Positions 1 through 64,000 of a stretch of DNA of 64,000 nt are shown one piece after another (positions within the stretch are counted from its first letter, which is position 1; every line of letters begins with the position of its first letter). The notes under the pieces are model-generated. The model was given only the letters and a program-made list of their open reading frames with translations, did no database searches and was not told where the DNA came from. The translations under genes were made by a program, and so were the position numbers. The DNA comes from Halobacteriovorax sp. GTDB lineage: Bacteria; Bdellovibrionota; Bacteriovoracia; Bacteriovoracales; Bacteriovoracaceae. The DNA is taken from assembly GCA_002716825.1 (NCBI GenBank), contig PBCC01000045.1, forward strand, positions 1-64,000, read 5' to 3'.

Positions 1-2759
1 CGTCTGAGGTAACACTTAGCCTTCAAGGATTTAACCAACCTGTTCTCTTTAGTCAGGCTCAGTTTTCCAATGGTTTGCTTGGCTGGTCTATTGACCCTCA
101 ATATACCTCCCTTGTGGGTGATGAATTGGTTGTGTCCGTACCAAGGGGCGAAGCTACAGAATATTCAACCACTTTAAAAGTTGAAAATGATGAAGGATTT
201 CTCTCTTTTCCGATAAACGTAAAGACAATAAATAAAAACGACCTTGTAATTGTATCAATGAGAAATCAAAGCACGGGTGAAGTGCAGGTTAAACTAGTTC
301 AGCATGTGACTGAATACAATGATACAGAAGTCATTATTCCTGAGGAAAAGACAGTAGATATTTCTTTAGACTCTAATGTGAACGATATCATTGAAATAAA
401 AGTACAAATAATAGTTGCGGATTCCCCCCCCTCATTCTCTTCCCTTGTTGGTCAATTGTTTAATGCCTATGCGGCTACAGGAATTGATGGGCTTGAAACG
501 TCTCAGATATCTCCTGCTCACTACAATATCAAGATTATTGAAAACACAAAAATTCACAATGCCCCAAGCTATCCTGAAAAAGAAAACTCTGAGGTACTTA
601 GTTTTTTCAGTATTAGAAATGACAATATTCCCAATAAATCCTTGGAGTCAGAAAACTGGGCGGCCAATGTTATTCGCTTGAAAGGAGTTCAGATTAAACT
701 TGATCTTGATGATGGCGCAGTCGGAGCTAAGAATAGAAAGATTTACATTTGTGGCGTCGTTCTTATCCAAGGAATAGGTAAGTATATATTTAAACCAACT
801 GTTAATGCCACGCCAGAGACGAGGGTCGCAGCAACTCAAAATTGTGTAAGTGTCGATACTAATGATGATGGGGTTGCAGTTATAGTAGGTCAGAACTTTA
901 TCTTAAATGAGAGCTATTCTCTAAACTATCATGAAAGTATTAACTTTAGCCTTATAGTTTCCTTGGATCCTATAGTAAAAGAAGTTTACGACGACATTAT
1001 CAATAACAGTTTTTCATTAAGTCACGTCAATGTTGGAACAAAAAAAATCGCTGGAGAACACTTCTCTAACGTATCTTTTTCGCCTCTGAGTACAGTTATT
1101 CCTAAAAATCAATTTTTAATATGGTCTGGCATAGATACAGACAAGAAATCAGAGCATTATGGTGATTTGAATAACTTTGATGGTGGAGACTCTTGGGCGT
1201 TATTGAATGAGTATCGCAGTGGAGCAGTATCGCATTTTTCTGATCTGGCTTTTGATCTTGGAAAGACTGAAGGAATGACCGTTGGAGATATTAGTAAGAT
1301 GAATGGAGGTATATTTTATACTGACGATGAGGCGAGTGAAAACGACAAAGGAGTTATTGTTAGACGAGCACATGCTGCCCATAAGTTTGGTAAAAATCTA
1401 GATCTTATGACTCCAAACTTCAGGACGGGAAGAAATTCTAACATGTTTGAACTAATTGAAGATGCCACAGAGATATTAAAAATTGACAAAAATGAGGAGA
1501 TTCAAGTTTTAGGACTATCTATAGTGGGTCGTAAAAAGAGCTCTGTAAATGGAAAAATAAGTTATGGTGATAGTAAGCTAAAAAGGCTTGAAACAGCTAG
1601 ATATAGTTGTATCAATAATAAAACATCAGACTCTTTGATCAGGCATATACCGACAGGACATTATGCGCACTGGCATATTGAGGGCGATAAGTATATTGGA
1701 CAAAGTTCTGTGAAGCGCCCTCATGTGAGCATTATTAAGGATGAACACATAACATTTAACTTAGCTGAAACAGCCTCGTCTGTTTCAACGATTGGGGGCA
1801 TTAAAAAAATTAGCTACGAATATGATTACTCCAATATAGGAACACTACCCTACGTAAACAACTCTAATACATTTGGCTTTCATATTTTAAAGAATAAGAC
1901 CGAACAGCTTTATAGTTATAGCCAAAAAGACGGTGTGTTTCTGAATAATCTTGCTGATGAACCAAGCTTAGCGCCTAGCTTAGAGGTAAGTAGTCAAAAT
2001 AGTGTACTTGCAATCACCTATAGTCCGGACCAAATGAAAGCCTTTGGTTTTGATCCGGCTTCGATTACAATTAAGTTTGTGGGGGTTAATGGTGATGCTT
2101 GCACCGAAATAGATAGAGGGCTTCTCGCCATAGAGGACTGTGGTGGAGTCGCTGTTACTGGAACGCTTCATACTAATGGAGGAGGTTTTGTTTCAATCGA
2201 TAGCTTTGTTAATAGTGATGCCTTTATAGGAAAAGGTGCAAAGATTTGTGGGGAGTCTAGAATTGAAGGCGCTAATACAGAAATTCTGGGAAATGTTCTG
2301 ATTAATAATTCCTACTCCGGGGATTGTGAATTGAATATCTTTGGAGACAATTCGGTGGAGGGCCTATCTATTATTGTCGATAATACTAAGTTTTGTGAGA
2401 ATAGCTTTGGAAATATTTCAGTTTTTGGAAGCTTTGTTAATCTTGGGGGGACAACGAAAATTGATGGAAATGTAGTAATTGGACCAAATACAAATATTGA
2501 CGGCTCGGTTGAAATAACTGGAAGTGGAGGTTCAAATAGTATGATTAGTGATTCTATTATCGCTGGGGCCACATCAATCTCGGGTATATTTCATGTCGCA
2601 AATGCTGAAATTAGAGATTCCTCAATTAAAGCAAGTAACCAAATTGGAATACAAGGGTCGGGAATTGATATTTCAGGAGCAAGGGTTCTAAACTCAAGCG
2701 CAACCGGTTATGGACTTATTAATGGAGATATTACTGATGGAGCAACGTTTTCAGGATGA
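1..2759 (+). CDS. large cell-surface protein with C-terminal beta-helix-like repeats, 5' end outside the window
   Basis: The reading frame is already open at base 3, so the TTG at 75 is not the real start and the gene begins left of the window. The visible part is about 918 residues. The N-terminal part reads like immunoglobulin-like or adhesin repeats (beta-rich, few Cys). From about base 2100 the protein becomes a Gly/Ile/Asn-rich series of short strands (for example KIDGNVVIGPNTNIDGSVEI), resembling a parallel beta-helix with one turn per 15-20 residues. That layout is typical of exported adhesins or surface fibres, but no family is recognised. Translation would end at TGA 2757-2759, yet the same frame stays open and protein-like for 100 more codons (separate entry). 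Base composition is more AT-rich than the housekeeping genes downstream. Confidence 0.75.
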   Translation, partial: SEVTLSLQGFNQPVLFSQAQFSNGLLGWSIDPQYTSLVGDELVVSVPRGEATEYSTTLKVENDEGFLSFPINVKTINKNDLVIVSMRNQSTGEVQVKLVQHVTEYNDTEVIIPEEKTVDISLDSNVNDIIEIKVQIIVADSPPSFSSLVGQLFNAYAATGIDGLETSQISPAHYNIKIIENTKIHNAPSYPEKENSEVLSFFSIRNDNIPNKSLESENWAANVIRLKGVQIKLDLDDGAVGAKNRKIYICGVVLIQGIGKYIFKPTVNATPETRVAATQNCVSVDTNDDGVAVIVGQNFILNESYSLNYHESINFSLIVSLDPIVKEVYDDIINNSFSLSHVNVGTKKIAGEHFSNVSFSPLSTVIPKNQFLIWSGIDTDKKSEHYGDLNNFDGGDSWALLNEYRSGAVSHFSDLAFDLGKTEGMTVGDISKMNGGIFYTDDEASENDKGVIVRRAHAAHKFGKNLDLMTPNFRTGRNSNMFELIEDATEILKIDKNEEIQVLGLSIVGRKKSSVNGKISYGDSKLKRLETARYSCINNKTSDSLIRHIPTGHYAHWHIEGDKYIGQSSVKRPHVSIIKDEHITFNLAETASSVSTIGGIKKISYEYDYSNIGTLPYVNNSNTFGFHILKNKTEQLYSYSQKDGVFLNNLADEPSLAPSLEVSSQNSVLAITYSPDQMKAFGFDPASITIKFVGVNGDACTEIDRGLLAIEDCGGVAVTGTLHTNGGGFVSIDSFVNSDAFIGKGAKICGESRIEGANTEILGNVLINNSYSGDCELNIFGDNSVEGLSIIVDNTKFCENSFGNISVFGSFVNLGGTTKIDGNVVIGPNTNIDGSVEITGSGGSNSMISDSIIAGATSISGIFHVANAEIRDSSIKASNQIGIQGSGIDISGARVLNSSATGYGLINGDITDGATFSG

Positions 2760-3062
2760 GCCGCCATACAGGCATCCAGTCACACTCTTTATTTCATCAA
2801 CCATATTACTTCGCGTGGACTTGTTACTGGATCAAAGACAGTTGTTGCTGGCAATGGAGAAATTAGTGGTACAATTTCAAATGGAGGAAGGACTCAATGG
2901 GCATCGACTCCTTCGCGAAGGTCTTACCTTCATTCTCCATCTTCAATTGGAGGAGGTGGAAATGTTTCAGGGGTGGGTTCCATTTCAGGTGGGGGAGAAC
3001 TTAGAACATCGATAAGTAACGGACATTGGTCAAACGGAGTATTTACTCCTTATGCGAACTAG
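2760..3062 (+). pseudogene. in-frame continuation of the surface protein beyond the TGA at 2757
   Basis: Reading on in the same frame after the TGA gives 100 sense codons before TAG 3060-3062. The product is Gly/Ser/Asn-rich (for example VVAGNGEISGTISNGG, then SSIGGGGNVSGVGSISGGG), matching the style of the upstream beta-helix region. It ends 8 nt before the next gene's ATG, as an ordinary operon gene would. No start codon with a ribosome-binding site was seen here, so it is probably the C-terminus of the surface protein. It is now separated by a nonsense codon, reached by stop readthrough, or the product of a base error. The open frame at 2710-3015 in another register is a shadow. Confidence 0.6.
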
Positions 3063-3070
3063 AGGCTTTT

Positions 3071-3295
3071 ATGAGATTTAAAAAAATTGTCACCTTGCTG
3101 TTTTTTTTGTCATTTTCATTGAGCCCACTGGCTCAGGATAAGACAGCGGAGGAAGAATATTTAGAGTCTATGAAAACGCGAGAAAAAATGATTTTAAAAG
3201 CCAAGAAAGCAAAGGTAGAGCTTGAACTAAAAATTAGAAAATATAAAATCGAGAAAGAAAAAGGGTTAGAGTTACAAGAAGATTGGGAGAAATAA
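3071..3295 (+). CDS. small exported coiled-coil protein
   Basis: 74 residues starting at ATG 3071, with AGAGG at 3061-3065 as ribosome-binding site. The in-frame upstream TTG at 3026 lies inside the preceding gene and is unlikely. A signal peptide covers the first ~21 residues (MRFKK, a Leu/Phe-rich core, then SPLAQ). The mature part is about 50 residues of Lys/Glu-rich heptad-like helix, probably a coiled coil. Only 3 nt separate its TAA from the next ATG, so it is co-transcribed with the two exported paralogues downstream. No family is recognised; a small periplasmic partner of the surface proteins is only a guess. Confidence 0.7.
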   Translation: MRFKKIVTLLFFLSFSLSPLAQDKTAEEEYLESMKTREKMILKAKKAKVELELKIRKYKIEKEKGLELQEDWEK

Positions 3296-3298
3296 ATA

Positions 3299-4459
3299 AT
3301 GAATAGGTCAACTTTGTTACTATTTCTCTCTCTTTTATTTTCATGCCAGAGGGCTTTGGCTTTTGAAAAATATTTTCAAGGAGCCTATCTCAATATTCTA
3401 AGCGAGAAAATCCACACACTTTCGGTGAAAATGGGACCTAATACATTATTTAAAGGTGATCAAATAATTAAAAAACTGTGTCCTGTACCGAAGAAGGAGT
3501 GCGACATCAAGTTAGATGAATATTATTTCCTTACTGAACTTAAGGATAAAAGTTGTTATTCAAAAAAGAAAGATGAGACATGTATTATCTCAGGTTATAT
3601 AGTCGCGCAGCTTTTAAAGGAGAGATTACTCAAGAAAATGCCAATCGAAGGCTACAAAACGGATACACGATCGTTAAGTAGCGTCGGTTACAAATGGGGG
3701 AGGCTCTATAACAGAGAGGGGGATTTTAATACATTAACAGGCTCGAAGAGAGCAGGTAGCTATTACTCCCCCGGTTTTCCTTTGATATTTGGGCAAACTA
3801 GTATAGTTGAAGGCAAGTACAAGAGAGATGAGTGGGGAAATATCGAAAAGCCAAGAGGTCTGAAAATTATCAACCCCTTTGAGAATGATTCTTTGGAAAT
3901 GTGGTATCAGTCGGAATGGGTTTACGATAATATTTATCCAGTTGATAAAGGAGGGTTTACACTAAAGAAAGAGTTTGACTGCTCCAAGATAAAAATTAAT
4001 ACAAAAGATTATAAATACTTTGATTTCAAGGATGATTCAACTAATTTCGACATCACAAAAATCAATACAATTTGCCACGAACTGACTTATAAGATCTTTA
4101 AGTCTGAAAATGGTGTGCTATACACATACATAAAATCTAACTTTTACGACTCTGAATTTGAACATTCTCCTGAATATATTACAGAAGAAACTAGAGACAC
4201 AAATATCGGCATTCCTGCAGCTGAGTATCAAAAACTTCCTAGCGTTGTGGCAGCTTTTGAAGAGAGGGAGTTGTTTCCAGACCCTCAAAATCCTGAGAAG
4301 TATATTAACTATGTCCTTTTTCAAGAAATAGAAAACTCTGATAACGAAGAACAAAAGTGGAACAAATCGAGAGGGTTTCGTTTTTTAAGACATTTCCCAC
4401 TTAAAGATGCTGATCAGGGAAAATTAAGAAAGATAAAGCCTGTACTTGAATTTCACTAA
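3299..4459 (+). CDS. exported protein of unknown function, first of a tandem paralogous pair
   Basis: 386 residues with an N-terminal signal sequence; cleavage is likely after RALA, before FEKYF. LFSC at residues 12-15 could pass for a lipobox, but the paralogue conserves the later FEKYF boundary, which favours signal peptidase I. The first ~150 residues share long near-identical stretches with the next gene (HTLF-GDQIIKK, DEYY-LTEL, CIISGYIVAQL, MPIEGY, GY-WGRLYN) and carry four or more conserved Cys, suggesting disulfides in the periplasm or outside the cell. No catalytic motif is seen. It is probably in one operon with the coiled-coil protein and its paralogue. Confidence 0.75.
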   Translation: MNRSTLLLFLSLLFSCQRALAFEKYFQGAYLNILSEKIHTLSVKMGPNTLFKGDQIIKKLCPVPKKECDIKLDEYYFLTELKDKSCYSKKKDETCIISGYIVAQLLKERLLKKMPIEGYKTDTRSLSSVGYKWGRLYNREGDFNTLTGSKRAGSYYSPGFPLIFGQTSIVEGKYKRDEWGNIEKPRGLKIINPFENDSLEMWYQSEWVYDNIYPVDKGGFTLKKEFDCSKIKINTKDYKYFDFKDDSTNFDITKINTICHELTYKIFKSENGVLYTYIKSNFYDSEFEHSPEYITEETRDTNIGIPAAEYQKLPSVVAAFEERELFPDPQNPEKYINYVLFQEIENSDNEEQKWNKSRGFRFLRHFPLKDADQGKLRKIKPVLEFH

Positions 4460-4484
4460 ATGAAGAGACGGAAGAGGATGAACA

Positions 4485-5666
4485 ATGAGCATGAATAAGC
4501 TTATTCTCTTTATAATTTTAACAATTGCTTCAAATAATTGCTTTGCCTTTGAGAAATATTTCAAAGGATTTATTATTTACGTAGGAGGTGAAGCTCTGCA
4601 TCGATTTACTCAAGAAGGTACTGACGAAGTTCGTCCGCATACATTATTTAGCGGCGATCAAATAATCAAGAAGATCTGTCCCTCTGCTAAAAAAGAATGT
4701 TCTGTAAAGTCGGATGAGTATTATTACCTTACCGAGCTGCTTGATAAAAGTTGTCTTGACGAAAAAGAGAAATGCATTATTTCTGGATACATAGTAGCAC
4801 AGCTTCGAAAGGATATATTATTAAAACATATGCCCATTGAAGGTTATAATAACGATTCGCGCTTGCTGGGAACTATCGGATATACCTGGGGCAGGCTTTA
4901 TAATTTAAATGGAGAATTTATTGAGATAACAGAACCTAGTAAACATGTGGGAACCATGATGGGGCCTGTGAGTTTTATACAGCTATATGCAGAAAAAGGA
5001 GCGATTAAAGAGGGGGTGTACGATCCCAATAAAAGAGATGATTTCAATAATTTGCTTATTCCTAACTTCCTGAAGCTTTCAAACCCATTCAAAAATGATT
5101 CACTCGAAATGTGGTTTAATGCATCTTGGAAAACGTGGCCTTACAATACCTTTCATCATATCGATATAGGTGCCTTTGTTTTAAAAAAACATTATGACTG
5201 TTCTAAGATTAAGTTGAACGCTAAGAATTATAAATACTTCAAATCGGGAAGACCCGATGAAGTAAATCTGAATAATTTCTCTAAAGATTGTCACGACAGA
5301 ACTTTTAAAATAATCAAAGCAGAAGAAGGACTTCTTTATGCTGTGATTAAATCAAGTGTTTTCGATGAAGGATATGATCCTGATGCCAATAATTATTTTC
5401 CTAAGAAAACAGAGGATTACACTCGTCTAAAGATTAAATTAAAAGAATACAGAAAACTTCCCAATGTCATGGCAATATTTAACGAAAAGGAACTCTTTCC
5501 TGACTCAAATAATCCTAGAGAGAATATTGAATACCTACAGCTTCAAGAAGAAGAGAATTATTCTGCTGAACATATTGAATGGAAAAAGAAGCAGGTCAAG
5601 GACTTCACGTTTTTAGGTGGTTACTTACCAATAAAAGACGTAGATCAAAGCTCTATTAAGAAGTAA
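4485..5666 (+). CDS. exported protein of unknown function, second of a tandem paralogous pair
   Basis: 393 residues, starting at ATG 4485 with GAAGAGGA seven bases upstream; ATG 4491 is an alternative. A signal peptide ends near CFA, before FEKYF. The architecture and conserved Cys pattern match the preceding gene along the whole length, including a C-terminal segment with ELFPD, so the pair arose by tandem duplication. There is no recognisable enzyme motif. The gene is AT-rich like its neighbours, in keeping with a lineage-specific surface module. It ends 10 bp before the end of the convergent protease gene, with no clear terminator hairpin between them. Confidence 0.75.
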   Translation: MSMNKLILFIILTIASNNCFAFEKYFKGFIIYVGGEALHRFTQEGTDEVRPHTLFSGDQIIKKICPSAKKECSVKSDEYYYLTELLDKSCLDEKEKCIISGYIVAQLRKDILLKHMPIEGYNNDSRLLGTIGYTWGRLYNLNGEFIEITEPSKHVGTMMGPVSFIQLYAEKGAIKEGVYDPNKRDDFNNLLIPNFLKLSNPFKNDSLEMWFNASWKTWPYNTFHHIDIGAFVLKKHYDCSKIKLNAKNYKYFKSGRPDEVNLNNFSKDCHDRTFKIIKAEEGLLYAVIKSSVFDEGYDPDANNYFPKKTEDYTRLKIKLKEYRKLPNVMAIFNEKELFPDSNNPRENIEYLQLQEEENYSAEHIEWKKKQVKDFTFLGGYLPIKDVDQSSIKK

Positions 5667-5676
5667 ATACTCTTTT

Positions 5677-6120
5677 TTAGGATTTTTTTAATGCTAAATA
5701 CGACTTACTTGGATCGATGATAAAACGTCCGCGCATCGCTTGTCGGCCAAATAACATTTGAAAGCCCATGAGTGAACGATCGGTTAAGGTTATTTGAATA
5801 GTCCATTTCTCATCAAATAAAACAGCGGTCGTTTCAATCACTGGACGTCGTTCCAACTGACCGTTGGAAGAGCGAATCTTTCGAAATTCTAAAATTTCGT
5901 GATTTATCTTTTTAAGCTTTAACTCGTCTGACACTTCGTGAACAATTTTGCATTTTACAAACTGCTTGGTGCCTTTGGTGTAGATTTCGATATCTTCCGC
6001 ATGAAGAGAGGAAGTTGCAGCACCTGAGTCGGTTTTGGCTTTTAATGACTTAATCCCAAGATCAGGTAGAGAGATATGTTCTTTCCAGCCAATGGTTTTT
6101 TTTATTTTCTTGGTTTTCAT
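5677..6120 (-). CDS. RimK-associated retropepsin-like protease family (PF05618) protein
   Basis: 147 residues. D31-S32-G33 in KTDSGAATSSLHA is the family signature, matching the D-(T/S)-G of pepsin-like aspartic proteases. The C-terminal MLFGRQAMRGRF...DPSKSYLA block is the second conserved element. The family is often encoded beside rimK-type glutamate ligases and was first called an 'ATP-dependent zinc protease', though it is now viewed as retropepsin-like. No rimK is present here; the neighbour is yaiI, 4 nt upstream on the same strand, so the two are probably co-transcribed. No signal peptide, so it is cytoplasmic. Family assignment is strong; substrate is unknown. Confidence 0.88.
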   Translation of the reverse strand: MKTKKIKKTIGWKEHISLPDLGIKSLKAKTDSGAATSSLHAEDIEIYTKGTKQFVKCKIVHEVSDELKLKKINHEILEFRKIRSSNGQLERRPVIETTAVLFDEKWTIQITLTDRSLMGFQMLFGRQAMRGRFIIDPSKSYLALKKS

Positions 6121-6124
6121 CGGT

Positions 6125-6583
6125 CTATCCTAAAATTTGCGTCAATATTTTATTTAAGCCATTAGCGAAGCTTTGTCGATCGTTTGCTCCGTAGGGAGCA
6201 GGTCCACCTGTATTCATTCCACTGTCACGCAGTTCGCTCATGAAGTCTCGCATACTAAGGCGCTCTGAAATATTGTCTTCTGTGTAGACTTCACCCCGAG
6301 GGTTAATCGCAATCGCTGACTTCTCAATCACTTTAGCGGCCAGTGGAATATCTGCCGTGATGACGAGATCTTGTTCAGACACGTGATCGACAATATATTG
6401 ATCGGCCACATCAGCACCCTGATCGACATGAACAAAGCGAATCAGCGGCGTTATTGGAATGGGGATATAGGCGTTTGCAACTAAGCACACATTGATGCTT
6501 AACCTAGCGGCAGATTTAAAAACGAGTTCTTTGGCGTCTTTGGGACATGCGTCAGCGTCGATCCAAATTTTGAAATTGTCCAT
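6125..6583 (-). CDS. yaiI: YaiI/YqxD (UPF0178, DUF188) family protein
   Basis: 152 residues, the usual family length. Hallmark segments are WIDADACPKDAKE at the N-terminus, D-Q-G-A-D-V-A-D-Q-Y in the middle, VITADIPLA, NPRGEVYTEDNI and a C-terminal GGP-P-Y---DR-SFAN. The Asp-rich fold resembles PIN/NYN-type nuclease domains, but the biochemical role is not established. Start ATG at 6583 gives a conserved N-terminus. It lies just upstream of the retropepsin-like gene on the same strand. Cytoplasmic. Confidence 0.9.
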   Translation of the reverse strand: MDNFKIWIDADACPKDAKELVFKSAARLSINVCLVANAYIPIPITPLIRFVHVDQGADVADQYIVDHVSEQDLVITADIPLAAKVIEKSAIAINPRGEVYTEDNISERLSMRDFMSELRDSGMNTGGPAPYGANDRQSFANGLNKILTQILG

Positions 6584-6611
6584 CCCATTAGTTTAGCACA
6601 AAAGATGGTTT

Positions 6612-7436
6612 TTATAATATTTCGTAGAAAAAATATGTCATACCAATGGCGTGGGACCAATTGGTGGACTTAACAAATAAGGGGGAATCCTTATTAGAAC
6701 TTCTGGAGGCATCGTGAAAAATACTTCCTGTAAATAATGAAAGGTTTTTATTACTGTAGACCACGGCTAAGGAGTAGTTCGTTACAACCTGGCCTGCGCT
6801 TGATTGATAACTGGCTCTATTGGCCGTGACAAAACGATCCTGCACATCATAGAGATACGATGTGTACTCTTTGCTGGCCCACATGCTTGAGAGTCCACCG
6901 ACCAAAGTAAAGTGCCTATTCAAGTCATAGAAGCCATAAAGTAAGGGATTGAAAACTTGCCCCCTCGCCTTGGTATATTTGAGGTCGCTAGAGATGGCCT
7001 GACGAACCGGAATATTGAGTGAAAGTTTAAAACCTTTGGCATTTCTCTTATTAAAAAAATGAAAAATAAGTCCCGGCCCAAGCTCTACAATGGTGTCGAG
7101 CTTGGGCATGCCCTGCCTGATCTTGCTGTCTTTTGTCGATACCGGTAGTGATCCACCGATGCTCAGGTTAAGCTCCATCATATCAGTGTAAAAAAATCTA
7201 GCTCTAGCACCACCATCTTCATCGACGCGGTATTTGTCACCTCGGTAAATGACTGTGGGGAAGGGAACTAAAAGCGCATTAGATTGATCAGATCCTGGAT
7301 AGTGAGGAACGCTTGCATAGACAGCACCTGCACCTGCTTCAAATAGTGACTCTCTTTTTGAAGATGAAGAAGTCGTTTGCGCGAAACTTTGGGCGCAAAA
7401 CAGAGCGAAGATAAATAAGACTAGTTTTATATGCAT
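6612..7436 (-). CDS. MipA/OmpV family outer-membrane protein
   Basis: 274 residues with a clear signal peptide ending SFA-QT (residues 17-21). The mature start holds the family pattern Y-PGSDQ...PFP-V-YRGD-YRVDEDG, followed by alternating amphipathic strands and an aromatic C-terminus (MTYFFYEIL) typical of outer-membrane barrels. MipA was described as a scaffold between a murein synthase and a lytic transglycosylase; OmpV relatives are porin-like. It reads as a single gene, with a 99-bp divergent intergenic region shared with the small secreted protein at 7536. Confidence 0.85.
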   Translation of the reverse strand: MHIKLVLFIFALFCAQSFAQTTSSSSKRESLFEAGAGAVYASVPHYPGSDQSNALLVPFPTVIYRGDKYRVDEDGGARARFFYTDMMELNLSIGGSLPVSTKDSKIRQGMPKLDTIVELGPGLIFHFFNKRNAKGFKLSLNIPVRQAISSDLKYTKARGQVFNPLLYGFYDLNRHFTLVGGLSSMWASKEYTSYLYDVQDRFVTANRASYQSSAGQVVTNYSLAVVYSNKNLSLFTGSIFHDASRSSNKDSPLFVKSTNWSHAIGMTYFFYEIL

Positions 7437-7535
7437 TTATAGCCACTTGCGATCAGTAATATCTATCATACATAGCCTTTCTCCCCTTGATCGAAAAGGC
7501 TTTAAATGTACTGACTAAGTCATAAGGAGATACTT

Positions 7536-7865
7536 ATGACGAAAATGATCATGGCCGCTATGGCACTTTTACTTACAACTTCGGCATTTGCCGATGACTT
7601 TATCTGCACGATGAAAGTGGGTCAGTTTTTAACTGAGACTGAATACGCACCTTACCGAGGACGTGAAGTTAATATTGTAATGGGTGAGTACTCGTGTAAC
7701 GGTGTCATCGATAATAATATTATTGTGACGACAACCTTGGTTTCTAATACCAATGGTGACACAAAGTCAGTATCAGATAGAGCTTCTAGTAAAGTTACAA
7801 TGACGACTCTTGATATTTGGGGTGATGGCCAGGAAAGACTTGAATGCGAGTGTGGGCTTAATTAG
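7536..7865 (+). CDS. small secreted protein of unknown function
   Basis: 109 residues starting at ATG 7536, preceded by a strong AAGGAG at 7522-7527. The signal peptide ends TSAFA-DD near residue 19. The mature part is about 90 residues with four Cys (FICTM, YSCNG, CECG), likely forming periplasmic disulfides, and a beta-rich pattern. No family is recognised. It is divergent from the MipA/OmpV gene, and its stop overlaps the convergent scoB stop by 4 nt (TTAG at 7862-7865). Confidence 0.7.
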   Translation: MTKMIMAAMALLLTTSAFADDFICTMKVGQFLTETEYAPYRGREVNIVMGEYSCNGVIDNNIIVTTTLVSNTNGDTKSVSDRASSKVTMTTLDIWGDGQERLECECGLN

Positions 7866-8440
7866 CCTGCACTCACCAGGGTATCGAAGCCTTTACCATT
7901 GGGCTTAAAAACACCTCGTTCAGTAACGACGAGATCGACAACACCAACTCCGGTAAGGGGAAGTGTGCACTGCTCGACGAGCTTAACGTTTCCTTCTTTA
8001 TCGGCGTGAGACATCATGATGATGACTTGCTTGGCACCGTTAACTAAATCCATGGCACCGCCCATGCCTGTAACTTTCTTTCCAGGCACCATCCAATTGG
8101 CAAGGTTTCCTTTGGCATCGACTTCCATTCCACCTAGAACGCAAAAGTCGATATGACCGCCGCGAATCATGCCAAAGCTTAGGGCGCTATCAAAGAAAGA
8201 GGCTCCCGGCTTAATACTAATAGTCTCTTTGCCAGCATTAATTAGAGTAGGTGAGACTTCATCTTTAGCGGGACGGCCCTTAACGCCTAGGACACCATTT
8301 TCAGAGTGAATCATGATGTCCATCTCTGGTGTAATTCGCGAGGCCACCATGGTGGGCATGCCGATGCCTAAGTTGACGCTTGATCCGGGAGTAAAAAGTT
8401 TGACCACTTGATCGGCCATTTGTTCCTTAGACCAGCTCAT
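7862..8440 (-). CDS. scoB: 3-oxoacid CoA-transferase, subunit B, shortened C-terminus
   Basis: 192 residues. Subunit B of the SCOT-type family I CoA-transferases, which move CoA from succinyl-CoA or acetyl-CoA to a 3-oxoacid. The catalytic Glu is E47 in HSENGVLG; the GIGMPT loop, GGHIDFCVLGGMEVD and W-VPGK-V-GMGGAMDLV blocks are all present. Bacterial homologues run to roughly 207-218 residues and end with an acidic helix and a T-A-F-type tail; here the protein stops after FDTLVSAG, where it meets the convergent gene. The start overlaps the scoA stop (ATGA). It is the last gene of the operon. The natural substrate may not be acetoacetate, given the neighbouring aminotransferases. Confidence 0.88.
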   Translation of the reverse strand: MSWSKEQMADQVVKLFTPGSSVNLGIGMPTMVASRITPEMDIMIHSENGVLGVKGRPAKDEVSPTLINAGKETISIKPGASFFDSALSFGMIRGGHIDFCVLGGMEVDAKGNLANWMVPGKKVTGMGGAMDLVNGAKQVIIMMSHADKEGNVKLVEQCTLPLTGVGVVDLVVTERGVFKPNGKGFDTLVSAG

Positions 8441-9135
8441 GCGTCTTCTCCATCAATTTTTAAAAACTCGATGTCGTTTTTATAGTTTTTTCCTTGGAAG
8501 ATATGCTGAACAAAGAGTCCGGGAACATGCACATCTTCGGCCGGGATGTCTCCAAGCTCGACCAGTTCCTCGACTTCAGCAATTGTAACTTTTGCCGCCA
8601 TGGCCATGAGTGGCGAGAAGTTTTTGGCGGTTTCTTTAAACCAAAGATTGCCGTATTTATCGCCTTTTTGTGCTTTAATAATGGCGTAGTCAGCGTGAAG
8701 AGGAAGTTCCAAAATACATGGCTTATCAAAGTTTTTAACTTCTTTGCCCTCAGCGATCAATGTTCCATAGCCTGTTGGAGTATAGAAACCGCGAATCCCC
8801 ATACCGGCAGCGCGAATGCGCTCTGAAAAAGTTCCTTGTGGAACTAGTTCAACTTCAATTTCATTATTCATCATCTGTTTTTCAAGGTCGGGGTTACCAC
8901 CAACATAAGAGCAATAAGCTTTTTTAATTTTCTTTTGTACGAGAATCTTAACTAAGCCGCGTCCCGAGTTTCCAATATTATTAGAAATGACCGTTAGATC
9001 TTTAACTGGCAGTTGCTCCAATGCATCGATACAGTTTTCGGCAATACCACACAAACCAAAGCCACCACTCATAAGAGTCATGCCGCTTTTAAAGCCGCTT
9101 AAGGCTTCATTGGCATCTTTACATACTTTTTTCAC
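8437..9135 (-). CDS. scoA: 3-oxoacid CoA-transferase, subunit A
   Basis: 232 residues, normal length for subunit A. Recognised by the N-terminal GFGLCGIAENCI loop, NNIGNSGRGL, the SYVGGNP segment and E-VPQGT-SERIRAAG--I-GFYTPTGYGT. The start is GTG 9135 with AAAGGTG upstream, inside the 3' end of the aminotransferase gene (17-nt overlap), so expression is translationally coupled. It pairs with the B subunit just downstream (ATGA overlap). Cytoplasmic enzyme subunit for CoA transfer to a keto acid; the position after an aminotransferase suggests that the keto acid is a transamination product (inference). Confidence 0.92.
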   Translation of the reverse strand: MKKVCKDANEALSGFKSGMTLMSGGFGLCGIAENCIDALEQLPVKDLTVISNNIGNSGRGLVKILVQKKIKKAYCSYVGGNPDLEKQMMNNEIEVELVPQGTFSERIRAAGMGIRGFYTPTGYGTLIAEGKEVKNFDKPCILELPLHADYAIIKAQKGDKYGNLWFKETAKNFSPLMAMAAKVTIAEVEELVELGDIPAEDVHVPGLFVQHIFQGKNYKNDIEFLKIDGEDA

Positions 9136-10318
9136 AGATCACCTTTATAAGTTTATCTAGGCCATCGCTTAGTTCGGATGGTTGCATCGTCATAGCGGGA
9201 GAAAGAATTGCGTCACCCTCGTGGTTATAAACAAATAGGCCGACCTTTTGATATTCTTCAAAAGTGATCTTGCCTTTGTGTTCAATAATTCCCAGTAAAC
9301 CGAGTTTTCTAATCGCCTTGATGTTTTGATGATTCTCAATCTGATTGAGTTTTTGATTAAAGATCTCAATATTTTCTTTGAGTCGCACATGAAAGGCTGG
9401 GTCTTCGATAAGCTTAAAAACGCCACTGAGTGCTGCAAGACCTAGGGGATGGCCGTAGTTAGTCAGGCCACAGGCGAGAATATTGTCTTCAAAGTGTTTG
9501 GCAATCCACGGCGCAGTCCAAACCGCGCCAAAGGGAGCAAAACCGCCGGTGATCGCCTTGGCCATACAAACGACATCGGGCTTTACCGGGTAATGGTGAA
9601 AACCCATGGCCTTGCCGGTTCTATAAAAACCCGTTACGACTTCATCGACAATTAACTTGATATCAAACTCATCGCAAAGGTCTTGGATGCCTTGCCACCA
9701 TGAAGTGGGTAGAACCCATACACCATTACCACCTGTCACTGTTTCAATAATAAAAGCAGCGATATTTTCAGGGCCGTGTTGGCTGATAAGATCGCGCGTC
9801 TTGGTTAGGTCTGGATCATCACTTGGCTCAGGGATTCTAATCGTGTCGCTTCCCTCAGGAAAAAATGGATCGTGACGCCAGTCTCCGGTGGCCGCAAGCG
9901 CTCCCATGGTTGCGCCGTGATAAGAGCGCTTTCTGGCGAGGATTTTATGCTTTCCAGTGGCAAGCTTTATCATCTTGAGTGCTTTTTCTACAGACTCTGC
10001 CCCCGAGACTGTCCAAAAAACTTTACCTTCAAATCCAACTAAATTGATGAGCTTTTGTGCCATTTCATCTTTTAATTGAAATTGGGCCTTAGGTGAACAA
10101 AGTGATAAATTGCTAGAGATTTGTTCTTGCATGCTCTTAAGGATGACTGGGTTATTTAAACCAAAGCCAGCTTGAAAACTGATGCCCGATAAATCAAGTA
10201 GCTCCTGGCCGTCTTCTAAAATCATAGTGCAGTCACGATTTGAAGCAATAGGGAGTGTGGCCACTGCGTTTTGTTTGGACCAAGAAATATAATAAGGTAG
10301 GCTCATCTTTGTCGTCAT
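9119..10318 (-). CDS. class III PLP-dependent aminotransferase
   Basis: 399 residues, typical for the family. The fold-type I features are intact: SGAESVEKALK for phosphate binding, RSYHGATMGA, E192-T-V-T-GG, the PLP pyridine-binding D225 in IVDEVVTGF, and Schiff-base K254 in CMAKAITGG. Members transfer amino groups from omega-amino acids, polyamines or lysine-type substrates; specificity cannot be read here. Its ATG overlaps the stop of the C45 gene by 1 nt (TGATG), and its 3' end overlaps scoA, placing it centrally in the tightly coupled operon. Confidence 0.9.
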   Translation of the reverse strand: MTTKMSLPYYISWSKQNAVATLPIASNRDCTMILEDGQELLDLSGISFQAGFGLNNPVILKSMQEQISSNLSLCSPKAQFQLKDEMAQKLINLVGFEGKVFWTVSGAESVEKALKMIKLATGKHKILARKRSYHGATMGALAATGDWRHDPFFPEGSDTIRIPEPSDDPDLTKTRDLISQHGPENIAAFIIETVTGGNGVWVLPTSWWQGIQDLCDEFDIKLIVDEVVTGFYRTGKAMGFHHYPVKPDVVCMAKAITGGFAPFGAVWTAPWIAKHFEDNILACGLTNYGHPLGLAALSGVFKLIEDPAFHVRLKENIEIFNQKLNQIENHQNIKAIRKLGLLGIIEHKGKITFEEYQKVGLFVYNHEGDAILSPAMTMQPSELSDGLDKLIKVICEKSM

Positions 10319-11412
10319 CAGGATTTCAAAATGAAATGACCTGCCTCCAGATGAAAGTCGACTGACTTATAGTTTCTATCTTCCTCAGGACAGCCGCGCC
10401 AAAAGCGACCTCGTCCGGCCGTCAGATCGGCAATCCCACCACCGCAAGTAAATGATGGGTCTTGTGCACCCGATTCAAAATGCGAACATAAAGCCTTAGG
10501 GTAGCCATCGTGTGATGTGAGTAGAGAGAACATATCTTCTAGATCGCGAACCTTTGGAACAAGCTTTTCTAAAAGGTTCCATCTAATATGGGTTGTTGAT
10601 GAACTACTCGTTGCATCTTCATGCTCTTGAACTTTTGGGCCAAGACAATGATTGGTGTGAAAAGCGTGGCCAACACTTCCAGCATCAACATGACCGACGC
10701 GCTCAAAAAGCTTAGGCGTCACTTCCCAGTGTTCACCTTGCGCTTCATCGGACACGATATAGTTATGGCCTGAAGTTACCGGGGCATCTTCAAGATATTT
10801 TCTGGCGTTAGTTACTGACTTTTCTTTCAAGAGTCTTCGAACATATAAGGGCCAGATAATGCCGGCGCGCGCGTTGGTGGTATTAATATTATTCACACCG
10901 ACAAGTAGATTGTGAGTATTGATTCCCATAAGTCCTAAGCAGCCAACCAGTGAAAGGCTAAGCATCTCAGGTGCATTTTCTGTTGCTGGAGCGTGAATGA
11001 GGCAAAGGTAGTCTTTAGCACTTTTATGCATGTCCCACGTTTGACCTGAAAGCGTGTGAGACTTATTTAGCACATACACAGTCGAGCAGCCCTCTTCGGG
11101 TAATTGCAGGTCTCTAAAATCGGTATAATTATTTAAAATAACCAAATCAAGTCTTGTGAGATTACTCCCATCAACAATTCCCTGCATCTCTTCCATCAGC
11201 GCAGGGGCGTAGGCAAAGCTCGCATCCCATTGAGCGGTAGCGAGTTCTTCAAGCTTTGAACGAAGGCGCGGATTTTTGGCCAGCATCAGCTCACGTCTAA
11301 TCTCGGCCAGCTCAGTGATGCCCTCGCGAAACATTTCACCATGCATGCGTCCCCATTCAAGAGGGGATGAGCCAGTATATTTGATGATAGGAAAGCCTTG
11401 ATCAGTACTCAT
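10318..11412 (-). CDS. C45-family peptidase / acyl-CoA:6-APA acyltransferase-like Ntn hydrolase
   Basis: 364 residues from ATG 11412, which overlaps the preceding stop (ATGA); an upstream in-frame start at 11433 would lie inside the previous gene. Catalytic Cys is C109 in EEG-CSTV. In this family autocleavage at Gly-Cys exposes the Cys as the N-terminal nucleophile. Other conserved parts are GRMHGEMFREG near the N-terminus, G-TWDMH, and GINTHNLLVGVNN. Relatives hydrolyse or transfer N-acyl groups, including acyl-CoA-dependent penicillin acyltransferase. No signal peptide, so probably cytoplasmic. Together with the operon's CoA-transferase, an acyl-CoA-using acyltransferase role is attractive but unproven. 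Confidence 0.85.
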   Translation of the reverse strand: MSTDQGFPIIKYTGSSPLEWGRMHGEMFREGITELAEIRRELMLAKNPRLRSKLEELATAQWDASFAYAPALMEEMQGIVDGSNLTRLDLVILNNYTDFRDLQLPEEGCSTVYVLNKSHTLSGQTWDMHKSAKDYLCLIHAPATENAPEMLSLSLVGCLGLMGINTHNLLVGVNNINTTNARAGIIWPLYVRRLLKEKSVTNARKYLEDAPVTSGHNYIVSDEAQGEHWEVTPKLFERVGHVDAGSVGHAFHTNHCLGPKVQEHEDATSSSSTTHIRWNLLEKLVPKVRDLEDMFSLLTSHDGYPKALCSHFESGAQDPSFTCGGGIADLTAGRGRFWRGCPEEDRNYKSVDFHLEAGHFILKS

Positions 11413-14400
11413 GCGTTTTCCTCCCAGGCCCACTCCTTAACAAATTCCGCCATGGCATCAAAACTGGCACAAAGAATATGGCGATCGCCTTCTTCTTTGA
11501 ACAGTCTTCGAAGTGAGTAGGGCAGTGTTCCTGTGATCCAGCCGCGTGGACCCGAGAGTCCAAACTGTAGACCGATATGGTTATCGAGCATCTTTTTAAG
11601 TTTCGATTCAAAGTCGCGAGCAAGCTTTATGTAGTCGTCGTGATGAGTGATGACTCGTTCCATTCCACGTACATAAGAAGCAAAAGAGAACTCATCACCA
11701 TCCCATGTGGAGATCATCATGAGCGGCTTATCGACAAATTTTTCACGGCGAACAAAGGCCATGCCGGCCTGGCCGCCAAGAAACAGCATGCTGGCATCAG
11801 GAGTGATGGCGCTATCGTTACAGGCAAAGTAGTTCTTGCTATTGAAACGATAAGACTGAGCTCCAGTTTCATTGAAAACTAAGTTGATGCCTTTTTCTTT
11901 GGTTAGTCTTCTAAGCTCTATTAAGAACTTATAAGGAACCGGCTCCATGGTTTTTTGTGGTAGCGGCTCAATCCAAATGGCGAGGTACTTATTTTTATTA
12001 GTCAGCTCTTCAATTTGCTCCAAGATCTGCTCGTGATTGGCAGCAACTGGTGTATCGAGATGATCGACTTTGAAATAAGGATCATTGTGATCACTCAATG
12101 ACCTTGAAAGAAACGAGCCTTTACCAAATGAATGCAGCTTAAAAGTTAGCATACGGTTAGTGTATTTATCAGACACATACCACAAACTTTTTGCCACTTT
12201 ATCAACTGCTTCAGATTGTCCAGAGCAGCTGTAACCGTGCCTTAGTTCTTTAGGCATTTGATTCGAGATCTTTTCAACGTTGGTTAAAAAGTCGTGTGAA
12301 ACAAAGTTTGAAAGACAGATTTTATTGTTAACCGTTACCAACGATTTTCTCATCCATTCTTTATCTAGTGTTGAGTGACCGATATGAGAATCAATCGCAC
12401 TATGAAGGGATAGCGGTGGTTTGCTCCATTTTAAAGGGCAAGTATAGTAAACCACATCGCGGTAGCGTTCGAAGTCTGGGTAGTCTTCTTTTAAATAATT
12501 GAGTTCATACGCTCCAAGCGAGAGATTGATCGACAGCATGCTGGCGGCCATACGGTCGCGGTTTCTGCCTTGAATTCGATTGAAGTCTTTGGCACTTGCC
12601 CATGCTGTCAGTGCGTACTTTAAAAAACGTCCTAAACCGCCGCCTTGGTAATCATTGGCAACAGTTGTATCGATAACGTAAATGGATTTTTCATCTTCAA
12701 AGTAAGGATCAACTCTTAATCCTCTATCGAGTGGATGGCGCTTAAGCGGAGAGGCGAAAACGATTGCGACGAGTTCGCCTTCATTTTCTACTGCCAGTGC
12801 CAGGCCAAACGGGTCATGAGCTACTTTTTCAAACTTTTCGATATCAGTTTGTCTGGCAGGTTCATAGGTGCTTTCTTGTAGTTTTTGGATGCGGTCGCGG
12901 TAATTGGTGTAATTAGATTCATCAACCGAGACAAGGTCGTGAGTTGTAGCTTCTTTGAACAGTTTACAGATCTTTGTCCAAGCATCGTTTGAATCTGGGG
13001 TGTGAGAATTATAATTGTCGAGCTTAAGATCTAGAAGTAGACGGTGCCAGTCATAAAGATTACTGGTGCCGCGCTCTTTTGTTTCGACACTACTTGGGCA
13101 AGGAGCTTCTTTGCCATTAAAAATTTTATCGCAAAGAACATCCATTTCATTAAACAAGAAGTCTAAATCATCGGAGGAAAATGCCGTATTTAATCTAAAG
13201 CGCAGCGTACGATCGCCGGCCGGATAATAGAGTAGTCCGTGCTTAAAGCGTTCAGCGATAAACTTATTGCAAAGCTCATTGCTTGGAGTTTCTACCGCAA
13301 AGGCTAGACCCATAACTCTTGGCCTAGTGAGATGAGCAGGGTATTTGGCAATCAGTGCATTAAGGCGAGCTCTGGTATCTTCTTCAATACTCAAGATGCG
13401 CTCTTGCATTTGATCCAGGGCAATTCCGTGCAGGTAGCCGCGTATCACACTGGCAACTTGGAATTGATCGGGAGTCTTATCCATTTTTTTATGAGAAAGA
13501 ACCATTCCAACTTGAGCTTTCTTGGCGCAAGTGACGTAATCAGGATTAAGTTGTGAACCATCTAGGTCTTTCATCTTAAGCGCGTGATGCCAGAAGAACT
13601 CACGACCGAGGTGAAAGCCGGTTTGGACTTCATCGTGAATCACTTTGACGTTAAAGCTTCGAGACATAAGTATGAGCGCCGTGTGGAAGCGATCTGAACT
13701 ATAACGATCGCCGCCTTCACATTGCATGGTCTCAGCGATGACGGCAAAGATATTGCCTGTACATAACTTAGTTCTCACTTCTTTAAGAGCTTCGACTTCA
13801 AGTTTCAAAACGGGGTCTTTGAGCCACTTGGCAGGAACAGTGAAATTCTTCTTACTGGCATTATCCCAAAACTTTCTCCAGCCTTCCGGAATAGGTTGAT
13901 GAATTTCATCACCTGGAAGTTCAGGAAAGGGGCAATATTCAGTTAGAAACTCTGGCCATTCAAAGGGTTCACGCTTTGATTTGTTCCAAGTTGATGAGAG
14001 AGTCACCATCATACGACCGTGAAAAGATCCTTCAAAAGCTAGAACCTTATTGGCCCACTTATTACCACGTTCTTTATAGGCATAACCTAGTGCTGTTTCA
14101 TTGGCTTCAGCGCCAGAATTTACGTAGGTTAAAAATAAGTTTTCCCATTTAGTTTTTCTTTTCAAAAACTTGAGTAGAGCGCGGTGGACTTGCTTGAAAA
14201 TTTTAGTGTTTGGATTATTAGTCCAAGCTTCAAGAAAATGCGCAACTCCCATAAAGACTGATGGGTTAAAACCCAAGCCTAGCGTGGCAATTTGGCTGGC
14301 GGCGTCCATCATATAATGGGTCTTCCCGTCGCCGCCTTCAATGGCCATATAAGGGCCTTCACTTTTTTCTAGCTCTGTGAGGTAAGCTTTTTTCTCGGCA

Positions 14401-14483
14401 GGGATGAGTTCGGCATCATAAAAAGGTGCCAGGCGCGCAGCTGCGTGCTTTTCATCCTGAGAGTTAATTAATGGCAATTTCAT
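11409..14483 (-). CDS. three-domain fusion: class III aminotransferase, GNAT acetyltransferase, degenerate aminotransferase
   Basis: 1024 residues, no signal peptide. Residues ~1-460 form a class III aminotransferase with NSGAEANETALG (122-133), D284 in IHDEVQTGF and the Schiff-base Lys at 321/322 (CAKKAQ). Residues ~530-680 form a GNAT domain with acetyl-CoA loop DYQGGGLGRF (611-620). Residues ~690-1020 look like a second aminotransferase: SGQSEAVDKV (754-763), WIEPLPQ (837-843), then LVFNETGAQ, where the PLP-binding Asp is Asn, and PDASMLFLGGQAG, where the PLP Lys is missing. The last domain is therefore probably not a PLP enzyme but a partner or regulatory half. Start overlaps the ligase stop by 4 nt and stop overlaps the C45 start by 4 nt. 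Domain calls are strong for parts 1 and 2 and moderate for part 3. Confidence 0.85.
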   Translation of the reverse strand: MKLPLINSQDEKHAAARLAPFYDAELIPAEKKAYLTELEKSEGPYMAIEGGDGKTHYMMDAASQIATLGLGFNPSVFMGVAHFLEAWTNNPNTKIFKQVHRALLKFLKRKTKWENLFLTYVNSGAEANETALGYAYKERGNKWANKVLAFEGSFHGRMMVTLSSTWNKSKREPFEWPEFLTEYCPFPELPGDEIHQPIPEGWRKFWDNASKKNFTVPAKWLKDPVLKLEVEALKEVRTKLCTGNIFAVIAETMQCEGGDRYSSDRFHTALILMSRSFNVKVIHDEVQTGFHLGREFFWHHALKMKDLDGSQLNPDYVTCAKKAQVGMVLSHKKMDKTPDQFQVASVIRGYLHGIALDQMQERILSIEEDTRARLNALIAKYPAHLTRPRVMGLAFAVETPSNELCNKFIAERFKHGLLYYPAGDRTLRFRLNTAFSSDDLDFLFNEMDVLCDKIFNGKEAPCPSSVETKERGTSNLYDWHRLLLDLKLDNYNSHTPDSNDAWTKICKLFKEATTHDLVSVDESNYTNYRDRIQKLQESTYEPARQTDIEKFEKVAHDPFGLALAVENEGELVAIVFASPLKRHPLDRGLRVDPYFEDEKSIYVIDTTVANDYQGGGLGRFLKYALTAWASAKDFNRIQGRNRDRMAASMLSINLSLGAYELNYLKEDYPDFERYRDVVYYTCPLKWSKPPLSLHSAIDSHIGHSTLDKEWMRKSLVTVNNKICLSNFVSHDFLTNVEKISNQMPKELRHGYSCSGQSEAVDKVAKSLWYVSDKYTNRMLTFKLHSFGKGSFLSRSLSDHNDPYFKVDHLDTPVAANHEQILEQIEELTNKNKYLAIWIEPLPQKTMEPVPYKFLIELRRLTKEKGINLVFNETGAQSYRFNSKNYFACNDSAITPDASMLFLGGQAGMAFVRREKFVDKPLMMISTWDGDEFSFASYVRGMERVITHHDDYIKLARDFESKLKKMLDNHIGLQFGLSGPRGWITGTLPYSLRRLFKEEGDRHILCASFDAMAEFVKEWAWEENA

Positions 14484-15493
14484 ATAGTCCTCGCGTGAGT
14501 GGCGATCAAATATTCTAAAAAGGTTTTATAGTCGTGGCCGTTTTCTTTCATCATCATAGGAAACATGGAAATCTTCGTATGGCCTGGAAACGTATTGGGT
14601 TCATTTAGATAGATCTTTCCATCGTCAGTATAGAAGAAGTCGATGCGGGCTAGATCTTTAAGCTTTAAGCCGCGAAAAGCTTTCATGGCATACTGTCTAA
14701 TTTGTTCAACCACGTCACTTGGCAAGCCTTCTGCCCTAGGTAGGGTTTGTGTTTTGCTCGTTTCTGAATATTTTTCTTCGTAGCTATAAAACTTGCTGGG
14801 ACAAATAATCTCACCAGGCGCACTACACTCAAGTTTTCCTTGATACTCGTAAACTGAAACTTCTAGCTCGCGCCCTTTAACTGTGCGCTCTAATAAGACA
14901 TAGGGTGAAAAAGTAAAAGCGTCTTTAATGGCCTGATCAAGTTCAGCCATTTTTGTCACGTGATAGCAGCCGACACTACTTCCTTGGCTTGAAGCTTTGA
15001 TGAATAGGTCTTGCCCTTCATCAGAAAAAAACTTTCTAGCCTTACTTAAGCTCTCTTCATCTATTTCTGATAGAAATAAGTAAGGAGTATTGGGAACTTC
15101 AAGAGCATCCAGCCAAAGCTTGGTTGAAACTTTATTAAAACAGATACGACTGGCTTCAGGAGCTGCGCCAAGATAGGGCAGACCCATCATCTCAAAGACT
15201 CCTTGAATATCTCCGGTCTCTCCAGGAGGTCCGTGAATACAAGGAATAGCATAGTTTAAAACAACACTTTGATCGGTCTCAGGCCAAACTAGTTCACCGG
15301 CACGACGAAGCTCACAGCGATTACCTTCAAGGTCACGCCTGGTTCCATCTTTTGTTATCTCCACGTAGTGGGGAGTAATGCCGTCAATCTTCTTTAGTTG
15401 ATCTAAAATGAATTTAGCTGAAATTAATGAAATCTCATGCTCGGTTCCACCACCGCCACAAATTAACAGAACGTTTTTGTTTTGAACGGGCAT
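14480..15493 (-). CDS. D-alanine--D-alanine ligase family ATP-grasp enzyme
   Basis: 337 residues. Ddl-family motifs are all present: TEHEISLISA (residues 17-26), HGPPGETGDIQG (87-98), KASSQGSSVG, GRELEVSV, FYSYEEKYSE, ARIDFF and YLNEPNTFPGHTKISMFP. The enzyme couples two amino acids using ATP. True Ddl enzymes usually have NE(I/V)NT(L/M)PG, while this one has NEPNTFPG, and it sits first in a metabolic operon rather than in a murein cluster. It may therefore be a paralogue with a different dipeptide product, though cell-wall Ddl cannot be excluded. The start is 26 nt after thrS, and the stop overlaps the next ATG (ATGA). Confidence 0.85.
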   Translation of the reverse strand: MPVQNKNVLLICGGGGTEHEISLISAKFILDQLKKIDGITPHYVEITKDGTRRDLEGNRCELRRAGELVWPETDQSVVLNYAIPCIHGPPGETGDIQGVFEMMGLPYLGAAPEASRICFNKVSTKLWLDALEVPNTPYLFLSEIDEESLSKARKFFSDEGQDLFIKASSQGSSVGCYHVTKMAELDQAIKDAFTFSPYVLLERTVKGRELEVSVYEYQGKLECSAPGEIICPSKFYSYEEKYSETSKTQTLPRAEGLPSDVVEQIRQYAMKAFRGLKLKDLARIDFFYTDDGKIYLNEPNTFPGHTKISMFPMMMKENGHDYKTFLEYLIATHARTI

Positions 15494-15510
15494 AGAGATC
15501 CTTCGCTATA

Positions 15511-15538
15511 CCCCAAAGTTTATCGTAGTGCTTTGGGG
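15511..15538 (-). repeat. perfect 8-bp inverted repeat around the thrS stop codon
   Basis: CCCCAAAG at 15511-15518 and CTTTGGGG at 15531-15538 are perfect complements with a 12-nt loop that contains the thrS TAA. In the minus-strand transcript this gives a stable hairpin between thrS and the ligase operon. No T-run follows, so it is not a classical intrinsic terminator; it could be a processing or stabilising element, or a partial attenuator. Confidence 0.6.
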
Positions 15539-17277
15539 ACTCGCTCCTGGTTAAGTTCGCTAAAGAGAGACTTAAGATCTTGAGTACTCATGTCCTGACT
15601 ATCTCTAGAACCATAGGCGCGAATCGAAACTGAATCTGTTTCAACTTCGCGGTCTCCGATAACAATCATATAAGGGACTTTAGACTTTTGAATCTGACGA
15701 GTCTTGTAGCCCATCGATTCATTGCGATTATCAACTCGAATACGTAGTCCAAGATCGCGAAGGCTGGCCGCTAGTGTTGAGGCGTAAGCTTCGTGGGTTT
15801 CATTGTTCACCGGAACAATAATGGCTTGCTCGGGAGCAATCCAGAATGGAAAAGCTGCTCCGACGTGTTCAATATAGACACCAATGAAACGCTCAAGCGA
15901 GCCAAGTAGCGCTCTGTGAATAACGACGGGACGCTCTTCCTTGCCTTCTTGGTTGGTGAAAGTCAGGTCAAAGCGCTCAGGCAGTTGGAAGTCGAGTTGA
16001 ATTGTTCCAAGTTGATAATAGCGACCAAGGGCATCGGCAATCTCAACATCAATCTTTGGGCCATAGAAAGCGCCGTCGCCTTCTTTTATATGATAAGCGT
16101 GGCCTGAGGCATCGAGTGCGTCTTTAAGTGCGCCTTCAGCAATATCCCAAGTGGCATCATCACCCGATTTATCTTCAGGGCGAGTTGAAAGATTCACTTT
16201 GATTCCGGTAAAGCCGAAGTGCTCATAACAGATAAAAAACATACGCATGAGATCTTGAATCTCGCCTTGAATCTTATCCATAGGTAAGAAAATATGGGCG
16301 TCATCTTGGCAGAAAGTTCTCACTCGTGTCAGTCCTGCTACAGCACCAGCTTTTTCATAGCGGTGAAGCCTGCCAAAGTCGGCATAGCGTAGCGGCAGGT
16401 CGCGGTAACTGTACTTATAGTGCTTAAACATAAGCATATGACATGGACAGTTCATCGGCTTCACGGCGTACTCGCGCTCATCAATATTTGAGAAGTACAT
16501 ATTCTCTTTGTAGTGAGCGTAGTGACCTGAAGTATGCCAAAGATCTGAATCCAAAATTTGCGGCGTAATCACTTCATCGTAGCCAAATTTAGTGTAAAGG
16601 CGACGCATGAATGAAACGAGTTCATTATAAAGAAAAGCACCTTTAGGCATAAAAAACGGAGAGGCCGGAGCAACTTGTTCAAAGTGGAAAAGCTCTAGCT
16701 CTTTACCCAGTTTTCTGTGGTCGCGCCTTTTTGCTTCTTCGAGCATTTTTAGGTGATCTTGTAATTCTTCCTTAGAGGCGAAACAAACGGCATACACCCG
16801 TTGGAGCATTTGATTTTTTTCGCTACCGCGCCAGTAAGCACCAGCAACATGAGTTAGCTTGAAGCTAAAAGGAAGATTATTAGTGTTTTCAACGTGAGGA
16901 CCACGACACAGGTCGATGAAGTCACCTTGGGTAAAGCAAGAGATCTCTTCCCCGGCCGGAATGTCTTCGATCAACTCCACTTTAAGCTTTTGGTTTTGCT
17001 CAGCAAAAAACTTAAGCGCTTCATCTCTGGACATCACCTTGCGCTCGATTGGGAGCTTTTGCTTGATGATTTCTTTCATCTTCTTTTCGATATTCTTAAG
17101 ATCAGCTTCACTTAGACGGTGTTCCATTTCCACGTCATAGTAAAATCCGTGGTCAATGACCGGGCCTACGCCGAACTCGACATGATCTTTAGGAAAGAGA
17201 CGAGTGATGGCCTGGGCCATAAGATGGGCCATGGAGTGTCTAATAGTGTCAATTTTGTATTCTTGTGATTGTGCCAC
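15520..17277 (-). CDS. thrS: threonyl-tRNA synthetase lacking the N-terminal TGS domain
   Basis: 585 residues from GTG 17277; TTG 17283 is the only longer choice, as an in-frame TAA directly precedes it. GGG nine bases before the GTG is a weak ribosome-binding site. The N2 editing domain is present (HSMAHLMAQA, then DLCRGPHVENT), followed by the class II catalytic core with MNCPCHMLMFKH, motif 2 (GRLHRYEKAGAV, RTFCQDDAHIF), motif 3 (HRALLGSLERFIG) and the C-terminal anticodon-binding domain. Standard bacterial ThrRS is ~640 residues with an N-terminal TGS domain; here that ~60-residue domain is absent and cannot be recovered upstream. It charges tRNA-Thr in the cytoplasm and is probably essential. 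Confidence 0.95.
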   Translation of the reverse strand: MAQSQEYKIDTIRHSMAHLMAQAITRLFPKDHVEFGVGPVIDHGFYYDVEMEHRLSEADLKNIEKKMKEIIKQKLPIERKVMSRDEALKFFAEQNQKLKVELIEDIPAGEEISCFTQGDFIDLCRGPHVENTNNLPFSFKLTHVAGAYWRGSEKNQMLQRVYAVCFASKEELQDHLKMLEEAKRRDHRKLGKELELFHFEQVAPASPFFMPKGAFLYNELVSFMRRLYTKFGYDEVITPQILDSDLWHTSGHYAHYKENMYFSNIDEREYAVKPMNCPCHMLMFKHYKYSYRDLPLRYADFGRLHRYEKAGAVAGLTRVRTFCQDDAHIFLPMDKIQGEIQDLMRMFFICYEHFGFTGIKVNLSTRPEDKSGDDATWDIAEGALKDALDASGHAYHIKEGDGAFYGPKIDVEIADALGRYYQLGTIQLDFQLPERFDLTFTNQEGKEERPVVIHRALLGSLERFIGVYIEHVGAAFPFWIAPEQAIIVPVNNETHEAYASTLAASLRDLGLRIRVDNRNESMGYKTRQIQKSKVPYMIVIGDREVETDSVSIRAYGSRDSQDMSTQDLKSLFSELNQERVPKALR

Positions 17278-17315
17278 GTGCAATTACCCGGAAAAGTGGT
17301 CTAACTACCTAAAAT

Positions 17316-17331
17316 AGCGACGATTATATCA
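17316..17331 (-). promoter_or_regulatory. extended -10 promoter for thrS
   Basis: On the minus strand TGATATAAT (17331-17323) is a perfect extended -10 element (TG-n-TATAAT). No good -35 is needed or seen. Transcription would begin near 17316, leaving a ~40-nt leader to the GTG. It could drive thrS and, by read-through, the ligase operon. Confidence 0.55.
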
Positions 17332-17406
17332 CACAAACAGTAGCAGGGGGCTAACTATAAATCAATGAGTTAAAGGTTAATTTTTACACGGTTTAGTGGG
17401 CCAGTT

Positions 17407-17434
17407 TTGACCTAGAGTCACGCACCATGATAAG
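17407..17434 (+). promoter_or_regulatory. candidate promoter for the TPR/winged-helix regulator
   Basis: TTGACC at 17407-17412, a 16-nt spacer and GATAAG at 17429-17434. If used, the ATG at 17427 would lie inside the promoter, which supports the downstream GTG 17505 as the translation start. The region is divergent from thrS. Confidence 0.4.
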
Positions 17435-17504
17435 ACCAAGGCTAAGCTCTCAATACCCTGTAAAGGGATGGGAAGCTCGTGCCACCACTGCGGGGGAATT
17501 GAAC

Positions 17505-18812
17505 GTGATAAATGAAGAAATGGCAGGATTACAAAGTACTCAGGCCGCAAACATGAAAGCGAATCATATCGAAAGCTCGTTAGCTTTTCTTGAACGTAGC
17601 GAAGATACTTTGCAACTTTCAGCAGATGCCACAAATCAAGCGGCCCTTGGTCGATCCTTCTACCAATTAGGAAAGCTTCATTATGATAAAGCCGACTTAA
17701 TTAGAGCTGAGGAAAACTTTCTTCTCTCTCTAAAGTGCGGCGAAAGACCACGCGATATCTTCTCCATGCTCAAAGTTTACGGATTCCTTATTCGTATCGC
17801 TTCTGAAAGATTGGAAAACACTAAAGCTTCTCTTTATATTAAAGAGGCTGAAATCCTAGTTGAAGAGATGACGGCTAATCTTGCTAGTCTCTCTGCCGAA
17901 TACTTTTATAACGTAGGTATCGTTAAGAACTACGGATCGAAATTCGATGAAGCTCGTCAAAACTTTGAACTAGCCTATAAGCGCTCTAAAGAAGAAAACG
18001 AGCCAGAACTGCTTGCTAAATGTCTTTTGGCCCTGGCCATGAATGCCACAAATCGCCAAGACAACACAGCCGCTCGCGATTACCTGACTCAGCTCAACCA
18101 GTTACTTACAATTATCACTAAAAACTACCTTCTAGGGGCGATGTATCACCACCTAGCAAAAGTAGAATTAGCCGATGAGAATTTCGAGCTTGCGCTTGAA
18201 AACCTCGATCGCGCTAACCGTATTCTTAATGAGAAGAAGTGTTGGAACCTTTATGGCTACGTACTTCTAGCTAAAGGTATGGCCCACAAATTCTCAGGCA
18301 AGTATGAACTTGCTCTTGAGTATTTCGGACTTGCTCTAGACACGGTTGATAAGCGTGTCTTTAAGCGCCTCACTGATATGCTTCAAAAAGAAGTCGACGA
18401 TGTTAACGATTCAAGCGTTGATATTTTCCTCGATCGCGTAAACCGTAAGGTTAAAGAGCGCTCGCTTGGAACAATCGACTTCAAACACCGCTTTGTTCTA
18501 TTGGAAATCCTTTTCCTTTTGGCCAAAAATCCTGGTGTTTACTACGATAAAGAACAACTTGCTAAGATGATCTGGAAAGATGAGTACAACCCATTAATCC
18601 ACGATAAGCTTATCTATACTAGTGTTTCGCGTTTACGTAAGTTGATTGAACCTAAGGGTGATAAAAACGATAAGTCTGATAAGCGTAAATATGTTATTCG
18701 CGGCAAAGATGGTTATACTTTTAACCCTCACGTTAATATTCGTTTCCATAACGAATCTCGCGGACAAAATATTGCAGCCATTGGAAACGTGGAACTTAGT
18801 TCACCCGTCTAG
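17505..18812 (+). CDS. TPR-repeat protein with C-terminal OmpR/PhoB-type winged helix
   Basis: About 435 residues from GTG 17505, which follows GGGGGA by 7-8 nt. An in-frame ATG exists at 17427, but its first 26 residues do not look like protein and overlap a likely promoter. About seven helix pairs of TPR type cover most of the protein (for example ALGRSFYQLGKLHYDKADLI). A winged-helix domain near the C-terminus is marked by VSRLRKLIEPKG followed by YVIRGKDGYTF, as in OmpR/SARP effector domains. There is no receiver domain or signal peptide. It is likely a cytoplasmic transcription factor sensing a partner through its TPRs. The next gene starts 6 nt after its stop. Confidence 0.82.
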   Translation: MINEEMAGLQSTQAANMKANHIESSLAFLERSEDTLQLSADATNQAALGRSFYQLGKLHYDKADLIRAEENFLLSLKCGERPRDIFSMLKVYGFLIRIASERLENTKASLYIKEAEILVEEMTANLASLSAEYFYNVGIVKNYGSKFDEARQNFELAYKRSKEENEPELLAKCLLALAMNATNRQDNTAARDYLTQLNQLLTIITKNYLLGAMYHHLAKVELADENFELALENLDRANRILNEKKCWNLYGYVLLAKGMAHKFSGKYELALEYFGLALDTVDKRVFKRLTDMLQKEVDDVNDSSVDIFLDRVNRKVKERSLGTIDFKHRFVLLEILFLLAKNPGVYYDKEQLAKMIWKDEYNPLIHDKLIYTSVSRLRKLIEPKGDKNDKSDKRKYVIRGKDGYTFNPHVNIRFHNESRGQNIAAIGNVELSSPV

Positions 18813-18818
18813 TCTGTG

Positions 18819-19355
18819 ATGGGGCGAATTGCTCTTCTCATTCTTCTTTTTTGTGGCCAAGTGTTTGGTCAGAAAGTTCTCGTGAGCGATCGCGCTCTTT
18901 TTCGCGTCGATAAACAAGTTTTTTTCGAAGAGGGCTTTAGCCAATGGGTTAAGGAGTGGCGCCGTCTTGAGTGCGTAACTAAAAGGTCAATGTTACTGCG
19001 CGCTCTCGATGTGGAAGAGAATCTTTTTAAAGATCTTCCTAATTATTTGCAGGCTTCACAAAGCAGAACGCTGACACCGTCTGAAAAACTAAGCATTGAT
19101 AAAACTGTTAAATTAGTTAAGCTCATGCTCTTTGTTCAAACGCAAGCAAGTGGAACTAAAGCCGTCTTGCCGGAGACTTTTTCTTGTATTGGAAAAACAA
19201 AATCACCCAATATCGATGCCTTTCTCCAAACAGAAGCTTTTCTTCGCTCCAAGTTTAAATCAAGTGATCGAAAGCGTATGCGAGACGATATCTCTAGGGC
19301 CAAAACCTTTATAGATTCAGTTTCTCGCGCTACGGCGCACGAGATTTATTTGTGA
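18819..19355 (+). CDS. exported protein of unknown function
   Basis: 178 residues from ATG 18819; the GTG at 18816 directly before it is an alternative. The signal peptide is MGRIALLILLFCGQVFG, then QK. The mature part is alpha-helical and charged, with two Cys (LECVT, FSCIG) that could pair in the periplasm. It follows the TPR regulator with almost no spacing and overlaps the next gene's GTG, so all three are probably one transcript. No family recognised. Confidence 0.7.
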   Translation: MGRIALLILLFCGQVFGQKVLVSDRALFRVDKQVFFEEGFSQWVKEWRRLECVTKRSMLLRALDVEENLFKDLPNYLQASQSRTLTPSEKLSIDKTVKLVKLMLFVQTQASGTKAVLPETFSCIGKTKSPNIDAFLQTEAFLRSKFKSSDRKRMRDDISRAKTFIDSVSRATAHEIYL

Positions 19356-19807
19356 TTCAAAATGTTTTCAGTTGGCATAATCTTAAATCCGATCAACAGC
19401 TAACTCCTGACTTTAAACTCCTATCTGATTGGGACCGCAGGTTCTTTCCATGGCCTTGGGATGAACAAGATTGGCTTAATATTGAAAACTCTCATTCACA
19501 TTTCTTGGTTTCTTGGATTGAATCGACTGGTTTTTCACTTTGGCAGCTCGATAATTCCCCAAATGCTTATCTCCTTAAAATATTAGTTTTACCTGAACGG
19601 AAGAAATGCGGCGCCGGGTCAATGTTGATGCAAGAGAGCTTGGCCAAACTTCGCGAGCTAGGTTTTAAAAGTGCTGGTCTCGAAGTACAGGTTGATAACA
19701 ACGCGGCCATATCCTTGTATTTGAAGTCATCTTGGCAGAAATCCCACGTTATTAAGGGCTTCTACAGTGATGGCAGTGACGGCCTGAGTATGAGTATTAC
19801 TTTATAG
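19352..19807 (+). CDS. GNAT-family N-acetyltransferase (RimI-like)
   Basis: 151 residues from GTG 19352, whose codon overlaps the previous stop (GTGA). The acetyl-CoA binding stretch is ILVLPERKKCGAGSMLMQESL, the counterpart of V-P--RG-GIGS-L in RimI, followed by LEVQVDNNAAISLYLKSSW, the typical N-A--LY---GF helix. A function such as acetylating ribosomal protein S18 is possible but not shown; many GNAT proteins have this layout. Cytoplasmic. Confidence 0.8.
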   Translation: MIQNVFSWHNLKSDQQLTPDFKLLSDWDRRFFPWPWDEQDWLNIENSHSHFLVSWIESTGFSLWQLDNSPNAYLLKILVLPERKKCGAGSMLMQESLAKLRELGFKSAGLEVQVDNNAAISLYLKSSWQKSHVIKGFYSDGSDGLSMSITL

Positions 19808-19907
19808 TTCGGCGCATCAAGGACATGTTATTTCAAGCTTTATGTTGTCATGATGCTGCGCTTTTGGTAAATAATGGCGTCTATAAGTTTTAATGTTTGT
19901 TTGGTTT

Positions 19908-19943
19908 GGGTGGACGAAAATTTTTTTTCCACCCTTTTTTTTT
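19908..19943 (+). terminator. intrinsic terminator directly upstream of rimP
   Basis: GGGTGGA (19908-19914) pairs with TCCACCC (19928-19934), and nine T residues follow (19935-19943). The loop is A/T-rich and can extend the stem. It ends only 22 nt before the rimP ATG. It may end transcripts from the acetyltransferase gene 100 nt upstream, or act as a leader attenuator of the rimP-nusA-infB operon. A possible promoter upstream is TTGTCA (about 19845) with a weak -10 near 19868. Confidence 0.7.
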
Positions 19944-19965
19944 ATATTTGGATGGAAACTTCGCT

Positions 19966-20478
19966 ATGGCGAATGCCCTTGAAGCAGATCTTAACAGCAC
20001 CGAAAGAAAGTTCTTAGAACTTTGCACACAAGTCGTTCATGACTGTGGCCTAAGTCTTTACGATTTTCACTATAATCCAGGTAGTGGATTGCTTCAGGTC
20101 TTTATTGAGAATCCAGAAACAGGAACGGCACTGATCGAAGATTGTGTGAAAGTAGATCGTGGTTTCGATGTTCACCTTGAAGAAGAGTGGCTGCCGGCTA
20201 ATCTCACACTCGAAGTGTCTTCACCGGGTGTTTATAGAAACCTTGTGACTGTGAAGCATTTTGAAAGCGCTCTTGGTCAACCTGTAATGCTGAACCTGAA
20301 GAAGCGCTTTGAAGAGATCGTTGGGCTTGAGAAGTGTCCAAAGAAATTAAAAGGACAAAAGAAAGTAAAATTGAAATTGGTGTCACAAACGGATCAAGGT
20401 CTAGCTTTACAGTTTGACGACCTGAACGTCGAGATACCATTTGCAGATATAAAGAAAGCAAATTTAGAGACTGATTAG
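19966..20478 (+). CDS. rimP: ribosome maturation factor RimP
   Basis: 170 residues from ATG 19966. A longer frame from 19897 would translate through the terminator hairpin and is rejected. The two-domain RimP pattern is visible: VVHDCGLSLYDF, L-VFIENPETGTALIEDCVKVDRG, LEVSSPGVYRNL (the family's E-SSPG--R-L motif), then a C-terminal SH3-like barrel ending EIPFADIKKANL. RimP assists 30S subunit assembly in the cytoplasm. It is the first gene of the conserved rimP-nusA-infB-rbfA-truB block. Confidence 0.93.
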   Translation: MANALEADLNSTERKFLELCTQVVHDCGLSLYDFHYNPGSGLLQVFIENPETGTALIEDCVKVDRGFDVHLEEEWLPANLTLEVSSPGVYRNLVTVKHFESALGQPVMLNLKKRFEEIVGLEKCPKKLKGQKKVKLKLVSQTDQGLALQFDDLNVEIPFADIKKANLETD

Positions 20479-20495
20479 TTTAAAAGGACGTTATT

Positions 20496-21908
20496 ATGAA
20501 TTTTTCTGAAATTGGAAGAGTTATCGAAGCACTGGGTAAAGATCGTGGGATCGAGCGCTCAATTGTTGTAAAAGCGATTGAACAAGCCTTCTTGGTAACT
20601 GCAAGAAAGAAGTTTGGTATCCAAGGTGAGTACGAAACTCGCTATAATCCAGATGATGGTGACATCGAGATTTTCCAATATAAGAACGTTGTTGATGATG
20701 TTCGCGATCCAATCGTAGAAATCAAGCTTGATGCTGCTAAGGAACTTGATGAAGATGTAGAAGTTGGTGACCAACTTGGTATCAAAATTGAGAACCCAAA
20801 CTTCTCACGCGTTGACGTTCAAACTGCTCGTCAGATTATTTTCCAAAAAGTTAGAGATGCAGAACGCGAAATTCTTTTCTCTGAATTTAAGCACCGTGAA
20901 GGTGAATTGATTACTGGTATTGCTCGTCGCTATGAGCGCGGAAATATCATCGTTGATCTTGGTAAGGCCGATGCGATTCTTTCTCGCAGAGAGATCATCC
21001 CTGGTGAGCAGTTCAAAACAGGTGATCGTATCCAAGCTTATTTATCAGAAGTTGTTATGACCAACCGTGGACCAGAGATCCGTTTGTCACGTACATCTCC
21101 AATGTTCCTGGTTAAGCTTTTTGAGATCGAAGTACCAGAAATTCAAGATGGTCAAATCGTGATCAAGTCTGCTGCTCGTGAGCCAGGCTTCCATGCCAAA
21201 ATTGCAGTGGCATCAGTCGATAAAGATATCGATCCTGTTGGCGCTTGTGTTGGTATGAAAGGTTCACGCGTTCAAAACGTTGTAAATGAACTTCAAGGTG
21301 AAAAAATTGATATCGTAAAATGGAATGACGATATTGAAACATTCTCAAGATCAGCTCTTGCACCTGCTGAAATTACAAATATCATGATGGACCATGAAGA
21401 CCAAAATATGGATGTTGTTGTTGATGAAGATCAACTCTCACTTGCCATTGGTCGTCGCGGTCAAAACGTTCGTCTTGCAGCGATGCTGACAGGCTATAAG
21501 ATCAACATCATTTCTAAAGTTAAGCTTCAAGAGAAGATCACTCGCTCTGTTCAAAACCTACTTCAGGTTCCAGGTGTTAGTGAAACTCAAGCTCAGGTCC
21601 TTGTTCAGCACGATATCGTTGCTGTTGGTGATCTGACTGTTATGTCGGCGGAAGATCTTGCAGGCGTACTAAGCATTTCTGAAGAAGATGCACAAAAAAT
21701 TATCACGGATACACTGGCCGCAGTTGAAGCTGGAACTATCAATCTTCAGCCGGAAGAGGAAGAAGAGTTGATCTCTGCTTCTGCAGTTCCAACTTACCGT
21801 GGAATGATCGAGAAGAAAGAAGGCTCTGACGATGAAGAGCAAAGTGATAAGTTCTCTGAAGCCGAGCGTCGTCTTCGTGAAGAGCTTGCTGCCTTTAAAT
21901 TGAAATAA
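20496..21908 (+). CDS. nusA: transcription termination/antitermination factor NusA
   Basis: 470 residues from ATG 20496, with AAAGGACG upstream. Domains in order: N-terminal RNA polymerase-binding domain (1-125), S1 domain (about 130-200, ITGIARRYERGNIIVDLGKADAIL), KH1 and KH2 (about 205-345, with VGACVGMKGSRVQNVVNEL and LAIGRRGQNVRLA), then a helix-hairpin-helix repeat region and an acidic tail. It binds RNA polymerase and modulates pausing and intrinsic termination. The terminator ahead of rimP makes autoregulation plausible. It lies 17 nt after rimP. Confidence 0.97.
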   Translation: MNFSEIGRVIEALGKDRGIERSIVVKAIEQAFLVTARKKFGIQGEYETRYNPDDGDIEIFQYKNVVDDVRDPIVEIKLDAAKELDEDVEVGDQLGIKIENPNFSRVDVQTARQIIFQKVRDAEREILFSEFKHREGELITGIARRYERGNIIVDLGKADAILSRREIIPGEQFKTGDRIQAYLSEVVMTNRGPEIRLSRTSPMFLVKLFEIEVPEIQDGQIVIKSAAREPGFHAKIAVASVDKDIDPVGACVGMKGSRVQNVVNELQGEKIDIVKWNDDIETFSRSALAPAEITNIMMDHEDQNMDVVVDEDQLSLAIGRRGQNVRLAAMLTGYKINIISKVKLQEKITRSVQNLLQVPGVSETQAQVLVQHDIVAVGDLTVMSAEDLAGVLSISEEDAQKIITDTLAAVEAGTINLQPEEEEELISASAVPTYRGMIEKKEGSDDEEQSDKFSEAERRLREELAAFKLK

Positions 21909-21947
21909 GAGTTAGATAGTATTTAGTTAGTTATACTGGAGCGTTTG

Positions 21948-24698
21948 ATGCCGATGAAGATTTTCGACCTAGCCAAAGAACTTGATATGGGGGCAATTGA
22001 CCTCGTTGAAGCACTGAAAGCTAAGGGATTTGCCGTACGTAACCACATGACCGCACTTACCGATGAGGAAGTGGCCCAGGTCATTGCTGAGTATCGCAAA
22101 AGTGAGCCTGCACCTAAGAGCGCGAAGAAAAAAGTCGCCAAGAAAAAGGCAGGGGCCAAAAAGAAAGTAGTAAAGAAAAAGGTCGTCAAGCGTTCAGGTG
22201 CTGATGAAGAAGAGGTTGCAGCGGCAGCCCCTAGTACTTCCGAACCTGTTGAGGCACCAGCTGCAAGTTCAAAAGCTGAAAGTGTTGAAGCAAAAGTTGA
22301 AGAGACTGCAGCTGAAGCTACTGAAGATAAAAAGAAGACTGTGACTCGTAAGAAAAAGACGGTTGTTCTTAGAAAAGGTGGCGAGCCTGAAGATGATGAG
22401 CCTACTGCTGGTGGTTCAAGCGCTAAGGGTGGTCTTCGTGTTGTCTCAATGCCAACTAAGGTAGAAGCAGCCAAGAAAGTTCAAGCCAAAGAAGAAACAA
22501 CGGAAGAAGCTGACGAAGGCGAAAAGCCGAGTAAAAAGAAAGAGCTTTATAAAGAGAAGGTTCACCGTTTTACTCCGGTCTTTATCCCTGAAAAATCAGA
22601 AGACGAAGAAGAGGACAACTCTAGACCTGCTGTTAAAGCAAAAGATAAAGAAGAAGATGATGATGATAAGGGTAAACGCCGTCTTGGTGGCCTAGCATCA
22701 ATGATGTCAGGCAAGAAGCCTGTGACATCTAAGTCTGAACTTCTTAATACTACACGTGCTGATAGCGAGCTTAAGAGCTATGCAGCACTTTCTGGTAGTG
22801 GGATGCCCATTTACGTTCAACCAAAACGTAAGCGTGTTTATAGTGGCCCAACTAAGAAAACTGAAATCACTGAAATTAAAGACAATAAGCGTGTCATTAC
22901 TCTACATGACGGTGGCACTCTTGTTGATGTTGCTAAGAAACTCTCTGTTAAATTTAAAGAATTGGCAGATAAGTGTCTCGATATGAACCTACTCATCAAG
23001 CCTGATGACTATGTTGGTATTGATTTGGCTTCAAAAATTGCGGCGCTTTATGACTTTAGAGTTGAAAACCGCGCTTTTGATGAAGATGCTGTTCTTGGTA
23101 AGTCTGATGATGTCGATAAGTCTGATTGGCCAACAAGAAACCCAATCATCACCATCATGGGTCACGTTGACCATGGTAAGACAACACTTCTCGATTATAT
23201 TAGAAATGAAAAGGTTGCCTCGGGTGAAGCCGGCGGTATTACTCAACATATTGGTGCTTATAGCGTCGATGTGAAGGGTAAGAAACTAACGTTCCTAGAT
23301 ACTCCTGGTCACGCTGCTTTCGCATCAATGCGCCAACGTGGTGCTGATGTTACAGACGTCGTTGTCCTGGTTGTTGCAGCTGATGATGGTGTAATGCCTC
23401 AGACAGTTGAGTCTATTAAGTTCTGTCAAAATGCTAAAAAGACAGTCATCGTTGCTGTTAATAAAATGGATAAAGAGGGTGCAAACCCGGATCGTATTAA
23501 GACGGCCCTATCTGAACACGGTATCACTCCAGAAGATTGGGGTGGAGAAACACAATTTGTAGAAATCTCTGCTCTTAAAGGTGATGGCGTTGATGCACTC
23601 CTTGAAGGTATTGCTCTTCAGGCTGAGATTATGGAACTTAAGGCAGATCCAAAAGGTGCTGCTGAAGGCGTCGTGATTGAGTCTAAAATTGAGCAAGGTC
23701 GTGGCCCAACAGCAACGATTTTGATTCAAACAGGAACACTCTCAAAAGGTGATTGCATCGTTGTTGGTGAAACCTATGGTCGCGCTAGAAGCCTAGTCGA
23801 TAGCACTGGTAAGCAGCTCAAAGAAGCTGGTCCTTCAACACCAGTTCAAATCTTAGGCTTGGCCGAAGCTCCAAAACCAGGGGATCTCATGAACCTGGCT
23901 AAGAACGAACGTGAAGCTAAAAAAGTTGCTGAAAACCGCGCTGAAGAAAGAAGAATGCTTACAAGTGGTCCAGCTAAGAAGAAAGTTTCTCTTGAAGACT
24001 TCTTTGCAGCTGCTGCAGGTGAAAATGACGAAGCTAAACAGCTTAATGTTATTGTTCGCTCTGATGTTCAAGGTTCATATGAAGCCATTCGTCAGTCTCT
24101 TGAGCCACTTTCAACTAAAGAAGTTGAAGTACGTGTGATCGGTGGTGGCGTAGGTCCAATTACAGATTCTGATATTCAGCTTGCTGATAGCTCGGGTGCC
24201 TTTGTGTTCGGCTTCAATATGAGACCACTCACGACTGCCCGTAAGCTTTCTGAACAACTTGGTATCGATGTTAAGACTTACTCAATTATTTACGAGCTGA
24301 TCAATGACGTGAAGCTTGCCATCGAAGGTATGCTTGAGCCTGAGTTCAATGAAGAATACATCGGTCGCGCCGAAGTTAAGGAAACATTCACTGTTCCTAA
24401 GGCCGGTACGATTGCAGGTTCGGTTGTTATCGAAGGTAAGATCGCGGTTGGTTGTAATGTCCGTCTTCTTAGAAACGGTCAGATCATGCACGATGGGAAG
24501 ATGTCTTCGCTTAAGCGTTTCAAAGATGATGCTAAGGAAGTTAAAGTCGGCCTTGAATGTGGTATCGGTCTTGAAAATTATAATGATGTTAAAATTGGCG
24601 ATACGTTCGAGTGTTATATTATGCAAGAACGTAAGCGTACCTATGATGATATCGCTAAAGCTGAATCTGAGGGTGGCTCAAATCAGCTTGGCTTATAG
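21948..24698 (+). CDS. infB: translation initiation factor IF-2
   Basis: 916 residues from ATG 21948, with GGAG six bases upstream; TTG 21945 and ATG 21954 are weaker alternatives. IF2_N domain (IFDLAKELDMGAIDLVEAL), then ~250 residues of Lys/Glu/Ala-rich linker, a second IF2_N-like region, and the GTPase domain with GHVDHGKT (residue ~404), DTPGHAAF and NKMDK. Beta-barrel and C-terminal initiator-tRNA binding domains follow. It places fMet-tRNA on the 30S subunit. The linker's low complexity produces long shadow frames on the other strand. Confidence 0.97.
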   Translation: MPMKIFDLAKELDMGAIDLVEALKAKGFAVRNHMTALTDEEVAQVIAEYRKSEPAPKSAKKKVAKKKAGAKKKVVKKKVVKRSGADEEEVAAAAPSTSEPVEAPAASSKAESVEAKVEETAAEATEDKKKTVTRKKKTVVLRKGGEPEDDEPTAGGSSAKGGLRVVSMPTKVEAAKKVQAKEETTEEADEGEKPSKKKELYKEKVHRFTPVFIPEKSEDEEEDNSRPAVKAKDKEEDDDDKGKRRLGGLASMMSGKKPVTSKSELLNTTRADSELKSYAALSGSGMPIYVQPKRKRVYSGPTKKTEITEIKDNKRVITLHDGGTLVDVAKKLSVKFKELADKCLDMNLLIKPDDYVGIDLASKIAALYDFRVENRAFDEDAVLGKSDDVDKSDWPTRNPIITIMGHVDHGKTTLLDYIRNEKVASGEAGGITQHIGAYSVDVKGKKLTFLDTPGHAAFASMRQRGADVTDVVVLVVAADDGVMPQTVESIKFCQNAKKTVIVAVNKMDKEGANPDRIKTALSEHGITPEDWGGETQFVEISALKGDGVDALLEGIALQAEIMELKADPKGAAEGVVIESKIEQGRGPTATILIQTGTLSKGDCIVVGETYGRARSLVDSTGKQLKEAGPSTPVQILGLAEAPKPGDLMNLAKNEREAKKVAENRAEERRMLTSGPAKKKVSLEDFFAAAAGENDEAKQLNVIVRSDVQGSYEAIRQSLEPLSTKEVEVRVIGGGVGPITDSDIQLADSSGAFVFGFNMRPLTTARKLSEQLGIDVKTYSIIYELINDVKLAIEGMLEPEFNEEYIGRAEVKETFTVPKAGTIAGSVVIEGKIAVGCNVRLLRNGQIMHDGKMSSLKRFKDDAKEVKVGLECGIGLENYNDVKIGDTFECYIMQERKRTYDDIAKAESEGGSNQLGL

Positions 24699-24707
24699 TA
24701 GGTAATT

Positions 24708-25073
24708 GTGGCCAAAGTTAAGAGTTTTAAAAAAGAAAAATTTGAAGAGAGGCTCTTGCACGAGATGAATGGCATGCTTAGGCGTGAAATTTCAGATCCG
24801 AGAGCTTCTTTTTTAAGCTTCACAAAAGTTGAGCTGTCTCACGATTACTCTGTCGCCAATGTTTATTGGGATACATTTGATAGTGATCGAAAAGAAGATT
24901 GCTCCGAGGCGGTAAAAGGTCTTGCTGGAAAGTTTAGATCACTTCTCGCTAATGTTTTACAGATTCGCCATACGCCTCAGCTGAAGTTTGCTTATGACAA
25001 TCAGTTTGAAGCTCAAGCCGAGATCGACCGTCTTTTGAAAAATCAAACTAATAGCAGCGAAGGCGATAGCTAA
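24708..25073 (+). CDS. rbfA: 30S ribosome-binding factor RbfA
   Basis: 121 residues from GTG 24708. The single KH-like fold is recognised from FEERLLHEMNGMLRREISDPR, FLSFTKVELSHDYSVANVYW and LRIRHTP-type QIRHTPQLKFAYD. It assists 16S rRNA 5'-end maturation and cold adaptation. It sits between infB and truB as in most bacteria, and its stop directly abuts the truB ATG. Confidence 0.95.
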   Translation: MAKVKSFKKEKFEERLLHEMNGMLRREISDPRASFLSFTKVELSHDYSVANVYWDTFDSDRKEDCSEAVKGLAGKFRSLLANVLQIRHTPQLKFAYDNQFEAQAEIDRLLKNQTNSSEGDS

Positions 25074-26024
25074 ATGAAGCAACCGCCAGCTCCTTCTCCG
25101 GCGTATGTTTTCGCACTCAATAAACCTGCCGGCCCCACCTCGTTTGATGTTGTCCACACAGTTAAAAAGCTCCTTGGAAAAGGTGCGAGAAAAATTGGTC
25201 ATTTTGGCACACTCGACCCCTTTGCTGATGGGCTCATTCTCGTAGGCACCGGTGGCGCGACAAAACTTGCTGATCGATTTCATCAAGAGTTTCCAAAGAC
25301 CTATAGAGCAGTTGGGAAGCTTGGGATTCAAATGGACACTGGTGATAACACCGGTGATCTATTAAAAAAATCTGAAGTTAAACCTTTTGATCTTGACCAC
25401 TGGCAGGCAAAAGCTAAGAGTTTTGAAGGTGAGTATCTTCAAAAACCACCAGCTTTTTCGGCCACCAAGCATGAGGGCAAAGCTCTCTACGAATATGCTA
25501 GGCGTGGCATTGTTATTGAGAAAGAAGCGGTTAAGCGTTTTATTCATGCCATTAAGGTTATTAGTGTTGAAGCTGATGAAGTTGTGTTTGAAGCGACGGT
25601 CTCTAGCGGCACCTATATCCGTACATTGTTTGAAGATCTTGCGGCTGCCAATGAAAACGTCGGACATCTAGTGAATCTCACTCGTACCAGAATAGGTGAT
25701 CTCTATTTGCCACAGGCTCATGGCGATCTTAAAGAGTGGAGTCAACAAACTTTAGAGAGTCACTGGTTACCCTTTGACGAATTGCTTCCAAACCCACTCG
25801 TGACACTTGATGGACGGGATCTAGAGCTCTTTGGTCATGGTCAGTGCTTGACTAGAGATGCCTTTAAACAGCTTCCAGAGGAAGTCTGGGTGGCTGAGCC
25901 GTCTGGACAAGTGATGGCCCTTGGAAAAGTCGAAAATGGGGTTTTGCGCTCTGGAATTATGTTTCCTGGCGGGGCACCAAGCAGGATCGTCGACAAAACT
26001 TATAAATTAAAGTTATCCCACTGA
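25074..26024 (+). CDS. truB: tRNA pseudouridine(55) synthase TruB
   Basis: 316 residues starting directly after the rbfA stop. N-terminal NKPAGPTSFDVV and the catalytic block GHFGTLDPFADGLILVGTG carry the essential Asp (about residue 46). KTYRAVGKLG, KPPAFSATKHEGKALYEYAR and SSGTYIRTLFEDLA are further family signatures, followed by a PUA-like C-terminal domain. It makes pseudouridine 55 in tRNA T-loops. Last gene of the conserved translation operon. Confidence 0.96.
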   Translation: MKQPPAPSPAYVFALNKPAGPTSFDVVHTVKKLLGKGARKIGHFGTLDPFADGLILVGTGGATKLADRFHQEFPKTYRAVGKLGIQMDTGDNTGDLLKKSEVKPFDLDHWQAKAKSFEGEYLQKPPAFSATKHEGKALYEYARRGIVIEKEAVKRFIHAIKVISVEADEVVFEATVSSGTYIRTLFEDLAAANENVGHLVNLTRTRIGDLYLPQAHGDLKEWSQQTLESHWLPFDELLPNPLVTLDGRDLELFGHGQCLTRDAFKQLPEEVWVAEPSGQVMALGKVENGVLRSGIMFPGGAPSRIVDKTYKLKLSH

Positions 26025-26104
26025 TATTCTTGGCTAATTGCCGAGTTGGCGTTAATATTAAGATCACAAATGAGCTTGAATTGTTTTGATATCCTGGAGT
26101 AATC

Positions 26105-26950
26105 GTGAACACCTCTTTAATCGCAGGCGGTATTGCACTTCTTTTGGCCATTGGCCTTGTTGTCGGTCTTGGTGTTTTAAGCCTTTTATCAGGTGCCTTT
26201 CACTTTTTATTTGCTCGTCCAAAACTTCAAATTCTTAAGACTCTTCATGGTGCTAACGGCTTTGCGTTTGCCTTCACTTGGAATGCAGCTCGTGAGCCAG
26301 TAAAGTTTGATACGATTCGTTTTCGTCTTTTCAATCCTTTTGGCAAAGTCACGCAAGTTGATATCTCAAAAGAATTTCCTGCGGCCGATGATAACTTTGC
26401 CCTCGATCTAGAGCTTGGAAAAGCCTACGGTGAATTTCTTAAAGCTGATGGCTTTGATAAAGCGACGGTGATGATCGAGTTGGTTTCAACTAAAGACAAT
26501 GTCACTCATCAATTTGAAATGAAAGGTGCAGACTTTTCTCGCAAGATGATTGATGCCAAGCTTTCGGCCGGAGAGTTTGAAAGAGGAACGGCTAAAGCCG
26601 CTTCTAAGCCACTTTATCAAACTGTTGAGCGCACGTTTATTGCAGAGCCATTGCCTGCTACAAATAAAGTTTTAAAAGTTGCAACTAACCCACAGTTTGC
26701 TGAATTCTTTGGTGGCTCTGGTGGTGGTGCTGCTAAAGATGAAGCCCCAAAAGAAAACTTCTCAATTGCTAAAGTTTGGATTGAGCCAGGTTGTATTGTT
26801 TGTAATGCTTGTGAAGATATCTATCCAGAAGTCTTTGAAGTCACCGCCGATACTTGTCTGATTCGCCCAGGTGCACCTTTAGATGATGGCCTTCGCGTTC
26901 AAGAGGCTGCTGAAGCTTGTCCTGTCGAAGTGATTAAGTTTTCGGCCTAA
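26105..26950 (+). CDS. membrane-anchored single-cluster ferredoxin with extra N-terminal domain
   Basis: 281 residues from GTG 26105, with GGAG five bases upstream. One transmembrane helix (about residues 5-33), then ~190 residues of beta-rich unknown domain facing the cytoplasm if the anchor is uncleaved, then a C-terminal ferredoxin module. C230, C233, C236 and C272-Pro (GCIVCNACEDIYPEVF ... EACPVEV) would hold one [4Fe-4S] cluster. A single-cluster ferredoxin tethered this way suggests electron delivery at the inner membrane. No partner oxidoreductase is adjacent. Seems to stand alone, 80 nt after truB. Confidence 0.78.
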   Translation: MNTSLIAGGIALLLAIGLVVGLGVLSLLSGAFHFLFARPKLQILKTLHGANGFAFAFTWNAAREPVKFDTIRFRLFNPFGKVTQVDISKEFPAADDNFALDLELGKAYGEFLKADGFDKATVMIELVSTKDNVTHQFEMKGADFSRKMIDAKLSAGEFERGTAKAASKPLYQTVERTFIAEPLPATNKVLKVATNPQFAEFFGGSGGGAAKDEAPKENFSIAKVWIEPGCIVCNACEDIYPEVFEVTADTCLIRPGAPLDDGLRVQEAAEACPVEVIKFSA

Positions 26951-27018
26951 GATCGCCATCAATTTTTGTCATCTTTTTCAGTCTTTATTAGCCTGTAATT
27001 AGTAGTTTATGCCATCCG

Positions 27019-27047
27019 TTGCATTTAAATTAGTCCTGTTCGACAAT
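27019..27047 (+). promoter_or_regulatory. candidate promoter giving a leaderless mRNA
   Basis: TTGCAT (27019-27024), 17-nt spacer, GACAAT (27042-27047). The predicted start of transcription, 6-7 nt later, coincides with the ATG at 27053, and there is no Shine-Dalgarno sequence before that ATG. Confidence 0.4.
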
Positions 27048-27052
27048 AGCGC

Positions 27053-27841
27053 ATGCAAAAAACTTCCAATAAAATCATCTTGTTATTGTCGGCATTTCTA
27101 ATTCTAGACCCAGCGCTTAGAATTTTATCCTTCAAAATATCCACTGGAATGGACTGGACTCTGCTTTGGGACAATATTGTTCAAAACGGGAACGTGAGTG
27201 TCTTTCGCTTTGTTGAGTTTTGGCTTTTAACCCCTTTGGCCGGACTCTTCCTGCTGACACTTTCACGAGTCGCTTATCTGATTTATTCAGCGCTAACTTT
27301 TTACAAGTTCTACTCACTAGTGAGTTACACTCCATTTGATTGGCCTTACTTTGCGGCAAGACCACATATTGGTGCCTTTATGATTATTAGTCTCAACATG
27401 ATCTTCGTGTTGATTCTGATGTGGCCGCTGATAAAGAAGTATCTTCTAAGCTATCACTTTAAAAATATTTGGGACGCTAGGGGACGCTATGAAGCGAGCT
27501 TTAAAGCATCGCTTTTTATTAATGGGATTGATGGTGTGTTTGCTGGAAGTATTAAGAATATTTCTTCTGGTGGCGCTCTCTTTAAGGTTACACAGGAGTT
27601 AAAGCCTCTGGCTTCTAAGGCCAGTGATGAAGCGATCCTAGTGATTCAGTCGAGTTCTGGAGAGCATCTAAATTTCGAAGTGGAGCTTATTAACGTCAGT
27701 ATTTCAGAACACAAAGATCTCATTGGAATGGAGTTTGTGAATATGGGGCCAAAGCTGTCATTGGCGCTGATGAATATTTTGCTTGAACTAAGGTCTCAGT
27801 CGCTGGCAAAAGAAAAAAGGGCCCCTTCCGAGGCCCTTTGA
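27053..27841 (+). CDS. membrane protein with C-terminal PilZ-like domain
   Basis: 262 residues. Three hydrophobic segments (about residues 8-25, 53-82 and 105-130) lie in the N-terminal half. The C-terminal ~110 residues resemble PilZ: R143-G-R145 just after the membrane part, then NISSGG (169-174), the family's (D/N)-x-S-x-x-G element, and a closing IGMEFVNMG strand. The first motif is irregular against the classic RxxxR, so c-di-GMP binding is uncertain. The 3' end contains the terminator shared with the convergent metalloprotease gene. Confidence 0.72.
   Translation: MQKTSNKIILLLSAFLILDPALRILSFKISTGMDWTLLWDNIVQNGNVSVFRFVEFWLLTPLAGLFLLTLSRVAYLIYSALTFYKFYSLVSYTPFDWPYFAARPHIGAFMIISLNMIFVLILMWPLIKKYLLSYHFKNIWDARGRYEASFKASLFINGIDGVFAGSIKNISSGGALFKVTQELKPLASKASDEAILVIQSSSGEHLNFEVELINVSISEHKDLIGMEFVNMGPKLSLALMNILLELRSQSLAKEKRAPSEAL
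27816..27839 (-). terminator. intrinsic terminator for the metalloprotease gene, inside the PilZ gene's last codons
   Basis: AAAGGGCC (27816-27823) pairs with GGCCCTTT (27832-27839) around an 8-nt loop. On the minus strand the stem is followed by TTTTTTCT, an excellent T-run; on the plus strand the tract is weaker (TTTGAGTTT), so it may act in both directions. Confidence 0.75.
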
Positions 27842-27848
27842 GTTTAAT

Positions 27849-30800
27849 CTACTGTCTTACGTGTGTCGGTAACATCTCGATACGATCGCGGTAAAGAGTG
27901 TTCTTTCCTTCTAATTGACCAGTTAAGAAGTCTCTTAAGATGATCAAATTCATTTCGTAAGCTGCTTTAACATCTGCACTTGCATCAGCTGGAGCCTTAC
28001 CTAGTGTAGACAAGATCACCTGAACTTCTCTAAGAGCTGGCGCGCCTAGGGTTGAAGCAAGGAAGGTTTGCTTACCAAGCTCTTCTCCAAGCATTCCAAT
28101 CAGCTGCTCCTCAGTGAACGTTGCACCTTGCTCTAGAAGGTCTGTCAGTTGACCAAGTAGACCATCTGGAAGTGTTGCCGCTGCAACTTGGGCTTCAGAT
28201 AGATCAGCTGGTAGCGCTGGGTTTCTACGATCTTGGAAGATCGCTAGAGTTTTCTCTTGTCCTAAGCGAGCTAGCGTTGGCATGGCCTTGATTGAGTCAA
28301 CCATGACACTTGCAATTTGGTTGGCTTCGCCTGCAGCATAAATTCTCTCACCAACTCGTAGAGTCTTAAGGAATTCGCCGTTAACAGTGTCAGAGATATC
28401 ATTCTTTCTGACTGTAAATGTATTAACTAGTGAACGTGACTCTTCACGGATCAAGTCATCATCAGATAGTCCCCAAGCCTTGGCCGTCTCAAGTAGAACG
28501 GCATTGAGCACGCCCTTACCTTGTGAAGGCAAGCGAAGGAAGCTTCTCATCCAATCAAGTCCGTTAACTGGACCAAGAACAAGGTAGCTATTATCAATCG
28601 CGTAGTTCTCTTGGTATTCGGCACCGGCTTCATTTTTAAAGGCAATCTTCTCTGAAAGCTCAGTTCCCATAACCAAGTGCTCGATGAAGTTAAAGACCTT
28701 TGGTGCAAAGTACGAGTGATCAACTAGTGCTCCAAAGTTATCATCAGTCGTTGGGCGGCCTGTTTCACGCTGAAATAGTGATTTCATCGCCATCAACTTA
28801 TCAATCCACACACCAAGAACATAGCGGTCTGAGGCGTAGATATGGTTAGGGTCATTGTCTTTAAAGCCATTAAGGAATTTACCTGCTTCACCTTTAACAA
28901 CTTTTGGCGCCGGTTGATTTTCATCATTTGTGTCGGCGGCCATAGCCTCTTTAACAGCTGGGTCAAAGCAGCTTGTTGGCACGTAGTTAATATCCCATCT
29001 AACGCCTTCGTAAATCTTCGAAAGTGGACGAAGTTCTACTGTTTTTGCAGGGTCGTTGGCATTGGCCAGGGCACATAAATGATAAGGTGTCTTAAGCACC
29101 TTAAGCATGAAGTCACCAGCAATCTTCACCGACTCGGCGCGATCGTTAATCATCTTACAAACTGGGATTTGAGCCGTTTGTTGTGGGCTACAACCTTGCT
29201 CCATAATTCCTGGACCAAAGATCTCAGCAAAAAACTCCCATTCTTCCATTAGGTCACGGATACGGTTGAACTCGTGGTAGCGAGCAATCAAGTAGCCAGG
29301 AAGGTTATAGGCAGAGAAGCTGTCGCGATCATCGCGGAAGTTTCTATACTTGTACGAGCGCTCATAATTATCAATATAATGAGTGACGACTTCAACTAGG
29401 CTTGAACCTTCATCAAAGCGATTACAAGTGGCCGAAAGACGAGTGTTTTCATCTGTACAGAACTGATACGGCTTAAGTTGAGCCCCACTTTTTTCAAGGT
29501 CGTGGAGTGATGTTTCAACTCTAGCAAAAGAGCCATCTGCAAGTTCTACTTCACGGGCATAGCCAAAGCGTAGGGCGGCTACGTCGTACTTACCAAACTG
29601 TGGAAGCTCGTTAAGTTCGCTATAACCATAGTCCATGATTGAGCTATAGGCCGGACGGTTATGCATACCAAGGGCCTGAGCTTCTTCTTGTGTGTAGAAG
29701 TTTTCATGGTCAAATGAACCAATAAAGTTGTGGCGAAGGCCAAGAGCATGACCAAATTCATGCACAAGGGTAGTTGTGTAAGCATTTGGGATCATGATGT
29801 CTTCAGCAGCTTTCTTCTGTTCACGTGAAAGCTCTTTCCAACGCTTTAGAGTTCCGTCTGCATTGAGTACGCCAGCAATTTGTTTAATCCCTGGGTAAAG
29901 TGCTTTAACTGTACCAGCGATAGGGAAGAACTCTTTGCTGTAGGCATTATTTTGTGCCCAACGATCAAGACGCTTCATATACTTTTGAGCTTTTTCCTCA
30001 AAGCTACCAGCGCGTGGAGCTTGATGCTCAGCCTGATGCTTAGTGCGAAGACGTTGCTTTAGGCGCTCTTTAAGAATAGGAGCGTTGTGCTCAATATGAT
30101 CACTGTGGTTATGCATGGATGCAGCTGCAAGAAGCTTTGTTTTAAGCGCTTGCTTGGCATTGAAATCAGCAATTCTAGTGTCAGCTGCAGGAGTTTGCTC
30201 ATCAGCTACTGGAGCCGGAGTTGGAGTTGCGACTGCTGGAACTGGATTAGCGGCATCACGTTGCTCAATCGTTAGGTCGACCATTTGCTCCCATACACGA
30301 CGAGACAAAGTCTTTAGAACACCTGAGTACATATTGATATGAGACTGAACGATTTCACCTGTAAGTGGGTTCGTTACAGTTGGTGCATATCCTAGAAGAC
30401 CGTTGGCCAATGGATCAGTAATAAGTTGAAGAACGTTATTTCTAAGGTCTCCACTGTTTTTACCGGCCGGCTCTTTAAGTACAATTTCAAAGCCGGCGTT
30501 AGCGCGACGAAGAGAATTGTTAATTGTATCTACGGCAGCGAAGGTTGCTTTTTTAATAAGCTCTTGTCCTGGCTCGTTGTACGTATCAGAAAGGAAGTAA
30601 ACAACTTTCTTCTTCTCTGGATTCCAACGGTGAAGGAAGTTTTGCTTATTCAAGCGGCTTGGATCGAACTGATCATCAAGATCACTTTGAGTGTTAGTGA
30701 AGAAGCCGAAAGAGCCGTGGTCTGGAATAGGGTATTGAACAGTTTTGTAGTCTTTAGACGTAATGTCTTCAAGACGTACGAGTGAGTAAGTGAATTTAGT

Positions 30801-32468
30801 CTTAAAGGCCGAAGTTGATAGACCAGTAAAGTCATCACTATCTTCATAGTAGTCATCGATAATACAATCGATAGCCTGTGGAATCTTTCTATAAGTCTTT
30901 TCAACTTCTACAAAGATGACGCCTTTTTTAACTTCGTGCTGTGTTACGCGCTTACCTGTTTCAACCACACATGGATTGCCAGAAACATTCCATAGATCAA
31001 GTGGGTTAACTTCTGTTAACTGCATGCTGTCTAGTGAAGGGATAAAGAAGCGCTTTTGATCCCATGTTTTTGAATCATCTTGTTCATCACCAGTAAGACA
31101 CTGGTTGTTATCATCTTCTGAACATTTATAATCAATATGCTCACCAGGAATCGTCATTACCGGGTACTGGTTAAGAGGATTGAATTGGAAACGCTCATCG
31201 CGCTCAACTTCAACAACTTCAAGGCCCGCTTTAGCGAAACGAAGTTTTACTAGTTTTTCCTTCCCTTGATAGAATGGGTCGGCTTCAGTTACGCCACGAG
31301 GAGTTGAGCCTGTCATTGGTACGTAGAGGTATACTGATTCAGTATCGTAGTGGTCTTCTTTACTAGTGAATACTTTGTCAGCAAAGCTGATGTCTTCGCC
31401 AATTCTATAGCGATTGACTTGTGAATTAAGGTTCACTTCGATCATTTTCGCTTGACGGTGATCGATATTTGAATCGAGATCAACTGTTGCGATCGGCTTG
31501 TTATTATCAGTCTTACGCTTAAGTTTCACGCCTTTAGCATCAATAGTGAAGGCTGGGCGAAGGACGCATTCGTCTTTTTTAAGTTCTGTTAGCTCACGAA
31601 TCTTTTCATCACACATCATGATACGTGGATCAGCAGGTGAGCGAGTAAGGGCAGCAAGCTCAATTGGATTGAGGTTCTTTTTCTTCACTGGACGAAGAAC
31701 AATGATCTTGTCTTGGTGAAATTTAAGTCTTGCAGGCTTTTCATTAGATACTTCTGCTTCAACCATTGCATTGTTGTTAAACAAACGCTTGATTTGAGCG
31801 ATTGTATAAACTTGTGAGTGAAGTTTTCTTTTATCAATGACTACTGATGAATCATCAAAGTCACTAGCGCGAAGACCAGCGTCAACACGCTCTTCAACTG
31901 TTGGATCGATGGTTACGTGAGTTGATTGACCACGATCACGACGCTTGTAGGTTACGATATGAGTTTTTTCGCCAAGGTCATTTTCAACTTTGTCCAAGAT
32001 TCCGTAAGAGCTTACTGAAAATTGAAAGAGTGGAAGTTCGCGACCGGCCAGTAGTTCTTGTTGGTGCAGTGAGAGAGTTTGACCTTCATGATTGGCGAAG
32101 GCCAACATGACGTTATCTGTTAATCTGAAAGCTACCTTAAGGCGTTCACCGGCAGAAGCAGATTCAATTTTTAGGTCTTTGAAAAACTCAGCAAGCTTTG
32201 GGTCGCCTGAGACAACCTTAACTTTACGAAGTTTCATTTCGTTAAGTGCAAAAACGCCATTCACTTCAGTGTCTTCCGCCTTTACAGCGAATACACCCGG
32301 CTCATCGATTGTCTCGATGACCACTTCCTGATCAAAAAGCGCCATTGAGTGGACATTTTTTTCAATGTCTTCAGACACTTTCTCCGGCAATTCTTTTGCA
32401 CAACCTACTAATAGGATCGCTGCAAGCATTGCTGGAAGCGTGTAGCGTGATGATTTACGATTAAACAT
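27849..32468 (-). CDS. large zinc-metalloprotease lipoprotein (metzincin-like)
   Basis: 1539 residues with lipobox LLVGC (lipidated Cys23), so membrane-anchored and exported. The catalytic site is HEFGHALGLRH near residue 903, followed by NRPAYSSIMDYGYSEL, a Met-turn, together the metzincin signature. A Pro/Ala-rich linker (about residues 745-770) precedes it. The first ~550 residues are beta-rich with DDxDD-like acidic runs. Large lipoprotein metalloproteases of this layout occur in Bdellovibrionota and Bacteroidota (DUF4953/DUF5117-like), but this exact family is only loosely recognised. It follows a beta-barrel gene by 20 nt on the same strand and may act on envelope or prey proteins. Confidence 0.85.
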   Translation of the reverse strand: MFNRKSSRYTLPAMLAAILLVGCAKELPEKVSEDIEKNVHSMALFDQEVVIETIDEPGVFAVKAEDTEVNGVFALNEMKLRKVKVVSGDPKLAEFFKDLKIESASAGERLKVAFRLTDNVMLAFANHEGQTLSLHQQELLAGRELPLFQFSVSSYGILDKVENDLGEKTHIVTYKRRDRGQSTHVTIDPTVEERVDAGLRASDFDDSSVVIDKRKLHSQVYTIAQIKRLFNNNAMVEAEVSNEKPARLKFHQDKIIVLRPVKKKNLNPIELAALTRSPADPRIMMCDEKIRELTELKKDECVLRPAFTIDAKGVKLKRKTDNNKPIATVDLDSNIDHRQAKMIEVNLNSQVNRYRIGEDISFADKVFTSKEDHYDTESVYLYVPMTGSTPRGVTEADPFYQGKEKLVKLRFAKAGLEVVEVERDERFQFNPLNQYPVMTIPGEHIDYKCSEDDNNQCLTGDEQDDSKTWDQKRFFIPSLDSMQLTEVNPLDLWNVSGNPCVVETGKRVTQHEVKKGVIFVEVEKTYRKIPQAIDCIIDDYYEDSDDFTGLSTSAFKTKFTYSLVRLEDITSKDYKTVQYPIPDHGSFGFFTNTQSDLDDQFDPSRLNKQNFLHRWNPEKKKVVYFLSDTYNEPGQELIKKATFAAVDTINNSLRRANAGFEIVLKEPAGKNSGDLRNNVLQLITDPLANGLLGYAPTVTNPLTGEIVQSHINMYSGVLKTLSRRVWEQMVDLTIEQRDAANPVPAVATPTPAPVADEQTPAADTRIADFNAKQALKTKLLAAASMHNHSDHIEHNAPILKERLKQRLRTKHQAEHQAPRAGSFEEKAQKYMKRLDRWAQNNAYSKEFFPIAGTVKALYPGIKQIAGVLNADGTLKRWKELSREQKKAAEDIMIPNAYTTTLVHEFGHALGLRHNFIGSFDHENFYTQEEAQALGMHNRPAYSSIMDYGYSELNELPQFGKYDVAALRFGYAREVELADGSFARVETSLHDLEKSGAQLKPYQFCTDENTRLSATCNRFDEGSSLVEVVTHYIDNYERSYKYRNFRDDRDSFSAYNLPGYLIARYHEFNRIRDLMEEWEFFAEIFGPGIMEQGCSPQQTAQIPVCKMINDRAESVKIAGDFMLKVLKTPYHLCALANANDPAKTVELRPLSKIYEGVRWDINYVPTSCFDPAVKEAMAADTNDENQPAPKVVKGEAGKFLNGFKDNDPNHIYASDRYVLGVWIDKLMAMKSLFQRETGRPTTDDNFGALVDHSYFAPKVFNFIEHLVMGTELSEKIAFKNEAGAEYQENYAIDNSYLVLGPVNGLDWMRSFLRLPSQGKGVLNAVLLETAKAWGLSDDDLIREESRSLVNTFTVRKNDISDTVNGEFLKTLRVGERIYAAGEANQIASVMVDSIKAMPTLARLGQEKTLAIFQDRRNPALPADLSEAQVAAATLPDGLLGQLTDLLEQGATFTEEQLIGMLGEELGKQTFLASTLGAPALREVQVILSTLGKAPADASADVKAAYEMNLIILRDFLTGQLEGKNTLYRDRIEMLPTHVRQ

Positions 32469-32488
32469 TTTTGCTCCTCTCTCTTTAA

Positions 32489-33331
32489 CTAAAATGAAAT
32501 TCCAAATTGTCCGTATACTGTTGATTGATTTGAATCGAATAACTTAACTTCTGTTTCAATACCGTTGGCGGCCAAAGGCGTTCCGCCCATACTATGACCA
32601 ACTGCCACTGAATAAGGGCTGAAGTCATAACTAAGGGATTGCTCGAATTTGTAAGCATCTCTTGTGTTGCCTTGATAAGTGATGAGGCGAGAGTATTGTC
32701 CAAGTGCTGAAAAAGTGAATCGATCACTTAGAGCAAAGTCAGCGTTAAGAGTATTAGTTACTGTGTACTGATAATTTGAACTTCCATTGAGTGCAATCTC
32801 GGTGCTGTGAAAGTTAACTCCGACAGTTGGTATATAGGCTAGGGTGATTGAATTAGTCGCTTTATAAACGACTGGGGCCGAAGCTGCGAGCCCAGTAATT
32901 AGGTTTTGATAGTCTTTTGAGCGTTCAGAAAATGGCAGTGTGACGCTTAGTTTGCCAGAAACACTTAGGTCTTTTTCATTCTTCCACAGACTTGTAGCTG
33001 CACTTAAGCCGACATTATTAAATGTGAACTCGCGTTCACCAGTTAACTCTTTTGAAACGCTTGAACTTAGCCCGAAAGAAATGTCTTCTGTGGCCAGGCG
33101 AAGCGCTAAGGCGAAGTCGGTTGATTGTGAAGATCGTACTGAATCGAGCTTTTGTAAGCCGCTATTAATGTAGGTGGTCGCGCTGCCAGAGAACTTGGCC
33201 GTCTCTTTGATCTCTGTCTTTTTACTGTCTACTTTTTTGACAGATGTTTGAGCCTGCACCAGCTGGAGTGACACCAGCGATAGGGCGCAATAAAGAGAAA
33301 TCTTCGCAATTTCAATACGTTTAGCGTTCAA
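32489..33331 (-). CDS. outer-membrane beta-barrel protein of unknown function
   Basis: 280 residues from TTG 33331, which lies six bases after GGAG; the longer frame to 33349 has no ribosome-binding site. The signal peptide ends near LVQA-QT. The mature protein has about 12 alternating amphipathic strands separated by short polar turns and ends in QFGISF, the terminal-Phe barrel signature. It is transcribed just ahead of the metalloprotease lipoprotein and may be functionally linked. Confidence 0.75.
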   Translation of the reverse strand: MNAKRIEIAKISLYCALSLVSLQLVQAQTSVKKVDSKKTEIKETAKFSGSATTYINSGLQKLDSVRSSQSTDFALALRLATEDISFGLSSSVSKELTGEREFTFNNVGLSAATSLWKNEKDLSVSGKLSVTLPFSERSKDYQNLITGLAASAPVVYKATNSITLAYIPTVGVNFHSTEIALNGSSNYQYTVTNTLNADFALSDRFTFSALGQYSRLITYQGNTRDAYKFEQSLSYDFSPYSVAVGHSMGGTPLAANGIETEVKLFDSNQSTVYGQFGISF

Positions 33332-33401
33332 AGGGCACTCCGAGACCAATTGTTTTCAGTATATAAAGCAAGTACTGGGCCATTTTTGTCAGATTCTACA
33401 T

Positions 33402-33421
33402 GACATGGCGCGCTACATGTC
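33402..33421. repeat. inverted repeat upstream of the beta-barrel gene
   Basis: GACATG (33402-33407) and CATGTC (33416-33421) flank an 8-bp GCGCGCTA core in the 202-bp space between the barrel gene and the M14 gene. It may be an operator. Nothing else is recognised in that space. Confidence 0.35.
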
Positions 33422-33533
33422 TAAATATGTAAAATATATAGACAATAACGATTGGAAATCGCGGAAATTACACTGTTTGAGGTGGAAATAGTAGGGTCAA
33501 ATAGTCACCTATGGCGCAAATTGGCCCCAAGGA

Positions 33534-34211
33534 CTAATCGAGCAGATTGGAGCGCATCAAAGCTTGAAGCCCGACAGCATTTTCGTCCCAGATCTCTTTC
33601 AGGCTTTTACCTGATGCTAGGAGTGGACACTCAAATGTGATCACAGGCGAGTTGTATTCTTGTTGGGCATATTCACCAAGACTGCCAGGCGTGGGATGGC
33701 CGGCAATTTCATCTTGAACGATTTCGTAGTTATTATAGCGTTCTAAGAACTGTGCAACCTCAAGGCAGTCACCATTAGTGTTGATAAATGGCTTCCATGA
33801 ATGAAAGCTCATAATAAGCTTAGGTGGATACTTTTGAAAAAGCTTATCGAGATAGATGTTTTCTGGCTCGCTTAAGGGCTTTGTGCCCGGATTGTACTTG
33901 GCTTCGCGACCTTTATTGGTCCAATCCTTCGATGGTAGGTTTCGATTGAGGTCTACAGCGTGGGCATTAGTCCTCGTTCCGGCGCGATAGCCATCGACAT
34001 TGAGAATAGGAATGATAACCGTCGGCCTTTGGATGTCTTCTTGGTTTTGCAGCCACTCGTAGAGTTTTTGAACGACGTAGACGCCCTCAACTTCATCGCC
34101 GTGAACACCGGCCATGATGTAGATCCAAGAGGGACCTTTGGTTTCGCTTTTATAAGCCTTAATTTCGTCGCCTTCGACACTTTTACCAGATTTAAGCGGG
34201 ATAAAATTCAT
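33534..34211 (-). CDS. M14-family zinc carboxypeptidase, MpaA-like murein peptide amidase
   Basis: 225 residues from ATG 34211, preceded by GAGG. Zinc ligands H37 and E40 (GVHGDE) and H137 (MSFHSW), substrate-binding residues in DLNRNLP, and catalytic E194 in TFECP fit the M14 MpaA group, which removes terminal residues such as meso-diaminopimelate from murein peptides. No signal peptide, so it acts in the cytoplasm on recycled murein peptides, or on imported prey peptides (inference). It stands alone on the minus strand, divergent from tyrS. Confidence 0.85.
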   Translation of the reverse strand: MNFIPLKSGKSVEGDEIKAYKSETKGPSWIYIMAGVHGDEVEGVYVVQKLYEWLQNQEDIQRPTVIIPILNVDGYRAGTRTNAHAVDLNRNLPSKDWTNKGREAKYNPGTKPLSEPENIYLDKLFQKYPPKLIMSFHSWKPFINTNGDCLEVAQFLERYNNYEIVQDEIAGHPTPGSLGEYAQQEYNSPVITFECPLLASGKSLKEIWDENAVGLQALMRSNLLD

Positions 34212-34361
34212 ATCATTCCTCAAATTTGAATCGGGCGAACTTTAGCACGCTGCTCCCTGCCTCGCAATGGAGTGTGAGTGAATTTTTGCTGTGCATAGGG
34301 GTATTCAAACACTCGCTATGTTTGTTAGGATTTTCCTTTAATATCAAGGGAATGAAGTTAT

Positions 34362-35600
34362 ATGGAGCAATCAAAAAAGTTCGATCCGGCCGTAGAAAAA
34401 GAAGTCGCACGCCAATTTGAAATTCTTCGCTTTGGAGTTTCAGAGATTACTCCTGAAGAAGATCTCCTTTCGATGCTTCGTCATTCAATCGCCAATAATA
34501 AACCTTTAAGAGTTAAGTGTGGCATTGACCCAACTGCTACTGATGTCCACCTGGGACATTCGGTACCTTACCGCAAAATGCGTCAGTTCCAGGATCTAGG
34601 TCATATTGGTGTAGTCATCATTGGTGATTATACTGCCAGTATCGGTGATCCCACGGGGCGCAATGATTCCAGACCACCACTCACACCTGAGCAAATTAAA
34701 GAGAATGCCTCACGCTACATGGAACAGGTCTACACCGTCGTCGATAAAGAAAAGACAGAGATTCGTTTTCAATCGGAATGGTTTAAAGATGTTACTCTCA
34801 GTGATGTGATTAGCTGGGCCGGCCAAACGACAGTTGCCAAGCTTGTCTCTCACGATACCTTTGCTAAAAGACTTGAAGAGGGACACTCTTTGGGTCTGCA
34901 CGAACTCTTTTATCCCGTTCTTCAAGGAATTGATTCGGTCTATGTCAAGGCCGATGTTGAACTTGGTGGGACCGATCAAAAATTTAATGTCCTCATGGGG
35001 CGAGATTATCAAAAACACGCTAAGCTAAGACCACAAGTGGCAATGCTTTTGCCTATCATCACCGGAACTTGTGGTACGCAGAAGATGTCTAAGTCTCTTG
35101 GTAATACCATCGGAATTCTCGATGAGCCTTTTGATAAATTTGGTAAAACTATGTCGATCCCCGATGCCATTATGCTCGAGTGGTGGAAATATGTTGGCAA
35201 TTTAGACGCCACTCGCTTTGCAGAAATTGAGAAGGGATTGAAAGAGGGAAGTCTTCATCCTAACGAATGTAAAAAACAATTGGGTGTGGCCGTTGTGAGC
35301 TTTTTCCACGGAGAGGAAGTTGGTAAGGCCATGCGCGAGCAATTTGAAAATGTCTTTAAAAATAAACAGATTCCAGACGACGTTCCAGAGTTTAAGTTTG
35401 AACGTGGTCTAGGGCTACTCGATACGCTAGTTGCTGCCAAGATGGTTCCGTCTAAGGCAGAAGGGCGTCGTATGATTGGCCAAAATGCAGTGTCTATCGT
35501 TGATGGCGACAAACTGACGGCCATTGATCATGTGATTGATGAGAGTTTTGTGGATAGCGTTTTAAAAGTCGGTAAACGCAAATTTGTAAAGTTGGTATAG
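34362..35600 (+). CDS. tyrS: tyrosyl-tRNA synthetase
   Basis: 412 residues. Class I signatures are HLGH at 63-66 (HIGH) and KMSKS at 241-245. Other hallmarks are VKCGIDPTATDVHLGH, GDYTASIGDPTGR and VELGGTDQKFN, with a C-terminal S4 RNA-binding domain (about 345-412). It belongs to the TyrRS subgroup with ~400 residues (TyrZ-like). Charges tRNA-Tyr in the cytoplasm. Start ATG 34362 fits the family, but the ribosome-binding site is weak. Confidence 0.96.
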   Translation: MEQSKKFDPAVEKEVARQFEILRFGVSEITPEEDLLSMLRHSIANNKPLRVKCGIDPTATDVHLGHSVPYRKMRQFQDLGHIGVVIIGDYTASIGDPTGRNDSRPPLTPEQIKENASRYMEQVYTVVDKEKTEIRFQSEWFKDVTLSDVISWAGQTTVAKLVSHDTFAKRLEEGHSLGLHELFYPVLQGIDSVYVKADVELGGTDQKFNVLMGRDYQKHAKLRPQVAMLLPIITGTCGTQKMSKSLGNTIGILDEPFDKFGKTMSIPDAIMLEWWKYVGNLDATRFAEIEKGLKEGSLHPNECKKQLGVAVVSFFHGEEVGKAMREQFENVFKNKQIPDDVPEFKFERGLGLLDTLVAAKMVPSKAEGRRMIGQNAVSIVDGDKLTAIDHVIDESFVDSVLKVGKRKFVKLV

Positions 35601-35601
35601 T

Positions 35602-36246
35602 TTGAGTAAAGCTCGTCTGCGCCAAAGCATTTCCTTTTTAAAGAAGTCATTCAAAGATGATGAAGAAGCACTTGCTGCTATTGCCTCACTTGAACTTAAA
35701 GGCAAAGACTTAAGCTTTGAAACACCTGTTAGTGATGGTAGTTTTCCGTTGCCTGCAGAGCTCAATGGGATTGAAAATAGCTTTGCTTTGTTTTCCGATG
35801 GAGCTTGCCGAGGAAATCCCGGTCCTGGCTCCTTTGGTATGCTTGCGCAAAATAATGCCGGCGATGTGATCTTTGAAGGTTCGGGGGTTGATAATCCGAC
35901 GACCAATAATAGAATGGAACTTGAAGGTGCTATTGTGGCACTTGAGAATTTAGTCGAATTTTTAAAAGAGAACCCACCTAAAGCGAAACCTCATGTCTGG
36001 CTTTTTAGCGATTCAAAATATGTCGTTGAAGGGGTGGAGAAATGGGTTGCCGGTTGGAAGGCCAGAGGCTGGAAAAAGGCCGATAAAAAAGAGCCTGAAA
36101 ATGTCGATCTTTGGAAGCGACTGGATGAAACCACTAAGCTCTTTACCAATTTAAAATTTAAATGGGTTAAGGGGCATGCAGGTCATCCGCAAAATGAACG
36201 TTGTGATCAATTGGCCAATATAGCTTTAGATGAAGCTGGCTTTTAG
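35602..36246 (+). CDS. rnhA: ribonuclease HI with N-terminal extension
   Basis: 214 residues from TTG 35602, directly after the tyrS stop. The catalytic core begins at residue ~60: D66 (SDGACRGNPGPG), E106 (NNRMELEGA), D137 (FSDSKYVV), H192 and D202 (GHAGHPQNERCDQLAN) are all present, so the enzyme should cleave RNA in RNA-DNA hybrids. Typical RnhA is ~155 residues; the additional 60 residues are charged and helical and match no known hybrid-binding domain. If translation instead began at an internal start near the core, the extension would vanish. Confidence 0.92.
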   Translation: MSKARLRQSISFLKKSFKDDEEALAAIASLELKGKDLSFETPVSDGSFPLPAELNGIENSFALFSDGACRGNPGPGSFGMLAQNNAGDVIFEGSGVDNPTTNNRMELEGAIVALENLVEFLKENPPKAKPHVWLFSDSKYVVEGVEKWVAGWKARGWKKADKKEPENVDLWKRLDETTKLFTNLKFKWVKGHAGHPQNERCDQLANIALDEAGF

Positions 36247-36254
36247 GAGTTAAT

Positions 36255-37046
36255 GTGAACAAATTGTTATCGATTCTCTTTATTCTTAGCTTGGGAGTGA
36301 GCTGTGCTCATAAACAAAACTCGCAAGAACACCTGATGATGTCGACTTTGTGGATGCAGCATTCTGGAGAACTTCGCGCTTTGACCTTGCAAGCGTACGC
36401 TGCGGCCGAGATGGAACTTAATCGTGCCCTTAAAAAGAAGCGCTCTAAACCAGCAGCTATTATTTTAGATGTTGATGAAACCGTTTTAGATAATTCTCCT
36501 TACCAGGCGAGAATGCTTATTCACGATCGTCCTTTTGAGGGCGGAAGTTGGGATGCGTGGGTCGATGAACGCTCTGCCGATGCTACTGCTGGAGCAGTCA
36601 GCTTTTTACAGAAGGCGCACAAGCGTGGCGTTGCTATTTTTTATGTCACCAATCGCCCAGATCAAAACCAACAGGCGACTTATGACAATCTGGTTCGCCG
36701 AGGTTTTCCAGTTAAAAGAGCTCATGTTCAAACAAAAGGCAAAGATAGTTCTAAACAAGAGCGTCGCGATAGTATTTTGAAAAAGTATGATGTGATTATG
36801 TTAGTTGGCGATAATCTCGGTGACTTTGATCTTGCTTTCTACGATCAAGATAACGCAACTCGTAGAAACCTTGTTGATAAATTTTCAAAGAATTGGGGCG
36901 CCAAATTTATTGTACTGCCCAATCCAATGTATGGCGACTGGGAGAATGCGATTTACCATGGTCATGAAAAGAGCGAGCGTGCTGCTTTGAGAAAAAGTTC
37001 ACTTCGTCCCCAGCCCCGTGAGCAATTATTTGATAAAGCAAAATAG
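36255..37046 (+). CDS. HAD-type acid phosphatase lipoprotein, e(P4) family
   Basis: 263 residues from GTG 36255, five bases after AGGAG. Lipobox LGVSC gives lipidated C17. The HAD nucleophile motif is LDVDETVLDN (D72 and D74), then FYVTNRPD and VGDNLGDFD, matching class C (DDDD) acid phosphatases such as the lipoprotein e(P4) of Haemophilus, which dephosphorylate nucleotides at the cell surface. Shares a strand with rnhA and the FKBP gene, with short gaps. Confidence 0.9.
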   Translation: MNKLLSILFILSLGVSCAHKQNSQEHLMMSTLWMQHSGELRALTLQAYAAAEMELNRALKKKRSKPAAIILDVDETVLDNSPYQARMLIHDRPFEGGSWDAWVDERSADATAGAVSFLQKAHKRGVAIFYVTNRPDQNQQATYDNLVRRGFPVKRAHVQTKGKDSSKQERRDSILKKYDVIMLVGDNLGDFDLAFYDQDNATRRNLVDKFSKNWGAKFIVLPNPMYGDWENAIYHGHEKSERAALRKSSLRPQPREQLFDKAK

Positions 37047-37091
37047 TTCATTAATAATAAGTGAAGTAAAAGTAACCAAAGGAAGGATTCG

Positions 37092-37796
37092 ATGAAAAAA
37101 ACCGCACTAATGGTCCTTGGTCTGATTTCAACTTCAGGTCTTGTTGGCTGTAAAAAAGATTTCGATCACACTCCAAGTTCAGAAGATGAAAAAGCACTTT
37201 ATACTTACGGCGCTCTTCTTGCTCAAAGAGTAAATCCACAACAACTTCAGTTAACTGAAGGCGAGATGCAATCTCTAGTTCAAGGTCTTTGGGACAATTA
37301 TAAAGGTAATAAAGAGCGCGTTGCTGTTGCTGATTACCGTATGAAAGTTCAAGAAGTTCTTGAAGGTCGCTTTAAGAAAGCCATCGAAGGCAATAAAGCG
37401 AAAGGTTCTGAGTTCCTTGAAAAATTCGTCAAAGAAGAAGATGCCAAAAAGACTGAGTCGGGCCTTGCATATAAAATTCTTAAAGCAGGTGAGGGCGCAA
37501 GTCCTAAGCCGGACGATGTTGTTAAAGTTCACTACACTGGAACTCTAATTGATGGGACGGTTTTTGACTCATCTCGTGAATCAGGTAAAGAGCTTGAGAT
37601 TCCACTTAATAGAGTGATTAAGGGTTGGACTGAAGGGCTACAAATGATTGCTCCAGGTGGTCAAATTAAGTTAGTTATTCCTGCTGAGCTTGGTTATGGT
37701 TCTGCTGGTGCTGGAACAATTCCTCCTGAATCAACTCTTGTCTTTGACGTAGAGCTGATCGAAGTAATGCAGCCAGAAGCGAAAGCTAAAAAGTAG
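37092..37796 (+). CDS. FKBP-type peptidyl-prolyl isomerase lipoprotein
   Basis: 234 residues, with AAAGGAAGGA upstream. Lipobox SGLVGC lipidates C20. An N-terminal helical dimerisation domain (FKBP_N, about residues 40-125) precedes the catalytic FKBP domain (about 140-228, with VVKVHYTGTLIDGTVFDSS and GYGSAGAGTIPPESTLVFDVEL). Relatives such as FkpA and Mip are periplasmic or surface chaperones. An excellent terminator follows. Confidence 0.93.
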   Translation: MKKTALMVLGLISTSGLVGCKKDFDHTPSSEDEKALYTYGALLAQRVNPQQLQLTEGEMQSLVQGLWDNYKGNKERVAVADYRMKVQEVLEGRFKKAIEGNKAKGSEFLEKFVKEEDAKKTESGLAYKILKAGEGASPKPDDVVKVHYTGTLIDGTVFDSSRESGKELEIPLNRVIKGWTEGLQMIAPGGQIKLVIPAELGYGSAGAGTIPPESTLVFDVELIEVMQPEAKAKK

Positions 37797-37818
37797 TTAG
37801 AGTTAAATTTATTTAATT

Positions 37819-37844
37819 AAGCCCTGCATTTGCGGGGCTTTTTT
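37819..37844 (+). terminator. intrinsic terminator after the FKBP gene
   Basis: AAGCCC(T)GC at 37819-37827 pairs with GC(G)GGGCTT at 37832-37840 around the loop ATTT, and a T-run follows to 37844. Ends the tyrS-rnhA-phosphatase-FKBP transcript. Confidence 0.85.
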
Positions 37845-37854
37845 GCGTCCAGAG

Positions 37855-37884
37855 TTTACATAATCCTAACAGATGGCTGATTAT
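37855..37884 (+). promoter_or_regulatory. candidate sigma-70-type promoter
   Basis: TTTACA (37855-37860), 18-nt spacer, GATTAT (37879-37884), lying between the FKBP terminator and the small exported protein with its strong AAAGGAGG. Confidence 0.45.
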
Positions 37885-37936
37885 ATCCCGTCTTTACTTC
37901 ACTATGCTTAAACATTCCCTCAAAAGGAGGAACTAA

Positions 37937-38185
37937 ATGAAGGCTCTATTGATGTTAATTGCACTTTTAGGTGCTAGCGCTCTTTATGCCACAACTGACT
38001 CTGATAAGATTGTTGGAGAGTTTGAAGAAGCGGCTGAGAAGGTTGGTAATAAAGTGAAACAAGGTGTTCGAGCTGTTAAAGACTCAACCTGTGAGCTTCA
38101 TAGCAGTAAGATTGAGTGTGCAGCTGAAAAAGCTAAACATAAAGTCCAAACCGCTGTCGAAGATGTAACTGAAGAAATGAACTAA
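37937..38185 (+). CDS. small exported helical protein
   Basis: 82 residues, preceded by AAAAGGAGG, one of the strongest ribosome-binding sites in the window, suggesting high expression. The signal peptide ends SALYA-TT near residue 18. The mature 64 residues are Lys/Glu/Ala-rich amphipathic helix with two Cys (TCELH, IECAAE) that can form a loop disulfide. The EAAEKVGNKVKQGV pattern recalls small stress-type or entericidin-like proteins, but no family is assigned. A bidirectional terminator follows immediately. Confidence 0.7.
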   Translation: MKALLMLIALLGASALYATTDSDKIVGEFEEAAEKVGNKVKQGVRAVKDSTCELHSSKIECAAEKAKHKVQTAVEDVTEEMN

Positions 38186-38189
38186 AAAA

Positions 38190-38211
38190 AAGGGCCTCTC
38201 TCGAGGCCCTT
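38190..38211. terminator. bidirectional intrinsic terminator
   Basis: AAGGGCCTC (38190-38198) and GAGGCCCTT (38203-38211) form a 9-bp stem with a TCTC loop. T-rich tracts lie on both sides (AATTTTTCT on plus; seven A on plus give a minus T-run). It serves the small exported protein gene and the convergent HExxH peptidase gene. Confidence 0.85.
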
Positions 38212-38234
38212 AATTTTTCTATATAAGTTTTAAA

Positions 38235-39122
38235 TTATAGAGAAGCAGATGGCTTGAACCAGCATAGTGGACGAGTACCATCTTGGTAACCATCAACACG
38301 CATGCAGTAACCAGTGTTCGCATCAGTTGAATCTGGATCGATTGAAGCATCTTGATCACAGATCGCACCAGCAAAATAAGTATCTAGACGACACTGAGCA
38401 GCTGGGTGATTGTGGTTTGTTGAAGAAACAACAGCACGATCAGGAGTTGTGAAAGATACAGGATCAGACCCTGTGCGAAGTGAGTTAAGAAGTTTAGCAA
38501 GAGCTTCACCGGCCATAGCGCCACGCTTACACATTGCGATCTCTTCTGCGTTAGCAAAAGAAGCTTCACAACGAGTAGTTACGACTTCTGGAATTTCCAT
38601 TTGTGCAACAACAGCTTGGTTATCTTCAGACTCCATGTATTTACGCATACACTTTGAAGTTGCGTAGTAGTCAGACTGACCTTCGTTTGAAGCCCATGAT
38701 GAACCCCAAATTGAGCCTTTCTTAGGAGCGCCACCAATGTGGTGTCCAAGTTCGTGACAAGCAACGGCAGCAAAAGCATCAGCAGTTGCTTCTACGTGAC
38801 GAGCTAAACCACCAAACATTGTGATTTTCCAAGTGTTGCCTGACTGTTGTGCGTAAGCATTAACAGTTCCGTCAGACCATTTGCGAACAACACTAAGTTG
38901 CTTGCCGCGAGCTGCGAAGTCAGGAGTAAAGATAGCTTCGATACGATCAAGAACACTGTTAAATGTTGCTTCATCAATTACGCTATTAGCGTTCTTGTCA
39001 TTAACACCAATGTGCATAGTGTTTTCTTCTGCGATACCTGTGTGGCCATTTTCTGAACAAGCTTGAACGCTTGGTCCGTAAGTGAGCACTGTTAATAGTG
39101 CAGCTAGAACTAGTTTTCTCAT
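38235..39122 (-). CDS. exported HExxH zinc metallopeptidase-like protein
   Basis: 295 residues with a signal peptide ending SVQA-CS. The zinc site is HELGHH near residue 123, and the probable third ligand Glu is in NEGQSDYYATSKCM about 25 residues later, an arrangement as in gluzincins (E--xD). Several Cys in the C-terminal half suggest disulfides and a periplasmic or secreted location. The family is not one I can name with certainty. Possible role: degradation of envelope or prey proteins. Uses the shared terminator at 38190-38211. Confidence 0.75.
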   Translation of the reverse strand: MRKLVLAALLTVLTYGPSVQACSENGHTGIAEENTMHIGVNDKNANSVIDEATFNSVLDRIEAIFTPDFAARGKQLSVVRKWSDGTVNAYAQQSGNTWKITMFGGLARHVEATADAFAAVACHELGHHIGGAPKKGSIWGSSWASNEGQSDYYATSKCMRKYMESEDNQAVVAQMEIPEVVTTRCEASFANAEEIAMCKRGAMAGEALAKLLNSLRTGSDPVSFTTPDRAVVSSTNHNHPAAQCRLDTYFAGAICDQDASIDPDSTDANTGYCMRVDGYQDGTRPLCWFKPSASL

Positions 39123-39307
39123 TATTTCCTCCGTGAAAATATACTCTTGAGAAGAATCCGTTTTTCTCTTAGTAGAAACTTTCTAAAATGATCACTCCCC
39201 GAGTTCAGGCCGTCTATTTTTTTGTGGCAAAACAATGTTTGATGTAAGCTTTTATTGGTTTTGTGTTAGGAAATAAGTTAAGCGTTTTTATAAGGTAATT
39301 CTTAAGT

Positions 39308-39619
39308 ATGTATAAACTTATAGTGTTCATTCCAATCGAAGCAAAAGAGTCAGTTAAAGAGGCAATGTTTAAAGTAGGTGGCGGAACCATCGGCAACTAC
39401 GATTCATGCTGCTTTGAAGTTTTAGGCACGGGTCAGTTTCGTCCTTTAGAAGGCAGTAACCCAGCTATAGGAGATCATCATCAATTGGAGTTCGTTAAAG
39501 AGGTTAGGGTTGAACTTGTTGTAAAGGACGCCATAATAAAAGATGTCATCGCCGCTATGAAGACCGCTCATCCATACGAAAGTGTTGCTTATGATGTCAT
39601 TCGCCTGGAGGATTTTTAA
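39308..39619 (+). CDS. standalone YqfO/NIF3-insert-domain protein (PII-like fold)
   Basis: 103 residues. YKLIVFIPIEAKESVKEAMFKVGGGTIGNYDSCCFE, GTGQFRPLEGSNPAIG and MKTAHPYESVAYDV match the domain inserted in NIF3/YqfO proteins, which also occurs alone and shares the CutA/PII ferredoxin-like fold. The role is unknown; metal or nucleotide sensing has been proposed for the fold. Its TAA overlaps the ATG of the next gene by one base. No good ribosome-binding site before ATG 39308. Confidence 0.85.
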   Translation: MYKLIVFIPIEAKESVKEAMFKVGGGTIGNYDSCCFEVLGTGQFRPLEGSNPAIGDHHQLEFVKEVRVELVVKDAIIKDVIAAMKTAHPYESVAYDVIRLEDF

Positions 39620-40269
39620 TGAAAACATTAATCGCCGTACTTTTGTTAGCTTCTGCAGCTTGTTGGTCCCAGGATCAAGTTGATCAGACTAAGCCTCAAC
39701 GTACACCAGAGACGAGGGATCAAAGGCGAGAGCGAATGCGTGCTCAGATGCGAGAGCAAATGAAGGAGTCGCGTAGGATTTTACAGCAATTTCTAAGTGA
39801 TGACATGTTCACTGATATGCGAAAGCAGTTTGAACAAATGATGGATCAAGTAGATGGCGGCAGTTTAGATGGCTTTGACTCTTTTTTTGATGATGATGCC
39901 ATGATGAAGCTTTTTGGTGGAGATAGAGGGACAAAAGCTTTTGGTGCTCTTGGGACAGGTCAAAGTCGATGGATTGAAACTCCCAAGGAGCGTATTCTGA
40001 TTTTGAAGCTTGAGATGAGCAAGGACACACCACTTGATTTTAAAATTGAAGAAAACAAACTGACTATAAGCGGTCAGGTGGAACGTAAATCCAATAGAGG
40101 TATCTCAAAACAGAGCTTCACTAAGATTTTTCAGATTCCAGTTGATTGTGACCCGAGTGCGGCCAAGTTTGAAAATAAAGACGGTGAAGTTTTGATTAAG
40201 TTCCCAAAGCTTGTGAGCAAGGATCAAAGGCGACCGGTTAAGCCAGATAGTTCTGATACAACAATATAA
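39619..40269 (+). CDS. exported small heat-shock (Hsp20/alpha-crystallin-like) protein
   Basis: 216 residues, start overlapping the previous stop (TAATG). An N-terminal signal sequence (MKTLIAVLLLASAACWSQ) is followed by an Arg/Met-rich helical region (about 30-110) and an alpha-crystallin domain (about 120-205: SRWIETPKERILILKLEM, FKIEENKLTISGQVE, SFTKIFQIPVDCDPSAAKFENKDGEVLIKFPK). sHSPs are nearly always cytosolic, so secretion to the periplasm would be unusual and implies ATP-independent holding of envelope proteins. Confidence 0.82.
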   Translation: MKTLIAVLLLASAACWSQDQVDQTKPQRTPETRDQRRERMRAQMREQMKESRRILQQFLSDDMFTDMRKQFEQMMDQVDGGSLDGFDSFFDDDAMMKLFGGDRGTKAFGALGTGQSRWIETPKERILILKLEMSKDTPLDFKIEENKLTISGQVERKSNRGISKQSFTKIFQIPVDCDPSAAKFENKDGEVLIKFPKLVSKDQRRPVKPDSSDTTI

Positions 40270-40352
40270 CCTATTGAAAAACCGATAAAATCCCTTCACT
40301 CAAGTTTAGAGTCTTATTGTCCGACAAGTTAAGGAGGACAAAGGACTCTTTT

Positions 40353-40796
40353 ATGAAAAAAATAGTTTGTTTATTATTTTTAGTATTTGTTGCCGTGAGT
40401 GGCAGGGCCAATGCGTCTGATAGCGCTGTTATGAACCTTGATCACCCACTGCGAGAGATCTCAGTCATAGCCAGCGAGACCGGCTATTACCCAGATGCGC
40501 CGATTGCCTTCGTTGGTGAGCGAATCAGACTTTTTGTAACGACAACTACTGAAGAGAAACGCTGTCTGCTATTACCTGATAAAAAAGTTTTTCTGAGTAT
40601 GGAGAAAGGCAAAATTGATGAGGCTGAATTTGTAGCCAGTGAGCCTGGAGTCTATAAATTTCATTGTCCCACAGGAAAACTCAAAGGTTCACTTACTGTC
40701 TTTCCTCATCCTGCCGATAAGAGACGTGAACTGGCTTCTGAAGCAGAAAGCCGTGTTAAAATATGGTTTCCAAAAGATAGACCACAGGATTTTTAA
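40353..40796 (+). CDS. exported cupredoxin-like protein
   Basis: 147 residues from ATG 40353, with AAAGGA seven bases upstream; an in-frame TTG at 40317 would add 12 residues before the signal peptide. Signal peptide ends RANA-SD. The mature domain (about residues 30-120) fits cupredoxin: ISVIASETGYYPDAPIAFVGERIRLFVT then GVYKFHCPTGKLKGSLTV. The usual first His ligand is replaced by Cys (EEKRCLLLP), and no Met/His follows the HCP, so copper binding may be altered or lost. Two bases separate its stop from the ATG of the CpaF-like frame. Confidence 0.72.
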   Translation: MKKIVCLLFLVFVAVSGRANASDSAVMNLDHPLREISVIASETGYYPDAPIAFVGERIRLFVTTTTEEKRCLLLPDKKVFLSMEKGKIDEAEFVASEPGVYKFHCPTGKLKGSLTVFPHPADKRRELASEAESRVKIWFPKDRPQDF

Positions 40797-40798
40797 AA

Positions 40799-40882
40799 AT
40801 GTCGAATGTCTTTCAAGATGCAATTAAAACCTTCTTGTAGCCCATCGGGGACCTGCTTGAAGATGAAAGCATCTCGGAAGTC
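40799..40882 (+). pseudogene. N-terminal 28 codons of the CpaF-type ATPase, interrupted by TAG 40838
   Basis: From ATG 40799, two bases after the cupredoxin stop, the frame reads MSNVFQDAIKTFL-stop-PIGDLLEDESISEVM and then runs on unbroken into the ATPase. The pieces on both sides match the usual CpaF start (F---I--FL-PI--LLEDES-SEVMINGPSEI-VE). The frame is not shifted; only the TAG (40838-40840) interrupts it. Interpretations: nonsense mutation, stop readthrough, or base-call error. Confidence 0.75.
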
Positions 40883-41929
40883 ATGATTAATGGACCGTCT
40901 GAAATTTTTGTCGAACAAAAAGGTCTGGTTCATAAAGTTCCCAATGCATTTCATAACGAAGAAGCTCTAACGGCCGCCATGCGCGCCGTCGCTCAATCTG
41001 TAGGTCGTGTGATCGATGCCGATAATCCAAGACTTGATGCCAGACTTCCAGATGGCTCACGTATTGCTGTAGTTATTCCACCAATGGCGAAAAATGGTAC
41101 CACAGTAGCGATTCGTAAATTTAGTAAGGAAAAGCTTGGACTCAAAGATTTAATTGAATATGGCTCACTATCGCAAACGGCCGCAAGATTTTTAGATTGC
41201 TGTATGTATATCGGTAAGAATACTTTGGTGTCCGGCGGTACTGGTTCAGGTAAAACCACAATGCTTAATGTGCTTGGTTCTAGAATGCCAAAAACTCAGC
41301 GACTGCTTATCATTGAAGACTCTGCTGAACTTCAAATTAAGGCCGAACACGTGGTTCAGTTTGAAACAAGAAAAGGCAATCCTAAGATGGGCGTCACCGA
41401 GGTTACCATTCGTGACCTTGTTGAATCGGCCCTTCGACTTAGACCTGATCGTATTATTGTAGGGGAAGTTCGCGGTATGGAAGCATTGGATCTTCTTAAT
41501 GCCATGGGCACAGGTCACGAAGGATCTATGGGGACAGTTCACGCCAATACTCCAATAGATGCTTGTACCAGACTAGAGACCCTATGCCTTATGGGTGAGA
41601 CTAGAATTCCACCAGATGCGATTAGAAAAATGGTGGGCTCAGCCTTGCAGCTGATTGTTCAATGTAATCGCTATCACGACGGTGGAAGAAGAACATCTCA
41701 TATTTCAGAAGTTCTTGGAGTTGATGCCAACGGTAATTATATTGTGAAAGATATTTTTCGCTGGGTACAAACTGGGAAAGATCCAGATACTGGCAAGTTT
41801 ATAGGTGAGATGGTTCCGTGTAATTACGTTCCAACATTCTTTGAAGAATTCGTTGCCAATAAGCTTCCCTTTCCAAAGAGCAACTTTGCTTCGCCCGATT
41901 GGTATAAGAAGCTTAAGCTTGCGGCCTAA
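40883..41929 (+). CDS. cpaF: CpaF/TadA-type secretion ATPase (VirB11-like), start uncertain because of an upstream in-frame TAG
   Basis: 348 residues from ATG 40883, itself an internal Met of the full-length frame (see separate entry). Conserved parts: INGPSEIFVE, DARLPDGSRIAVVIPP, Walker A SGGTGSGKTTM, Asp box LIIEDSAELQI, ALRLRPDRIIVGEVRG (Walker B region) and GHEGSMGTVHAN (His box). The protein is a hexameric ATPase of Tad/Flp pilus or type II/IV secretion. No other tad genes are adjacent. If only this shorter product is made, it lacks the first helix of the N-terminal domain. GGAA lies too close to this ATG to be a good ribosome-binding site. Confidence 0.85.
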   Translation: MINGPSEIFVEQKGLVHKVPNAFHNEEALTAAMRAVAQSVGRVIDADNPRLDARLPDGSRIAVVIPPMAKNGTTVAIRKFSKEKLGLKDLIEYGSLSQTAARFLDCCMYIGKNTLVSGGTGSGKTTMLNVLGSRMPKTQRLLIIEDSAELQIKAEHVVQFETRKGNPKMGVTEVTIRDLVESALRLRPDRIIVGEVRGMEALDLLNAMGTGHEGSMGTVHANTPIDACTRLETLCLMGETRIPPDAIRKMVGSALQLIVQCNRYHDGGRRTSHISEVLGVDANGNYIVKDIFRWVQTGKDPDTGKFIGEMVPCNYVPTFFEEFVANKLPFPKSNFASPDWYKKLKLAA

Positions 41930-43423
41930 TTAATTCATCAAGAAGTTATAGGCCCTGTCATCCATGAAATAATCAGAACCATTGCTTAGCTCAATCGCCC
42001 AAACAATATTTCTCACTTCACGTTCACGAAACTGCTTAAGTCCATTTTGAAGACGTGTAAGTTTAATATGATTGGAGAGTCGATCATAAGCTTCACTTGA
42101 GCGATATTCAAAGCGCTCAACATGCATGACAGATTGATCTTGTAATGCAATCTTCTTGGCTTCAAATTTAATCACCCAGGCCATTAGCGTCGAAGCCTCT
42201 TCAATCAAGTCATCGTTCTTTGGCAAGGCCGCAAGCACATCATCATAAACGGCTTGTTCAAAAGTGCGATCATCTTTTTGAAAGGCAGAGGCTTCCAGCA
42301 TTGCACTTGGTAAAGCTTGAGCTAAAGTTGTTTTAATATGGGGAGCTTTTGTATTGTCATCTAGCTTGGCAGCTAGTTTATAAAGTCTGCCAATCATATA
42401 CTCATTAAAGTCTCCAGCTTCCATGAAACGATTAAGTGCCGCGCGAGACAGGCTGATCAACTCTTCAGAGCTCTTATATTTTTCACGAAGCTGAGTCGCG
42501 ATATCAATATACTTTAGGAGTCCATCAACACCTTTTGCTCTTAGACTTTGGCTCAGGGCATTTCTGGCGTCGGTGATCTTTGGTGCGGTTAGCTCTAGTG
42601 CCTCAAGCTCAGAAAGCTTACTATAGCTTAATGAGAGGTGCTTGATATCTTTAACCATGACGAGAATATCGGGGTGATTCATCGATACTTGGTCAAGTTC
42701 CTGCTGGTTAAGATTCTTTCCATCAAGATGTTCGCTGATAAGCTTTTGCGAGCGTTCATTGAGATTCCAGATATCGGTAGGAGATGGATCAATACGACCA
42801 TTGTTTTGTTTAACCGCCATGGCGATTTCGTATTCTTTAATCTCTTCCATTTGCATTTCAATCTTTAAGCGAGCTTTAAGAGCATCGAACCAACGAAAAT
42901 AGACATCAGTTCCCGACTCTGTATGAGAATGGGGATAATTTTGTTCTTTCAGCCAAGTTCCAAATTGTTCTCTTGATTTAACAATTCCAAGTCGTTGGTC
43001 GAGGAGATGCTTGAGTACACGCGATTCTTCCTCTTCAACGCGCTTGTACCATGCATTTTCAGTCGCATTAAAGAACTGTCTTCTTTCGTTACGACGCAGG
43101 CCCTTGAGATAGTGCTTTTTTAATAATTCGAAATAGGCCATTTGCTTTAGGCCGATATCAAATTTTTCTTGCGCCCAGTTTCGCTCGAGTTCTTTATATT
43201 GATTAAAGTTTTGATCAGCTTGTTTGAAAAGATCCTGCTTCGTTGAATCTGTCATTTTTGAAGCAATAATATAATCAATCACGTCACCGTTCGTGCGCAT
43301 TTTATCGCCCATGCGTAGGGCCATGAATGCGATAAGTCTTGGCTCTGACTGTGCCATAACCTTAGAGCTGAGTGTTCCAAGTAAGCATGAAAGAGCGATG
43401 AGTCCTACGAACAGTCGTTTCAT
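41930..43423 (-). CDS. large exported helical protein of unknown function
   Basis: 497 residues. The signal peptide ends KVMAQ near residue 25. The mature protein is almost entirely charged alpha-helix, possibly with coiled-coil segments (RNERRQFFNATENAWYKRVEEEE), and has no Cys after the signal. No catalytic motif or family is recognised. Its stop directly abuts the CpaF stop on the other strand. The barrel gene at 43427 lies 3 nt upstream on the same strand, so they are probably one operon, in the order barrel, then this protein. Confidence 0.75.
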   Translation of the reverse strand: MKRLFVGLIALSCLLGTLSSKVMAQSEPRLIAFMALRMGDKMRTNGDVIDYIIASKMTDSTKQDLFKQADQNFNQYKELERNWAQEKFDIGLKQMAYFELLKKHYLKGLRRNERRQFFNATENAWYKRVEEEESRVLKHLLDQRLGIVKSREQFGTWLKEQNYPHSHTESGTDVYFRWFDALKARLKIEMQMEEIKEYEIAMAVKQNNGRIDPSPTDIWNLNERSQKLISEHLDGKNLNQQELDQVSMNHPDILVMVKDIKHLSLSYSKLSELEALELTAPKITDARNALSQSLRAKGVDGLLKYIDIATQLREKYKSSEELISLSRAALNRFMEAGDFNEYMIGRLYKLAAKLDDNTKAPHIKTTLAQALPSAMLEASAFQKDDRTFEQAVYDDVLAALPKNDDLIEEASTLMAWVIKFEAKKIALQDQSVMHVERFEYRSSEAYDRLSNHIKLTRLQNGLKQFREREVRNIVWAIELSNGSDYFMDDRAYNFLMN

Positions 43424-43426
43424 ATC

Positions 43427-44461
43427 TTATTCATCCCCGTCAAAGAGGTATTCTTCATTGGTATTTCTGCCAGAGTTGCCAAAAGTATAAGTCATAGAGA
43501 CGCCAAAAGTGAGTTCACTTCTGTCTTGATTGAGATGATCAATCCAGCGAACCTCAGCGCCTGCTGAGAGATTTCTTGTAAGTGCAGTTTTCACACCAAG
43601 GCCAAGTTCTCTAACTTCATTTTTAATACTGTTGTATTCAATGACGACATCAGTTGTTTCACTAACTCTAATCATGCCTCCAATAGTGTAGGCAAAATTA
43701 CTATTTTGGTGGCGAGGGTTATTTGAAAATAAAATGGCTTCGGCCCAGCCAACTAAGAAACCGTCTGTGGTCTCACCGATGAGGCCAATACTCGTTTTTG
43801 TTTCCGCTCCATTGCCAGTACCGCTGTGGCCAATTCTGGCGTGTGAGGCAGTGAGTAGCCAATGATCAGTTAACATTTTAGAGAGACGAACTGAAAGTCC
43901 ATCAATTTTACCAAGCTCTAAATCTCCAGCACCTGATTCGAACGCCGAAATCTCAACTTGATCAAAAATACCAAAGAGACCCTCTTGAAGATCGACAGTG
44001 AAACCATAGACCTCTTTAATTTCTTGCAGATCTTGCATCGGATTATTTTTAAATAGCGGCATCGCTTGGACTTTTTGCCCAAAGGCCATGGGCTGTTTAC
44101 CAATAACCATGGCGATAGGCTTGCCGCCTACATCGCGAATCTCAATATAGGCTTCCTTGATAAATTCGCCCAATTGAAATTGCTCGTTGAGTGATAGTGA
44201 AGAGTCTTCAAAAAGCGCATCAAGTTTTGTAGTGATGACTGCTCTAACTTTTTCTTTGAATCCAACTGAAAGAGAAACGTAAGAACCACTGAGATAAGCA
44301 TCAGCTTGGCCATCTGTTGAGCCGCGAGCAAATGCGTTGACTTCACCTTCGATGCCAATATTAAAGTCTCCGCCAAGCAAGCCTGTGTCTTGGGCAAAAA
44401 CATTTGATAGAGGAGAACTTAGCATTAGTCCGAGAGTTAAAATGGGTAGGGCACGTTTCAC
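43427..44461 (-). CDS. outer-membrane porin-like beta-barrel protein
   Basis: 344 residues with signal peptide ending SNVFA-QD. About 14-16 predicted amphipathic strands alternate with short turns (AVITTKLDALFED, WLLTASHARIGHSG, LGLGVKTALTRNLSAGAEVRW), resembling phosphate-selective or general porins, although no specific motif is seen. The barrel seems to end at MTYTFGNS before a short polar tail (NTNEEYLFDGDE), unusual because most barrels end with an aromatic residue. Confidence 0.75.
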   Translation of the reverse strand: MKRALPILTLGLMLSSPLSNVFAQDTGLLGGDFNIGIEGEVNAFARGSTDGQADAYLSGSYVSLSVGFKEKVRAVITTKLDALFEDSSLSLNEQFQLGEFIKEAYIEIRDVGGKPIAMVIGKQPMAFGQKVQAMPLFKNNPMQDLQEIKEVYGFTVDLQEGLFGIFDQVEISAFESGAGDLELGKIDGLSVRLSKMLTDHWLLTASHARIGHSGTGNGAETKTSIGLIGETTDGFLVGWAEAILFSNNPRHQNSNFAYTIGGMIRVSETTDVVIEYNSIKNEVRELGLGVKTALTRNLSAGAEVRWIDHLNQDRSELTFGVSMTYTFGNSGRNTNEEYLFDGDE

Positions 44462-44555
44462 GGCTACTCCTGCGAGATAGAATTAAAAGATAAACAATAA
44501 TAGCGCGTAGCGTTAAAATATCAGGCCAGTGTGTAAGACTTACATAGGCTAAGCG

Positions 44556-44585
44556 TTGACAGAGTGCTTAAGTCATTGAAATGAT
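44556..44585 (+). promoter_or_regulatory. promoter for the exported beta-sandwich protein
   Basis: Consensus TTGACA at 44556-44561, 18-nt spacer, AATGAT at 44580-44585. It lies upstream of AAAGGAGA and ATG 44614 and argues against the earlier in-frame ATG at 44581, which falls inside the -10 element. Confidence 0.6.
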
Positions 44586-44613
44586 AAATCAAATTACTTT
44601 CAAAGGAGAACCT

Positions 44614-45207
44614 ATGTTCTTGAAATCATTGGCCATTCTGGCAAGTCTTCTCGTTTCTAGTGCGGTTTTTGCGGCACAGTTTGATATCACTAGCCCTTAT
44701 AATGTTCGTGTAGAGCGTGAGATGCAGGCTCAGGCCTTCTTTACTGACGACTCTGGAACTCGCATTGACGTCACCGGCGAAGCAACCTTTTCGACTTCAG
44801 AGTCTTACCCACAATACTCTAATGGTCGTTTCTTGGTGCGCCTACCTAACTTTGGTTATGGCACGACTCACTCTTTTACTGTTTATGCCAACTACACTGA
44901 TGATGCGGGTGTGACTTACTCAGCTCAAAAAAGAGTTCAAGCAGATCTAACCCCAGATTATATTAATATTCAGGGACCAAGCTACGTCGCCTCGAGATCA
45001 TCGGCCATGTTTAGAGCAGTTGGTTATTATAATGGTCGCTCTGCCGATCTAACGAATCGTGGTTCTTGGTTTGCGATGCATGGACGTATGAGTGGCAATG
45101 GTTATTACTGGGCACCACAAGTTATCCCTGGCAGAGGCACAATCTATGACAATATTCGCTTCAACTTTGCAGCTAGATCAACGTCATACTCAGTATACGT
45201 ACAGTAA
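44614..45207 (+). CDS. exported beta-sandwich protein of unknown function
   Basis: 197 residues from ATG 44614, with AAAGGAGA upstream and a promoter whose -10 covers the alternative ATG 44581. The signal peptide ends SSAVFA-AQ. The mature part suggests two Ig-like beta-sandwich domains (about 25-105 and 115-197), with Tyr-rich strands and no Cys. No catalytic residues. Possibly an abundant periplasmic or surface protein. Confidence 0.75.
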   Translation: MFLKSLAILASLLVSSAVFAAQFDITSPYNVRVEREMQAQAFFTDDSGTRIDVTGEATFSTSESYPQYSNGRFLVRLPNFGYGTTHSFTVYANYTDDAGVTYSAQKRVQADLTPDYINIQGPSYVASRSSAMFRAVGYYNGRSADLTNRGSWFAMHGRMSGNGYYWAPQVIPGRGTIYDNIRFNFAARSTSYSVYVQ

Positions 45208-45210
45208 AAA

Positions 45211-45606
45211 TTGAGCCTTTGGAGCAGCTTTAAAAGTTTCTTCTCTCACGCGCCTTCATACTCAACCTTTTTAGAGCTTGGGTATAAGGCGCGAACTTAT
45301 AATGGCGATTTCATTTTTTCTCGCTCTTACGACTATTGCTTCGTCAACATTCATCAAGGTGTTGAACCCCATAATAAAAAATTTGGCCACCTCATAGACT
45401 TCGAAATTGAAGATGCATGCATCATTATTTCCTTTAAAGAAGATACGATGCTTAAGCGAAAGCAGATTGACCAAATTAGAGAACTTTTTGATTTTGTCTA
45501 CGAGCGCGAAATATTTTTGTTCTGTATGAACAAGAATATGGACTTTAACGATGAGTCAGTATCAAAGATAGCGAGAGATCTTCACAGCTTACTAATGTCT
45601 TCCTGA
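45211..45606 (+). CDS. small cytoplasmic protein of unknown function
   Basis: 131 residues; TTG 45211 is the only plausible near start, with no clear ribosome-binding site, and lies 3 nt after the previous stop. Mixed alpha/beta with aromatic-rich strands (YGDF--SRSYDYCFVNIHQG) and a helical C-terminus. No family or signal peptide. Its 3' end overlaps the end of the convergent Hpt frame by 25 nt. It could be one of the signalling genes or belong with the preceding protein. Confidence 0.6.
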   Translation: MSLWSSFKSFFSHAPSYSTFLELGYKARTYNGDFIFSRSYDYCFVNIHQGVEPHNKKFGHLIDFEIEDACIIISFKEDTMLKRKQIDQIRELFDFVYEREIFLFCMNKNMDFNDESVSKIARDLHSLLMSS

Positions 45607-45875
45607 TAATTTTTAAGGAGAGACTCGTACTCGTTCAGTAAACTATTTATATTATCCATAATAACACTTTCTTCTAACTTGGCGCCAATTGCTCCAAGCT
45701 CTGGTAAGCCGTAGCTTCCAGCGTTGCCAGCGAGTTTGTGACCAATTTTCTTAATGCCCTCAAGATCATTTGAAGAAACCAGTGAACGCAGCTCTAGAAG
45801 CTCCTTTGAGCGGTTCTCAAGATAGCCTGGAATGAGCGGGAGAAGTTCTTCAGGGATGTTTTTTAGAGATGAGAT
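45582..45875 (-). CDS. Hpt (histidine phosphotransfer) domain protein with ATC at the start position
   Basis: About 97 residues, a single Hpt domain. IGHKLAGNAGSYGL (H46) matches the Hpt consensus H-L-KG----G, surrounded by the expected four-helix pattern (EELLPLIPGYLENRSKELLEL, then GAIGAKLEESV and LLNEYESLL). The frame is open from the TAA at 45921-45923 to TGA 45582-45584, but contains no ATG, GTG or TTG upstream of the His. A GGAG lies at 45883-45886 on the minus strand, and exactly 7 nt later comes ATC (45875-45873), which looks like a former ATG. It is divergent from the response regulator at 45995, an obvious partner. Either it starts at a rare codon or the gene is silenced. Confidence 0.7.
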   Translation of the reverse strand: MSSLKNIPEELLPLIPGYLENRSKELLELRSLVSSNDLEGIKKIGHKLAGNAGSYGLPELGAIGAKLEESVIMDNINSLLNEYESLLKNYQEDISKL

Positions 45876-45994
45876 AGGAGTGCTCCGCGTAAAAATTAAA
45901 ATGAGAATACTTAATACTTGTTATTGCTCCATTTTCTGTCAACGATTACAATTTAATTTATAATTGTTTGTATATTTGTTCCTAGGAGATCGGC

Positions 45995-46693
45995 TTGTCT
46001 AGAGCGACCATTCTGTTAATTGATGATGATCCTGATCTTCAAACGTTGCTTGAAACAGTCTTAACTCCGACTTATGCACTCTTTCATGTTGATAATTTGA
46101 AGAACGCTAGAGACTTTATCAACCGAAGTGTACCAGACCTAATTTTATTAGATGACGAACTTCCCGATGGTCGCGGCATTGAAATGTTTAATAATTTGAA
46201 AAATGTTGAAGGTGCCAGACAGACGCCAATTCTCATGCTGACAAAAAAAGGTGCGGTTGAAAATAAAGTGGCTGCCTTTGAGTTGGGTGCGGAAGATTAT
46301 ATTACAAAACCATTTGAACCACTTGAAGTGATGGCAAGAGTTCAACTGCGATTGAAGCATAAAAAAACAGACTCATCGAACTCTGGTTCATCCAGGTTTG
46401 ATGATCTTGAACTTGATGTTCCAATGAGTAAGGCTTATCTGCATTCTGGTGAGTCTAAAAATGAAATAGACATGACCCCAATTGAGTTTAAAATTCTTTA
46501 TTTGCTAGCTTCAAAAAAAGGCGAAGTACTTTCAAGAAGAGATATTCTTAAGGAAGTTTGGGGTGAGTCTCAACATGTGATTGAAAGAACAGTCGACCAA
46601 CATGTAAGTAAAATCAGAAAAAAACTTCAAGAGAGCACTTATACAGTTAGATCGGCGCACGGTCGCGGCTATGCTTTTGTGAAAAATATCTAA
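45995..46693 (+). CDS. OmpR-family two-component response regulator
   Basis: 232 residues from TTG 45995, with AGGAG six bases upstream. Receiver domain: acidic pocket D10-D12, phospho-acceptor D53 (ILLDDELPDG), T and K105 (YITKPFEP). C-terminal winged-helix output (about 130-230) with DMTPIEFKILYLLASKKGEVLSRRDIL, VWG, RTVDQHVSKIRKKL and GRGYAFV. Binds DNA after phosphorylation. The Hpt protein divergently encoded next to it is a likely phosphodonor. Its TAA overlaps the next ATG (TAATG). Confidence 0.93.
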   Translation: MSRATILLIDDDPDLQTLLETVLTPTYALFHVDNLKNARDFINRSVPDLILLDDELPDGRGIEMFNNLKNVEGARQTPILMLTKKGAVENKVAAFELGAEDYITKPFEPLEVMARVQLRLKHKKTDSSNSGSSRFDDLELDVPMSKAYLHSGESKNEIDMTPIEFKILYLLASKKGEVLSRRDILKEVWGESQHVIERTVDQHVSKIRKKLQESTYTVRSAHGRGYAFVKNI

Positions 46694-48042
46694 TGTCTAG
46701 AAAAGCACTATTTTTAACAGATAATAACGTTCTTGGAGATGTCTTCGCAGCTAATTTAAAAGCTTATGTTGACCTCCATGTTGAAACGGTCGATTCACTT
46801 GAGAACTTTCAGGCAAATGCGTCGGGGCCGTGGGACCTGTTCATATCGATTTCTATGATTACGGAACAAGATGCTGCTAAAGAGGCTTACGGGATTGCTC
46901 AAGGAAGCAATAAAGATACTCCTTTTATTGTTGTAGGCCAAAAAAGTGAGCTGAGTAACGCTAGTGAGGTTGTCACCGTTGCCGGCAATTTAGATATTAA
47001 GTCTTTGGTTAAGACTGTGGCCGGTATTTTTAAAATTAGCGCTAAGGATATGATGGGTATTGAGGTACCAGAGCATTTCCCAATGCCAATAAAGTTATTC
47101 CAATACCTAGATAGTGCTCCATGCGATGTTTTCGTCCAAACGAATAAGAACCCCAAGGTGCCAGAGTTTGCCAAAGTCTGGGAGAAAGGCGTTATCAGAC
47201 GCCATGTCATTAAAGAATATATTGATCGTGGAATTGAATTTCTCTTCGTTCCGGCCGCTGATCGTTTAAAGGTCATCAATATCGCCTCCACTCAGGTCGT
47301 AGAGGCCCTTGATAATCCAGAGCTCTCTAAAGAAGAAAAGCTTGATCTACTCGAGCAAGGCTTTGAAGTTGTAGCGGCAAGATTAACGGATAATCCAAAG
47401 GTATCGGCCGAAGTTGTAACCATTTCAAAAAAATGTATTGAACAGGTAACTGAAGTCATTAAAGAGTTCCCAAAACTAAAGTCACTGCTGGCAGGCCTAG
47501 CAGAAAATAAATCCCGCTATCTCTACTTCCACTCGATTCTAGCAACCTATATTTGTAATCACGTTGTGAAGTATATTTCTTGGGGTGGTGAAGGTCACAG
47601 CGAGAAGATTTCTTTTGTTTTATATTTTCACGATATCTTTCTTGTTCCTATTTATAACAAGTACCCTCAGTTTAAATTTGAAGAAGAATTGGTTTTTAAT
47701 AACCTACTGACTGATAAAGAAAAAGAAGTCGTTGTCGGTCATGCTCGTATGGCCGGAGAACTGGTAAAAACCTTCCCAAGAGTTCCTATGGGAGCTGATG
47801 CTATTGTGACTCAGCATCACGGTGTTACGTCAGGTAGTGGGTTTACGCTAGATTATCGCGATGATGTCTCTCCACTGGCGAAAGTGATTATCGTCGCAGA
47901 AGCTTTTGTAGACGAGATTATTACGGTGAAAGACGATGGTGGCACACCTGATCGTACTGCGATACTGGCAAGTCTTCGCGCTAAATTTCCAAGACATACC
48001 TATATCAAGATAATCGATAGCTTAGAAAACCTTCCAATTTAA
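46693..48042 (+). CDS. HD-GYP-like phosphodiesterase with degenerate GYP motif
   Basis: 449 residues, co-transcribed with the response regulator. Residues 1-105 look receiver-like but without a clear phospho-Asp. The C-terminal half (about 240-449) resembles HD-GYP: F-H at YFHSILATYICNH, HD at YFHDIFLV, GHARMAGELV (HP-type box without Pro) and QHHGVTSGSGF in place of HHE--DG-GYP. Metal ligands seem largely preserved, but the GYP is lost, so c-di-GMP or related nucleotide hydrolysis is uncertain and a sensor role is possible. Stop overlaps the convergent paralogue's stop. Confidence 0.8.
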   Translation: MSRKALFLTDNNVLGDVFAANLKAYVDLHVETVDSLENFQANASGPWDLFISISMITEQDAAKEAYGIAQGSNKDTPFIVVGQKSELSNASEVVTVAGNLDIKSLVKTVAGIFKISAKDMMGIEVPEHFPMPIKLFQYLDSAPCDVFVQTNKNPKVPEFAKVWEKGVIRRHVIKEYIDRGIEFLFVPAADRLKVINIASTQVVEALDNPELSKEEKLDLLEQGFEVVAARLTDNPKVSAEVVTISKKCIEQVTEVIKEFPKLKSLLAGLAENKSRYLYFHSILATYICNHVVKYISWGGEGHSEKISFVLYFHDIFLVPIYNKYPQFKFEEELVFNNLLTDKEKEVVVGHARMAGELVKTFPRVPMGADAIVTQHHGVTSGSGFTLDYRDDVSPLAKVIIVAEAFVDEIITVKDDGGTPDRTAILASLRAKFPRHTYIKIIDSLENLPI

Positions 48043-49400
48043 CCCTTAATTGCTTTTATCAAAATAAGCATCGGCTCTTTGAAATTTCCCACGTTAAAGG
48101 GAGCTTTCATTTCATTAAGTATTCGAATAATTGAAGTCATATTGACTTTACTTGCGGCCAACTGATTCACAAAATAATGAGCAGTGATAAAAACACAGCT
48201 TACAGTTGTCAGTTTGTTGGAGTTTAGTTTTGCCGGAAAACCCGTACCATCCGGAAGTTCGTGGTGCTGTTCAATAATAAATTCTGCATCAGAAAAACCT
48301 GAGAAAAAGTTTGCAATGGCCGCAGCTTTTCTGGGATGTTCGCGGTAGTTCGCCTGAGCTTCTTCAGGATACATCTCCATATCGGGATGATCAAAGCTTC
48401 CCAGCCTGAGCATTTCTTCTTGCTCTAGGTGGGTGTCATGAATAAGAGCTGCTAGTCCTAATTTCTTTTTAGAGAGATCTGAACTCCAGCCTAGACCTCT
48501 ACAAATAGCTTCACAGAAATAAAATATTAATATGCTTCTTTCAGCACTATCACGATGGGCGAAAGGAAAGCTTTGAAGCAGCTGTGGGAAGTCTTGATAA
48601 GAACCATAGGTTTCATGAACTGAGGTAATGATTTTGTCAGCAAGTTCAATAACACCTTCATTGACTCCAATCTCTTTGACGAATTGCTGTAGAATGAGCG
48701 CGCCTGAAATCTGACTTTCAAGCATTTTTAAAGGAGGAAGCTCTCTGGATAAATTATTCATAACTCTTTTAAGAGAGTTTTCTAGAAATTGTAGGTGCTC
48801 GTCTTTTTTTAAATATAAGAATTTTATATTTCTTTTTGATAGGTCTTGGATGGCGGATTGTGAGTAAGGAACATCTTTTGAAAAGGCTTTAATAAACTTG
48901 GTTCGAGTCAGTTCAATAAAACAATCAAAAGGAATTTTATCAAAGAGGTAGAGGTTTCTAAGTTTGATCGGTAAAAAATCAGCTCGGTCGACCTCAATAA
49001 CTGATTGCTCAAATTCTTCTTTTTTTGCCCAGTTCAATGATTTTTGAATGCACTCTTTAAATCGAATGATGTCATAAGGTTTTTCAAAAATATCCATGGT
49101 TTCACTTTTTAGATAAGTGTCACCTTTAATACGATTTTTTAAGACGTGAGCTTCACCGATAAAAATGATTGGTCGGTCGCCACTATTTTCAATAACATTT
49201 TCGGCCAAGGACATTGGGTCTTCATCCTTCATTCCTGCGTCAATAAGGATGAGCCCAAATGGACCTTCAAAGGAAAGAAACTCAAGCGCATCTTTAGTGT
49301 TTAAAACACACATCAATTCAATTTTTGAAAAGTGACTAGCGAAGATTTTATGTAATAAGGCCCACTCTTCTTGATCGTGGCAGACGAACAAAGCTTTCAA
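48039..49400 (-). CDS. receiver plus HD-GYP-like phosphodiesterase protein
   Basis: 453 residues. Receiver domain (1-120) with LILIDAGMKDEDP (phospho-Asp near residue 56) and FEKPYD (Lys). A middle region is followed by an HD-GYP domain: ALIHDTHLEQ (HD), YREHPRKAAAIANFF (HP) and EQHHELPDGTGFPAKL, which keeps HH-E-PDGTGFP nearly as in true HD-GYP. The usual first His and the later Asp (ITAHYFVNQ) differ. Shares its overall plan with the neighbouring protein on the plus strand, so it is a divergent paralogue arranged tail-to-tail. Confidence 0.85.
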   Translation of the reverse strand: MKALFVCHDQEEWALLHKIFASHFSKIELMCVLNTKDALEFLSFEGPFGLILIDAGMKDEDPMSLAENVIENSGDRPIIFIGEAHVLKNRIKGDTYLKSETMDIFEKPYDIIRFKECIQKSLNWAKKEEFEQSVIEVDRADFLPIKLRNLYLFDKIPFDCFIELTRTKFIKAFSKDVPYSQSAIQDLSKRNIKFLYLKKDEHLQFLENSLKRVMNNLSRELPPLKMLESQISGALILQQFVKEIGVNEGVIELADKIITSVHETYGSYQDFPQLLQSFPFAHRDSAERSILIFYFCEAICRGLGWSSDLSKKKLGLAALIHDTHLEQEEMLRLGSFDHPDMEMYPEEAQANYREHPRKAAAIANFFSGFSDAEFIIEQHHELPDGTGFPAKLNSNKLTTVSCVFITAHYFVNQLAASKVNMTSIIRILNEMKAPFNVGNFKEPMLILIKAIKG

Positions 49401-49505
49401 TGATGCTCCAGTCTTTTTTAAAAAACGTTCAACTTAAAGACCTGCTCATTATAGGTGGTGACGCCAAATTTCTCAAATTGATGAATTATCCACGTAAGTT
49501 TTTAT

Positions 49506-50018
49506 TTATGCGCTGCTGGCCCTAGGTAGCCATTCTTTCCACTCTTTGGGGTCATCCCTTCGTATTTTAAGACATAGACCGGGTGACCAGGAAGGTTGTT
49601 TAGGAGTTCGTAAAAGCCTCATGCCCATTTGTTCGGGCGTTTTGTTGGCTTTTTTCAAATTACAGGGATGGCAGCAAGCGACGACATTCTCCCATGAAGT
49701 TCTGCCACCTTTACTCTGTGGGATGACATGATCAAAGGTCAATTTATGAAGGGGAAACTTATCAGTGCAGTACTGACATTGAAAATTATCTCTTAGGAAT
49801 AAGTTGAACCTCGTGAATTTCACGTGTTGATTATTTTTGTGGCGAGCAAATAGCTTGATGATTTTTGGTAGGTTATAGGCTTGTGTGACTGTGCGAACTT
49901 GTTTGTCGTTGTATTCTTCAACGATTTCAGCTCGATTGGTAAGAATCAATATCATGGCCTTTTGCCAAGAAACGATCCTCACTGGAAAGTATGTATTATC
50001 CAGCAGTAGGGCCCGCAT
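49506..50018 (-). CDS. HNH endonuclease family protein
   Basis: 170 residues. Zinc/HNH core: C81-x-x-C84 (CQYC), then FDHVIPQSKGGRTSWENVVACCHPCN with H97, N111 and C116-x-x-C119. This layout is common in the 'HNH endonuclease' family present in nearly every Bdellovibrionota and myxobacterial genome, not linked to a phage here. An N-terminal region (1-60) is of the type L-LDNTY-PV-IVSWQKAMIL. Role unknown; a housekeeping nuclease is likely. Confidence 0.9.
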   Translation of the reverse strand: MRALLLDNTYFPVRIVSWQKAMILILTNRAEIVEEYNDKQVRTVTQAYNLPKIIKLFARHKNNQHVKFTRFNLFLRDNFQCQYCTDKFPLHKLTFDHVIPQSKGGRTSWENVVACCHPCNLKKANKTPEQMGMRLLRTPKQPSWSPGLCLKIRRDDPKEWKEWLPRASSA

Positions 50019-50075
50019 ACGCGCAACTCCTTATCTCATCAGCACATCCGTCTTAGTGTGCTCAATATAATGATA

Positions 50076-50093
50076 TCATAAGCTTACTTATGA
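50076..50093. repeat. palindrome in the HNH gene upstream region
   Basis: TCATAAG (50076-50082) and CTTATGA (50087-50093) are perfect inverted repeats with a 4-bp centre, placed in the 120-bp space upstream of the HNH gene. Possible operator. Confidence 0.35.
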
Positions 50094-50138
50094 GGGATCT
50101 TACAAATTCTCATTAGGCAAAGGTGATCAGGTTTGTCG

Positions 50139-50792
50139 CTAAATATCTGATTTTATGAAGTTGCTTAGAGCATTGACGAGGGTCTCGTTAGGTTTAAAAC
50201 TGGCGTGATAGGGACGTGGGTAAGTTGAGTTAAGTGCTAGCGTTTGCGCACCAAGAGATCGGCCAAGGTCAATTGTCTTTGTCGCATCAAGCAGCTCATC
50301 GTGACGATGAATAATCATCAGGGATTTATGACTTGGTAGTCTTTTAGGTACAGGCAGATTCTCCTTGATACTTTTGTACATTCCAAGTGGAAGAGTTCGA
50401 GCACATCTATATTCTGGCTTATTAAAACTTGGAATAGGTAGTCGATCAGGTAAATAATCTAGATAGGCTAAAAAGCGAAAGAGGCTCTTAAAGTAAAAAG
50501 CAGGGGAAAGCATTATTAAACATCCAACTTCTTTGTTATTTTCATTGAGTGCATTAATCAGTAATGGAGCACTAATTGAGTAACACAAAACCATTGAGTT
50601 CTGATCAAGGGAAGCACACCACCGGTTAGCATCAAGCTCCCATCTGTGCCAGTGATGAGAAGTCATGTTTAAAAGCTTTGGGTTTTTGTGATCATTTAAT
50701 GAATGAATAACCGGGTCAAAGCTTAAGGCTTTGGCAAGTGGAAGCATGGCCGTAGGCTTTAAGTTAAGTCCATGAAAGAGATGTAGCTTCAT
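50139..50792 (-). CDS. small alpha/beta-hydrolase-like protein
   Basis: 217 residues. N-terminal FHGLNLKP oxyanion-type turn, the nucleophile elbow CYSIS (S72, in place of G-x-S-x-G), later HDELLD, and H in YHASF complete a possible Ser-Asp-His triad. A cytoplasmic esterase, lipase or thioesterase-like role is possible. Start overlaps the stop of the 796-residue envelope protein (ATGA), so they form one transcript. Confidence 0.7.
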   Translation of the reverse strand: MKLHLFHGLNLKPTAMLPLAKALSFDPVIHSLNDHKNPKLLNMTSHHWHRWELDANRWCASLDQNSMVLCYSISAPLLINALNENNKEVGCLIMLSPAFYFKSLFRFLAYLDYLPDRLPIPSFNKPEYRCARTLPLGMYKSIKENLPVPKRLPSHKSLMIIHRHDELLDATKTIDLGRSLGAQTLALNSTYPRPYHASFKPNETLVNALSNFIKSDI

Positions 50793-53179
50793 TCTGGATC
50801 GACAGGATCAATGGGATCGAGGTGAAGCTCTGTAATTTCCCCCCAGTCGCTGCCATTTTTTGAGGCAGATAACCGGATAGCAAGTGGAAAATCTTGGTTA
50901 AGGGCTTGATAGATTGATTGGTGGTATGGATCTTCATCATCCTTGGTGAAAATGAAACTAACTTCACCAGGTCCCATTTGATTTTCTAGCAGCGGCTTAA
51001 TGCGTTTTAATAGAGTTGTTCTTCTGCCAAAACTCTGTCTTTTTTCAACATGCCAGTAAAGGTAGGAAGCGGCTTGATCGAGCTTAAACTCTAGGACAAT
51101 GCTGCCATCTTCTTGTCTTCTTACTTTTGCTTCCTTGAATGTCATATTGTGATCATAGTCGAGATTTGGGCCGGGTTGGTCAAAATCAAGATCTCTTCTA
51201 AGTCGTAGAGTTAAATCACTGACAGGAAGATCTCCGGTAATTTTACGAATGCGACCAAAGGACTCAGGGGCGGATAAATCGACAAGTGTAGGAGTATCAG
51301 GAGAGGGCTCCATACTCAGTGTCAGGAGTCGAGTTAACTCTCTGTTGTAATGACGCTGTTTAAATAGCTTTCCAAGGCGCTTGGCCAGAAGCTTTGATTC
51401 ATCTTTATTAAATTGCTTTGCCGCTCGCTTCCAATGTCTTCTCAGTCTCCACGCATTCCACAACTGTCCACCTGGTTTCATATGTATGTCAGCCAAAAAA
51501 AGTGGAATATTACCAACTGTTAAGATCATCCTCTCAAGCGTCCACCAGAATCGATCCGATTTCATACTCCATTGTCCAACTGGAACTCCGTGGGCAATTT
51601 CAAGCAAAGGCCACTGCTCTTCTTTTGGAGTTGTTAAAAAACTAGCCAGGCTTGTACCAGGCAGGTCAACTTGGACCGCCGCCTTAACCGGACCGTACCA
51701 TGCTGGCCGGTCATTTTTTGTATTACATCTGCGGCAGGGTACAGTGCGAGGAAAATTAGGCAATTTTAAATCAAGGCCTGAAATTTCTTGAGTCTCGGCA
51801 ATAATATTATTTAATTCCTGCCCGCTCATATCGCTATCAGACGCATTCATCTTAATTTGTAAGACGTGTTTATTATTAAGCCACGAGCCATCTTCTTCGA
51901 GTGAACTCGTAATTTCATAGCGCTTTTCTTCTCTAGAGCCCCATAAACTATCAAAGCCTCTAACATTGATATTTTTAGATTCAAAAACGGTATAGACTTT
52001 GTCGCTCGTCGTGATCTTAGCTTGAGTCAGACTCCATGATTCAACACTTTGTTTTTGGAAAGCTAAGCTTAGCTTCATCTGCGAGCGGCGAAGGTTACGA
52101 TTAGTGGTGTAGTCTCGTCGCATGACTGGTTGCACGCCACTATCAGAAAGGAGTGAGAGCTTATTTGATTCTTCTAAGCGTCCTTGCGTTGCAAGGAAGT
52201 AGGCGCGTTTTGCATTCTCATTTGTTAAGTCGTAATCGTAGACGACATCGAAGCCCCTGGCCGACTCAGTACTTGTTTGAAAACTAAAGGGGATGATATT
52301 TTCTTGTATTCCAAGAACGTTTTGACCAAAGACCATGAATCCATCAAAAAGAGTGTACTCCATTCGGGATTGGCCTAGGCCAAGACTTAGTCCATGCTTA
52401 CGCTCTCTAGCAAATTTAAGTCGAATTTTTTGTTTTTCAAGCTTCAAAGCCGAAACTTTAAATGTTCCAGCAAGATAGGTGGTGAAGCCACTATTGATTT
52501 GTAAAAAATCGGCCCCAAGAATTCCAAGGTCGCCCCAACCAAATGAGCCGTCGAGTCTAAGAGTGCCGCCGAGAAGCCAGGAGCTAATCTCGCCAACATC
52601 CATGCGTTCGACATTCTTTTCAGTGAAAGGAAGTCGAAGGGGAATGATCAAGGCATTCCACCATTTTCCATAACGTGCGCGTCGCAAGTTTCTCAAGCGG
52701 TTCTCAATATCAGTAGGTGCCGTTTCAAGCGATGAGAAGTCTTTTGCTTTTACTTGTCTAAGATTGACGCCTTGAAAATAGAGTTCAATTCCGATGCCTG
52801 CATTTAAGTTGGCACCAGGAAAGGGGATATCGGCTTCATCCCATAGACCAATTCTCATGGGAAGTTTAAACGTATCGGCCACTGTGTAGGTTTCGAGTAA
52901 ATCGCGGTTATCAAAAACTTGTCTGCGAATACTAGTGGATATGTCGAGTCTAGAATTGCCGACTGAAAATAATTCGATATCGGCTAACTCATCAAATAGA
53001 GACACGCTAAGACGGGTTGTTTGGTCGGCCCAGTCATCACTGTAATCGCGACTTATGCGAGTGAAAATTGAGTCAGGCCATGAACTTGTTTGAGGCGTTT
53101 GCGACTGAGCTAGAGTCTGAAAGCTCAGAAAAGTTGAACAAATTAATAGGACTAAGACTCGTAATATAGACATGGCCAT
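50789..53179 (-). CDS. large exported envelope protein of unknown function
   Basis: 796 residues from ATG 53179 (ATG 53173 is an alternative). The signal peptide ends QTLAQ. Repeated beta-strand patterns over ~450 residues, with glycine-rich strands (GLSLGLGQSR, GGTLRLDGSFGWGDLGI), suggest a large outer-membrane barrel, followed by a C-rich segment (PCRRCNTKND) and a C-terminal domain with aromatic-rich strands (ASYLYWHVE). No known family. Encoded immediately upstream of the hydrolase-like gene, and divergent from the 53284 gene with a ~100-bp shared promoter region. Confidence 0.75.
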   Translation of the reverse strand: MAMSILRVLVLLICSTFLSFQTLAQSQTPQTSSWPDSIFTRISRDYSDDWADQTTRLSVSLFDELADIELFSVGNSRLDISTSIRRQVFDNRDLLETYTVADTFKLPMRIGLWDEADIPFPGANLNAGIGIELYFQGVNLRQVKAKDFSSLETAPTDIENRLRNLRRARYGKWWNALIIPLRLPFTEKNVERMDVGEISSWLLGGTLRLDGSFGWGDLGILGADFLQINSGFTTYLAGTFKVSALKLEKQKIRLKFARERKHGLSLGLGQSRMEYTLFDGFMVFGQNVLGIQENIIPFSFQTSTESARGFDVVYDYDLTNENAKRAYFLATQGRLEESNKLSLLSDSGVQPVMRRDYTTNRNLRRSQMKLSLAFQKQSVESWSLTQAKITTSDKVYTVFESKNINVRGFDSLWGSREEKRYEITSSLEEDGSWLNNKHVLQIKMNASDSDMSGQELNNIIAETQEISGLDLKLPNFPRTVPCRRCNTKNDRPAWYGPVKAAVQVDLPGTSLASFLTTPKEEQWPLLEIAHGVPVGQWSMKSDRFWWTLERMILTVGNIPLFLADIHMKPGGQLWNAWRLRRHWKRAAKQFNKDESKLLAKRLGKLFKQRHYNRELTRLLTLSMEPSPDTPTLVDLSAPESFGRIRKITGDLPVSDLTLRLRRDLDFDQPGPNLDYDHNMTFKEAKVRRQEDGSIVLEFKLDQAASYLYWHVEKRQSFGRRTTLLKRIKPLLENQMGPGEVSFIFTKDDEDPYHQSIYQALNQDFPLAIRLSASKNGSDWGEITELHLDPIDPVDPE

Positions 53180-53283
53180 TTTTAACCTGATTTCAAAAAC
53201 TTGGCCATGAGATTGAAAGTCTTTCAGGGTTTGAATTTTGCTAAGAACGACCGATAAGTCTATTGAATTTGAAGGAGCTCAAT

Positions 53284-54180
53284 TTGCGTTTAGCTTTTTA
53301 TATTCTCTGGTCCCTGAGTACTGCTTTTTTAGTAGTAATTCCTTATATTTATGAGTTCTCTGGCCGGAATCCTTCTGGTACGTTTCCACTTGATGGTGCT
53401 GCTTCGAGCGCGCTTAGACACCGCTACCTTGTTTTTCCTAAAATTCACCACACTCAATACAATCAAGTTCGAAATCATTTAGCAAAGATTCAAGATCAGC
53501 TTAGTCATTACGCTTCAACTCCTGGTCAACTTCAGAAAATGCGCGATTCTTTAGTCGATTTTGCAAACCCACTTTCATTCGTGATTATGCCGCCGCTTAT
53601 GACCAGCTGTGGAGAATTAGTTGATCGCTATAATTCTCACTCCGTAGCTTTAGAGCGAGCGCTTCGAGGCTATTGGCAGCGAGGTGGCGTTCAAAAGTGC
53701 ACTGAGATTGTCATTTCAATCGTCGACGAGGCATCAGACCCACATCTAGAGTTCAAAGCGGTCAAGCGTGAAACAGGTAGGGTGATCATCTTAAATAATC
53801 AAGGTGGTGCACTAGCACAGCTCATCATGTGGCGTGATGATAAAATGAAGCTTAACACAGCTCAGGTTCAGCCTCTTGATCCTGTTTTAGATGTTGGCTC
53901 AGGTTTTTCCTCGTTACCAGTTGATTGGCCTAGACTGCAAACACATCGTCAAAACGTGCGTAGTATTAGCGAAATCAGAATTCCATTTGACCCCTATATT
54001 AAAAACTCGCTTATTGAGCGAGGACAATCAGATTGGTCGTGTGGAGCTCAGTTACTAGGATTAAAATATCGCGATTCTTGGGGGAGAACGGCCACCGCCC
54101 AGTGGTGTTATGGTGATACGTTTCCTAAAGTATTGGAGAACGATCATTATTATGCTTATCGAATAGAGGAGTCCATATGA
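53284..54180 (+). CDS. membrane-anchored or exported protein of unknown function
   Basis: 298 residues from TTG 53284, six bases after AAGGAG; an earlier TTG at 53263 has no such site. An N-terminal hydrophobic segment (residues 1-25) could be a signal anchor. The mature part contains MTSCGELVD, VQKCTEIVISI, SDWSCGAQLLG and WCYGD, so several Cys form likely disulfides in the periplasm. No enzyme motif is recognised. Overlaps the next ATG by 4 nt (ATGA). Confidence 0.7.
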   Translation: MRLAFYILWSLSTAFLVVIPYIYEFSGRNPSGTFPLDGAASSALRHRYLVFPKIHHTQYNQVRNHLAKIQDQLSHYASTPGQLQKMRDSLVDFANPLSFVIMPPLMTSCGELVDRYNSHSVALERALRGYWQRGGVQKCTEIVISIVDEASDPHLEFKAVKRETGRVIILNNQGGALAQLIMWRDDKMKLNTAQVQPLDPVLDVGSGFSSLPVDWPRLQTHRQNVRSISEIRIPFDPYIKNSLIERGQSDWSCGAQLLGLKYRDSWGRTATAQWCYGDTFPKVLENDHYYAYRIEESI

Positions 54181-55415
54181 GGATTCTTTTATGCCTGCTT
54201 CTGGTGACGGTTTCAACACAGTTAAGGGCACAGTCTTGGCTGGATGTATTTAATCGCTATCGGGTCGCTCAAGCAGCGGATTGGCTTGCACCTATTAAAA
54301 TTCCAAGAAGTGATCTAAGACCTTTTGTTACTTTGGCACGCAGAAGCCAAGCTTGCTCAGATTGTCGTGTCGAAACGCTCGGAGATACCGGACGATTTGC
54401 ACTGGCCATGCAAGGTCAGGGGACTAGAAAAGATATTGAAGCAGTCAGAACACCCAAGGGGGAAACATTACTTACTGCCAGGGATATGGAGTTTCTGCGC
54501 GCTCACGCCTGGGATGGAGCCGGGAAAGTTTTTATTGGGTCAACCACCCATACCCCTTCTGTCTCACCACAATCATTAGTTATGGGATTGGTTTCACAAA
54601 TCGGCGTGCGTGGGCATCCGATAGCTATCGGCTTTGGAAATGAAGACGAGGATCGTCTGCTTTGGGGATATAGGCTCTTACCTATTTCTGCCAGTGATGT
54701 ACTTGAGCCAATTGTGAGAGATGGCAGACTTGTTTATCCTGTCATTCTTAGATTTAATTTATATTTTCATGAGCCAGTGGAAGACGTGTCTTTGAGTCCT
54801 TATGATTTTCAAAGCGGCAAAGATATATCATTTCCTTCAAAGATTAGACTTGGGAAAAGTACGAGTGGCCTAACACTTAAGGCGGAGTTTACTTTTGATC
54901 AACCAGTCGTCATATCTCAAAATGGATATCAAGCTCAAGGTAATGGTCGATTGTTAGATGCAGGAAAGTGGCTCGAGCAAAGCCCTATCAAGCACCTTTG
55001 GGTTGCGACACCCTACGGCTCGAGTGCATCAGAGCATCCGGCCCTATCTCCCAAAGCACTCAACTTGATCCAAGATGGTCGATGGAATGCACCAGAACTT
55101 ACAAAGCGACTAACAACTTTTGTAAGTCTCAAAAATGTTTACGAAGCATTTCCTTGGCTGGAGGGAGTTAACTTAGAATCATTTAAAGATGATCAAGATG
55201 GAATTAGGATTCTTATTGCAAAAAAAATTGAGAATGCTTTTTACCGTAATAAAATTCCGGTAAAGCTGTGGAGTGAATCAATTTATATTCCAAGAACAAA
55301 TCAAGAATTAATGTCACTTCGAATTACTTTTTATGGTAATTATGATCAATCAAAAGTCCTCAGGATATTTGAGAGACTGGGCATGAAAGTCGATATGAGT
55401 GATGCGATCAATTAA
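54177..55415 (+). CDS. exported protein of unknown function
   Basis: 412 residues, start overlapping the previous stop (ATGA). Signal peptide ends LRAQ. QACSDCRVETLGDTG holds an early CxxC, and the rest has long beta strands (YPVILRFNLYFHEP, FTFDQPVVISQNG). No conserved enzyme motif. It appears to form an exported pair with the preceding gene. The 3' end overlaps the stop of the convergent 55412 gene by 4 nt. Confidence 0.7.
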   Translation: MRILLCLLLVTVSTQLRAQSWLDVFNRYRVAQAADWLAPIKIPRSDLRPFVTLARRSQACSDCRVETLGDTGRFALAMQGQGTRKDIEAVRTPKGETLLTARDMEFLRAHAWDGAGKVFIGSTTHTPSVSPQSLVMGLVSQIGVRGHPIAIGFGNEDEDRLLWGYRLLPISASDVLEPIVRDGRLVYPVILRFNLYFHEPVEDVSLSPYDFQSGKDISFPSKIRLGKSTSGLTLKAEFTFDQPVVISQNGYQAQGNGRLLDAGKWLEQSPIKHLWVATPYGSSASEHPALSPKALNLIQDGRWNAPELTKRLTTFVSLKNVYEAFPWLEGVNLESFKDDQDGIRILIAKKIENAFYRNKIPVKLWSESIYIPRTNQELMSLRITFYGNYDQSKVLRIFERLGMKVDMSDAIN

Positions 55416-55981
55416 ATTGAAACTGCTAGTTCGCATGAAAGACGAGAGCGTTTCTTCGTACAAGACATTTGTTTTATTTTAGCCTCTTCATAACCCTCGA
55501 TACCTTCCATTATTGGAGCGTAAAGCCTGCCAAGAGCTGTGAGTTCTTCTTTTGTTAAACCTTCGATATTCACATGAAGCTTGTGTTTACCTTCTTTCTT
55601 ATAGGGTAAGTGGGCCATCTCAACCTGTGTGACTCCTTCGAAAGAAAGCGGGGAGACAAGAACAATTTGTCCGTCCTTGAGGATGAGTTCACCAAGTTTT
55701 GTCTTTAGTGTATTGAGCTTTTTTCCAGGCGAGCTCTCATCTTCAATATGATCTGCAAGCTTGTCATATACGCCCCAAATAGCCTTTGATCTTTTAAAGT
55801 CAGAAGCGATCTTGTAATTTTTTTCGACTGCAATATCTTCTTGTGTATCTAGTGGTGAGGCTACGCTTCGAGTGAGCTTTTTTGGCCAAGGAGTTGAGAC
55901 CATACTATGCAGTGAAGCTACGCTTAATGTGCATAAGAATGAAGAGGCAGTAAATAAGCAAATCATTGAGACTTTTTGCAA
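55412..55981 (-). CDS. exported protein of unknown function
   Basis: 189 residues from TTG 55981, five bases after AAAAGGAG; an ATG at 56008 would add nine residues without a ribosome-binding site. Signal peptide (LFTASSFLCTLSVA) then a charged mature part. Residues ~100-150 form a beta-rich region (KLGELILKDGQIVLVSPLSF), and two Cys (MSCTKK, LSCEL) sit at the C-terminus. No family recognised. Confidence 0.65.
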   Translation of the reverse strand: MQKVSMICLFTASSFLCTLSVASLHSMVSTPWPKKLTRSVASPLDTQEDIAVEKNYKIASDFKRSKAIWGVYDKLADHIEDESSPGKKLNTLKTKLGELILKDGQIVLVSPLSFEGVTQVEMAHLPYKKEGKHKLHVNIEGLTKEELTALGRLYAPIMEGIEGYEEAKIKQMSCTKKRSRLSCELAVSI

Positions 55982-56140
55982 AGGAACTCCTTTTATTGTC
56001 CTATTCATAGAGATGCAAGGCTGGGGCCTAAAAGTTGACCTATTTGAGAGGACTTGGAGTGTCTATTAATTAGGCGGCCGTCACTTGAGAGGCAAAGCTA
56101 TTCTAGGCAATTATGCCACCTAAGGTTACAATAGAAGCAT

Positions 56141-59100
56141 ATGCAGCAAGGTAGCTCTAAGCCTAAAGAAGCCCATCAGCTCACTTTAGACGACTTAAGA
56201 AATATAGGATCTCAACTAGATAAGCGTTCTAGTGCCCATTGTTTGGCCAAATGGTTCCAAGTCACGTTGAATTTACATAACGGTCGCTCGGCCAGTTGTT
56301 GTTTGCAGCCTTCAAAGAAGATCAACCGCACTTCAATCGAATCTGATGCAAGTAAAATCTATAATACTCCTGAGCATGTACTCGATCGAATTAAACTGAG
56401 AGAAGGTCAGAAAATTAATGACTGTCAGGCGTGTTGGAGTGTGGAGGAAAGTGGCGCGTACTCTGAACGTCATTATAAGTCTGGTGATTCTTGGGCATGG
56501 AATCTGTTAGAGCGTGCGGACCTTGACCCAAATGATGTAAAACCGACTTACGTTGAAGTAAGTTTTTCTTCTCAATGCCAGCTGCGTTGTAGTTACTGCA
56601 ACCCAGAAACAAGTAGTTCAATAGCCCAAGAAGTTGATAAGTTTGGGGCTTATCCAGATAGGGAAACCCAAATGAGTCGACCTGATAGGGTCCGTAAAGG
56701 TTCGCTCCCTTGGAATGAGGAGTATCCTAATCAGCTTAACCCCTATATTGAGAGTTTTTGGCATTGGTTACCAACTGTCTATAGCGGGCTTAAGGTTTTT
56801 CGAATTACAGGTGGCGAGCCATTTTTAAGTGAGGATACATTTAAGTTTATAGATTATGTAAAGAATAATCCAAATCCAGATATGGATATTCAATTTAATT
56901 CTAACCTGTCTTTCCCTGAACAAGTATTTGAACGATTTATGAAAGTCTTCGAGGCAGTTCCACGTTCTCATTATAAGAACGTCGTTTTGTATGCCTCCCT
57001 CGACTCATGGGGCAAGCGAGCCGAATATATTCGTCATGGATTACGAACAAATGTCATGATGGATAATATTGATAAATTGTTGACCAAATTTCCCACGCTA
57101 GAATTAAGATTTACGGCAACCGTCTCTATCCTCGCAAGCTTCGGTTTGAAAGAAATGTTGCAAGAAATAGCGCGATTAAAAGATAAATGGGGGAGAGATC
57201 GAATTCTCGTATCTATTTACCCGCTTGTCTTTCCATCCTTTCAGTCGATTAGTGTGGGTAAGGCTATTGTCGAAAAAGTAATTCAAGAAGCTTATGAGTA
57301 CGCGAAATCGAAACCCTTTTTGTTTGATGAACGAGAGGTCATGATGTTACAGGCTTTAACAAAAGTTAAAGCATTTGAACCTGTTAAATCAAGTGAACTT
57401 CTTATTGATTTTTATCTCTTTTTTAAAGAATATGACCGTCGTAAGAAAACAGATCTGCTTGCCGTTTTTCCTGAATTCGAACAGCTGTGGAATAAAGCCC
57501 AAGCTCTCTCCTTATCACAGAAAAACCATCTGCTAGGTAGGGTGTTTAGTGATGATAGTGATCAGGCCGTTAAGGCTTGTTCTGATTTATTTCGTATTAA
57601 TCAAGGTGATCTAGACTTCCAAATGACCATTGCCAAACGTTTGGTAGAAAAGGACACGCTGACACTAGATTATTTTAAACGATTAAGCGTGGTTCATGCG
57701 AAGGTTTATCAGTATTTAACCTCATCAATTCACATTCCAAATTGTGCTGTGTCTATAATTCGTTGTTTAATTTCACTTAACTATAAACATAGCGATATCA
57801 CCAAGGCCCTTAAAACATCAGTTGAGAATACAACAGATGAAGAGATTTATAATGTTCTAGAGACATGGTTTGATTCTCTTGAAAAAATATATTCAAAGGA
57901 AGAGGCAAGTAAGGTTTTTATCGACTTGCTTTGGCTTGCGCAAGAACACCAACGATTAAATTTATGTGAAAGAATTCTTCTTTTTATTGAACAAGAAGGT
58001 CTGTCAAGAATCCCTGAAACCTGGCAAAACAAGTTTAAGTTCTTGCATGAAGAGTCTCCGTCAGTGGAATCCATAGTCGAATTAATAGGTGATAGCTCAC
58101 TAGACTATCTACCTGGCCATATCTTATCGGGATTAAAAAACCAAAAGACTATTGTTGATGTTCTTACTCTATGTCTTCGCTCCGGCGTAATCACAGATGT
58201 AGTGGTCAGAAAGTTTGAACGAAATAAAACCTTTTTTGACCATTCGGTTTTAGATGGGATTACACCAGCATCCTGCTTTGAATATGCGAGAGTGGCCAAA
58301 GTCTTAGAGCTTGATGAGCAGTTGCTTGAGACATTCTTAATCACCATGGAATCTTGGACTCCTAAAGAGATTGCCAGCGCATTTGCACAATTTAAGATTG
58401 CTAAGATTGACTGCCCTCCTCAAACTATTATCAAGCTTATCACCACTTGTGCAGAGCAAATATCAAAACTGGAGTGGACATGGTTAGAACAGGCTATTGC
58501 TCTTGCTGGAGTTGAGGAGGTACTGCTTGAACTCGACAGTCAGTTCGTCTTGTCAGACAAGTTAAGCCAGTGGCATTTAAGCTTGCTTGATCACCTTGTT
58601 TTGAATCATATGGTAGGTGATCTCACAACTCATTCAACATCAGCTGCTCTGTTAAAGTCGAATCATCAAAAGCTTGATCCTATTTCGTGGTGGAATGCAC
58701 TCTGTAATGAGAAAGACGCAAAGCTCGGATGGGCACTGTACAAACTCGCTCCACCTTTATTTGAAATTGGTCGCTACGATCATCCTCTTGATGCTTCATC
58801 TTTTGCAAATCGCTTTAGTATTATTGCTCAAATTAGGCAGCGAACTCGTCTAGACAACTGGAGGGATATATTTTCAAGACTTAATGATGAAGATCGCTGG
58901 TTTGTCTTGGACAGTATTTCTTCTTGCTCTGAATCTCTCGCTCTACTAGCGAGCTGGTCACGTAATCTAGGCTTGAACAAAGACCTTGATGGGAGGTTGT
59001 TTGATTACTTACGCAAAAGCGAGATGAAGTTTCCTGATCTTGTTAATGATACACCTTGGAATGAGTTAGGTTTATCGACATGGGCATCTTGGGTTAGCAT

Positions 59101-60628
59101 CGACAACTTTCTTCTTGGCCTAAATAGACTTAGCTTCACTGATCAGGCTTATGCACTTAGATTCTTTGATCACACCAATTTATCGCCATCATTCTTTTCA
59201 TCACTTTTCAATTTAAATGCAATTTTATTGAAGGAGTTTATCTCCTTACACGGTGTCTCAAAACCGTTAGAGACCGCACTATATGACTTACCAGCCGAAC
59301 AATCCTATGAGTTTTTAAGGGAACTTGATATTCATCATGCCTGGCGCGATGAACTACTTAAGTCAATTGGACAAAAATTAAACGCAAATAAAAGGCAAGA
59401 CTATATAGTTTGGTGTTTTGAGAACAACTTAGACTTGTATGATCATTTCGTTAAAACTCAATCTCTTTCTGAAGAAGAACTTTGGTCGATCTTATCAGGT
59501 ACCTCTTCACTTTCTGAGAATAGACAGGCTCGATTATTAGATCTCTTTTCTATGACAAACTCTAATGAGGTAAAAGCGAATATAATTAAAAAAATTATAG
59601 ATCAGGCTCCAAATCCTACTATCATACAAAATAATTTCGCTTGGTTTGATGATGATCTGCTTCTCCAAGTTTATTGTAAACATTCGAACTTAGATCATTT
59701 AGCGCATGTTCTAGCGAACAAAGGGCCAGGTATTGTTTTTAGAAGTTTAGAACTACGAATATCGAGTTATGGTTTAAATTCAATTGATGAGATAAAACAC
59801 TGGCATTCTCTAGGGATAGAGGTAATTTGTAAGCTTTATCAGCTCAAGCCAATACCAGAACTATGGGAGGATTATTTAGGTTCACTAACAACAGAGGATG
59901 CTCTTACACTTTTACGTGCACTCAATAAAGACCAGTTTACACAGGAGTTGGCCGTATCTCTTTGGCCCAACTTGTTAACACAAGGTTCCTCTCGTGTTCA
60001 TGAGTTTGGTAATTGGCTGCAAGCTGAATTTGGCGCCAGTGAAGTTTTTGCAACTTATTGTGACCATGACATCTATGGTGATTACTCGTTATCTCAGTGG
60101 AAAAAAGGTCAAAAAGATTTTGCAAATATAGCTTTTATGCAATTGTTTAAGCGTTTTTGTAGAGGGCCGGACTTTGACTACCTCTTAGCAGAACTTAAAA
60201 TGATCTACCCTTTACTTGAACCTCATCATCTAGTGTTCACATCTGAAAAAATAAAAACATCAAGGATCGCTGAGGCGATGAGAGTTCTAGCTACACACTT
60301 AAATGATGAAATGATTTCAATAAAATTCTTGAACGCGCTATGGTCAGAGCCAAGGCTCAGGATGGAAGCTTTATACGCCTCAGATCGTGAAGGATTATTA
60401 AAGTCGCCGAAGCTATTGCCGTGGCTCATGATGCGCCTCTCTGAGCTTTTGATCAAAGACGATCCCATCGCTTGGAATATTGTTGATCTAATTATTTCAA
60501 ATGACTTAGACAAACAGAAAATTCTGAAACTTCAACAAACAGTTTTAGCCTCGAACTTTCACATGAAAAAGCCGGCTCTTAAACTTTTGAGCTTTGCTAA
60601 ATCATCTAGCGACTTTAGCTCTTTTTGA
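56141..60628 (+). CDS. giant radical SAM protein with ~1000-residue helical-repeat extension
   Basis: 1495 residues. The cluster-binding site is C146-x3-C150-x2-C153 (CQLRCSYC), followed by RITGGEPFLS near residue 224, and an N-terminal pair of Cys motifs (ASCCLQP, DCQACWSVEESGAYSERHYK) typical of 'twitch/SPASM-type' radical SAM proteins. After ~450 residues, no further radical SAM feature is seen, and the chain becomes about 1000 residues of amphipathic helices, in HEAT/TPR-like spacing, suggesting a large docking scaffold. No peptide substrate gene is adjacent. Convergent overlap of 14 nt with the methyltransferase gene. Weak ribosome-binding site before ATG 56141. Confidence 0.82.
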   Translation: MQQGSSKPKEAHQLTLDDLRNIGSQLDKRSSAHCLAKWFQVTLNLHNGRSASCCLQPSKKINRTSIESDASKIYNTPEHVLDRIKLREGQKINDCQACWSVEESGAYSERHYKSGDSWAWNLLERADLDPNDVKPTYVEVSFSSQCQLRCSYCNPETSSSIAQEVDKFGAYPDRETQMSRPDRVRKGSLPWNEEYPNQLNPYIESFWHWLPTVYSGLKVFRITGGEPFLSEDTFKFIDYVKNNPNPDMDIQFNSNLSFPEQVFERFMKVFEAVPRSHYKNVVLYASLDSWGKRAEYIRHGLRTNVMMDNIDKLLTKFPTLELRFTATVSILASFGLKEMLQEIARLKDKWGRDRILVSIYPLVFPSFQSISVGKAIVEKVIQEAYEYAKSKPFLFDEREVMMLQALTKVKAFEPVKSSELLIDFYLFFKEYDRRKKTDLLAVFPEFEQLWNKAQALSLSQKNHLLGRVFSDDSDQAVKACSDLFRINQGDLDFQMTIAKRLVEKDTLTLDYFKRLSVVHAKVYQYLTSSIHIPNCAVSIIRCLISLNYKHSDITKALKTSVENTTDEEIYNVLETWFDSLEKIYSKEEASKVFIDLLWLAQEHQRLNLCERILLFIEQEGLSRIPETWQNKFKFLHEESPSVESIVELIGDSSLDYLPGHILSGLKNQKTIVDVLTLCLRSGVITDVVVRKFERNKTFFDHSVLDGITPASCFEYARVAKVLELDEQLLETFLITMESWTPKEIASAFAQFKIAKIDCPPQTIIKLITTCAEQISKLEWTWLEQAIALAGVEEVLLELDSQFVLSDKLSQWHLSLLDHLVLNHMVGDLTTHSTSAALLKSNHQKLDPISWWNALCNEKDAKLGWALYKLAPPLFEIGRYDHPLDASSFANRFSIIAQIRQRTRLDNWRDIFSRLNDEDRWFVLDSISSCSESLALLASWSRNLGLNKDLDGRLFDYLRKSEMKFPDLVNDTPWNELGLSTWASWVSIDNFLLGLNRLSFTDQAYALRFFDHTNLSPSFFSSLFNLNAILLKEFISLHGVSKPLETALYDLPAEQSYEFLRELDIHHAWRDELLKSIGQKLNANKRQDYIVWCFENNLDLYDHFVKTQSLSEEELWSILSGTSSLSENRQARLLDLFSMTNSNEVKANIIKKIIDQAPNPTIIQNNFAWFDDDLLLQVYCKHSNLDHLAHVLANKGPGIVFRSLELRISSYGLNSIDEIKHWHSLGIEVICKLYQLKPIPELWEDYLGSLTTEDALTLLRALNKDQFTQELAVSLWPNLLTQGSSRVHEFGNWLQAEFGASEVFATYCDHDIYGDYSLSQWKKGQKDFANIAFMQLFKRFCRGPDFDYLLAELKMIYPLLEPHHLVFTSEKIKTSRIAEAMRVLATHLNDEMISIKFLNALWSEPRLRMEALYASDREGLLKSPKLLPWLMMRLSELLIKDDPIAWNIVDLIISNDLDKQKILKLQQTVLASNFHMKKPALKLLSFAKSSSDFSSF

Positions 60629-61544
60629 TAACCCAAGCCTTATGGGGAAGGGGACCTGCAAAGTCCTTGGGTACTGAAAGATAAGTGATTTCTTTGGCAT
60701 CACAGGCTTCGAGTAGCTCTTCGTCGAATTTAAACTTCTTCTTATTTGTTGAAAAATAGAGAGTTCCACCCACAGATAATCTATCAATGGCAGCAGCGAT
60801 AAGCCCGGGATGATCGCGCTGAATATCAAAGGCATCTTGCATCTTCTTTGAATTTGAAAATGAAGGTGGATCGAGGAAAATAATATCAAATTTCTCTTTC
60901 TCACTCACAAGGTAATCAAGAGCATCGGCCCTAAGTAGTGCGTGTTTTGAGGTGCTGATACCATTTAGTAAAAAATTTCTCTGGGCCCAGTCTAGGTAGG
61001 TGTTAGACATATCGACGCTTAGTGAAGACTTTGCTCCACCAAGGGCGGCTTGGACTGTGACGCTGCCGGTGTAACAGAAAAGATTAAGTACTTTCTTGCC
61101 GGCCGACTCTTTAAACATTTTTTTGCGTAGAGGGCGATGATCTAAAAACAGACCTGTATCAAGAAAATCAGATAGATTAACCTGAAGCAGGGCCTTGCCT
61201 TCTTTGACTTCCATTAGCTTTGTTGCGCGATCGAGTCGTTGGTACTGGGAATCCCCGCGCTGACGCTGTCGCTCTTTGATAAAAAGATCTTTTTCTTGTA
61301 TTCCCAGCTCGCTTAAAGCAAGTCGGATTTCATCAAGCTGTGTTTTAATTTTGTCAGGGGAGTCTAGCCCTTCGACTGCGCCAATATGAACAACAGCGCA
61401 AGGGCCATAAAGGTCGATGGTAAAGGGGTATTCTGGAATGTCGCGATTGATAAGGCGATAAGCTTCCGTTTCTTCAGTCTTTGCCCATTTTTTTAATGTC
61501 TTATACTTTTTGAGTATACGGTTTTTTAGTGGAGTATCATTCAT
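60615..61544 (-). CDS. RlmK-like 23S rRNA (guanine-N7) methyltransferase
   Basis: 309 residues from ATG 61544, which overlaps the upstream stop (ATGA). Two earlier in-frame ATGs (61568, 61556) lie inside that gene. The SAM-binding Rossmann core is clear: LDHRPLRKKM, KVLNLFCYTGSVTVQAALGGA (Motif I), SVDMSNTYLDWAQRNFLLNG, FDIIFLDPPSFSNSKKM (DPPSF) and FDIQRDH. Matches the C-terminal RlmK half of E. coli RlmL/K, which makes m7G2069. The RlmL half is not attached here. Confidence 0.85.
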   Translation of the reverse strand: MNDTPLKNRILKKYKTLKKWAKTEETEAYRLINRDIPEYPFTIDLYGPCAVVHIGAVEGLDSPDKIKTQLDEIRLALSELGIQEKDLFIKERQRQRGDSQYQRLDRATKLMEVKEGKALLQVNLSDFLDTGLFLDHRPLRKKMFKESAGKKVLNLFCYTGSVTVQAALGGAKSSLSVDMSNTYLDWAQRNFLLNGISTSKHALLRADALDYLVSEKEKFDIIFLDPPSFSNSKKMQDAFDIQRDHPGLIAAAIDRLSVGGTLYFSTNKKKFKFDEELLEACDAKEITYLSVPKDFAGPLPHKAWVIKKS

Positions 61545-61813
61545 TGTTGTTTCCATTGCTCGATCCATTTATGAAGTTGCAGAGCAAGCAATTCTTTGGC
61601 CACGACCTTAGAGCCCATGACTTTGAGTTGATTTCTTTTCAGGGACACTTGCATCGTATCTTTTTCTAAAATTGAAATTGTAAGATTGCCCATAACTTTT
61701 TTTTCAAGCTGAAGCTGATGTCCTAAAATCCATTTTTCTCTATAGAGCCACGGTAATAGTCCATGTCCAACAAAAATGAGCTGATCTCGCTCAAAGCTTG
61801 GATAGAGCTTCAT
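61541..61813 (-). CDS. small conserved-looking protein of unknown function
   Basis: 90 residues between prfC and the methyltransferase, overlapping both (ATGA at each end), a translational coupling that argues it is real. Basic, mixed alpha/beta, no signal peptide, Trp-rich ends (LPWLYREKWIL, WIEQWKQQ). No family is recognised. A ribosome- or RNA-related role fits the neighbours, as inference. Confidence 0.6.
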   Translation of the reverse strand: MKLYPSFERDQLIFVGHGLLPWLYREKWILGHQLQLEKKVMGNLTISILEKDTMQVSLKRNQLKVMGSKVVAKELLALQLHKWIEQWKQQ

Positions 61814-63405
61814 CGGTAGTCAGAGTTCCTAAAGAATTCAACTTCTGGGTTCTTCTCCATGACAAGCTTTAGATCCCATTCAGAGCGAACTGAAAAACAC
61901 GCTCTGTCTTTTCCGTCATAACAAATATTATTGGCATTATCGCGAATAAATTTATCTTTTGCGATATCATTTTTAAATTTCAGCCATCTCATACCTGTGA
62001 AAGGGTAGGATTCATAGGCTGCGTTTACATTGTATTCATCTTCAAGACGATACTTAACCACTTCAAATTGAAGCATACCTACGGCGCCTAAAATTTTCTC
62101 ATTCACCGTATGTCGAACAAACAGCTGAACAGTGCCTTCTTCAGATAACTGTCTTAAGCCTTTATCCAGCTGCTTGCCTTTAAGAGGGTCTTTGAGCAGG
62201 ACTTTATTAAAGATCTCTGGAGCGAAGCTTGGGATACCTGTGAACTGTATTTTTTCGCCTTCGGTGAAAGTATCACCAATTTGGTATTTACCAGTATCAT
62301 GCAAACCGATGATATCGCCTGGTAATGCGATTTCAGCAATCTCTCTGTCTTGTGCCTGAAAAATCATAGGCGTAGCAATCTTAATCTCTTTATCTGAACG
62401 GACGTGATAGAGCTTTGCTCCACGCTCAAATTTTCCACTGCAAACACGCATAAAAGCAACTCGGTCGCGGTGTTTTTTATCCATGTTAGCTTGGATTTTA
62501 AAAATAAAACCAGTGAAGTTCTTTTCGCTCGGTACGACTGTACGAAGCTCAGCATTCTCATCATAAGGCGCGAGTTTTACTTCGCGTTTGGCCGGGCCTG
62601 GTGACATTTCGCTGATGGCATCAAGAGTCTCTTTCACTCCGAAATTAGAAAGTGCTGAGCCAAAAAAGACTGGGGTTTGAATACCTGCCAAGTATTCCTT
62701 TGAATCGAGTGGTGAGATAAGCTCTTCGATCATCTCTAGATCACTTTTGAGCTTTTCTAGAAGAGCATCTGGTACGAGTTTTTTAACTTCTGCTGAAGTT
62801 AAGTCACTGGCATCAACGACAACTGGGTTGAGTGGATCTTTAGACGCTTTAAAATTTTGAATCTTCTTCGTTCGAAGGTCATAAACGCCTTTGAAGTCGA
62901 CACCATCACCAATAGGCCACGTCATTGGCACACATTGGATATTGAGAATTTTTTCAAGATTATCTAAAAGCTCAAACGGATCCATGGTGTCGCGGTCAAA
63001 CTTATTCATGAAAGTTACAATAGGCGTATCGCGCAACCTACACACTTCCATAAGTTTAATTGTTTGAGCTTCCACGCCTTTGGCAGAGTCGATCATCATA
63101 AGAACGGATTCAACCGCTGTGAGTGTTCTATAAGTATCTTCGGAGAAATCTTTGTGGCCTGGTGTATCGAGTAGGTGCATAAGGCGGTCGCGGTAGGGAA
63201 AACTCATGACAGATGAGCTAACAGAGATTCCGCGCTCTTTTTCAAGCTCCATCCAGTCAGATTTAGCGTAATTTCCCGACTTCGACTTCACCATCCCCGT
63301 ATCGCGAATGACCTGACCAAACCATAAGAGCTTTTCGGTCATGGTTGTCTTACCAGCATCGGGGTGGGAGATAATCGCGAAGGTGCAACGCTGTGCGTCT
63401 GTCAT
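61810..63405 (-). CDS. prfC: peptide chain release factor 3 (RF3)
   Basis: 531 residues from ATG 63405, six bases after GAGG; TTG 63417 is a longer alternative. GTPase motifs: SHPDAGKTTMTEK (G1, residues 13-25), ERGISVSSSVMSF (switch I), DTPGHKDF (G3), MNKFDRD (G4). Domain II and the C-terminal region include AVGMLQFEVVKYRLEDEYNV, typical for RF3. Releases RF1/RF2 from the ribosome after termination. First gene of an operon with the small protein and the methyltransferase. Confidence 0.95.
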   Translation of the reverse strand: MTDAQRCTFAIISHPDAGKTTMTEKLLWFGQVIRDTGMVKSKSGNYAKSDWMELEKERGISVSSSVMSFPYRDRLMHLLDTPGHKDFSEDTYRTLTAVESVLMMIDSAKGVEAQTIKLMEVCRLRDTPIVTFMNKFDRDTMDPFELLDNLEKILNIQCVPMTWPIGDGVDFKGVYDLRTKKIQNFKASKDPLNPVVVDASDLTSAEVKKLVPDALLEKLKSDLEMIEELISPLDSKEYLAGIQTPVFFGSALSNFGVKETLDAISEMSPGPAKREVKLAPYDENAELRTVVPSEKNFTGFIFKIQANMDKKHRDRVAFMRVCSGKFERGAKLYHVRSDKEIKIATPMIFQAQDREIAEIALPGDIIGLHDTGKYQIGDTFTEGEKIQFTGIPSFAPEIFNKVLLKDPLKGKQLDKGLRQLSEEGTVQLFVRHTVNEKILGAVGMLQFEVVKYRLEDEYNVNAAYESYPFTGMRWLKFKNDIAKDKFIRDNANNICYDGKDRACFSVRSEWDLKLVMEKNPEVEFFRNSDYR

Positions 63406-63442
63406 AAAATGCCTCAATCTTTTTTACATGCCTTAGTAACAG

Positions 63443-63460
63443 GGCCTGTCAATTCAGGCC
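63443..63460. repeat. perfect inverted repeat between prfC and the phosphoesterase
   Basis: GGCCTG (63443-63448) and CAGGCC (63455-63460) flank TCAATT. No T-run on either side, so an operator is more likely than a terminator, in a region with divergent genes. Confidence 0.4.
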
Positions 63461-63495
63461 AGATGAATTACAACGCCTACAAACAAAGGGTCTTT

Positions 63496-64000
63496 AAATG
63501 CGTCTATTTCCAGCTGTCCTCGTGACATTGTTCTTGCTGTGCGCTTTTGGTGCACGCGGTGATGAAGTTTTGCAAATTTTGCATACTAATGATGTTCACT
63601 CCTATTTTGATCATGCCCATCATGAACCTAATCGTGGCGGATACGGACGTATTAAAACTCTTATCGAGAAACTGAAGAAAGAAGCTAGCGACAAAGGAAT
63701 TAAAACTCTTGTGGTTGATGGCGGCGATTTCACAGAGGGTAACCTCTATTATATGGCCGATGAAGGTGTGCGCTCTTTTGAGATGTACGATCTTATCGGT
63801 TATGACGTTGCAGTGGTCGGCAACCATGACTACCTCATGGGAACTGACAAGTTTGACGACGCGATTGCGAGATCGTACCCAAAGGTGCGCTATGTTGGAG
63901 CGAATATTAATGTTGAAAGTCGATTCAAGCATCTCAAAGAGAAGCTTGAAGATGCTGCAGTCATTGACTACAACGGCTTTAAATTGGCCGTTCTTGGCTT
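63496..64000 (+). CDS. 5'-nucleotidase/UshA-type metallophosphoesterase, 3' end outside the window
   Basis: 168 residues visible from ATG 63496, with AAAGGG upstream; the frame runs off the right edge. The signal peptide ends FGARG-DE. Calcineurin-like phosphoesterase motifs: HTNDVHSYF (D32, H34), DGGDF (D74, D77) and GNHD (N109, H110, D111). The N-terminal half of the 5'-nucleotidase/UDP-sugar hydrolase group, which hydrolyses nucleotides in the periplasm. Adjoining roles such as nucleotide salvage from prey are inference. Confidence 0.85.

Follow-up and report, generated by a model that had tools for sequence, protein, structure and literature searches.

A conserved aminotransferase-GNAT fusion cassette in Halobacteriovorax and other bacteria, a candidate for lysine breakdown via beta-lysine

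Beta-lysine degradation in Bacillus (kam/yod) and Pseudomonas involves KamA, a GNAT acetyltransferase, a class III aminotransferase, CoA-transferase subunits A and B, and a deacylase. The Bacillus genes lie at the kam locus (PMC4428206), and the lysine fermentation pathway, which starts with lysine 2,3-aminomutase, comprises KamA, KamDE, Kdd, Kce, and Kal (PMC3149608). The window analyzed here, a 64,000-nucleotide stretch from Halobacteriovorax sp., which is related to predatory bacteria (contig PBCC01000045.1, positions 1 to 64,000), carries a cassette that, together with KamA, represents the same enzyme classes as the Bacillus and Pseudomonas systems. Literature searches returned no paper on this operon, in line with the first-pass annotation, which had called its composition undescribed. 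The five genes of the cassette appear to form an undescribed gene set for lysine breakdown via beta-lysine.

The genes lie on the minus strand, and the presumed transcript is headed by thrS (threonine--tRNA ligase; 15520..17283; TIGR00418, 695 bits, cutoff 383.7), which we treat as context only. After a gap of 26 nt follow LIG, a D-alanine--D-alanine ligase (14480..15493); FUS, an aminotransferase-GNAT fusion (11409..14483); C45, an autoproteolytic Ntn acyltransferase/amidohydrolase (10318..11412); AT2, a class III aminotransferase (9119..10318; PF00202, 218 bits); and the 3-oxoacid CoA-transferase subunits CtfA (PcaI/ScoA family; 8437..9135; TIGR02429, 248.5 bits, cutoff 128.5) and CtfB (PcaJ/ScoB family; 7862..8440; TIGR02428, 263.7 bits, cutoff 243.6), the latter being the final gene of the cassette. 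Read from the DNA, LIG and FUS overlap by 4 nt (ATGA), as do FUS and C45 (ATGA) and CtfA and CtfB (ATGA); C45 and AT2 share 1 nt (TGATG), and AT2 and CtfA share 17 nt. The FUS/C45 value takes the ATG at 11412 as the C45 start instead of the upstream GTG at 11433, to which the open reading frame reaches back. The six overlapping minus-strand genes and their family assignments, as given by the first-pass annotation, were thus borne out by the reading frames and by profile searches. Rfam matched only three tRNAs, leaving riboswitch control unsupported, and the count of predicted promoters and terminators was not above that in shuffled sequence.

The six-gene arrangement is real and far beyond chance, since the order LIG-FUS-C45-AT2-CtfA-CtfB is retained in nearly all family cassette loci whose length allows the order to be seen, despite FUS identities of only 40 to 51% in most cases. 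The FUS-C45-AT2-CtfA-CtfB cassette is conserved in 17 of the 37 genomes of the window's family, bearing out the coupled operon that had been claimed. A survey of FUS neighborhoods, which had also been proposed, found FUS with the same partners (C45, AT2, and CtfAB) in Myxococcota and Pirellulales, so that the association spans three phyla. The Myxococcota sample was searched with the GNAT profile, a single-sequence search being too insensitive. FUS and C45 also occur as a minimal pair. A CtfA orthologue (at least 68% identity) is present in exactly the 17 FUS-positive family genomes; the other family genomes have only a paralogue at 37 to 53% identity, and two genomes (G003 and G023) carry both kinds. 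Because the cassette group is confined to FUS-positive genomes and coexists with the other kind in these two, CtfAB is unlikely to be the housekeeping acetoacetate enzyme and is better read as a dedicated paralogue.

The strongest clue to cassette function is KamA, lysine 2,3-aminomutase. Within the family, KamA at 60 to 68% identity occurs in 17/17 FUS-positive and 3/20 FUS-negative genomes (Fisher p = 9e-8, a value inflated by relatedness). Two of the three exceptions carry lysine fermentation genes beside the same KamA (Kdd, KamC, lysine 5,6-aminomutase, and Kce in G025; Kdd and a KamC-like gene in G019), which suggests that this KamA is served by either the known fermentation pathway or the cassette. 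Kdd, 5,6-aminomutase, and Kce were found beside KamA in those genomes only and were absent from the cassette and KamA loci of FUS-positive genomes. Outside the family, KamA accompanies FUS in 20 of 24 genomes; among Myxococcota, it occurs in 9/11 FUS-positive genomes versus 38/130 others, a comparison whose p-values relatedness again inflates. KamA adjoins CtfA in L082 and L125, two divergent clusters of Pirellulales. The homologue in the window's genome (G000:C7:12315-13622; L229:9324-10685) is 64% identical to cassette-linked KamA and, as elsewhere in the family, is unlinked from the cassette. KamA retains both aspartates of the 2a5h lysine site; it scores 274 to 287 bits against the lysine 2,3-aminomutase equivalog TIGR03820 (cutoff 525) and passes the cutoff only of the broader KamA family TIGR00238.

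FUS combines an aminotransferase (residues ~1 to 460), a GNAT domain (~500 to 700), and a dead aminotransferase half (~700 to 1024), with matches to PF00202 and PF00583; the third, C-terminal part had gone unremarked in the first reading. The AF2 model has a pLDDT of 93.1 and a pTM of 0.94. K321 is invariant in 54/54 sequences. The C-terminal half lacks lysine at the PLP position yet keeps an STW motif (residues 925 to 927) in all 54, an alignment pattern suggesting that the live and dead halves form a built-in heterodimer in which the STW loop would complete the other active site. The live half is closest to lysine epsilon-aminotransferase (LAT) by sequence and fold and almost as close to pig GABA transaminase; it is LAT-like without being an equivalog member (L-lysine 6-transaminase TIGR03251, 109 bits, cutoff 520.8), and the active-site FHGR arginine, common to both enzymes, does not discriminate between them. 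Taken alone, the GNAT domain has a general RimI/PAT-like fold and gave neither an AblB-family match nor a useful NCBIfam match. The literature searches turned up no description of this multidomain fusion. In Myxococcota, an AstD-type aldehyde dehydrogenase is fused as well, placing dehydrogenase, aminotransferase, and GNAT in one chain.

C45 belongs to family NF040521 (178.8 bits, cutoff 85), has a Gly-Cys processing site in an EEGCS motif with conserved C116, and matches acyl-CoA:6-aminopenicillanic acid (6-APA) acyltransferase (2x1d). AT2, in which K254 is conserved, most resembles, among PDB entries, taurine:2-oxoglutarate aminotransferase; taurine is an analogue of beta-amino acids. For CtfA, the nearest enzymes are succinyl-CoA:3-ketoacid CoA-transferases. 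The aldehyde dehydrogenases that neighbor FUS reach 342 to 407 bits with AstD models versus 200 to 230 with succinate semialdehyde dehydrogenase (SSADH) models; at 342 to 393 bits against TIGR03240 (cutoff 579), they have AstD as their nearest family without being AstD itself. The AstD-like dehydrogenase of the window's genome is unlinked and also occurs in relatives lacking FUS, so within the family its co-occurrence with FUS is uninformative.

Based on gene content, conservation, KamA co-occurrence, and domain architecture, we infer the substrates, order, and direction of a route that would begin with beta-lysine (3,6-diaminohexanoate), the predicted product of a KamA-type lysine 2,3-aminomutase whose gene lies elsewhere in the genome. 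Acetylation of the 3-amino group would fall to the FUS GNAT domain, and the LAT-like half would convert the 6-amino group to an aldehyde that the acetyl group would prevent from cyclizing. An AstD-type dehydrogenase would then yield N-acetyl-3-aminoadipate, from which C45, as a putative deacylase, would strip the acetyl group. AT2 would remove the 3(beta)-amino group of 3-aminoadipate to give 3-oxoadipate, CtfAB would form 3-oxoadipyl-CoA, and thiolase would release acetyl-CoA and succinyl-CoA. The single Myxococcota chain would thus unite consecutive steps, as expected, and the persistence of the FUS-C45 pair fits C45 acting on the FUS product. Beta-lysine catabolism in some order is probable, and this exact order, modeled on the arginine AST pathway, has at best an even prospect. 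It is possible, if somewhat short of an even prospect, that the whole picture holds: an undescribed aerobic route from lysine through beta-lysine to 3-oxoadipate, following AST logic and run by a single-chain internal heterodimer of live and dead aminotransferases with GNAT between them, the dehydrogenase also being fused in Myxococcota. Counted against the proposed route are the unlinked KamA in the family and its score below the TIGR03820 cutoff, the nearness of the FUS aminotransferase to GABA transaminase, the 4/24 distant FUS-positive genomes without close KamA (G062, G063, G074, and G079, of which at least G079 has a full cassette, L126), the dehydrogenase in FUS-less relatives, and the FUS-C45 pairs of family f7, which lie beside dapF (L060) or near dapA/dapB (L061) and also lack close KamA.

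The same KamA evidence would serve the order of Barker (Pseudomonas) and the Bacillus Yod system, via acetyl-beta-lysine and GABA, which we consider possible though less likely. There, GNAT would make N6-acetyl-beta-lysine, AT2 6-acetamido-3-oxohexanoate, CtfAB its CoA ester, and thiolase 4-acetamidobutyryl-CoA; the roles of deacetylase-thiolesterase and GABA transaminase would fall to C45 and the FUS aminotransferase, respectively, and that of SSADH to the aldehyde dehydrogenase. Every activity has a place, the affinities of FUS to pig GABA transaminase and of CtfA to succinyl-CoA:3-ketoacid CoA-transferases agree, and C45 relatives act on amides and thioesters. However, the linked and fused dehydrogenases are AstD-type rather than SSADH-type, nonconsecutive steps (GNAT and GABA transaminase) would share one chain, the minimal FUS-C45 pairs are hard to explain, and the lone GNAT domain does not match AblB.

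It is improbable that KamA co-occurrence reflects shared ancestry only and that the substrate is another diamine acid (ornithine, diaminopimelate, or alpha-lysine). The dap-associated f7 pairs and the four distant genomes without close KamA point that way, but KamA adjoins cassette genes in Pirellulales and lysine fermentation genes take the cassette's place in two KamA-positive, FUS-negative genomes. Both f7 genomes have DapD homologues, so the pair is not needed for the DapD step, and DapD replacement was rejected as the reason for the dap adjacency. Acetyl-beta-lysine is an osmolyte of methanogens and halophiles (PMC2412884 and PMC1224877), and several hosts bear the name Halobacteriovorax, yet synthesis of such an osmolyte or of a beta-lysine-containing metabolite is very improbable: two aminotransferases, CoA-transferase, and aldehyde dehydrogenase would be superfluous, and several FUS-positive genomes come from groundwater.

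The first-pass annotation had also placed LIG in the pathway, as builder of a dipeptide that C45 would acylate with acyl-CoA supplied by the CoA-transferase; this is barely plausible, for although LIG is translationally coupled to FUS and precedes it in nearly all family cassette loci, it stays beside thrS in eight inspected FUS-less relatives, is missing from Myxococcota and Pirellulales cassettes, and scores 346 bits with the NCBIfam Ddl equivalog NF002527, whose cutoff of 310 no other ligase found in the genome exceeds. Because LIG also follows thrS in relatives without the cassette, it very probably has a housekeeping role in making the cell wall, as D-Ala-D-Ala ligase, and we judge it outside the pathway; acylated-dipeptide synthesis falls with it. 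A single pathway is supported for FUS-C45-AT2-CtfAB and not for LIG, and the degradative alternative raised at first pass is the one we favor, now as beta-lysine catabolism.

If true, this reading would mean that predatory bacteria and their relatives have a defined route to burn lysine; it would also explain a divergent lysine aminomutase subfamily that spans three phyla and supply FUS with a function. FUS itself would be a tandem aminotransferase in which one active site has been lost except for the loop that completes the other.

Compared with the Bacillus and Pseudomonas systems, the cassette has its GNAT fused between two aminotransferase halves, a linked AstD-type dehydrogenase, and C45 in place of an M20-type deacylase. 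Unlike lysine fermentation, genes of which neighbor a KamA of this subfamily in two genomes related to the window's, it has no 5,6-aminomutase, Kdd, or Kce nearby and would instead use acetylation, two aminotransferases, and a CoA-transferase. C45 resembles the 6-APA acyltransferase in its Ntn fold family and in its Gly-Cys site of autoprocessing but would here be a bacterial pathway enzyme and putative amidohydrolase. The LAT nearest to the active FUS half, Mycobacterium tuberculosis Rv3290c, shares its FHGR and EGGD motifs and is a homodimer, whereas FUS carries the partner half in its own chain, across the GNAT domain. With the AST pathway (AstA, AstC, AstD, and AstE), the proposed route would share an AstD-family dehydrogenase and a common logic (acylate, remove the terminal amine, oxidize, and deacylate), with GNAT for AstA, C45 for AstE, a different substrate, and a continuation to the CoA ester.

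We found that six minus-strand genes run without gaps from position 15493 to 7862 of the window, encoding in order a Ddl-type ligase (LIG), a 1024-residue aminotransferase-GNAT-aminotransferase-like fusion (FUS), a C45-family autoproteolytic Ntn acyltransferase/amidohydrolase (C45), a class III aminotransferase (AT2), and the CoA-transferase subunits CtfA and CtfB. All five junctions overlap (by 4, 4, 1, 17, and 4 nt, respectively), and LIG lies downstream of thrS after a gap of 26 nt. The host genome, of which the window is one part, is a 2.6-Mb draft (74% complete) with relatives among Bacteriovoracaceae, Halobacteriovorax, and other Bdellovibrionota. Within the family, 17 of 37 genomes carry FUS, mostly at 40 to 51% identity to the window copy, with its partners alongside wherever the contig permits. 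A scan of 85,462 species recovered further FUS proteins in Bdellovibrionota, Pirellulales, and many Myxococcota, most commonly arranged as FUS-C45-AT2-CtfA-CtfB. Many myxococcal versions carry an additional N-terminal aldehyde dehydrogenase; at L094, L116, and L133 this enzyme is a gene of its own, and at L094 CtfA and CtfB are fused. The CoA-transferase is a dedicated copy: a CtfA orthologue (at least 68% identity) occurs in exactly the 17 FUS-bearing genomes of the family, two of which (G003 and G023) also carry a paralogue, and the other genomes have only a paralogue at 37 to 53% or none. This five-gene cassette is real and conserved and, as far as the literature searched shows, undescribed. 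Elsewhere in the window, two similar neighboring secreted proteins (386 and 393 aa; 3299 to 5666) appear to be a tandem duplication.

LIG is very probably a cell wall Ddl enzyme and an outsider to the cassette, based on its genomic context and its score above the cutoff of the Ddl equivalog NF002527, which the two other Ddl-like host proteins scanned did not reach. Most family members lacking FUS encode LIG-like proteins (42 to 59% identity), and the eight of these genomes that were inspected all keep the thrS-LIG pair, together with its neighbors on the TPR and rimP sides, but have no cassette there, suggesting that the cassette sits behind a preexisting thrS-ddl pair. The acylated dipeptide pathway proposed in the first-pass annotation is thus not borne out. 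The TPR-rich protein (17427 to 18812), divergent from thrS and kept family-wide, has an apparently DNA-binding C terminus and no match in an NCBIfam search. Another dense cluster in the host genome (L062, contig C40, 4211 to 13401) encodes a 697-aa tandem double Ddl-type ATP-grasp protein, a GNAT-nitrilase fusion, a DoeB-like deacetylase, a RimK ligase, and a deoxyhypusine synthase-like protein, and resembles a pathway for modifying peptides or amines.

The N-terminal half of FUS is nearest to lysine epsilon-aminotransferase (LAT) by both sequence and fold, and its PLP position is occupied by an invariant lysine, K321. A central GNAT domain (AlphaFold pLDDT, 93.5) follows, whose best PDB matches are RimI and phosphinothricin acetyltransferases. 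The C-terminal part is again aminotransferase-like; in none of 54 sequences does a lysine of this part align with the PLP position, and Ser925-Thr926-Trp927 and Gly929-Asp930 are invariant. The aligned LAT segment, Asn328-Ser329-Thr330-Trp331, is a loop that reaches into the active site of the partner subunit. The live half of FUS has lost this loop and has Arg348-Gly349-Tyr350 there instead. The full-length model is confident (pLDDT, 93.1; pTM, 0.94), and the simplest reading is that FUS may be a built-in heterodimer in which the loop of the dead half completes the active site of the live half.

A close homologue of lysine 2,3-aminomutase (KamA) occurs, at 60 to 68% identity, in 17/17 family genomes with FUS versus 3/20 without (P = 9e-8) and, among 141 evenly sampled Myxococcota genomes with FUS scored by its GNAT domain, in 9/11 versus 38/130 (P = 9e-4), both P values being inflated by shared ancestry. 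The host copy lies at 12315 to 13622 of contig C7. Outside the family, 20 of 24 FUS-bearing genomes have a close KamA; one with the full cassette (G079, L126) has none. Both Pirellulales contigs long enough to show it (L082 and L125) place a KamA homologue downstream of CtfA. Two of the three exceptions lacking FUS are explained by known lysine fermentation genes that adjoin KamA. In G025 these are Kdd, a KamC-like ATPase, lysine 5,6-aminomutase, and Kce; in G019 they are Kdd and the KamC-like gene. These neighbors also favor lysine as what this KamA subfamily acts on; the subfamily falls under the TIGR03820 cutoff and conserves both lysine-site aspartates found in 2a5h. Among relatives in the family, L243 (9149 to 19000) and L240 (8672 to 14052) carry clostridial-type lysine fermentation genes (Kdd and KamC-like), L243 additionally with lysine 5,6-aminomutase and Kce. 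In G011 (L236, 9098 to 11269), which has the close KamA, a BtpA/SgcQ family gene follows it, and neither FUS nor Kdd was found nearby.

The cassette most likely represents a new form of beta-lysine catabolism in which one of the enzymes is an unusual fusion, and all of its enzymes find use in either of two reaction orders. In the preferred order, acetylation at N3 would protect beta-lysine, the LAT-like half of FUS would remove the 6-amino group to give an aldehyde, and an AstD-type dehydrogenase would oxidize it; C45 would then deacetylate the product, AT2 would yield 3-oxoadipate, and CtfAB would convert this to its CoA ester. For the window genome, the candidate aldehyde dehydrogenase is assigned by family alone, and it also occurs in genomes without FUS. 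The f7 family pairs C45 with a FUS that is extended at its N terminus, without AT2 (L060, 7482 to 12727; L061, 3 to 9326). The two genes adjoin dapF or stand near dapA/dapB, with a divergent CoA-transferase pair alongside at L061 and DapD homologues in both genomes, and FUS with C45 may therefore act on a further substrate as well.

In the order used by Pseudomonas and Bacillus, N6-acetyl-beta-lysine is converted via 6-acetamido-3-oxohexanoate to 4-acetamidobutyryl-CoA, GABA, and succinate semialdehyde. C45 would suit its deacetylase-thiolesterase step, and we regard this order as a possible but less likely route for the cassette (for the Bacillus kam locus, see PMC4428206). The N3-acetylation-first order is preferred over it because aldehyde dehydrogenase, aminotransferase, and GNAT domains occur in one chain, because the proposed reaction order is mirrored in the gene order, because FUS and C45 survive as a minimal pair (family f7, L096), and because FUS-linked dehydrogenases match AstD models far better than the succinate semialdehyde dehydrogenase models (342 to 407 versus 200 to 230 bits).

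Follow-up and report, generated by a model that had tools for sequence, protein, structure and literature searches.

The window, that is the whole 64,000-nucleotide stretch of DNA analysed, carries on its minus strand a small gene for a histidine phosphotransfer (Hpt) protein, with ATC at the place where orthologous genes have a canonical start codon. The features at the locus are as follows:

45211-45606, plus strand: convergent gene of 131 residues, function unassigned, overlapping the 3' end of the Hpt gene by 25 bp, as in the sister genome G001
45582-45875, minus strand: Hpt coding sequence, 97 residues from the ATC, stop included, assigned by PF01627 and alignment
45873-45875, minus strand: ATC at the place of the orthologous ATG, aligned with that of G001
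45883-45886, minus strand: Shine-Dalgarno-like GGAG, 7 nt from the ATC
45921-45923, minus strand: in-frame TAA closing the Hpt frame upstream
45995-46693, plus strand: divergent OmpR-type response regulator (receiver and Trans_reg_C domains, Pfam), with a TTG start
46693-48042, plus strand: HD_5-like protein (weak match), whose place beside Hpt and the regulator is kept in several genera

The Hpt gene and its orthologues

The stop-to-stop frame on the minus strand (45582-45920) is open over 112 codons. It encodes a complete Hpt domain with its histidine H46, as the first-pass annotation had it: the match to PF01627 reaches 30 bits against a curated cut-off (gathering score) of 24.6 (E=6.1e-7), and the active-site histidine, residue 46 counted from the ATC, is invariant among seven aligned orthologues. 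The first ATG, GTG or TTG in the frame is codon 88, beyond this histidine, so the domain has no canonical start in frame upstream of it. Ordinary gene callers would miss such a frame, as had been foreseen, and a caller restricted to these three codons would lose a complete Hpt gene of a predatory-type bacterium. Judged by domain, alignment and gene order, this is a single-domain Hpt phosphorelay gene found family-wide, of which the window copy is a true syntenic orthologue; a phosphotransfer role is predicted for the protein from the domain match and the histidine.

Matches to Hpt were found in 55 of the 97 genomes searched. The sole other genome of the genus compared, G001 (the CG12_big_fil Bdellovibrionales draft, contig PCUW01000010), shares the gene order around Hpt with the window's genome on both sides over tens of kilobases. 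The two Hpt proteins are 55% identical and begin with MSFQNLP in G001 and ISSLKNIP in the window, and the ATG of G001 aligns exactly on the ATC, which is thus where the start belongs, as the first reading of the sequence had assumed. The comparison of orthologues that this reading had called for gives ATG or GTG in all 29 genes read, namely G001 and 28 others from the family and phylum, whose starts lie close to that of G001 in position. None of the 29 starts with ATC, ATT or ATA, and none has an alternative start further upstream; the ATC is private to the window's genome.

The response regulator does lie opposite Hpt as described, with 119 bp between its gene and the Hpt start, and the first canonical start of its orthologue in G001 is likewise TTG. 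Hpt and an OmpR-type regulator also diverge in the relatives L003, L004, L006, L012 and L013, with an HD-like gene after the regulator. The recurrence of this arrangement in several genera suggests that the neighbourhood is old. The regulator can be regarded as a conserved neighbour of Hpt and, as its phosphorelay partner, only as a candidate. In L187, which is on the same contig as L003 and from another genus, Hpt is followed by two receiver-domain genes with its own orientation (2803-4187, plus strand). No such genes stand beside Hpt in G001 or the window's genome, and the first of them, used as a query, found no close copy elsewhere in these two genomes.

The GGAG at 45886-45883 stands 7 nt before the ATC, as noted earlier. 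How much weight it can bear was estimated from 338 genes whose start is common to G001, with random ATCs within the window as background. A match of exactly 4 nt precedes 36% of real starts and 23% of random ATCs, and a match of at least 4 nt about 67% and 29%, respectively. The GGAG therefore lends a start weak support, by only about two to one, and chance matches are too common for it to serve as proof. The position of the Hpt start is accepted because the orthologous ATG aligns to the ATC and not because of the GGAG. Folding of the mRNA around the start shows nothing unusual that would hide or expose it (z=0.6). A promoter scan gave no more sites than shuffled sequences did, and the minus strand had none.

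Single-base lesions in the same draft genome

The comparison covered about 1.04 Mb of the window's genome (G000) and 1.17 Mb of G001 and gave 354 orthologous pairs with at least 35% identity. Among these pairs, once frames truncated at the end of a contig or of a fetched stretch are set aside, no interior gene lacks a canonical start at the shared N-terminus in G000 alone as clearly as Hpt does. A tblastn comparison over about 310 conserved genes found three in-frame stops and three frameshifts in G000. One of the stops is in the window, 5 kb from Hpt, in a gene for a TadA/CpaF-type secretion ATPase (40799-41929, plus strand), where codon 14 is TAG (40838-40840) and G001 has GCC. The two genes match before the TAG as well, and after it the identity is 96.7% across 362 codons. 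The other lesions lie outside the window, in genes whose names were given from sequence without a family search and are presumptive:

C1:82696-83097, GFA-like protein, single-base stop (TGA)
C7:15279-16016, ABC ATPase, single-base stop (TAG)
C8:11452-11971 and C8:20310-20887, peptidase-like and ORF6N-like proteins, frameshifts
C20:14906-16224, CinA-like protein, frameshift

Conversely, G001 had four flagged stops, mostly, as judged by eye, in poorly aligned N-terminal stretches. Readthrough as a general cause of the nonsense codons in G000 was rejected, as TAG (two cases) and TGA (one) both act as ordinary stops in this genome. Some of the six lesions may be real pseudogenes.

About 104,000 codons were aligned, and the three nonsense codons among them correspond, on our assumption that 4-5% of random substitutions create stops, to a rough estimate of 2e-4 substitutions per base. 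At that rate about 0.17 lost starts are expected in the surveyed genes and about one in the whole genome, and one was found; the estimate rests on the three nonsense codons, and none of the six lesions is itself a start-codon change. Because the lesion rate predicts about one lost start per genome, the ATC of Hpt needs no special cause. G000 thus has other unexplained single-base lesions in conserved genes, as an error-bearing draft would, and we infer that the ATC belongs with them. Before an ATC start private to one draft genome is taken for regulation, it should be weighed against how often single-base lesions occur in that genome.

The most probable reading, held with moderate confidence, is that the ATC stems from an error in the consensus or from a very recent mutation in an intact gene, with ATG changed to ATC at one base. 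Such a change in one draft genome would be neither conserved nor old, and its source would be either the assembly consensus or the organism itself. The ATC shows no apparent sign of selection: it is private, its Shine-Dalgarno sequence is ordinary, and comparable lesions occur in the same genome. The first-pass annotation offered two outcomes, a weak AUC start or loss of the gene's function through one base change; it was right about a Hpt gene at the ATC but overlooked a third, a possible error in the consensus of this draft (metagenome-type) genome, which we favour at least as much as either outcome. Should the base be genuine, initiator tRNA would still pair with the AUC that follows the GGAG, mismatched at the third position, and synthesis of the Hpt protein would presumably not cease but fall to a small fraction of the AUG level. 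As a recent AUC mutation probably leaves some translation, "off" and "weak" become a matter of degree. On the other side, a working gene would explain equally well that Hpt is conserved and the GGAG kept, and near-cognate starts do occur elsewhere in the lineage.

Near-cognate starts in the lineage

Initiation factor IF3 discriminates against initiation at AUC, and natural near-cognate starts are found in infC, in pcnB of Escherichia coli and in ccpN and cvfC1 of Staphylococcus aureus. As infC was not found in the window's own genome, which is 74% complete, it was read as a control in relatives. In many of them (L136-L165, for example L145, L149, L153 and L157) no canonical start precedes the IF3 domain, and the frame begins with ATT, ATC or ATA; in several of these relatives GGAGGT immediately precedes that codon.

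A second gene of this kind encodes a DEAD-box/R3H RNA helicase. Of 30 genomes, 11 have ATT (2), ATC (6) or ATA (3) at its conserved METT start, and one has GTC. In ten of the 11 no canonical start lies upstream in frame, and in three genomes a stop codon comes immediately before the ATC. The genomes with such a start are:

G000, C70:13346-15379 (L223)
G001, C14:6403-8487 (L222)
L226, L243, L245, L246, L248, L257, L261, L262 and L264

This pattern suggests a conserved near-cognate start comparable to that of infC, and a literature search found no report of it. Recurrent across many genera of the family, it is better supported than the ATC of Hpt, and the helicase could serve as a test of IF3-dependent control of the start codon beyond infC.

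A gene for an RlmI-like methyltransferase also has an N-terminus without a canonical start, both in G000 (L060, contig C15, 7841-9028, minus strand) and in G001 (C7:29550-30740, plus strand). In both, a CTG overlaps the TGA of the upstream frame and lies behind GGAG, which makes the CTG the likely start. In most of the relatives that were read, the start is ATG.

That the ATC of Hpt is real, fixed and used, with discrimination by IF3 keeping the protein low or tied to IF3 activity, is accordingly possible though rather doubtful. The conserved N-terminus without a canonical start in frame is what a near-cognate start would leave, frame and active site are intact without excess change, and the GGAG is well spaced. 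The infC and helicase genes, the latter including the copy in G000, show that the lineage has ATT, ATC and ATA starts. Natural AUU and AUA starts in S. aureus yield about 10% of the AUG level and, in the case of ccpN in rich medium, as much as 30% (PMC13009471). However, the ATC is not conserved even in the sister genome, and single-base lesions are frequent in G000. The Shine-Dalgarno sequence is also only 4 nt long, whereas the natural AUU and AUA starts of S. aureus carry extended ones (PMC13009471) and the infC genes of several relatives have GGAGGT. The stronger form of this idea, in which a lineage already using such starts for infC and the helicase has newly placed a phosphorelay protein under a weak, IF3-sensitive start, appears improbable. 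If true, the level of signal transfer in the Hpt phosphorelay would be set through the choice of start codon. A sequence error or a recent mutation is more likely than a designed weak start.

Decay, other starts and known systems

A long-standing pseudogene, switched off by the change of its start codon and drifting since, would be expected to have lost conserved residues or to be interrupted in its frame. The window copy shows neither and retains all 20 columns that are invariant in the seven-sequence alignment. At columns conserved in the outgroups it departs alone from none, against four for the intact copy of G001, and its FastTree branch is the shorter (0.26 against 0.73). The relaxed selection that had been considered as a sign of decay is thus not seen. 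Differences by codon position show that Hpt overall evolves faster than its neighbour genes, and this is not peculiar to the window copy. Any loss must be recent or apparent, and long-term decay is rejected by these comparisons; the missing canonical start and the further disrupted genes in G000 speak for this reading, which is nonetheless very unlikely. It is just as far-fetched that translation begins elsewhere, at the in-frame ATT or ACG codons upstream (three ATT and one ACG, at 45908, 45902, 45896 and 45890) or, by readthrough of the TAA at 45923-45921, at the ATG at 45932-45930 of an ATG GAG CAA TAA in the same frame, since none of these codons has, by eye, a suitably spaced Shine-Dalgarno sequence and G001 has nothing that corresponds to this stretch, its frame being closed by an in-frame TAG only three codons upstream of the ATG at the ATC position.

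Compared with other single-domain Hpt proteins (PF01627), the window's protein has the domain above the curated cut-off and the active-site histidine in GHKLAGNAGSYGL, and its gene differs in starting with ATC instead of ATG or GTG and in nothing else. With infC, E. coli pcnB and S. aureus ccpN, cvfC1 and citZ it has in common that an AUH codon replaces AUG behind a Shine-Dalgarno sequence. The starts of ccpN and cvfC1 are conserved across species and have extended Shine-Dalgarno sequences like that of infC (PMC13009471), whereas the ATC of Hpt is found in one genome, with ATG or GTG in 29 of 29 orthologues, behind the four nucleotides GGAG. The nearest parallel is citZ, where the AUA start is confined to one S. 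aureus lineage.
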